Position numbers and translations under genes: made by a program. Source: Ruminococcaceae bacterium OttesenSCG-928-L11 (lineage in GTDB: Bacteria; Bacillota; Clostridia; Oscillospirales; Ruminococcaceae). From it: 33,013 nt of DNA. Shown piece by piece: positions 1 to 33,013 of this stretch (its first letter is position 1; every line of letters begins with the position of its first letter). The notes under the pieces were generated by a model, which was not told where the DNA came from, searched no databases, and saw nothing but the letters and a program-made list of their open reading frames with translations. Location of the stretch: NCBI GenBank assembly GCA_030265885.1, contig JAJDGX010000019.1, positions 1 through 33,013 on the forward strand. The letters run 5' to 3'.

Positions 1-661
1 AGTCGGCATACAGAATTTGAATGTTAAAAGGGGGGGAGTCCTTGCTTACCCTGTCCAGGCGGTCGCCGTTGGAATCGGTGACAATGACGTTTTCGACGAT
101 GGCCTCAGAGCGCAGGGTGTCGTCCTCGCCGCCGTCGCTGCCGCCGGACGAGCCGCCCCGCACGTAGAAGTAGTCATCCGGAATGCTGATGCGAACAGAC
201 GGCTTGTAGACATCGCCCTTCTTGTTGGCGGCCTCGGCGCTGCTGATGATGATATTGTCCGCCGCGCTGATGTATTGGATGTTGGTCAGTGTCATGGTGA
301 CCGGGCACTTACCGTCGGAATTGGCCTTGTCGACGACATACTTCAGCGTGGTGTTGGAGGTGCGCCAGCCGGTGACGTTGACCCGGCCCTTGTCTGTTGA
401 ATACTCGTAGGTGGAGGTGTCGTCGGGGTTGTAACCGGTGATATTGGCGGGATCCTCCAGGTAGGAGATTTCGATGTTGAGAACCTTGCTGCTGTCATCC
501 CGGTTGATGGTGGTGGAGTTCCCGTTTTTATCAGTTACATAGATGTACTGCACGATATCCTCGGTGACAGCCGCGCTGACCGTCAACACAGCCGGCCCGC
601 ACAGCTGCAGGCAGAGTATGGCGGCAGCCAGCAGGCTGCTCAGTTTCCCGGCAAGTTTCAT
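1..661 (-). CDS. putative secreted/exported protein, C-terminus truncated by window edge
   Basis: Reading the minus strand from ATG at 661 gives MKLAGKLSSLLAAAILCLQLCGPAVLTVSAAVTEDIVQYIYVTDKNGNSTTINRDDSSKVLNIEISYLEDPANITG..., a typical signal peptide followed by an extracellular-type sequence, open to position 1. ATGA overlap with the upstream ABC gene. Absent from the ORF track because it has no stop in the window. Confidence 0.75.
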   Translation of the reverse strand, partial: MKLAGKLSSLLAAAILCLQLCGPAVLTVSAAVTEDIVQYIYVTDKNGNSTTINRDDSSKVLNIEISYLEDPANITGYNPDDTSTYEYSTDKGRVNVTGWRTSNTTLKYVVDKANSDGKCPVTMTLTNIQYISAADNIIISSAEAANKKGDVYKPSVRISIPDDYFYVRGGSSGGSDGGEDDTLRSEAIVENVIVTDSNGDRLDRVSKDSPPFNIQILYAD

Positions 662-1533
662 TCGTCGTTACCCTCTTTTTCATCTGAGATTTCATTTCCG
701 TGTATGGCGGCGTCCGCCTCGTCGGAAGGGGGAGATTCATCTGTAGCGTTGTCCGGCCCGGGGAGCGCGGGCTCGTCGTCCGTTTCCTGCGAAGGCGACT
801 CCGTGCTCTCCAAAAACTGGCGGGGCGGCGCCGTGGCAATGGATTGGTTTGTGCGGTCATCCACAATGTTGCCGTCAATAATCCGTATGATGCGGTCGGC
901 GTACTTGGCCAGGTTGGGGTCGTGGGTAACCAGTATCAGAGTCTGGTTGTTTTCCCGGCACAGGCTTACCATCATGTTCATGACCTCCGCAGTGGTGCGG
1001 GAGTCCAAGTTGCCAGTGGGCTCGTCGGCAAAAATAATTTTAGGGTGCGCAACAAAAGCCCGTGCGATGCCGACCCGCTGCTGCTGTCCACCGGACATCT
1101 GAGAGGGAGTGTGCCGCATTCGGCCGCCCAATCCCACCGACGTCAGTATCCGCTTCGCCGCCGCATTCCGTTTGCTTTTGCCTACACCCCGAAAGATAAG
1201 AGGAAGGCTGACATTTTCCAGCGCCGTCATAGACGGCATAAGGTTGTACGATTGAAAGATAAAGCCGACAAACCGCTGCCGAAAGCGGGCGAGCTTGTCC
1301 TCGGAAAAGGAGGAGATGTTGTATTTTCCTATATATACGGCGCCTCGGGTAGGTTTTTCCAGACCCGCCAGCTGGTTGAGCAGGGTGGATTTGCCCGAGC
1401 CGGAGGTGCCTACAATGCAGCAAATCTGGCCCTGTGGCACGGTGAATGAGATATCGTCCAGGGCGACAACCTGCTCGTTGCCTACCTTGTACACCTTTCT
1501 CAGGTTGGTGACCCGGATAATCGGGTTGCTCAA
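658..1533 (-). CDS. ABC transporter ATP-binding protein (MacB/LolD/FtsE-type) with acidic C-terminal extension
   Basis: Walker A GTSGSGKST, signature MSGGQQQRVGIARA, Walker B IIFADEPTGNLDS; low-complexity acidic tail after about residue 225. Confidence 0.9.
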   Translation of the reverse strand: MSNPIIRVTNLRKVYKVGNEQVVALDDISFTVPQGQICCIVGTSGSGKSTLLNQLAGLEKPTRGAVYIGKYNISSFSEDKLARFRQRFVGFIFQSYNLMPSMTALENVSLPLIFRGVGKSKRNAAAKRILTSVGLGGRMRHTPSQMSGGQQQRVGIARAFVAHPKIIFADEPTGNLDSRTTAEVMNMMVSLCRENNQTLILVTHDPNLAKYADRIIRIIDGNIVDDRTNQSIATAPPRQFLESTESPSQETDDEPALPGPDNATDESPPSDEADAAIHGNEISDEKEGNDE

Positions 1534-1987
1534 ACGCTTAACCCCCAGTCAATGCATCGCCGCGACGTTGCGATTATATTAATATAGTATAGGATATACC
1601 CTATGCGGACAAATGATGCGGGTGATTGCGTGCATGCAGCTTATACGCATAAAAATACGCCCGAGCCCGGATGAAAAAGCCGGGGCACTTCTCGTCAGTC
1701 CGCTGATATCCGATGGTTTTCAAGGAAAATTTGCAGGGCAGACAATATTTACCAAAAGAAAATCCATGCAAACCGGTTGAAAATCAGACGGATTTAGTAT
1801 ACCATAGAATGGGAATCAATTCAATTAAAATCACATTATTAATAATATATTCAGCTTTCGGCTATTTGGCCCGGCAGGGTCGCACACCTTCCCGCGTGAA
1901 TTGTCATATGCTGGAAGGCGGGAAGCGGCGCCGGTTTTCGACGAGGACGCCGTGCTGCGAAGTTTTTCGGGCATGTGCATTTCGGTA

Positions 1988-2016
1988 GAATAAAATAGCA
2001 AAGTGAGCAAATACTA
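1988..2016 (+). promoter_or_regulatory. candidate sigma-F/G-type promoter upstream of spoVT
   Basis: GAATA (1988-1992), 17 nt spacer, AATACTA (2010-2016); matches GMATR-N17/18-CATWHTA except the first -10 base. Confidence 0.4.
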
Positions 2017-2284
2017 GAAACTGTAACACGGATTGGATCCGTATGAACCCATGGATGCAGCAAAATCATTGCCAATGAAACACAGTGCATAAATGGGTTA
2101 CCCAATGGAAAACCGGCTTTTATTGTGGGTTTACCATATCTTGCGGGCGTGCCGTGTCCGAAAACGGAATTGTAACGTGCGTGCGGCCCGGGTTGAGCAG
2201 CTCGGTGTCTGTGCGCGTCCTTTCCCCCCGGCAGGCTTGCCGCGCCGGGGCGAGAGCAAAATATAAGGAGGAACTGGAAAGTTT

Positions 2285-2827
2285 ATGAAAGCTACAGGTA
2301 TTGTAAGGCGGATTGACGATCTGGGCCGTGTGGTGATTCCCAAGGAAATCCGCAGGACCATGCGCATTCGCGAAGGCGATCCCCTGGAAATATATACGGA
2401 TAACGACGGCGAGGTCATCTTCAAAAAATATTCCCCCCTGGGGGAACTGAGCAACTTCTCCTCCCAGTACGCGGAAGTGCTGTACCGCACAGGTGGACAC
2501 CCGGTTGTAGTTTGTGACAGGGATCATGTCATCGCCGTGGCGGGTGTGCCAAAAAAAGAGCTGCTGGAACGGCGGGTTTCCTCCGCGCTGGAGGATAGCA
2601 TGGAGCAGCGCAAGCCCTTTGCCTACACGGCAAACGAGCCCGGCAAGGTACAGCCGGTGGAGGGCGACGACCGCTTTGCCATTGCAGGCGCCCCCATCAT
2701 TGCCTCCGGCGATGTGTGCGGCTCCATCATGTTTGTGGGCGAGAACAACGGGGACTGCGCCGGCGAGATTGAGATCAAGCTCATCAACACCGCCGCCGCC
2801 TTTCTGGGCAAGCAAATGGAGGAGTAA
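2285..2827 (+). CDS. spoVT: stage V sporulation protein T (AbrB-type N-terminus plus GAF-like domain)
   Basis: MKATGIVRRIDDLGRVVIPKEIRRTMRIREGDPLEIYTDNDGEVIFKKYSPLGEL is the highly conserved SpoVT N-terminus; RBS aaggaggaa upstream. Confidence 0.95.
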   Translation: MKATGIVRRIDDLGRVVIPKEIRRTMRIREGDPLEIYTDNDGEVIFKKYSPLGELSNFSSQYAEVLYRTGGHPVVVCDRDHVIAVAGVPKKELLERRVSSALEDSMEQRKPFAYTANEPGKVQPVEGDDRFAIAGAPIIASGDVCGSIMFVGENNGDCAGEIEIKLINTAAAFLGKQMEE

Positions 2828-2867
2828 GGGGGATTGGCTTCCGGTGCCCCAAAAAGCAAAATCATAC

Positions 2868-2896
2868 TTGCATTCCACATGGGTTTGTGGTAAACT
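2868..2896 (+). promoter_or_regulatory. candidate sigma-A promoter of the rimP-nusA operon
   Basis: TTGCAT (2868-2873), 17 nt, TAAACT (2891-2896), preceded by TGTGG. Confidence 0.6.
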
Positions 2897-2928
2897 GTTA
2901 TACGGTATGATTAAAGAGTAAGAGTATG

Positions 2929-2958
2929 AAAGAGTGGGATGAACCCGCTCTTTTGTTT
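2929..2958 (+). terminator. terminator/attenuator-like hairpin in the rimP leader
   Basis: AAAGAGTGGG-ATGAA-CCCGCTCTTT (10 bp with one G.U) followed by TGTTT, about 30 nt after the -10 and about 75 nt before rimP. Confidence 0.6.
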
Positions 2959-3034
2959 ATGTGTGGCACTTGAAGCCGGGTACCCCCGGCAGGGACAATT
3001 GCCGGCAAACGGCGCGAAGGAAGGATACAGCCCT

Positions 3035-3568
3035 ATGGCAAAGAAAAAGGACAACGGCGCCCCCCATAAAAACACAGTCGCCATCGCCGAGGAACTAATC
3101 GCCCCCATTGTGGAGGAGCTGGGCCTGCGGCTGTGGGATGTTCGGTTTGAAAAGGAAGGTGCCACCTGGTATCTCCGCTACCTCATCGACAAGGAGGAGG
3201 GGATTACCATTCAGGACTGCGAGGCTGTCAACAAGGCCATTGACCCGGTTCTGGACAACGCGGATCCCATTCAGCAAAGCTATGTGCTGGAGGTGTCCTC
3301 TCCCGGCGCGGAGCGTCAACTGACCCGGGACTGGCACTTTGCCGAATGCATGGGGGAGCCGGTGCAGGTGCGCCTGATTCGCCCCTTTAAGGGCCGCCGG
3401 GACTTCGTGGGGGCCTTGACCGACTACGACGGCGACAACATCACCATTCTCCTGGAGGATGAGCCGGACGGCGATCCGGACAACGCAACCGAAATGACAT
3501 TTACTATAAAAGAATCCGCGTATGTCCGGCTGTATGTGGATTTTGAAACTGGAGGATTTAAAGGATGA
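3035..3568 (+). CDS. rimP: ribosome maturation factor RimP
   Basis: MAKKKDNGAPHKNTVAIAEELIAPIVEELGLRLWDVRFEKEG... YVLEVSSPGAERQLTRDWHF; position directly upstream of nusA. Start refined from the ORF track. Confidence 0.93.
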   Translation: MAKKKDNGAPHKNTVAIAEELIAPIVEELGLRLWDVRFEKEGATWYLRYLIDKEEGITIQDCEAVNKAIDPVLDNADPIQQSYVLEVSSPGAERQLTRDWHFAECMGEPVQVRLIRPFKGRRDFVGALTDYDGDNITILLEDEPDGDPDNATEMTFTIKESAYVRLYVDFETGGFKG

Positions 3569-4617
3569 ACACCGAGTTCTTTGAAGCATTGGCGCTGCTG
3601 GAGAAAGAAAAAGGCATTCCCATGGAATACCTGCTGGAAAAAATCAAAAACGCCATTGCCATTGCCGTCAAGAGAGACGGCGAGGGCACCGAAGAGAGCA
3701 TTGTGGAAATTGACCCCGAAACCGGCAGGTTTTATGTGGCGTTCCGCAAAACGGTGGTGGAGGAGGTGGAGGATCCGTCCAACGAGATTTTGCTGGATCA
3801 GGCCCGCCACATCGACTCCAAGGCCATGCTGGGCTCCGTCATTGAAATCCCCATGGAAACAAAGAAATTCGGACGCATTGCCGCCCAGGCCGCCAAGCAT
3901 GTCATCCGCCAGGGCATTCGGGAAGGGGAGCGGGATCAGCTTCTCCACGAATACCAGAGCCGGGAGCAGGACATCGTCACCGCCACGGTTATGCGGGTGG
4001 ATGAGCGCAAGGGCAACGTCACGCTGGAAATCGGCAAATCCGAGGCCATCCTGCCCAAAAGCGAGCAGCTTCCCGGCGAGGTGTTCCGGGACGGCGAGAA
4101 AATCCGCGTGTATGTGGTGGACGTCATGGCCGGGGAAAAAGGCCCCCGCCTGATGATATCCCGAACCCATCCGGGCCTTGTCAAGCGCCTGTTTGAGATG
4201 CAGGTGCCCGAAATTTACGACGGCACCGTGGAAATCAAATCCATTTCCCGGGAGGCCGGCTCCCGCACGAAAATAGCCGTGTGGTCAAAGGATGAGAACG
4301 TGGACGCCCAGGGCGCGTGCATCGGCCCCAAAGGCAGCCGGGTCAGCGACATTGTGGATGAGCTGGGCGGCGAGAAGATCGATGTGGTCAAATACTCCGA
4401 CGACCCTCGGGAGTTCATCGCCGAGGCCCTTTCTCCGGCTCAGGTGCTGGATGTGGAAATCGAGTCGGAGGATGCCCGGAGCTGCAAGGTGACGGTGCCC
4501 GACCAGCAGCTGTCCCTGGCCATCGGCAACAAGGGACAGAACGCCCGCCTGGCCGCCCGTCTGACCGGCTGGAAGATTGACATTCGCCCGGAAAGCGGAT
4601 TTTTCGGGGAAGAGTAA
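3565..4617 (+). CDS. nusA: transcription termination/antitermination factor NusA
   Basis: S1 and KH motifs (ACIGPKGSRVSDIVDELGGEKIDVVKYSDDPREFIAEALSPA; AIGNKGQNARLAARLTGWKIDI). Confidence 0.97.
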   Translation: MNTEFFEALALLEKEKGIPMEYLLEKIKNAIAIAVKRDGEGTEESIVEIDPETGRFYVAFRKTVVEEVEDPSNEILLDQARHIDSKAMLGSVIEIPMETKKFGRIAAQAAKHVIRQGIREGERDQLLHEYQSREQDIVTATVMRVDERKGNVTLEIGKSEAILPKSEQLPGEVFRDGEKIRVYVVDVMAGEKGPRLMISRTHPGLVKRLFEMQVPEIYDGTVEIKSISREAGSRTKIAVWSKDENVDAQGACIGPKGSRVSDIVDELGGEKIDVVKYSDDPREFIAEALSPAQVLDVEIESEDARSCKVTVPDQQLSLAIGNKGQNARLAARLTGWKIDIRPESGFFGEE

Positions 4618-4791
4618 TCCCATACGCGGAGCCGCGTCCTGCGGATGTGCCCGCCCAAAAGCAACAATCCCCTCACGCCAGGCAAACGCCGGTTGAGGTT
4701 GAAAGATATAGAATCCAGAGTAAAGGGAAACCCCGGCAAACGATGCGGATATGCCCACAGTGGCCCCGCGGAAGAAGAGAGTGATCGCAAA

Positions 4792-5070
4792 ATGGCTGTA
4801 AAAAAACGAAAACCGCCGGTGCGGATGTGTTCGGGATGCGGGGAGCGCAAGGAAAAGAAAGAGCTTGTGCGCGTTGTTCGCAGCCCGGAGGGAGAAATAT
4901 CGCTGGATGTGACCGGACGCAAATCCGGGCGCGGCGCATATATCTGCCCCAAGGCGGACTGCCTGAAAAAGGCACGGAAGGCCAAACGGCTGGAACGCTC
5001 CTTTGATTGCCAGATTCCCGACGAGGTGTACCGGCAAATGGAGGAGGAATTGGGAAAACATGAAACGTAA
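4792..5070 (+). CDS. rnpM: YlxR/RnpM family RNA-binding protein
   Basis: MAVKKRKPPVRMCSGCGERKEKKELVRVVRSPEGEISLDVTGRKSGRGAYICPKADCLKKA; between nusA and ylxQ. Confidence 0.93.
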   Translation: MAVKKRKPPVRMCSGCGERKEKKELVRVVRSPEGEISLDVTGRKSGRGAYICPKADCLKKARKAKRLERSFDCQIPDEVYRQMEEELGKHET

Positions 5071-5449
5071 GGCGGAAAAGAATGACGGCCCGTCTGACGC
5101 CCGGAAACTGCTCCAGCTGCTCGGCATCTGTAAAAAGGCCGGTAAGTTGGCCGAGGGCTTTGATCCGGTGGCGGAGGCCGCAAATGGAGGGAAAGCCAGT
5201 CTGATACTTACGGCAATGGATCTTTCGCCGAAATCGGAAAAAGAAATCGTGAGAATTGCCGAATCCAACCGGGTAGAGCGGCTGAAGACCGCTGTTACCA
5301 TGGATGAAATATGGTCGATGCTCAGCCGACGGTCGGGGATACTGGCCGTGCTGGACGATGGCCTGGCAGAGACAGTCAAAGGGGCGGCGGAGGCGTTGCA
5401 GCCCCCACCGGAAAATCCGGCGGAAGCCCCACTGTACGAGGAGGAATAG
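5060..5449 (+). CDS. YlxQ-like L7Ae/L30e family ribosomal protein
   Basis: [50 protein letters not shown]; overlaps the rnpM stop. Confidence 0.85.
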
Positions 5450-5456
5450 TGCTTAT

Positions 5457-8072
5457 ATGATGGAAAAATATCGCGTCCATGAGGTCGCTAAGGATTTGGG
5501 TGTTCCCAGCAAGGAGATCATCGAGCTGCTGGGCAAATATTTCGACGATACAAAGAAGCATATGACAGCCCTGGAGCCCAAGGAACTCAGCGTCATCTTC
5601 GACCATTACACAAGGCAGAATACAGTCGAGACCTTTGACGAGTATTTTGAAGAAGGCCGCAAACGGCGAGAGGCGGCTGCTGCGGAGGCGAAAAAGGCCC
5701 CTGCCGCTCCGGCCCCTGCAAAGGCGCCCCAGCCCAAGGCACAGGAGAAGCCACAACCGGCCGTTCAGGCCGCGCCGACTGCCCAGCAGCGCCCTGCCGC
5801 TCAGCAGCAAAGGCCCGCCCAACCCCAGAGGCCGCAGCAACAGCAGGCTCGTCCGCAGAACGCCGCGCCCCAGAGCAACCGGCAGGCCCAGGCGGCTCAG
5901 AAGCCCATCCAGAAGCCGGTTGCCGGCGTGGATCGCATGAAGCAGTTCCAGGACAGGGTCGGCCAGGCACAGCAAAAACAACCGGCCAAGCCCCAGCGTC
6001 CCCAGCCTCAGCGCCCCCAGCAGCAGCGCCCCAACCAGGTAGCCGCCGCCATTCCCCAGGGCAAGGTGGAGACAAACGCCAGCGCCGCCACGGTTCAGCG
6101 GGAGGCTGTCCACGTGGATATGCGCACGGTGAAGGTCAACCTGGACAAATACAACGAGCGCTACGAGACCATTGCGCCCACCAACCTGGCCAAAAAGGAC
6201 ACCGGTGTGCGCAAGCAGAAGCTCAATCAGCGCAGCGCCCAGCGTGGAAAGCCCTTTATGTCCCGCAAGGACAAGGAAGCCCAGAAGCTGAAGCGCATTG
6301 AGATGGAGCGGCAGCGCCGTCAAAAGCTGGAAATTACCATCCCCGAGGAAATCTCCGTCACCGACCTGGCCGGTCGCCTGAAGGTACAGGCCGCCGAGGT
6401 GGTCAAGCGCCTGATGACATTGGGCGTTATGGCCTCCGCCGGACAGATCATCGATTACGATACGGCTGCCATGGTCGCCATGGAAATCGGCGCCAAGGTA
6501 TCGCCCGAGGTGGTTGTCACCATCGAGGACAGACTCTTCGAAGAGGTGGATGACAGCGCGGACAACATGTCGGTTCGCCCGCCCGTCGTCGTGGTCATGG
6601 GCCACGTCGACCACGGCAAAACTTCCCTGCTGGACGCCATTCGCGACACCAGCGTCACCAGCGGCGAGGCCGGCGGCATCACCCAGCACATCGGCGCTTA
6701 TCAGGTGACAGTCAATGACCGAAAGGTCACCTTCTTGGATACACCCGGCCACGCCGCATTTACCTCGATGCGTGCCCGCGGTGCCCAGGTTACCGATATC
6801 GCCATTCTGGTTGTGGCGGCCGACGACGGCATCATGCCTCAGACAGTCGAGGCCATCAACCACGCCAAGGCGGCTGGCGTCTCCATTATCGTCGCCATCA
6901 ACAAGATCGACAAGGAAGATGCCAACCCTGAACGGGTGAAGCAGGAGCTGACCGAATACGAGCTTGTCCCCGAGGAGTGGGGCGGCGATGTGATCTGTGT
7001 TCCTGTCTCCGCCCACACGCGGGAAAACATTGATACCCTGCTGGAAATGGTACAGCTGGTCGCCGATATGAAGGAACTGAAGGCCAATCCTGACCGGATG
7101 GCCAAGGGCACCGTCATTGAGGCCCGCCTCGACAAGAGCCGCGGCCCCATCTCCACCATTCTGGTGCAGAACGGCACCCTTCACACCGGGGATACCATCA
7201 TCGCCGGCACCGCTTTGGGCCACGTCCGCGTCATGCTCAACGATATGGGTGAGCGGGTGGATGAGGCTGGCCCCTCCATGCCTGTCGAGATCACCGGTCT
7301 CAGCGAGGTACCGCAGGCCGGCGACGTGTTCAATGCCGTAGAGGATGAGCGCCTGGCCCGCGAACTGGTGGATCAGCGCCGCCACGAAGCCAAAGAGGTT
7401 CAGTTCAAATCGTACCAGAAGGTCACTCTGGATAATTTGTTCAGCCAGATTTCCGAGGGCGAGATCAAGGAACTGCCCATTATCGTCAAGGCTGACGTGC
7501 AGGGCTCTGTGGAGGCGGTTCGCCAGTCTCTGGAGAAGCTGTCCAACGAGGAAGTCCGGGTGCGGGTCATCCACGGCGCGGTCGGTGCGGTCAGCGAGTC
7601 CGACGTTATGCTGGCCGACGCTTCCAACGCCATTATTGTCGGCTTCAACGTGCGCCCCGAGCCCATCGCCAAGGAGACCGCCGAGCGGGACGACGTGGAA
7701 ATCCGCCTGTACCGCATCATTTACGACGCCATCGACGATGTAACCCAGGCTATGAAGGGCATGCTGGCTCCCAAGCATCGGGATGTGGATCTGGGCCGTG
7801 CGGAGGTTCGCACCGTCTACAAAATCTCCAATGTGGGAACCATTGCCGGCTGCTATGTGCTGGAGGGCAAAATCATCCGCTCCGCCAAGATCCGCCTGGT
7901 ACGCGACGGCATCATCATCGCCGACGACATGCTCGGCTCCCTTCGCCGCTTCAAGGACGACGTCCGCGAGGTTGCCCAGGGCTACGAGTGCGGCATCGGC
8001 CTGGAAAAATTCAACGATATCAAGGAAGGCGACGTGTTCGAGGCCTATATCGTGGAAGAATACAGAGATTAG
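5457..8072 (+). CDS. infB: translation initiation factor IF-2
   Basis: [55 protein letters not shown]-rich N-terminal linker. Alternative start ATG at 5460. Confidence 0.98.
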
Positions 8073-8086
8073 TAATTGGGGCTTTT

Positions 8087-8123
8087 GCAAAAGCATGGAA
8101 TAAAAGCCATGCTTTTGCTTTTG
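8087..8123 (+). terminator. intrinsic terminator between infB and rbfA
   Basis: Perfect 12-bp stem GCAAAAGCATGG-aataaaag-CCATGCTTTTGC followed by TTTTG. Confidence 0.7.
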
Positions 8124-8140
8124 TTCGGAGGAGGATTCAA

Positions 8141-8476
8141 ATGCCCTCATTTAAAACAGCCCGGAATGCCGAGGATATCAAGCGGGAACTGACAGACATT
8201 TTCCGCTCGCTGAAGGATCCCCGCGTCACCGGCATGCTCAGCATTGTGTCGCTGGATTTGTCCGGCGACGGCAGCTGGTGCAAGGTCTACGTCAGCTCCC
8301 TGGAGGGGCTGGAGACCGCTCAAAACGCCGTAAAGGGCCTGACAAGCGCAGCCGGCTTCATCCGCCGCGAAATCGGCCTGCGGCTGAAAATGCGCCACAC
8401 GCCGCAATTTCTCTTTATTGCCGACGACGGCATTGCCCACAGCGCGGAAATCAACAAAAAACTCAGAGACCTTTAA
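8141..8476 (+). CDS. rbfA: ribosome-binding factor A
   Basis: IKRELTDIFRSLKDPRVTGMLSIVSLDLSGDGSWCKVYVSSL...HTPQFLFIADDGIAHSAEINKKL; RBS ggaggat upstream. Confidence 0.93.
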   Translation: MPSFKTARNAEDIKRELTDIFRSLKDPRVTGMLSIVSLDLSGDGSWCKVYVSSLEGLETAQNAVKGLTSAAGFIRREIGLRLKMRHTPQFLFIADDGIAHSAEINKKLRDL

Positions 8477-8492
8477 AAGGGGACAGACATTC

Positions 8493-9476
8493 ATGCAGAT
8501 AGATGCAGGTGCGGCGGCAACGCTGCTGGCAGAACAGGACAACATCGTAATTTTTTGCCACAGGAAACCGGACGGCGACACCATCGGCTCCGGCTTTGCC
8601 CTGTTTCACGCGCTGGAGGCGATGGGCAAAACCGTCCGAATCGAGTGCGCGGATCCCATCAACTGGGGCCGCTTTCCTCAAATCTTCGGGGACTATGCGC
8701 CCAAGGCGTTTCCCGCGTCGTTCCTTGTGGCCGTGGATGTGGCGGATGAGGGATTGCTGATGGACATCCACAAGCCCTACAACCGGCAGGTGGATCTCTG
8801 CATCGACCACCACAAATCCAACAGCCTGTTTGCCCGTCACACCGTTCTGGACGCGACCTGCGCCGCCGCTGCGGAACTGATCTACAGGGTGGTGGCAGAG
8901 CTGGGCATCGCCCCCAATCCAAAGGTTGCCACCGGCGTTTTTACCGGCATCACCACCGATACCGGCTGCTTTCGCCACGCCAATGTTACGCCGGACACTC
9001 ACCGCATCGCCGCGGAAATGCTGGCATGGGGCGCCGACGGCCACTTCATCAACCAGCTGATGTTTGAAAACAAAACCAAGGGCCGCATGCAGATTGACAA
9101 GCTGATGATGGACACCATCGAGTTCCATTTTGCCGACCGGTGCGCAGTGGTGTTTGTGCCGGCTGACTTAAAGGAGCGCTTCCATGTCACCGAGGAGGAG
9201 CTGGACGGCATTTCCGCCTTCCCCCGCACCATCGAGGGAGTGCTGGCCGGTGTGACCATCCGCGACAAGGGAGACGGCTCCTACCGCGTGTCTCTGCGCA
9301 GCCGCAGCCCGGTGGATTCCTCCCGCATTTGCCGGGAGTTCGGCGGCGGCGGCCACACCAATGCGGCGGGCTGCACCATAACCGGAACGCCGGACGAGGT
9401 AAAGCAGCGTCTGCTGGCTGTGGTGGAAGCGGAACTGAATCGGGACGACAAGGCGGGGATCCCCCATGAGCGGTAA
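8493..9476 (+). CDS. nrnA: DHH-family phosphoesterase (NrnA-type oligoribonuclease/pAp phosphatase)
   Basis: FCHRKPDGDTIGSGFAL, CIDHHKSN, FGGGGHTNAAGCTI motifs; between rbfA and truB. Confidence 0.9.
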   Translation: MQIDAGAAATLLAEQDNIVIFCHRKPDGDTIGSGFALFHALEAMGKTVRIECADPINWGRFPQIFGDYAPKAFPASFLVAVDVADEGLLMDIHKPYNRQVDLCIDHHKSNSLFARHTVLDATCAAAAELIYRVVAELGIAPNPKVATGVFTGITTDTGCFRHANVTPDTHRIAAEMLAWGADGHFINQLMFENKTKGRMQIDKLMMDTIEFHFADRCAVVFVPADLKERFHVTEEELDGISAFPRTIEGVLAGVTIRDKGDGSYRVSLRSRSPVDSSRICREFGGGGHTNAAGCTITGTPDEVKQRLLAVVEAELNRDDKAGIPHER

Positions 9477-10401
9477 CAACGGCGCATCTCCCAGCCTGAC
9501 CGGCATCCTCTGCATCGACAAGCCCGCGGATTTTACCTCCTTTGATGTGGTGGCTAAAATGCGCGGGATTTTGCGAACCCGTAAAATCGGTCACGGCGGC
9601 ACATTGGATCCCATGGCGACAGGGGTGCTGCCCATCTTTGTGGGGCGCGCAACCAAGGCCTGCGACATTCTGCCCGACCAGGACAAGCGCTACACAGCCC
9701 GGTTTCGCCTGGGGGTGGAAACCGACACCCAGGACTGTACCGGCACAGTGCTGGCGGAGCGGCCTGTCACGGCCACCTCCGCCCAGGTGGAGGCGGCGCT
9801 GGAGCAATTCCGGGGGCCCATTGCCCAGGTGCCGCCCATGTATTCCGCTGTCCGGGTGGAGGGGAAGCGCCTCTACGAACTGGCCCGCAGCGGGGTGGAG
9901 GTAGAGCGCAAGCCCAGGGACATCACGGTGTACAGCCTGGAGCTGCTGGAGGCGGACGAGGCCCGGCATGAGTACAGCATCGACATCGCCTGCTCCAAGG
10001 GCACCTATGTGCGGACAATCTGCCACGACATTGGCCAGCTTCTCGGTTGTGGGGCGGCCATGACGGCCCTTCGCCGAACCCGTGCCTGCGGCTATGAACT
10101 GGAGCAGTGCGTCACGCTGGAGCAGCTGCAAAAGCTGCGGGACAGCGACCGGCTGGAATCGGTTTTGTTGCCGACAGACAGCGCCTTCGCCCGGTATGAC
10201 CGACTGGAACTGGATGAGCGGCAGACCCGCCTGTTCCGCAACGGCGTGCCGCTGGCCCTGTCCCGCATGAAACTGCCGGCACGGGACGGGAGCGGCGTCC
10301 GCCGAATTTACGGGCACGACGGTGCCTTTCTCGCCATCGCACAAACGGACTGGGAACGGGACGCCCTGGTCAGCCATAAACGATTCGATTTGCCGCAATG
10401 A
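9466..10401 (+). CDS. truB: tRNA pseudouridine(55) synthase TruB
   Basis: GILCIDKPADFTSFDVVAKMRGILRTRKIGHGGTLDPMATGVLPIFVGRATKA. Confidence 0.97.
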   Translation: MSGNNGASPSLTGILCIDKPADFTSFDVVAKMRGILRTRKIGHGGTLDPMATGVLPIFVGRATKACDILPDQDKRYTARFRLGVETDTQDCTGTVLAERPVTATSAQVEAALEQFRGPIAQVPPMYSAVRVEGKRLYELARSGVEVERKPRDITVYSLELLEADEARHEYSIDIACSKGTYVRTICHDIGQLLGCGAAMTALRRTRACGYELEQCVTLEQLQKLRDSDRLESVLLPTDSAFARYDRLELDERQTRLFRNGVPLALSRMKLPARDGSGVRRIYGHDGAFLAIAQTDWERDALVSHKRFDLPQ

Positions 10402-10481
10402 CATCCGCCTGATACTTAGAACCCGTATCCATATTTTCTTGTTATGAATACAGGTTCTTACTGAGGAGTGAACCCCGCACC

Positions 10482-11420
10482 ATGAGAGTGTTTGCAACAT
10501 TGGATATGGAATTTCCCAGGGAGTCGACCTGCGTGGCGCTGGGATTGTTTGATGGCCTCCATCCGGGGCATATGCAGGTCATCCGGGCCGCCGTGGAAAA
10601 GGCCCGGGAGCTTCGCAAGGTTTCCTGTGTGTTTACCTACACCGTCTCCGGCGCATTGCCGGGCAACAAGGTACAGGGCCGCCTGCTCAGCGATACCCGC
10701 TTTTATCGGATATTGGAGGAGTTGGGCGTGGAATGCGTCATTCGCCCGGATTTCTCCGAGTTCTGCGACCTGGAGCCGGAGCGGTTCGCGGAGGAATTTC
10801 TGCGGGGGAGGATGGGGGCGTGTCACGTGGCCTGCGGGGAGGATTTCCGCTTTGGCAAAGGCGCTGCCGGCACGGTGGACACCTTGCGCCGCCAGTTTGG
10901 CGGGGCGGACTCCCTCACGGTGCTCCCCATGGTGCGGCAGGACGGGGGAACCGTCAGCTCCTCCCGCATCCGTGAATTCATTCAGGCAGGGGAGATAGAG
11001 ACTGCCAATGCCATGCTGGGCAGGCGGTTCGCCATCGACTTTGAGGTGGTGCACGGCCGCGCGCTGGGCCGTACCCTCGGCTCACCTACTATCAACCAGC
11101 CCTTCCCGGCGGATTTTGTGGTGCCCCGGTTCGGCGTATACGCCACCCTCACCCACTGGGATGGCAGGGAATACGTGTCGGTGACCAATGTGGGGGTCAA
11201 GCCCACCGTCGGCAGCGACCATGTGCTGGCGGAAACCTATATCCACGGCTTTTCCGGCGACCTGTACAGCATGGCGGTGGATGTGGAATTCCTGCGGTTC
11301 ATCCGGCCGGAGCAAAAGTTTGCCGGGGTGGAGGAGTTGCGGGAGCAAATTCTGCGGGACAGCGAAACAGCGGAGCAAATTGCGGCCGGTATGACAAACA
11401 CCGCCGCCCGCGAACACTGA
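10482..11420 (+). CDS. ribF: bifunctional riboflavin kinase/FAD synthetase RibF
   Basis: VALGLFDGLHPGHMQVI, SSSRIREFIQAGEIETANAMLGRRF, riboflavin kinase domain GRTLGSPTINQPFPADFVVPRFGVYAT. Confidence 0.95.
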   Translation: MRVFATLDMEFPRESTCVALGLFDGLHPGHMQVIRAAVEKARELRKVSCVFTYTVSGALPGNKVQGRLLSDTRFYRILEELGVECVIRPDFSEFCDLEPERFAEEFLRGRMGACHVACGEDFRFGKGAAGTVDTLRRQFGGADSLTVLPMVRQDGGTVSSSRIREFIQAGEIETANAMLGRRFAIDFEVVHGRALGRTLGSPTINQPFPADFVVPRFGVYATLTHWDGREYVSVTNVGVKPTVGSDHVLAETYIHGFSGDLYSMAVDVEFLRFIRPEQKFAGVEELREQILRDSETAEQIAAGMTNTAAREH

Positions 11421-11446
11421 ATAACCAGAAAAGGGAGGTTGTATCC

Positions 11447-11923
11447 ATGCACGATTTACTGAAACTGCTGGAGGAAAATGCCCGTTACACCAATTCCGAA
11501 CTGGCGGCTATGCTGGACAAATCCGAGGAGGAGGTGGCCGCCGCTGTCGAGGCGTACAAGAAGCAGGGCGTCATCCGCGGGTACAAGGCCATCATCGACT
11601 GGGAGCGGATCGACCGGGATTATGTCAGCGCCCGCATCGAGCTGAAGGTGACTCCCAAGCGGGACAGAGGCTTTGAGGAACTGGCGGAGCAAATCTCCCA
11701 GTACGACGAGGTGCAGTCCCTCTACCTGATGAGCGGCGGCTACGACCTGGCCCTGACCGTGGTGGGGGAAAGCTTCAAGGACATCGCCTCCTTTGTGGCA
11801 TACCGGCTGGCCCCGATGGAATCGGTGCTGTCCACCGCCACTCACTTTGTGCTGCGCAAATACAAGGATAAGGGCATGATTCTGGTGGATCCTCAGGAAG
11901 ACGAAAGAAGCGTGATGCTGTAA
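11447..11923 (+). CDS. Lrp/AsnC-family transcriptional regulator
   Basis: LLKLLEENARYTNSELAAMLDKSEEEVAAAVEAYKKQGVIRGYKAIIDWERI plus RAM domain (LMSGGYDLALTVVGESFKDIASFV). Confidence 0.92.
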   Translation: MHDLLKLLEENARYTNSELAAMLDKSEEEVAAAVEAYKKQGVIRGYKAIIDWERIDRDYVSARIELKVTPKRDRGFEELAEQISQYDEVQSLYLMSGGYDLALTVVGESFKDIASFVAYRLAPMESVLSTATHFVLRKYKDKGMILVDPQEDERSVML

Positions 11924-13089
11924 TGGAATACCAAAACCTGTTTTCCCGCACAGCCGCCGCCCTCAAGCCCTCGGGGATTCGCAAGTTTTTCAGCCTGGCC
12001 GCCGAAATGGAGGATGTCATCTCCCTGGGTGTCGGCGAGCCGGATTTCAAGACCCCCTGGGTCATCCGCAAGGCCGGCATCGACTCCCTCGACCGGGGTC
12101 GAACCTGGTACACGGCTAATTCCGGCCTGGCGGCTCTGCAGCAGGAAATCACCCGGTACCTTGACCGCCGGTTCCGGCTGGAATACGAGCCCTCTCAGGT
12201 GCTGGTGACGGTGGGCGGCTCCGAGGCCATCGACCTGACCATCCGCGCCTTTGTCAACCCCGGGGACGAGGTGCTGCTGCCGGAACCCAGCTTTGTGGCC
12301 TATGCCGCCATTGTGGAGCTGTGCGGCGGCGTGGTGGTGCCTCTGGTGACCAAGGCGGAGGACGATTTCCGCCTGACGGCCGACGCGCTGCGGGCGGCCA
12401 TTACCGACAAAACCAAGCTGCTGATTTTCCCCTTCCCCAACAACCCCACCGGCGGCGTCATGCGCCGGGAGCACCTGCAGGAAATCGCCGATGTGCTGCG
12501 GGATACCGACATCATGGTGCTGTCCGACGAAATTTACGCGGAGCTGACCTTTGGCGGCAAGCAGCACGTCTCCATCGCCTCCGTCAACGAGGATATGAAG
12601 GCCCGCACCGTTCTGGTCAACGGCTTTTCCAAGGCGTACGCCATGACAGGCTGGCGTCTGGGCTATGTGGTGGCGCCCGCTCCGGTTATCGATGTCATCT
12701 ACAAAATCCACCAGTACGCCATTATGTGCGCCCCCACCACCAGCCAGTACGCCGCCATCGAGGCGCTGCGCAGCTGCGACGGGGAAATCGAGAAAATGGC
12801 GGAATCCTACGACAAGCGGCGCAGGCTGATAGTGGGCGGCCTCAACGAGATGGGCCTGGAATGCTTTATGCCCGGCGGCGCCTTTTACGCCTTCCCCTCC
12901 ATCCGTTCCACCGGCATGGCTTCCATGGAATTTTGCGAAAAGCTGCTGGAGGCGGAGCGGGTGGCGGTTGTCCCCGGCGACGCCTTTGGCAGCTGCGGCG
13001 AGGGCTATGTCCGCATTTGCTACGCCTACAGCGTGGAGCACATCACCGAAGCGCTCACCCGGATGCGGCGCTTCCTGAAAAGGGGCTGA
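11923..13089 (+). CDS. PLP-dependent class I/II aminotransferase
   Basis: VGEPDFKTPWVI, NPTGGVMRREHLQEIADV, LSDEIYAELTFGG, NGFSKAYAMTGWRLGYVVAP; TAATG overlap with the Lrp gene. Confidence 0.94.
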   Translation: MEYQNLFSRTAAALKPSGIRKFFSLAAEMEDVISLGVGEPDFKTPWVIRKAGIDSLDRGRTWYTANSGLAALQQEITRYLDRRFRLEYEPSQVLVTVGGSEAIDLTIRAFVNPGDEVLLPEPSFVAYAAIVELCGGVVVPLVTKAEDDFRLTADALRAAITDKTKLLIFPFPNNPTGGVMRREHLQEIADVLRDTDIMVLSDEIYAELTFGGKQHVSIASVNEDMKARTVLVNGFSKAYAMTGWRLGYVVAPAPVIDVIYKIHQYAIMCAPTTSQYAAIEALRSCDGEIEKMAESYDKRRRLIVGGLNEMGLECFMPGGAFYAFPSIRSTGMASMEFCEKLLEAERVAVVPGDAFGSCGEGYVRICYAYSVEHITEALTRMRRFLKRG

Positions 13090-13095
13090 TCGGCC

Positions 13096-14235
13096 GTGGA
13101 AGCGGTTGTATCGGCGGTTCAAACCGACAGCTATGACGCGCATATACTGGAACAGGCGGTGCAGACCCATTTTTCCCGGTTGAATGTACAGGACGTAATT
13201 CGCCCGGGCATGCGGGTCTGTCTCAAGCCCAATTTGCTGGGCAAGCACGCCCCGGAGGCCGCCGTCACCACCCACTGCGAACTGGTCAAGCAGGTGGTTC
13301 GCCGGCTGGAGGCCATGGGGGTGAAGGACATTGTCATCGCCGACAGCCCCGGCGGGCCCTATACGCAAGGCGCCCTGGACGGCATTTACCGGGCGACCGG
13401 CATGCAGCGGGTGGAGGATGAGACGTCGGCCACCCTCAACCGGGACACCGGCCACGTGGCGCGAAAATCCGACGAAGCCGCCCTCTGCCGGGAGTTTTCC
13501 GTCATCAACCCCATTGCGGAAGCGGACGTCGTCATCAATCTGCCCAAGCTGAAAACCCACGGCATGGTGATGCTGTCCGCCGGGGTAAAAAACCTGCTGG
13601 GCTGTGTGCCGGGACTGCAAAAGCCGGAGCTTCATTTCCGCTTTCAGGACAAGGCGGATTTCTGCCGGATGCTGCTGGATCTTTCCTTGCTGGTAAAGCC
13701 GGTGCTGACCATTGTGGACGCGGTGGACTCCATGGAGGGCAACGGCCCCTCCGGTGGCAGCATTCTCCACACAGGCATGACCTTTGCCTCCCGGGATGTC
13801 TACGCCTTGGATCTGGCCCTGTGCGCCTTCACCGGAATACCCGCCGACCAGGTGTGGACAGTGCGCCACGCCATGGCCACCGGCCTGTGCCCGGACACCC
13901 CCAACGCCATTCGCTGGGCGGGGGATGCACCTCGGCCAGCCGCCTTTCAGATGCCGGACAGCCGCACGCTTGACTTCACCAGCCATGTCCCGGGGCCGCT
14001 GCGCAAATCGGCGGGCGCCATTATGGGCAGACTGTTTGAGGCCCGCCCGGTCATCGACCGGGGGAAGTGCATCGGCTGCGGAAAATGCGAGGAGAGCTGT
14101 GCGCCAAAGGCAGTGGTCATTCGGGAGCGCAAGGCCCGGCTGGACGCCTCGAAATGCATCAAATGCTATTGCTGCCATGAAATGTGCCCGGTACAGGCAG
14201 TTCGGATAAAACGCCCCTTTTTCCTGCGAAAGTAG
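13096..14235 (+). CDS. DUF362 protein with C-terminal 2x[4Fe-4S] ferredoxin domain
   Basis: GTG start; LKPNLLGKHAPEAAVTTHCELVKQVVRRLEAMGVKDIVIADSPGG, and CIGCGKCEESCAPKAVVI...CIKCYCCHEMCPVQAV. Confidence 0.9.
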   Translation: MEAVVSAVQTDSYDAHILEQAVQTHFSRLNVQDVIRPGMRVCLKPNLLGKHAPEAAVTTHCELVKQVVRRLEAMGVKDIVIADSPGGPYTQGALDGIYRATGMQRVEDETSATLNRDTGHVARKSDEAALCREFSVINPIAEADVVINLPKLKTHGMVMLSAGVKNLLGCVPGLQKPELHFRFQDKADFCRMLLDLSLLVKPVLTIVDAVDSMEGNGPSGGSILHTGMTFASRDVYALDLALCAFTGIPADQVWTVRHAMATGLCPDTPNAIRWAGDAPRPAAFQMPDSRTLDFTSHVPGPLRKSAGAIMGRLFEARPVIDRGKCIGCGKCEESCAPKAVVIRERKARLDASKCIKCYCCHEMCPVQAVRIKRPFFLRK

Positions 14236-14264
14236 CGAAACAGCGGGGGCATCGGAGGGATACG

Positions 14265-15158
14265 GTGTTCTATTGCAACAGGGTGGTGGTTCGCGCGCCG
14301 GGGAAGGTCAATCTGTCCCTGGATATTACGGGGACAACCAACGACGGCTATCACACGCTGGATACGATTATGCAAACCATTGACCTGAGCGACGTGGTTG
14401 TGGTGGGCAAACGGGCCGACGACACCATCCGGGTAACGTGCTCCAACCCGAATGTGCCGGAGGATGACACCAACATCGCCCACAAGGCGGCGAAGATTTT
14501 CTTTGCCCAGACAGGGCTGCCGGTGCAGGGCATTGCCATCCACATCGACAAAACCATACCGGTGCAGGCGGGTCTTGCAGGGGGAAGCACAGACGCGGCT
14601 GCGGTGCTGTGCGGTCTCAACCGCCTGTATGAAACCGACCTGACCCAGGAGCAGCTCTGCGAAATGGGGCGGCTGGTGGGGGCCGATGTGCCGTTTTGCA
14701 TTACCGGCGGCTGCAAGCTGGCCCAGGGAATCGGCGATGTATTTACGGAGTTGTCCGCCCTGCCCGATTGCGCCATCGCCATCGCAAAGCCCCCCAAGGG
14801 TGTCGACACCCGATACGCCTTCAAGCTTTACGACGAGTATGCCGGCCAGCTGGGCCGGCCGGACACAGTCTCCATGATTGAGGCCATCAATTCCGGCAGC
14901 CTGGAGGCCATTGGCCGCCATATGTTCAATGTGTTTGAGCAGGTCGGCAACCTGCAGGAGGTGGAGCTGCTCAAGGGCGTTCTGACATACGCGGGGGCGT
15001 ATGGGGCGGTGATGTCCGGCAGCGGCAGTGCCGTCATCGGCCTGTTTGCAGAGGAAAAGGACGCAAAAAAGTGCCTGAAGCAGCTGAAGGACGCGGCGGG
15101 AGAGGCCTATCTGACCAAGCCCTGTCCCAATGGAGCGGAACTCATTCACGCCAGCTGA
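14265..15158 (+). CDS. ispE: 4-diphosphocytidyl-2-C-methyl-D-erythritol kinase
   Basis: GTG start after ggaggga; VRAPGKVNLSLDITGTTNDGYHTLDTIMQTIDL, IPVQAGLAGGSTDAAAVLCGLNRL, GAVMSGSGSAVIGLF. Confidence 0.95.
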   Translation: MFYCNRVVVRAPGKVNLSLDITGTTNDGYHTLDTIMQTIDLSDVVVVGKRADDTIRVTCSNPNVPEDDTNIAHKAAKIFFAQTGLPVQGIAIHIDKTIPVQAGLAGGSTDAAAVLCGLNRLYETDLTQEQLCEMGRLVGADVPFCITGGCKLAQGIGDVFTELSALPDCAIAIAKPPKGVDTRYAFKLYDEYAGQLGRPDTVSMIEAINSGSLEAIGRHMFNVFEQVGNLQEVELLKGVLTYAGAYGAVMSGSGSAVIGLFAEEKDAKKCLKQLKDAAGEAYLTKPCPNGAELIHAS

Positions 15159-15249
15159 GAGAACGTAGTTTTTTTTGGATATTCGTATAATATGGAAATT
15201 CCTGCCAATGCTCTTGATGAAAATCAATGGACAAGGCAGGTTTTTTATT

Positions 15250-15894
15250 GTGAGCAAATTTCACATTTCCATGGTAATTGGGCTGATCCTATCGGTTTGT
15301 CTGGCCACATTTGGCGGCTTTGGCGCCGAGTGTGCGGAAATACGGGAAAACGTTGTGCGTCTGCATGTGCTGGCCAATTCCGACAGCGACGCGGATCAAG
15401 CCCTGAAATACAAGGTGCGGGACGCGCTTTTGGCCCATTCCCCGGAGCTGTTCGGCCAGAGCACGTCCAAGGAGGAAGCGGAGCGGGAACTGGCGGCTCA
15501 TCTGCCTGAACTGGAGCGGATTGCCCGGGAAACCCTTGCGGCAAACGGCTGCGCTTATCCTGTGGAGGCCAAGCTGGTCAACATGTATTTTGAAACCCGC
15601 CAGTACGAGGATTTCACCGTTCCCGCAGGCCGATACGACGCCATTCGCATTGTCATCGGCGAAGGGAAGGGGCAAAACTGGTGGTGCGTGATGTTCCCCC
15701 CCATGTGCGTGCCCGCCGCCACAGACAAGGACAGCATGGCGGAAAACCCGGTGGAACAACAGCTGTGCGAGTTGGGATCCCAGCCGGTGTACAAACCTCG
15801 CTTTGCCATTGTGGAGCTGCTGGAATCCGCCCGGGAGGCCCTGGTAGGCGAGGGCGATACGGAATTGGAACTTCCGGCAATTGTGGCTGAATAA
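15250..15894 (+). CDS. spoIIR: stage II sporulation protein R
   Basis: IRENVVRLHVLANSDSDADQALKYKVRDALL...GQNWWCVMFPPMCVP. GTG at 15250 proposed (signal peptide VSKFHISMVIGLILSVCLATFGGFGAECA); the ORF track starts at 15175, which gives an N-terminus that is not signal-peptide-like. Confidence 0.9.
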   Translation: MSKFHISMVIGLILSVCLATFGGFGAECAEIRENVVRLHVLANSDSDADQALKYKVRDALLAHSPELFGQSTSKEEAERELAAHLPELERIARETLAANGCAYPVEAKLVNMYFETRQYEDFTVPAGRYDAIRIVIGEGKGQNWWCVMFPPMCVPAATDKDSMAENPVEQQLCELGSQPVYKPRFAIVELLESAREALVGEGDTELELPAIVAE

Positions 15895-15944
15895 ATAATC
15901 TGCACTGCAAAATTCCGACTGTGCACTACAAAATACACGAAATC

Positions 15945-15978
15945 TATGCCGTTTGTAAAATACAAGCGGCATATTTTT
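15945..15978 (+). terminator. intrinsic terminator downstream of spoIIR
   Basis: TATGCCGTTTGTA-aaa-TACAAGCGGCATA (13 bp with one G.U) followed by TTTTT. Confidence 0.85.
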
Positions 15979-16024
15979 GCAGGATTACATCAATATAATT
16001 GCAATATGTGCAAAGGGGCGGGTG

Positions 16025-16053
16025 TTGCAATGTATACCGTAATGTGATAAGAT
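16025..16053 (+). promoter_or_regulatory. candidate sigma-A promoter of the NuoE/F/G-like operon
   Basis: TTGCAA (16025-16030), 17 nt, TAAGAT (16048-16053). Confidence 0.55.
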
Positions 16054-16060
16054 GATAACT

Positions 16061-16130
16061 TAATGAACCCATCGAGACAAAAAAGACGGTTCATTATGCT
16101 CGGATTCCACAGAGGGAGTGGTCTGTGGAA
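16061..16130 (+). promoter_or_regulatory. two tandem hairpins in the 5' leader of the NuoE/F/G-like operon
   Basis: TAATGAAC(16061-16068)/GTTCATTA(16089-16096), then TTCCACAGA(16105-16113)-gggagtgg-TCTGTGGAA(16122-16130), both perfect; no U-tract follows. Confidence 0.45.
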
Positions 16131-16174
16131 CGCACACAGAGCAAAGCACCAGCAAAACAAAAAGAGGAGTTTGA

Positions 16175-16699
16175 ATGATGGCGTGCTGTAACGATGCGAA
16201 AGCATGGAGGTTGAAGGATCCTGCCATAGATTTGGCATTGCTGGATCCCGTTCTGGATACATATGCCGGTGTGGAGGGCAGTCTGATTACCATACTGCAA
16301 AAGGCACAGGGCTTGTATGGGTATCTGCCGGTGGATTTGCTGGCTTATATCGCCCTGAAAACCGGCGTAAAGCCGGCCAAGGTGCTGGGCGTGGCCACCT
16401 TTTACACCCAGTTCCGGCTGGAGCCTGTGGGCAAGCATCTGATTATGCTCTGCCAGGGGACGGCCTGCCATGTCAACGGCTCCGCCGCCATTGAGGAAGC
16501 GGTTCGGGATGAGCTGGGCGTGGAGGAAGGTGCCATCACCCCCGACGGCCTGTTTACCTATAACAATGTGGCGTGCCTGGGCTGCTGCAGCCTCTCGCCG
16601 GTAATGATGATAGGCGAGGAGACCTACGGCACCCTGACACCGGATAAGGCCAGAACAATATTGCGCCAAATTCGCGAAAAGGAGGCCGCCAACGCATGA
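16175..16699 (+). CDS. NuoE/HydA-like [2Fe-2S] thioredoxin-fold subunit (StnC-like)
   Basis: CQGTACHVNGSAAIEEAVRDELGV...NNVACLGCCSLSPVMMIGEETYGTLTPDKA (Cx4C ... Cx3C). Confidence 0.9.
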   Translation: MMACCNDAKAWRLKDPAIDLALLDPVLDTYAGVEGSLITILQKAQGLYGYLPVDLLAYIALKTGVKPAKVLGVATFYTQFRLEPVGKHLIMLCQGTACHVNGSAAIEEAVRDELGVEEGAITPDGLFTYNNVACLGCCSLSPVMMIGEETYGTLTPDKARTILRQIREKEAANA

Positions 16700-18474
16700 A
16701 ACAGAACAACGGAACACGGGTGATTGTCGGAAAGGGTAGCTGCGGAATCGCGGCGGGCGCCAACCGAATTTCCACCCTTCTGGAGAAAGGCATCCGGGAC
16801 GCCGGCATCGACTGCTCGGTGGTGACAACCGGCTGCATCGGCATGTGCTATCTGGAGCCCGTTGTGGATGTGCTGCTGCCGGACGGCAGCAAGGAGACCT
16901 ACGTGCGGGTGGATGCCGATGGCGCTGGCGAAATCCTCAAGTCCATCCGGGGCGAGGCAAACAATGCGGAGCAGTACAAAATCCCCCGGGAGGACGCCGA
17001 AAACCTCCACAAGCAGACCCGGGTAGCCCTGGCCAACTGCGGCGTCATCGACCCGGAGAGCATCGACGAATACATAGCCAAGGACGGCTACAAAACCGTC
17101 ACGCAGACAATGAAAACCCATAGCCCGGAGGATATCATCGCCATTATTAAGGAGTCCGGCCTGGCGGGACGGGGCGGCGCAGGCTTCCCCACCTGGTTCA
17201 AGTGGCAGGCCGCCCGCAACTCCCCCTACCCGAAGGACGGCATCAAATATGTCATCTGCAACGCCGATGAGGGCGACCCCGGCGCGTTTATGGACAGAGC
17301 CGTCCTGGAGGGCGACCCCCACGCGCTGATTGAGGGCATGCTCATGGCCGCCTACGCCATCGGTGCCCGGGAAGGCGTCGTCTATGTGCGGGCCGAGTAC
17401 CCGCTGGCGATTCACCGGCTGGAAAACGCCATCGCCCAGGCCGAGGAGCGTGGCTTTTTGGGCGACGACATTCAGGGAACAGGCTTCGGCTTCCGGCTCC
17501 GCATCAAGGCGGGCGCGGGCGCCTTTGTGTGCGGCGAGGAAACCGCCCTCATCGCGTCGCTGGAAGGGGAGCGGGGCATGCCTCGGCTCAAGCCGCCCTT
17601 CCCGGCCCAGAAGGGCCTCTGGCAAAAACCCAGCAACATCAATAATGTAGAAACCTACGCCAACGTGCCGTGGATCATCCGCAACGGCGGGCAGGCGTTT
17701 GCCGCCATGGGCACCGAAAACTCCAAGGGCACCAAGGTGTTCGCCCTGACCGGCAAAATCAAAAAGGGCGGTCTGGTGGAGATCCCCATGGGCAACTCCA
17801 TCCGGGACGTCATCTACGGCGTCGGCGGCGGCATCAAGGAGGACAAGGCCTTCAAGGCGGTGCAGATGGGCGGCCCCTCCGGCGGCTGCATCCCGGCGGA
17901 GCTCATCGACACCCTCATCGACTACCGAACCCTGGCAGCCACCGGAGCCATCATGGGCAGCGGCGGCATGGTCGTCATGGATGAAACCACCTGCATGGTA
18001 GATATGGCCCGCTTTTTCCTGGATTTCACCTGCAAGGAAAGCTGCGGAAAATGCGTTCACTGCCGCATTGGCACCAAGCGGATGCTGGAAATTCTGACCC
18101 GCATCACCGAAGGGGAGGGCCGGGACGGCGACATCGAGCTGCTGTCCGATCTGGCTGTGCAAATCAAGGACGGCTCCCTGTGCGGACTGGGCCAAACAGC
18201 CCCCAACCCTGTCCTGACCACCATCAAATACTTCCGCAACGAATACGAGGATCACATCTATCACAAAAAGTGCACGGCCAAACAGTGCAAGCCCCTTCTG
18301 CGCTATGCCATCGACAAGGACGCCTGCACAGGCTGCACTCTCTGCTCCCGCAAATGCCCGGTGGAGGCCATCTCCGGCCAGGTGAAGCAGCCCCACACCA
18401 TCGACCCCGAGGTCTGCATCAAATGTGGAAAATGCGCAGAGGTATGCCGATTCAAGGCAGTTGTAATAGATTAA
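16696..18474 (+). CDS. NuoF/HydB-like NADH-binding flavoprotein subunit (StnB-like)
   Basis: N-terminal Trx-like [2Fe-2S] domain, SGLAGRGGAGFPTWFKW, CNADEGDPGAFMDRAVLEGDPH, ESCGKCVHCRIGTKRM, C-terminal CTGCTLCSRKCPVEAI...CIKCGKCAEVCRFKAV; ATGA overlap with the preceding gene. Confidence 0.95.
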   Translation: MKQNNGTRVIVGKGSCGIAAGANRISTLLEKGIRDAGIDCSVVTTGCIGMCYLEPVVDVLLPDGSKETYVRVDADGAGEILKSIRGEANNAEQYKIPREDAENLHKQTRVALANCGVIDPESIDEYIAKDGYKTVTQTMKTHSPEDIIAIIKESGLAGRGGAGFPTWFKWQAARNSPYPKDGIKYVICNADEGDPGAFMDRAVLEGDPHALIEGMLMAAYAIGAREGVVYVRAEYPLAIHRLENAIAQAEERGFLGDDIQGTGFGFRLRIKAGAGAFVCGEETALIASLEGERGMPRLKPPFPAQKGLWQKPSNINNVETYANVPWIIRNGGQAFAAMGTENSKGTKVFALTGKIKKGGLVEIPMGNSIRDVIYGVGGGIKEDKAFKAVQMGGPSGGCIPAELIDTLIDYRTLAATGAIMGSGGMVVMDETTCMVDMARFFLDFTCKESCGKCVHCRIGTKRMLEILTRITEGEGRDGDIELLSDLAVQIKDGSLCGLGQTAPNPVLTTIKYFRNEYEDHIYHKKCTAKQCKPLLRYAIDKDACTGCTLCSRKCPVEAISGQVKQPHTIDPEVCIKCGKCAEVCRFKAVVID

Positions 18475-18539
18475 ACGTATGACGCGGCTGTGAAATATAG
18501 CTTGCCAAGCGTCACGCTGGTGAAATGGAGAATCGAGTG

Positions 18540-21500
18540 ATGAGTGAAATTCGGCTGAATATAAACGGGCGGGAAGTGAAGGGCCAGGACGGCCAGACTG
18601 TCCTGGAGATCGCCCGCCACAACGGGATTGACATCCCCACCCTCTGTCACGACGACCGGGTGAAAATGTACGGCTCCTGCGGCATCTGCACCGTGGAAAT
18701 GGAGGGCAACCCCCGGCTGCTTCGTTCCTGCTCCACCATGGCTGCCGACGGCATGGTGATCCACACCGACACAGAGCGGGTGCGGAAATCCCGCAAAACC
18801 GCCCTGGAGCTGCTGCTGTCCGACCATACCGGCGACTGCCGCCCCCCCTGTGTGCTGGCCTGCCCCGCCCAGACAGACTGTCAGGGCTACGTGGGCCTTA
18901 TCGCCAACGGCGAATACAGGGAAGCCCTGAAGCTGGTGAAGGATAAAATCCCGCTGCCCGGCTCCATTGGCCGGGTCTGCCCCCACCCCTGCGAGGAGGC
19001 GTGCCGCCGCCAGATGGTGGAGGAGCCCATCAGCATCGCGGCCCTCAAGCAGTTTGTCGCCGACAAGGACATGGCCGACGGCGAACTGTACACAGCGCCT
19101 GTTGCGGCGGATACCGGCAAACAGGTGGCTGTCATCGGCGGCGGCCCCGGCGGCTTGACGGCTGCCTACTTCCTGCGGATGGAGGGCCACGCCGTCACCG
19201 TATACGACGCCATGCCCCAAATGGGCGGCATGCTTCAGTACGGCATCCCCGAATACCGCCTGCCCAAGCAGTACCTGCAGGCGGAGATCGACGCCATCCG
19301 GCAGACCGGCGTGGAGTTCCGCAACGGCGTAAAAATCGGCCGGGATCTGACACTGGAGTATTTGCAGGAAACCTATGACGCCGTCATCGTCGCCGTAGGT
19401 GCCTGGACCAGCACCGGCCTGCGCTGCCCCGGCGAGCAGCTTCAAGGGGTGCTGGGCGGCATCGACTTCCTGCGGGAGGTCTCTTTGGGCATGCCGGTGT
19501 ACGCCGGCAAACGGGTGGCCGTCGTCGGCGGCGGCAACACCGCCATGGACGCCTGTCGCACAGCGGTGCGCCTGGGTGCCGAACAGGTGTACAACATCTA
19601 CCGCCGCACCAAAAACGAGATGCCCGCCGAGGACATCGAGATTCAGGAGGCGGAAGAGGAAGGCGTCATCTTCAAGAATCTGACCAACCCCATCGAGGTG
19701 CTGGGAACAGACGGCAAGGTCACCGGCGTCCGCCTGCAAATCATGGAGCTGGGCGAGCCGGATGCCTCCGGACGCCGGGCACCTGTGGCTGTGGAGGGCA
19801 AGGAGGAGACCATCGAGGTCGACACTGTCATCGTGGCCATCGGCCAAAAGCTGAACGCGGCAGGGCTGGAGGGCATCCAGCTGACCAAATGGGGCACGAT
19901 TTCCGCCGATGAAGCCAGCTTCCGCACCAGCCTGGAGGGCGTATTCGCCATCGGCGACGCCACCAACAAGGGCGCCGACATTGCCATCTCCGCCATCGGC
20001 GAGGCCAAAAAGGCGGCCGCCGTGGTCGACCGGTACCTGTACGGGGAGGACTGCCCCTACGAGGCCCTCTATCTTGTCACCAGCGACCCGGAGGCTGAGC
20101 GGTTCACCAAATACGAAAAGGCTCCCCGGGCCAAAATGCCCCACAAATCCCCTGCACAGCGGCGGGATAATTTCCTGGAAATCAATGAGGGCCTCACAGA
20201 CGAGCAGGCCTGCAAGGAAGCTAACCGCTGCCTGGAATGCGGCTGCCACGACTATTTTGAGTGCAAGCTCATCGACTACGCCAACCGGTATAAGGTGGAG
20301 CCCCAAAAGCTGGCGGGCGAGGTGCACCACCGGACGATTGGGCAGGATCACCCCTACATCACCCGCAACCCGGACAAATGCATCCTCTGCGGGCTGTGCG
20401 TGCGCATCTGCGACGAGGTGGTGGGAGCCACCGCCCTGGGCCTGGCCGACAGAGGCTTCGACGCCGTTGTCAAGCCGGCGCTGGATATGCGCCTGCAGGA
20501 AACCGACTGCGTCTCCTGCGGCCAGTGCGTCAATGTTTGCCCCACCGGCGCCCTTACCGAGACTATGATGACCGCCAAGCAGGTGCCCACCCGGGAATGC
20601 GACACCGAAACCACCTGCTCCTTCTGCAGCGTCGGCTGCCGGACAAAGCTGACCCACACCGGCGATTTGCTGCTTCGCTCTCTTCCCGTCGCCCAGGACA
20701 ACCGGGACGCCCTTCTCTGCATGAAGGGCCGGTTCGGCTTTGGGGAGATAGCAAAGATAGACCGTCTGCACAAGCCCCTCATCCGCCGGGATGGTACCTT
20801 GGACGAGGCCTCCTTCGCGGATGCATACATCTACACCGGCAAAAAGCTCCAATCCATCCAGACCCGCTGCGGCACAGACAGCATCGCCGTGGCAATCTCC
20901 GACCGCTACACCAACGAAGAGGCGTTCCTCCTTCGGGAATACGCCCACAAGACCCTCCACACCGGCCGCGTCTATTCCTTCAACAAGACCACCGGCGGCT
21001 TGGGAGAGGTGCTGGGCAAGGATGCCTCCACGGCGGATTTTGAGGAGCTGGAAAACACCTCCCTCATCCTGATTGTCCAAAGCGACATTCAAAAGCCGCA
21101 CATGGTTGCGGGGCTGCGGATTCGCAAGGCGGCGGAGCGGGGAGCCACGATCGTCGCGGTCAACAGCTTTGCCAGTGCCGTCGACGAGATAGCGGCGATA
21201 AAGGCGGATCCCGGCAAGGATCTCGGCTTCCTCAAGGAACTGCTAAAGGCTGTCATGGAGCAGTCCGACGCCGGAAAAGCCGTGGACGGCTACGCCGAGT
21301 TGGCCGCCTCTCTCGCGTCTGTCCAGCCCGGTGACATGGCCAAGACCATCGCCGGGGAATACGTGAACGCCCAAAAGGCTGTCATCGTGTTCGAGCAGAG
21401 CAAGCTGACCGTCGACGCCCAACGGCTGCTGGGGGACATTGCCCTCTGCGGCGGCCACGCCTTTGGTGCCCGCAACGGCGTCATCCAGCTGAAACCCAAC

Positions 21501-22013
21501 GCCAACTCCCAGGGCCTCAGCGATTTGGACATCGGAGATGGGGCGGAGCTGAGAGCCGCCATCGCAGACGGCAGCGTCAAGGGCCTCATCATCTTCGGTG
21601 AGGATGTGCCGGATCTGGATGTGTCCGGCTTGGAGTTCCTGGCCGTGCAGGATTTGCAGGTGACCCAGACTGCGGCAAAGGCCGATGCGGTATTCCCCGG
21701 CCAAAGCTTTGCCGAGGTAAACGGCACCTTCACCAACGCGGTGGGGACCGTGCAGCAGGTGACCCAGGCAGTTCCGTCGCAGATGGAGCAGTCCAACTTC
21801 GACATTGTCATGGGGCTGGATGCAGTTGCCGGCAGCCGCCTGCGGTTCCGCAGCATGGAGGATGTCGCAGTCGCCATGCACCACCGGGAGCAGCCCCAGA
21901 CCACTGCTGCCAAACTGGTTGCCGCCACAGGCGACCAGCTGAGCCGTGCCGCCGCCAACACCAACGCCCTCTACAATTCCCTGATGGCCTTTGCCATGGA
22001 AAGAGGCCTGTAA
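18540..22013 (+). CDS. fusion of NuoG-type [2Fe-2S] ferredoxin, GltD/NfnB-like FAD/NAD(P) oxidoreductase, 2x[4Fe-4S], and truncated molybdopterin-oxidoreductase-like domain (StnA-like)
   Basis: CHDDRVKMYGSCGICTVEMEGNPRLLRSC; DCRPPCVLACPAQTDCQGYV...VCPHPCEEACRR; GGGPGGLTAAYFLRMEGHAVTVYDAMPQMGGMLQYGIPEYRLPK; VVGGGNTAMDACRTAVRLGAEQVYNIYRR; CILCGLCVRICDE...CVSCGQCVNVCPTGAL; CSFCSVGC. ATG 18540 has a better-spaced ggag than 18525. Confidence 0.93.
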   Translation: MSEIRLNINGREVKGQDGQTVLEIARHNGIDIPTLCHDDRVKMYGSCGICTVEMEGNPRLLRSCSTMAADGMVIHTDTERVRKSRKTALELLLSDHTGDCRPPCVLACPAQTDCQGYVGLIANGEYREALKLVKDKIPLPGSIGRVCPHPCEEACRRQMVEEPISIAALKQFVADKDMADGELYTAPVAADTGKQVAVIGGGPGGLTAAYFLRMEGHAVTVYDAMPQMGGMLQYGIPEYRLPKQYLQAEIDAIRQTGVEFRNGVKIGRDLTLEYLQETYDAVIVAVGAWTSTGLRCPGEQLQGVLGGIDFLREVSLGMPVYAGKRVAVVGGGNTAMDACRTAVRLGAEQVYNIYRRTKNEMPAEDIEIQEAEEEGVIFKNLTNPIEVLGTDGKVTGVRLQIMELGEPDASGRRAPVAVEGKEETIEVDTVIVAIGQKLNAAGLEGIQLTKWGTISADEASFRTSLEGVFAIGDATNKGADIAISAIGEAKKAAAVVDRYLYGEDCPYEALYLVTSDPEAERFTKYEKAPRAKMPHKSPAQRRDNFLEINEGLTDEQACKEANRCLECGCHDYFECKLIDYANRYKVEPQKLAGEVHHRTIGQDHPYITRNPDKCILCGLCVRICDEVVGATALGLADRGFDAVVKPALDMRLQETDCVSCGQCVNVCPTGALTETMMTAKQVPTRECDTETTCSFCSVGCRTKLTHTGDLLLRSLPVAQDNRDALLCMKGRFGFGEIAKIDRLHKPLIRRDGTLDEASFADAYIYTGKKLQSIQTRCGTDSIAVAISDRYTNEEAFLLREYAHKTLHTGRVYSFNKTTGGLGEVLGKDASTADFEELENTSLILIVQSDIQKPHMVAGLRIRKAAERGATIVAVNSFASAVDEIAAIKADPGKDLGFLKELLKAVMEQSDAGKAVDGYAELAASLASVQPGDMAKTIAGEYVNAQKAVIVFEQSKLTVDAQRLLGDIALCGGHAFGARNGVIQLKPNANSQGLSDLDIGDGAELRAAIADGSVKGLIIFGEDVPDLDVSGLEFLAVQDLQVTQTAAKADAVFPGQSFAEVNGTFTNAVGTVQQVTQAVPSQMEQSNFDIVMGLDAVAGSRLRFRSMEDVAVAMHHREQPQTTAAKLVAATGDQLSRAAANTNALYNSLMAFAMERGL

Positions 22014-22030
22014 TCACATAGCACAGAAAA

Positions 22031-22066
22031 AGAACTGCCTTCCCCTTTACCGGAGAAGGCAGTTCT
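22031..22066. terminator. bidirectional terminator between convergent stnA-like and trx genes
   Basis: AGAACTGCCTTC-ccctttaccgga-GAAGGCAGTTCT (12-bp perfect stem), A-rich on the left and T-rich on the right flank. Confidence 0.8.
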
Positions 22067-22094
22067 CTTCATTTTGAATGGATAGGGGAGACAA

Positions 22095-22406
22095 TCAGCA
22101 GTATTTGTCGACTGCTTCGACTACCTCGGCTTTTTTGCGCACGCCGACCAGCCGCTCCACTTCCTTGCCCCCCTTGAAAATGACCAGGGTGGGGATGCTG
22201 GATACGCCGTACTCAATGGCCAAATCCCGCTCCTCATCGATATTGACCTTCCCAAAGTTGGCCTTGCCGTCCATTTCGCCGGCAATTTCCTCTACAACAG
22301 GGGCGAATACCTGGCAGGGCATGCACCAGGTCGCCCAAAAATCCACCACAGTGGGCACATCCTGCCCGATGGTCTCCAGAAACGCGCTTTTGTTCAGTTC
22401 CGTCAT
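22095..22406 (-). CDS. thioredoxin with WCMPC active site
   Basis: TVVDFWATWCMPCQVFAPVVEEIAGEM...VSSIPTLVIFKGGKEVERLVGV. Confidence 0.93.
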   Translation of the reverse strand: MTELNKSAFLETIGQDVPTVVDFWATWCMPCQVFAPVVEEIAGEMDGKANFGKVNIDEERDLAIEYGVSSIPTLVIFKGGKEVERLVGVRKKAEVVEAVDKYC

Positions 22407-22448
22407 TTTTATACATCCTTTCCAATTTGTTGTCGATGGAGTGATTGG

Positions 22449-23342
22449 TTACTCTGCGTGGGTGTGCTTTTGGATATCGATATATGCCGCCGCGTTGAGT
22501 GCGGCAGTCTGGCCCTGTCCCGCCGCCCGCATGTACTGGTGGGGCTTGCCGGTGCAGTCGCCGGCGGCGTAACAGCCGGGCAGATTGGTCTGCATGGCCG
22601 CGTCCACCTTGATGAACCCGTTTTCCGTCTCCAGCCCCGGCACCAGAGAGGCGGGGGCAATGGTCTCCCGCAGCAAAAATACGCCGTCAACCGCAAGGGT
22701 TCGATTGTTCAGGATCAGCTGCTCCACCTTTCCCGAGCCGGTGATTTCCACCGGGACATCGTCCACCACCTCCACACGGCTGTCGAGAGGGCGGGTAAAT
22801 GCCTTGCCGGGGACAAAATACACCTTGACCGCAACATCGCAGACAAAGTTGGCCTCCTCCACCGATTCGTCGGTATAGCCGACAATGGCTACGGTGCGAT
22901 CCCGGTACAGCGGCGCGTCGCAGGTGGCGCAATAGCCGACGCCTCGTCCCAGAAACTCCGCCTCACCGGGCAGATCCTTGCTGTTAAAGACCCCGGGGCA
23001 CAGAATGACCGTGGTGGCCTCCAGCGTGCGGTGTGCAGTGGCAAGGGAGAAATACTCCCCCATGGGATACACAGTGGTAACCTGCTCCGGCACAATTTCT
23101 ATCGCCATTTGCTCCAAATGCTCCCGAAAGCGGGCGGCGAGATCCCCGCCGGAAATTCCCGGCAGCCCCAGATAATTGTTGATCCGAGGTGCCAATGTAA
23201 TTTTGTTGCTCAAATCCGCCGCCCCAAACAGGAGGAAATCCTTCTGGCGGATTTTCAGATTCAGGGCGGCTTCCAGCCCGGCGGGGCCGCTTCCGATGAT
23301 CACAGAATCCAGTCTGGCCGTAGTATCAGCTCCTTGCTCCAA
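22449..23342 (-). CDS. thioredoxin-reductase-like FAD flavoprotein lacking NADPH-binding motifs (candidate ferredoxin-dependent FFTR)
   Basis: DSVIIGSGPAGLEAALNL, GVGYCATCDAPLYRDRTVAIVGYTDESVEEANFV, LPGCYAAGDCTGKPHQYMRAAGQGQTAALNAAAYI; no GxGxxA or HRRxxxR in the second nucleotide-binding region. Confidence 0.88.
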   Translation of the reverse strand: MEQGADTTARLDSVIIGSGPAGLEAALNLKIRQKDFLLFGAADLSNKITLAPRINNYLGLPGISGGDLAARFREHLEQMAIEIVPEQVTTVYPMGEYFSLATAHRTLEATTVILCPGVFNSKDLPGEAEFLGRGVGYCATCDAPLYRDRTVAIVGYTDESVEEANFVCDVAVKVYFVPGKAFTRPLDSRVEVVDDVPVEITGSGKVEQLILNNRTLAVDGVFLLRETIAPASLVPGLETENGFIKVDAAMQTNLPGCYAAGDCTGKPHQYMRAAGQGQTAALNAAAYIDIQKHTHAE

Positions 23343-23412
23343 TTGCTATATGCGAATGCGCGGCCGCTGTCGTCCTCTGCCGAGAAATGGAATCACTCGC
23401 TATAGTATCTCT

Positions 23413-23441
23413 ATTCTATTGCAGGTTCATACCTTTTTCAA
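23413..23441 (-). promoter_or_regulatory. candidate sigma-A promoter for the trxR-like/trx operon
   Basis: Minus strand TTGAAA (23441-23436), 17 nt, TAGAAT (23418-23413). Confidence 0.5.
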
Positions 23442-23503
23442 GTACCGGGCCGAAAACAATGTGGGTATTTTTTATTTTTGGTACTGTACAGGCGGTTTTG
23501 CCG

Positions 23504-23523
23504 CACAATTCGCCTCAATTGTG
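23504..23523. promoter_or_regulatory. inverted repeat CACAATT-N6-AATTGTG upstream of the GH25 gene promoter
   Basis: Perfect 7-bp arms, 12 nt upstream of the candidate -35. Confidence 0.45.
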
Positions 23524-23534
23524 TGACCGACGCC

Positions 23535-23575
23535 TTGCCAACCAAGGATACAATTTGCTATAATAATAGCAAATT
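23535..23575 (+). promoter_or_regulatory. candidate sigma-A promoter of the GH25 gene with -10 embedded in a perfect palindrome
   Basis: TTGCCA (23535-23540), 18 nt, TATAAT (23559-23564); AATTTGCTAT-aata-ATAGCAAATT spans 23552-23575. Confidence 0.6.
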
Positions 23576-23613
23576 CTGTCGAAGGACAAATTCAAACAAG
23601 CAGGAGGGGTAGC

Positions 23614-25005
23614 GTGAAACGAAGCGGTCTCAGACCAAACCGAACAAGATGTATGGCAATGCTTGCGGTATTGACGATTCTAATCAGCGTATTGTTTCCC
23701 GGCTTTCAGGCGGACGCTGCGACAATAAAAATCAAAACTGGTAAAACCTCATATACGGCGAAAAACGCCATGCTGGGCATCGACGTGTCCCGCTGGCAGG
23801 GCAGCATCAACTGGAAAAAGGTTGCGGCAACGGATGTGCAGTTTGTGTTTGCCCGGGCATCCTGCGGCACCGACACCGATGCCTATTTTGTTCAGAACGC
23901 CCAGGGCGCCTACGATAACAAGCTTCACATCGGCGCGTACCACTACGCCATGTTCAAGGACAGCGCCTCTGTAAAAAAAGAAGCCGCCGTCTTTCTCAAG
24001 CAGCTCAAAAAAGTCAAGCTGACCTACCCGGTGGTACTGGATATCGAAAATCACTACGGCCTCAGCAAATCCAAGCTGACAACGCTGTCCCTGCAGTTTA
24101 TGAAGATACTGGAGGACGCGGGCTACACCGTCATGATCTATACATACCAAAACTTCTTTACCGGCCGGCTGAACCTCTCCAAGCTGGAGGGCTACGACCG
24201 GTGGGCGGCCAATTACTCGGACAAGCCAACCGGCGTCAATTACGCCATCTGGCAGTTTTCCAGCCGGGGCAAGGTCAACGGAATCAACGGCAACGTGGAT
24301 TTGAACGTGGCGTTGAAAAACGTCGCCACCAAGAAAATTGCCGGCAACACCAAAACCTCCAAGGACAAGACGATTTCCGTGAGCGTCTCCACAATGTCCA
24401 CCTCCGGCAGTTCCTCCTCCGGCACCACCAAAACCAACACAAACAAGACCAACACCACCAATACCACCAAGACAAATACCTCAACGAACACCACCAAGAC
24501 CAACACATCGTCGTCCTCGTCCACCGCCGCGCCCAAGCCATCGACGAGCACGCCGTCCTCCCCAAAGCCCACCGAGCCAAAGACAGACTCCGGCTCCGCC
24601 ATATCGGGCACCGAGCGAACCGCCTTCCAATTCCTCAACGAATACTACGGCTTCGATTTCCATCCCGACGCCCCGGTGGACGTTGACGAAATCGACATGG
24701 CCCTGTTCAAGGCGTTCCAAATGGAACTGAACAAGCAGTTTGGCACCAAGCTGGAAGTCAACGGCTACCTGGGCGATACGGAGCTGACCGAGCTTTCCAC
24801 CATGAAATTTACCCGTGACAAAACGAAGGGACGGGTCACCACCCTGATTCAAATCCGGCTCTTCTACATGGACTACCTCAGCGAATTGACCGGCGTGTAC
24901 GACAACAAGATGATCGAGGCGATTCAGGATTTGCAGATTGCCTGCAACCTGGAGCCCAGCGGCAGCATGACCAAGGATACCTGGATGGAGATTCTGGCAT
25001 TGTAA
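23614..25005 (+). CDS. secreted GH25 lysozyme-like muramidase with T/N/S-rich linker and C-terminal peptidoglycan-binding-like domain
   Basis: GTG start after aggagggg; signal peptide; LGIDVSRWQGSINWKKVAATDVQFVFARASCGT, YPVVLDIENHYG, YDRWAANYSDKPTGVNYAIWQFSSRGKVNGINGNVDLNVA. Confidence 0.9.
   Translation: MKRSGLRPNRTRCMAMLAVLTILISVLFPGFQADAATIKIKTGKTSYTAKNAMLGIDVSRWQGSINWKKVAATDVQFVFARASCGTDTDAYFVQNAQGAYDNKLHIGAYHYAMFKDSASVKKEAAVFLKQLKKVKLTYPVVLDIENHYGLSKSKLTTLSLQFMKILEDAGYTVMIYTYQNFFTGRLNLSKLEGYDRWAANYSDKPTGVNYAIWQFSSRGKVNGINGNVDLNVALKNVATKKIAGNTKTSKDKTISVSVSTMSTSGSSSSGTTKTNTNKTNTTNTTKTNTSTNTTKTNTSSSSSTAAPKPSTSTPSSPKPTEPKTDSGSAISGTERTAFQFLNEYYGFDFHPDAPVDVDEIDMALFKAFQMELNKQFGTKLEVNGYLGDTELTELSTMKFTRDKTKGRVTTLIQIRLFYMDYLSELTGVYDNKMIEAIQDLQIACNLEPSGSMTKDTWMEILAL
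24415..24530 (+). repeat. imperfect coding repeats encoding TKTNT(S/N)-type linker
   Basis: Translates to TKTNTNKTNTTNTTKTNTSTNTTKTNTSSSSS; repeated accaccaagac/aacac units. Confidence 0.6.
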
Positions 25006-25010
25006 CCGGC

Positions 25011-25047
25011 GGCGGAAATCCTTTTTCGAGGGGATTTCCGCCTTTTT
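25011..25047 (+). terminator. intrinsic terminator of the GH25 gene
   Basis: GGCGGAAATCC-tttttcgagg-GGATTTCCGCC followed by TTTTT. Confidence 0.85.
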
Positions 25048-25136
25048 GCGCCGCCAACGCCGGCCCATCTGCGGGATTTTGTGTAATGCGGATAGGTTTC
25101 ATTTTATTTGCCCGCAAAGTTGGGTGAAATTTTGTA

Positions 25137-25165
25137 TTGTAACAAATGAATAATCGGTGTATTAT
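25137..25165 (+). promoter_or_regulatory. candidate sigma-A promoter of the G1P-dehydrogenase-like gene
   Basis: TTGTAA (25137-25142), 17 nt, TATTAT (25160-25165). Confidence 0.45.
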
Positions 25166-25268
25166 TTATGTATTGTGAAGGATTCGACGAACAGGGCTTT
25201 GTGAAAAGTACGCTTACTTTGACGCAAAGCTATTTTGCTGCCTATATCAATGAAAAGGGGCCTGTGCA

Positions 25269-26531
25269 ATGAATGTGGATCTGCATCAATTTAGTGGGGC
25301 ATGCCGTTGCGGTGAGGAACACCGCCTTCTGACAAAATACATTCGAATCGAAAAGGGCATCGTCGCCAAGCTGGGGGAGATTGTTGATTCCCTTGGCCTG
25401 CCCAAGCGCTGCTGCATTGTGTGCGACAGCAACACCAACGTCTTTGCCGCCCTGGCGGGCAAGGCGCTGGGCGACAGACTGCATCCCCTGCGGCCCGCCA
25501 TCGTGCTTAACCCCGACAACCTCCACGCGGACGAGATTGCCGTGGAGCGGGTTATGACACAGCTTGCCGTGGATACCGGCTGGCTGTTGGCCGTCGGCTC
25601 CGGCACCATTCACGACGTTACCCGGTACGTGGCGACTCAAAAGGGGATTCCCTTTGTATCCTTTCCCACGGCGGCCAGTGTGGACGGCTTTGTCTCCACC
25701 GTGTGCGCCATGACCTGGAAGGGCTTCAAGACCACCATCATTGGCTCCGCGCCGGTTGCGGTCATCGCTGATACCGATATTTTCGCCAACGCGCCCTATC
25801 GCCTGACCGCGTCGGGAATCGGCGATGTTCTGGGCAAATACACAGCCCTGGCCGACTGGGAAATCGCCCACATCCTCACCGGTGAGCCCATTTGCCGGGA
25901 CATCTACGCCATATCGGAGCAGGCTGTCCGCGAGGTGCGGGAGAATCTGGACGGAATCCGCGCCATGGAGCCGGAGGCCTGTGAAAAGCTGCTCCACGCC
26001 CTGCTGATGACCGGTATCGCCATGCAGCTGTGGAACGACTCCCGGCCCGCGTCGGGATCGGAGCACCACTTCTCTCATTTCTGGGAGATGGAGCGAATCA
26101 ATAAAAAGCTGGACGCTCTCCACGGGGAAAAGGTCGGCATCGGCCTGCTGCTGGCGATGGACTATTATCATAGGCTGGGCGAGGTCGACGACATTGCGTC
26201 CCATCTGGTTGCCTACTCGGGCCTGCCGGAGGAGGGACTTCGCCGGATATACGGCGAGCTGTTTGAATCCACCATGGAAGAAAACACGCCGGATCCCCTG
26301 CCGGAAATTGACCGGGACACTCTCATTGAGAAATGGCCGCAGATAGCGGCGGTACTGCGGGGACTCCCCGATTTGGACGAACTGCGCGCCGATATGAAGA
26401 AGGCGGCCTGCATGACGGAACTGGAGCAAATCGGCTTGGATGCATCCTGCATAGCCGACAGCGCGACCTACTCTCCCTATGTTCGCAACCGCATGACCGC
26501 AATGCGCCTGCGCAAGCTGACTGACCTGTAA
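25269..26531 (+). CDS. sn-glycerol-1-phosphate dehydrogenase-like protein (AraM/EgsA family)
   Basis: LLAVGSGTIHDVTRYVATQKGIPFVSFPTAASVDGFVSTVCAM, ADTDIFANAPYRLTASGIGDVLGKYTALADW, SGSEHHFSHFWEM, HGEKVGIGLLLAM. Confidence 0.85.
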   Translation: MNVDLHQFSGACRCGEEHRLLTKYIRIEKGIVAKLGEIVDSLGLPKRCCIVCDSNTNVFAALAGKALGDRLHPLRPAIVLNPDNLHADEIAVERVMTQLAVDTGWLLAVGSGTIHDVTRYVATQKGIPFVSFPTAASVDGFVSTVCAMTWKGFKTTIIGSAPVAVIADTDIFANAPYRLTASGIGDVLGKYTALADWEIAHILTGEPICRDIYAISEQAVREVRENLDGIRAMEPEACEKLLHALLMTGIAMQLWNDSRPASGSEHHFSHFWEMERINKKLDALHGEKVGIGLLLAMDYYHRLGEVDDIASHLVAYSGLPEEGLRRIYGELFESTMEENTPDPLPEIDRDTLIEKWPQIAAVLRGLPDLDELRADMKKAACMTELEQIGLDASCIADSATYSPYVRNRMTAMRLRKLTDL

Positions 26532-26549
26532 CTAACGCTCCGTTGTCTT

Positions 26550-26579
26550 AAAAAATCCGGGATTTTCCCGGATTTTTTT
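26550..26579 (+). terminator. intrinsic terminator of the G1P-dehydrogenase-like gene
   Basis: AAAAAATCCGGG-atttt-CCCGGATTTTTT plus extra T. Confidence 0.9.
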
Positions 26580-26640
26580 GCATCCCGGCCCAATTGCCGG
26601 ACAAACTAACGACAGAACCCAATCAACCTCTGCAATTGTG

Positions 26641-26682
26641 ACAAAACTGTGAAAGAAATGTTGATAAAATACACAGTTTTGT
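26641..26682. promoter_or_regulatory. perfect inverted repeat immediately upstream of the PRTase-like gene promoter
   Basis: ACAAAACTGTG (26641-26651), 20 nt, CACAGTTTTGT (26672-26682); ends 1 nt before the candidate -35. Confidence 0.55.
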
Positions 26683-26683
26683 A

Positions 26684-26712
26684 TTGATTTATACACAAAT
26701 ATATGGTAACAT
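26684..26712 (+). promoter_or_regulatory. candidate sigma-A promoter of the PRTase-like gene
   Basis: TTGATT (26684-26689), 17 nt, TATGG-TAACAT (-10 26707-26712, extended TGn). Confidence 0.5.
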
Positions 26713-26766
26713 TTTACTACGGTACATTCCGAACAGGAGAAGCCAACATCGAAAGGAGGCTGTCTG

Positions 26767-27405
26767 ATGGAATCCAGATCCAGAGAAGTCAGCGCCAGGG
26801 GAGACAAGAATATCGCTATCCGCATCGTACCCGGACATTTTGCGACCAACCACTCCCACATCAATTTCTATGTGGATATGTCGGGCATCAAAACCCGCCA
26901 CAAAATGGCAAAGCGCGCCGGGGAGCAGCTGGCCCGCGCCTACAGCATGACCAGCATCGACACCATCATCTGTCTGGAGGGAACCGAGGTAATCGGCGCG
27001 TTCCTGGCCGATTACCTGACCCAGTCCGGCCATATGGACATGAACAGCGGCAAGGAGATCTGCGTGCTGACCCCGGAGCTTAACAGCAACAACCAGATGA
27101 TCTTCCGGGACAATATCCAAAGCGAGGTCTGGAACAAGCACATTCTGCTGCTCATCGCCTCCGCCTCCACCGGCAAAACCATCAACCGCGCGGTGGACTG
27201 CCTCAACTACTACAGCGGCCAGCTCATCGGCATCGCCGCCGTATTCAGCGCCGTGCGCAGCAGCAACGGCATCGATGTCCGCTCCATTTTTACCGAGGCG
27301 GATTTGCCCTCCTACGAGACATTTATCCCGGCGGAATGCGAAATGTGCAAGCAAAAGCAGAAAATTGACGCCATCGTCAACAGCCACGGCTATTCCAAGC
27401 TATAG
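26767..27405 (+). CDS. divergent phosphoribosyltransferase-like protein (orotate PRTase-like)
   Basis: PRTase-like layout: DTIICLEGTEVIGAFLADYL, then HILLLIASASTGKTINRAVDCLNYYSGQLIGIAAVFS at the PRPP-loop position; RBS aaaggaggc. Confidence 0.6.
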   Translation: MESRSREVSARGDKNIAIRIVPGHFATNHSHINFYVDMSGIKTRHKMAKRAGEQLARAYSMTSIDTIICLEGTEVIGAFLADYLTQSGHMDMNSGKEICVLTPELNSNNQMIFRDNIQSEVWNKHILLLIASASTGKTINRAVDCLNYYSGQLIGIAAVFSAVRSSNGIDVRSIFTEADLPSYETFIPAECEMCKQKQKIDAIVNSHGYSKL

Positions 27406-27440
27406 CCGCTTGGACTTTCCCTATACTATACAAAAAAGAC

Positions 27441-27482
27441 AGCTTGCCCCGCCTGAAATATGGTGGGGCAAGCTCTTGTTTT
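27441..27482 (+). terminator. intrinsic terminator of the PRTase-like gene
   Basis: AGCTTGCCCC (27441-27450) / GGGGCAAGCT (27465-27474) followed by CTTGTTTTT. Confidence 0.8.
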
Positions 27483-27496
27483 TCTTTGCATTGGAT

Positions 27497-27525
27497 TTGA
27501 CAAGCCATAGGAAATATGGTAACAT
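27497..27525 (+). promoter_or_regulatory. candidate sigma-A promoter of the sufC-sufB-like operon
   Basis: TTGACA (27497-27502), 17 nt, TATGG-TAACAT (-10 27520-27525). Confidence 0.7.
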
Positions 27526-27646
27526 ATATTACGAAACAAGAACATATACAAATTTGGTAGCAGTTAATATTGCCGGCCAAACAAAATTTGTGCCCTGCGG
27601 AACGCGGGGATAGATAGCGCACCGGGGTGCGGGTAGGAGGAACAAC

Positions 27647-28372
27647 GTGTTAGAACTGAAAAACCTGTCGTTTCAAGTACGGGACGACAACGGGAAAAAA
27701 GAAATATTGCAGGATGTCAGCCTGGTAATCGAGGAGCGCAGCTTTGTGGTCATCACAGGCCCCAACGGCGGCGGCAAATCCACTCTGGCCAAGCTTATCA
27801 TGGGCATCGAGTCGCCCACCAGCGGCCAAATCCTGTTTAACGGCGAGGACATCACCGCCCTTGGCCCCACCGAGCGGGCGGCCAGAGGAATCGGCTTTGC
27901 GTTTCAGCAGCCGGTTCGGTTCAAGGGTCTGGCCGTGCGGGATTTGCTTTCCCTGGCCGCCGGCAAAACGCTGAACACCGAGGAAGCCTGCGCCTACTTG
28001 TCCGAGGTAGGCCTCTGCGCCCTGGAGTACATCGACCGGGAGCTGAACGCCAGCCTGTCCGGCGGCGAGATGAAGCGCATCGAAATCGCCATGCTGATGG
28101 CACAGGGGACAAGCCTCTCTGTCTTTGACGAGCCGGAGGCGGGCATCGACCTGTGGAGCTTCCAAAATCTGATCCGCGCGTTCGAAAAAATGCGGGACGC
28201 CCACAACCGGGCCGTCGTCATCATCTCCCACCAGGAGCGGATTTTGGCCATTGCGGACAAGGTCGTGGTCATTGCGGGTGGCCGCATCACCACAACCGGC
28301 AACAAGGAGGAAATCCTGCCATCCCTGCTGGGGAACCCGGATTCCTGCGAATTTTTTAGGGGGGCTGTCTGA
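27647..28372 (+). CDS. SufC-like Fe-S assembly ATPase
   Basis: GTG start after aggagg; Walker A GPNGGGKST, LSGGEMKRIEIAMLMAQ, LSVFDEPEAGIDLWSF (SufC-type E/DxGID). Confidence 0.9.
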   Translation: MLELKNLSFQVRDDNGKKEILQDVSLVIEERSFVVITGPNGGGKSTLAKLIMGIESPTSGQILFNGEDITALGPTERAARGIGFAFQQPVRFKGLAVRDLLSLAAGKTLNTEEACAYLSEVGLCALEYIDRELNASLSGGEMKRIEIAMLMAQGTSLSVFDEPEAGIDLWSFQNLIRAFEKMRDAHNRAVVIISHQERILAIADKVVVIAGGRITTTGNKEEILPSLLGNPDSCEFFRGAV

Positions 28373-29286
28373 TGAATCCGGATGAAATCAAGGTACTGGA
28401 AACCATTGCGGGGCTCAGCGGATTCCCGGAGGGCGCGTTCAACATCCGCGTCAACGGCGGAAGCGCCGGGAGAAGCAGCACCGCCAATGTCAAAATAGAG
28501 CCGAAGGCCCTGGGCTCCGGCATCGATATCCACGTGGCGCCCGGCGCGACAGAGACTGTCCACATTCCGGTTGTCATCAGCGAAAGCGGCGTGGTGGAAA
28601 CCGTATACAACGACTTCTATATCGGCGAGGGTGCCGACGTTGTCATCGTGGCGGGCTGCGGCATTCACAACTGTGGGGCCAACCTCTCCCAGCACGACGG
28701 CGTCCACTCCTTCCACATCGAAAAGGACGCCCGGGTCGTCTACTCCGAAAAGCACTACGGCGACGGTGACGGCACAGGCGGCCGCGTTCTCAACCCGGTT
28801 ACCAATGTGTTTATGCAGCCCGGCAGCTACATGGAGATGGACACCGTCCAAATCGAGGGCGTGGACAGCACCAAGCGGGTGACAAACGCCGACCTTGCCG
28901 ACGGCGCCGTGCTGGTGGTCAAGGAAAAGCTGATGACCCACGGGGAGCAATACGCGGAAACCTTCTTTGAGGTCAACCTCAACGGGGAGGACTCCAGCTG
29001 CAACCTCATCTCCCGCTCCGTGGCCAAGGAGCAGTCCAAGCAGCTGTTCCTCTCCAAGATAAGCGGCAACAACAAGTGCATGGGCCACTCCGAGTGCGAC
29101 GCCATCATCATGGACGACGCCAGCGTCAAGGCCGTGCCGGAAATCACCGCCAACCACGTGGACGCGGGCCTGATTCACGAGGCCGCCATCGGCAAAATTG
29201 CCGGGGAGCAGATCATGAAGCTGATGACCCTCGGTCTCACCGAAGCCGAGGCCGAAGCGCAGATCATCAACGGCTTCCTGAAATAG
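28372..29286 (+). CDS. SufB/SufD-like Fe-S scaffold protein (short form, minimal SUF-like system)
   Basis: GCGIHNCGANLSQHDGVHSFHIEKDARVVYSEKHYGDGDGTGGRVLNPVTNVFMQPGSYMEMDTVQIEGVDST...GHSECDAIIMDDASVKAVPEITANHVDAGLIHEAAIGKIAGEQIMKLMTLGLTEAEAEAQIINGFLK. Confidence 0.9.
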   Translation: MNPDEIKVLETIAGLSGFPEGAFNIRVNGGSAGRSSTANVKIEPKALGSGIDIHVAPGATETVHIPVVISESGVVETVYNDFYIGEGADVVIVAGCGIHNCGANLSQHDGVHSFHIEKDARVVYSEKHYGDGDGTGGRVLNPVTNVFMQPGSYMEMDTVQIEGVDSTKRVTNADLADGAVLVVKEKLMTHGEQYAETFFEVNLNGEDSSCNLISRSVAKEQSKQLFLSKISGNNKCMGHSECDAIIMDDASVKAVPEITANHVDAGLIHEAAIGKIAGEQIMKLMTLGLTEAEAEAQIINGFLK

Positions 29287-29303
29287 AATCCAACCAAAGC
29301 AAA

Positions 29304-29335
29304 CAACGGCGCATCCACCCACGGATGCGCCGTTG
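29304..29335. terminator. hairpin between convergent sufB-like and DEAD-box genes
   Basis: CAACGGCGCATCC-acccac-GGATGCGCCGTTG, 13-bp perfect stem, weak U-tracts. Confidence 0.6.
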
Positions 29336-29376
29336 CTCATTGGCGGCTAAACTGGTTATGTATTACGGTCAACAAC

Positions 29377-30684
29377 CTATCTGCGCCGTTTCCGCCGGGG
29401 AGCAGCCGCCTTATCGCGGGCCTCGGCCACAGCGGGGCCGCGCTCGGCTCGGGGGGGTCTCTCAGCCCGGGGAGACCGCTCAGCCCGAGGGGCCCGATCG
29501 GCCCGGGGCGGCCGTTGCCGGGTTTGGGGCGGGATAACCTCAAAAATCTGCATGGGATACGGATGCTCCTCCACCACCGCAACCTCTTTGCCAATCAGCT
29601 TCTGAATGTCCTTCAGGTAGGCTTTTTCCGCAAAGTCGCAAAAGGAGATGGCGATGCCGTCCAGTCCGGCTCTGCCGGTTCTGCCGATGCGGTGGACATA
29701 GGTTTCCGGCTCGTTGGGCAAATCGTAGTTGATGACATGGGACAGCTGGTCGATGTCGATGCCCCGCGCCGCAATATCGGTGGCGACCAGAATGCGGGTT
29801 CTGCCCGCCTTAAAATCGGCCAGAGCCTTCTCGCGGGCCCCCTGCGACTTGTCCCCGTGAATGGCGCCCGCGTTGATTCCGGCCTTGTTCAGGGTACGGC
29901 TTATCCGGTCAGCGCCGTGCTTGGTGCGGGAGAACACCAGCGCCGAAACGATGGCCTTATCCGCCAGCAGATGAATCAGCAGTCGCCCCTTGTTGGCCTT
30001 GTCCACAAAGTAGACGGACTGGGAGACGGTATCCACCGTAGAGGACACCGGCGTCACCGCCACCGTAACCGGGTCGCGGAGAATGGAGGCAGCCAGGGTC
30101 GTGATTTCCTTGGGCATGGTGGCGGAAAACAACAGGGTTTGCCGGTCACTGGGCAACTGGGCAATCACCCGCTTTACATCGTGGATGAAGCCCATATCCA
30201 GCATGCGGTCGGCCTCGTCCAGCACAAACATGGAAATGCGGCTCAAATCGCACAGGCCCTGGCCAATCAAGTCGTTGAGCCGGCCCGGCGTCGCCACCAG
30301 AATGTCCACACCGGCCCGGAGGGCGGCCACCTGAGGCCCCTGTCCCACACCGCCAAAGACGACAGCGGTGCGCAGCCGGGTGTAGCGTCCATATGCCTTA
30401 AAGCTTTGGGTCACCTGGGCCGCCAGCTCTCTTGTGGGGGTCAGCACCAGGGCCTGCAGGGTGTTGGCCGGTGCGCCCGCCTGGCGCTGCTTGTACAGGG
30501 TTTGCAGAATGGGAATCGCAAAGGCCGCTGTCTTTCCGGTTCCTGTCTGGGCGCAGCCAAACAGATCCTTTCCCTCCAGCAGCAGCGGAATTGCCTGTGT
30601 TTGAATGGGGGATGGGTGCCGGTAGCCCTCGTGCTCCAGTGCACGCAGTATGGGTCGTGTCAGGTTTAACTCGGTAAAATTCAT
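29377..30684 (-). CDS. DEAD-box RNA helicase with basic RAxRAER-repeat tail
   Basis: Q-motif, [54 protein letters not shown]. Start refined to ATG at 30684 (RBS cacaggag). Confidence 0.95.
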
Positions 30685-30947
30685 AGATTCTCCTGTGTTT
30701 GGATTTTTTATGTCTCCCCGACCCAAGGGGCTTGCTTCGGGAAGAATCATTGCAATAAGGAAAGCGGCAAATATCTGGGGGATGCCACGCCGCACTTCCT
30801 ACCATTATACGCCACAATGGACAGATTCTCAACCAATGATTTGTAAATCGTCCCGGCAGTGCCCCGAGGGGCGGGGAATCGGCCCCGGATGTCGCGACGC
30901 AACAGGCCCTAAGGCGCGCGGAGCTGTTGGGTTCAGCGTCACGCTGG

Positions 30948-30976
30948 TTGACAATCGGCGAGTCCGTCGGTAAACT
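30948..30976 (+). promoter_or_regulatory. candidate sigma-A promoter of the TtcA-like gene
   Basis: TTGACA (30948-30953), 17 nt, TAAACT (30971-30976). Confidence 0.65.
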
Positions 30977-30999
30977 ATTAAGAAAAAAGGGGAGGCCAC

Positions 31000-31713
31000 A
31001 TGCAGGAATTATCTGGATTGATACGAAAAGCCGTGGATGAATACGAAATGATAGCGGCAGGGGATCGCATCGCGGTAGGGGTCAGCGGCGGCAAGGATTC
31101 GGTGGCTCTGCTGGCGGGTCTGTGCAAGCTGCGCCGCTTTTACCCCAAGCCGTTTGACCTGGTGGCCGTCACGGTGGATCCCTGCTTTGACAACAGGCAG
31201 ACCGACTACTCGCCCATTCAAACGCTGTGCGACCAACACGACATCCCCTACGTTATCCGCCGCAGCGAGCTGGGGACTATTATCTTTGAGGAACGACAGG
31301 AAAGCAACCCCTGCAGCCTGTGCGCCCGTATGCGCCGGGGCATGCTCCACGATATGGCCAGGGAAACCCACTGCAACAAGATTGCTCTGGGCCACAATTA
31401 CGACGACGCCGTCGAAACCTTCCTGATGAACCTGTTTAACGAGGGGCGAATCGGCTGCTTTCAGCCGGTGACCTGGCTGTCCCGCAAGGAATTGACCATG
31501 ATACGCCCCCTGATTTTCGCGCCGGAGCGAACGGTGCGCAACATCGTGGCCCGCAACAGCCTGCCCATCGTCAAGAGTAAATGCCCGGTGGATGGGAAAA
31601 CCAACCGGGAAGAGATGAAGCAGTGGATCGAGCAAATGGAGAAGAGCCGCTTTCCGGATCTGGGGAAGCTGGTGTTTGGCGCCATCCGCCGCGGCCATGT
31701 GGACGGCTGGTAA
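31000..31713 (+). CDS. PP-loop ATPase, TtcA-like tRNA thiolation family
   Basis: DRIAVGVSGGKDSVALLAGLCKL, CSLCARMRRGMLHDMA, KIALGHNYDDAVETFLMNL. Confidence 0.87.
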   Translation: MQELSGLIRKAVDEYEMIAAGDRIAVGVSGGKDSVALLAGLCKLRRFYPKPFDLVAVTVDPCFDNRQTDYSPIQTLCDQHDIPYVIRRSELGTIIFEERQESNPCSLCARMRRGMLHDMARETHCNKIALGHNYDDAVETFLMNLFNEGRIGCFQPVTWLSRKELTMIRPLIFAPERTVRNIVARNSLPIVKSKCPVDGKTNREEMKQWIEQMEKSRFPDLGKLVFGAIRRGHVDGW

Positions 31714-31830
31714 TCCCTTGCACCCGTCATCCTGTTTTTAACCTGATTTCAATTGAAAAACAGGCCCATCTGCGATATAATGCTTTCATCAGGTATTTCA
31801 CGAGACAAAACAGGAAAGGCAGGCTGAGAA

Positions 31831-33013
31831 ATGGGAATTATCAAGGCTATCACCTCCGCTGTTGGCGGCACACTGGCCGACCAATGGCTTGAATGCATAC
31901 AGCCCGACGATATGGGAGAAAAAACCGTCATGACCGGCGGTGTCCTTGTCCGCCGGAACGACCGCCGCAACCAGAACAAAAAGAGCAGCGGCGGAGTCAT
32001 CACCAACGGCTCCACTATTTTGGTGGAGCAAAACCAGTGCATGCTGCTGGTAGACGGCGGCAAAATTGTGGATTACAGCGCGGAACCCGGCTACTACACC
32101 GTGGACAATGCCCGCTCGCCCTCTCTCTTCAACGGCGAACTGGACAAAGCGCTGGAGGACACCTTCAACCGGATTCGCTACGGCGGTGCCGCGCCCCAAA
32201 TGCAAAAGGTCTACTACATCAACACCCAGGAAATCAAGAACATTCCCTTTGGCACCGTCAACGCCATCAACTACTTCGACAATTTCTACAACGCAGAACT
32301 GTATCTGCGCTGTCACGGCTATTTTTCCATTCGCATCACCGACCCGCTGAAGTTTTTTGCCGAGGCAATTCCCCGCAACGCGGAGCGGGTGCAAATAGAC
32401 GACATCAACAAGCTCTACCTCTCCGAACTGCTGACAGCCCTGCAATCCGCCATCGGCAAAATGTCGGTGGATAACATCCGCATCTCCCACGTCACCTCCA
32501 AAAGCATGGAACTGGCCAAATACATGGCGGACATCCTGGACGAGGACTGGCTCCAGCGGCGTGGCATGCAGATTGAATCGGTGGGCATCGCCAGCATCTC
32601 CTACGACGAAAACTCCAAAAAGCTGATTGATATGCGCAATCAGGGGGCCATGCTGTCGGATCCCTCCATCCGGGAGGGCTACATGCAGGGCAGCGTTGCC
32701 CGCGGAATTGAGGCTGCCGGCTCCAACAAGGCCGGGGCAACCCAGGGCTTTATGGGCGTCGGCATGGGCATGAATATGGGCGGCGGTTATATGTCCGGCG
32801 CCAGCGCGGCCAACCAAGCCCAAATGGAGCGGGAGAAGGCCGCCGCGCAGCAGCAACAGGCGGCAGACAGCTGGACATGCGGCTGCGGTACCAAAACCTC
32901 CGGCAATTTCTGCTCTGCCTGCGGCAAGCCAAAACCCACCGACGGCAAGTGGAAATGCGTGGAATGCGGCGCCATGAGCACCGGGCGCTTCTGCTCCCAG
33001 TGCGGTGCCAAGG
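31831..33013 (+). CDS. SPFH-domain/YdjI-like protein with C-terminal zinc ribbons, truncated by window edge
   Basis: Open frame from ATG 31831 to the window end: MGIIKAITSAVGGTLADQWLECIQPDDMGEKTVMTGGVLVRR...ILVEQNQCMLLVDGGKIVDYSAEPGYYTVDN...CGCGTKTSGNFCSACGKPKPTDGKWKCVECGAMSTGRFCSQCGAK. Not in the ORF track (no stop in window). Confidence 0.85.
   Translation, partial: MGIIKAITSAVGGTLADQWLECIQPDDMGEKTVMTGGVLVRRNDRRNQNKKSSGGVITNGSTILVEQNQCMLLVDGGKIVDYSAEPGYYTVDNARSPSLFNGELDKALEDTFNRIRYGGAAPQMQKVYYINTQEIKNIPFGTVNAINYFDNFYNAELYLRCHGYFSIRITDPLKFFAEAIPRNAERVQIDDINKLYLSELLTALQSAIGKMSVDNIRISHVTSKSMELAKYMADILDEDWLQRRGMQIESVGIASISYDENSKKLIDMRNQGAMLSDPSIREGYMQGSVARGIEAAGSNKAGATQGFMGVGMGMNMGGGYMSGASAANQAQMEREKAAAQQQQAADSWTCGCGTKTSGNFCSACGKPKPTDGKWKCVECGAMSTGRFCSQCGAK

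Follow-up and report, generated by a model that had tools for sequence, protein, structure and literature searches.

Ferredoxin-flavin thioredoxin reductases (FFTRs) have already been published, including one in the trxA1-trxB1 operon of Clostridioides difficile (PMC10880999), and the characterised members of the family use ferredoxin as their electron donor (PMC8469568, PMC12796991). They belong to the same superfamily as the NADPH thioredoxin reductases described by the TIGR01292 model, and share with them the FAD domain and a CxxC redox pair. In Clostridium acetobutylicum, the FFTR (6GNA/6GNB) and FFTR2 (6GNC, or CaFFTR2; PMC8469568) combine a CATCDA redox centre with a VGY..E..EEAN-type replacement of the NADPH site, an open fold and a thioredoxin partner. 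In C. difficile, the TrxB1/TrxA1 operon and the TrxB4/TrxA2 pair display the same motif loss and the two-gene arrangement of trxA with an FFTR, and strain 630 keeps two NADPH enzymes besides (PMC10880999). The FFTR of Gloeobacter violaceus (5J60, 6XTF) is likewise a ferredoxin-dependent enzyme with an open fold, and in the cyanobacterial subtype a tryptophan of the C-terminal tail stacks on the FAD of the other subunit (PMC12796991).

The gene analysed here lies on a contig of Ruminococcaceae bacterium OttesenSCG-928-L11, in a stretch of 33,013 nucleotides that is referred to as the window, and it shares the redox centre and the replaced NADPH site of the C. acetobutylicum enzymes and is predicted to have their open fold. 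Family match, phylogeny, loss of the NADPH motifs and predicted fold agree with each other, and we therefore assign it with high confidence (probability of about 0.92) to the clostridial-type FFTRs. The features of the locus are as follows.

16175-16699, forward strand: StnA/NuoE-like gene (NuoE-like, as StnA is)
16696-18474, forward strand: StnB/NuoF-like gene (best structures 8OH5/8OH9 and 9BOV)
18525-22013, forward strand: StnC-like gene, a GltD and NuoG-like fusion (best structures 8OH5/8OH9 and 9BOV)
22032-22065, no strand assigned: perfect 11-bp inverted repeat (GAACTGCCTTC...GAAGGCAGTTC) lying between the stop codons of StnC and trxA, terminator-like on either strand
22095-22406, reverse strand: trxA, thioredoxin with a WCMPC active site (TIGR01068, 117 bits, cut-off 96.8)
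22449-23342, reverse strand: FFTR gene (trxB-like, predicted pyridine-nucleotide-independent thioredoxin reductase, 297 aa), assigned from phmmer, clade, motif loss and model
23614-25005, forward strand: GH25 lysozyme-like protein (PF01183), divergent to the FFTR gene

The FFTR reading frame starts with a TTG at 23342 and runs for 297 codons to a stop at 22449-22451. The sole good Shine-Dalgarno-like sequence near this start, AAGGAG, falls a few codons past the annotated TTG, within the reading frame, which leaves the N-terminal residues slightly uncertain. The Pfam match of the protein is Pyr_redox_2, and its score against TIGR01292, the curated NADPH thioredoxin reductase model, falls well below the cut-off (189 against 343 bits). 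When the PDB was searched with phmmer, the top three distinct sequences were 6GNA/6GNB, 6GND and 6GNC (E 1e-100 to 1e-93), which the Foldseek table labels as C. acetobutylicum FFTRs (6GNA, 6GNC and 6GND), and the nearest NADPH enzyme followed at 1e-41. The match to 6GNA covers the full length of the protein, with an aligned identity of 56% to 6GNA and 52% to 6GNC.

The FAD motifs are intact and invariant in the alignments (GSGPAG at residues 17-22 and GD at 261-262), as is the redox pair C138-A-T-C141, which sits in the former NADPH domain. At the GxGxxA site, the alignment sets GYTDES against the GGGNTA of the NADPH enzymes, and at the HRRxxxR site the HRRDTLR of those enzymes is matched by PGKAF and then a gap that removes about nine residues. 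Both losses and the deletion fall exactly where they do in the C. acetobutylicum FFTRs (6GNA, 6GNC, 6GND). Among the matches listed, HRRxxxR occurs in none of the 69 rows of the FFTR clade and GxGxx[A/G] at the corresponding site in two, whereas the 28 remaining thioredoxin-reductase-like rows, which belong to neither of the two motif-poor clades, have them in 21 and 27 cases, respectively, which argues that the motif loss is not due to chance. The only GxGxxA-like string seen apart from the FAD motif, GQGQTA at residues 275-280, was considered as a shifted or missed NADPH site and rejected, as by its sequence it falls in a C-terminal helix of the FAD domain. The C-terminus of the window protein (...AAYIDIQKHTHAE) contains no tryptophan of the kind found in the tail of the cyanobacterial subtype, which sets it apart from the G. 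violaceus FFTR. The original prediction had described an open reading frame with an intact FAD domain and the redox pair YCATCDAP, a second nucleotide region reading VAIVGYTDESVEEANFVCDVAVKVYFVPGKAF in place of GxGxxA...HRRxxxR, and hence a candidate ferredoxin-dependent FFTR. The frame and both strings are present as described, and the family match, the tree, the loss of motifs and the modelled fold all support the proposed identity. The alignment with NADPH enzymes and FFTRs that had been suggested as a check groups the protein with the FFTRs and reveals no overlooked conserved NADPH site.

For the phylogeny, relatives were drawn from the order, the family, the genus and named GTDB genomes, the last of these being a sample from the matches listed and not a census. 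In the maximum-likelihood tree of 106 rows, again among the matches listed, the window protein and both C. acetobutylicum FFTRs fall into one clade of 69 rows (SH-aLRT 99), apart from the NADPH enzymes. Within this clade, the window protein nests with its congeners (8 rows, support 100), beside CaFFTR2 and Clostridium manihotivorum.

Two further groups of reductases were observed in the same material. A second clade (support 99; L021, L023, L024, L026, L029, L033, L038, L039 and L145) consists of thioredoxin-reductase-like proteins of about 283-307 aa with a YCAVCDA-type centre and TNG or TDG in place of HRRxxxR; a GxGxxA-like site is kept in seven of the nine, and trxA adjoins in two. In addition, five congener reductases of about 400-430 aa (L168-L171 and L173) lack HRRxxxR and carry a fused C-terminal thioredoxin-like domain, which itself seems to be without the usual CxxC.

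An AlphaFold2 model, built from the window protein together with 40 relatives (mean pLDDT 88), is predicted in the open form, with the CxxC far from the FAD. The model superposes on 6GNA with a TM-score of 0.91-0.95 at 1.4 A, a structure that has been public since 2018 and may be in the training data. Agreement with the G. violaceus FFTR, at 28% identity, is lower (TM 0.77-0.78 by query length, 3.8-4.0 A), and with the NADPH enzymes, at 25-34% identity, it drops to about 0.55 at 11-16 A, as is expected because the domain orientation differs. Since 6GNA and 6GNC have been public from December 2018, the open fold is taken as supporting, and maybe not independent, evidence.

By analogy with the characterised FFTRs, we infer that ferredoxin is the electron donor, that TrxA is the acceptor and that catalysis involves a domain swing. 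In the open form, the FAD would receive one electron at a time from reduced ferredoxin, in two rounds, and would be exposed to this donor since the counterpart of the NADPH-binding domain of ordinary reductases has lost that role. From the G. violaceus enzyme, the midpoint potential of the FAD would be expected at about -450 mV (PMC12796991). An inward rotation of the CATC-bearing domain would next let the cysteine pair accept both electrons as a dithiol, and after rotating back out the domain would reduce the disulfide of a thioredoxin, most likely that of the adjacent TrxA. A variant of this scheme, in which an enzyme of FFTR fold is served by another low-potential carrier, such as flavodoxin or the ferredoxin-like domain of some larger protein, instead of a small ferredoxin, could draw on the lack of any stand-alone ferredoxin match in this genome (76% complete). 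Four more complete congeners (G196, G340, G293 and G342) do encode a stand-alone small ferredoxin, however, and the characterised relatives use ferredoxin itself (PMC8469568, PMC12796991), which makes such a carrier very improbable.

The trxA gene lies directly downstream of the FFTR gene on the same strand, after a gap of 42 bp and with its own good ribosome-binding site (GGAAAGGATG), and from this arrangement the two are predicted to form a two-gene operon. The thioredoxin in the 6GND complex is among the PDB relatives of the window thioredoxin. Among the matches listed, a same-strand thioredoxin gene stands beside the FFTR gene in 28 of 67 family loci and is absent from the remaining 39; in five loci of the latter kind that were inspected with rough ORF picking, no consistent alternative partner was found. 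Each of the seven genomes of the genus that encode an FFTR has the thioredoxin gene next to it in the same orientation. The order of the genes differs between lineages, with trxA preceding the FFTR gene in the Clostridium, Tepidibacter and Alkalithermobacter loci, and following it, as in the window, in the other trxA-linked loci listed. The window thioredoxin also has WCMPC instead of WCGPC, a variant shared by L068 and by every one of the seven thioredoxins linked to an FFTR in the genus.

On the other side of trxA, and convergent to the FFTR gene, the operon at 16175-22013 on the forward strand is, as judged from its genes, a complete Stn-type electron-bifurcating transhydrogenase with StnABC architecture. 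Of the best-matching structures for StnB and StnC, 8OH5/8OH9 are of the Stn transhydrogenase and 9BOV is of a related enzyme. StnC K170 is reported to be strictly conserved (PMC10482914), and the equivalents of Lys170 and Cys114, with positions counted along the alignment, are kept in the window protein. The original prediction had placed the FFTR gene convergent to a ferredoxin/NAD(P)H-coupling operon; the operon is real, but trxA, which had gone unmentioned, sits between the two. It had also proposed that operon and reductase form a local redox module, a claim that the comparative data do not sustain. In one form of this idea, Stn would make reduced ferredoxin specifically for the FFTR, so that thioredoxin would in effect be fed by NADPH; the two units are indeed neighbours here and ferredoxin would be their common carrier. 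However, the terminator-like hairpin separates the convergent units, and Stn genes are missing from the flanks, <2 kb to 10 kb long, of every other FFTR locus examined, which leaves this genome as the only one among them with the adjacency. StnC-type proteins, full or partial, were found in three of 11 genus genomes, namely this one, G293, where the StnC-type protein and the FFTR are on different contigs, and G344, which has no FFTR match; a full-length StnC-type match is present in only one (G293) of the six other FFTR-bearing congeners. A physical and regulatory pairing in this lineage of Stn, as a maker of reduced ferredoxin from NADPH, with the FFTR, as a split NADPH-to-thioredoxin route that bypasses any NADPH thioredoxin reductase, is very improbable, as is a dedicated supply of ferredoxin. 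With the adjacency unique to this locus, StnC-type proteins rare in the genus and a hairpin between the units, the proximity is best read as incidental, though both systems would use one ferredoxin pool. The conserved functional neighbour of the FFTR is the adjacent thioredoxin gene and not the Stn operon.

Likewise very improbable is the reading of the protein as a thioredoxin reductase that still uses NAD(P)H through a diverged nucleotide site, which would fit the overall superfamily assignment of the Pfam and NCBIfam matches but not the loss of both nucleotide motifs with the deletion, as in characterised FFTRs, nor the sub-threshold TIGR01292 score.

Other neighbours include the GH25 lysozyme-like gene, kept beside the FFTR gene in four congeners (G196, G342, G343 and G346), and, at 13096-14235 of the window, a DUF362 protein with two C-terminal Fer4 motifs.

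Thioredoxin reductases were also surveyed across the genome and the genus. This genome, at 76% completeness, yielded no further thioredoxin reductase, canonical NADPH enzymes included, which differs from the situation in C. difficile 630. A 96-bit match on contig C241 (L002) was rejected as a second thioredoxin reductase, being a different FAD oxidoreductase without a CxxC; its neighbour is presumably a glycerol-3-phosphate oxidase/dehydrogenase-type gene. FFTRs are present in six of the ten congeners besides this genome. In G340, which is 98% complete, the FFTR is the sole TrxB-like match above 100 bits, and some of the other FFTR-bearing congeners also have an AhpF-like or thioredoxin-fused reductase. 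The iron-sulfur FTR subunit (PF02943) is absent from all 11 genus genomes.

To conclude, the window gene adds a further clostridial genus to the range of the published FFTR family, and it illustrates that the annotation of such genes as NADPH-dependent thioredoxin reductases can be wrong. Furthermore, the FFTR appears to be the sole TrxB-like protein in some congeners, which suggests that in these organisms the family may be part of the core thiol-repair machinery rather than an extra.
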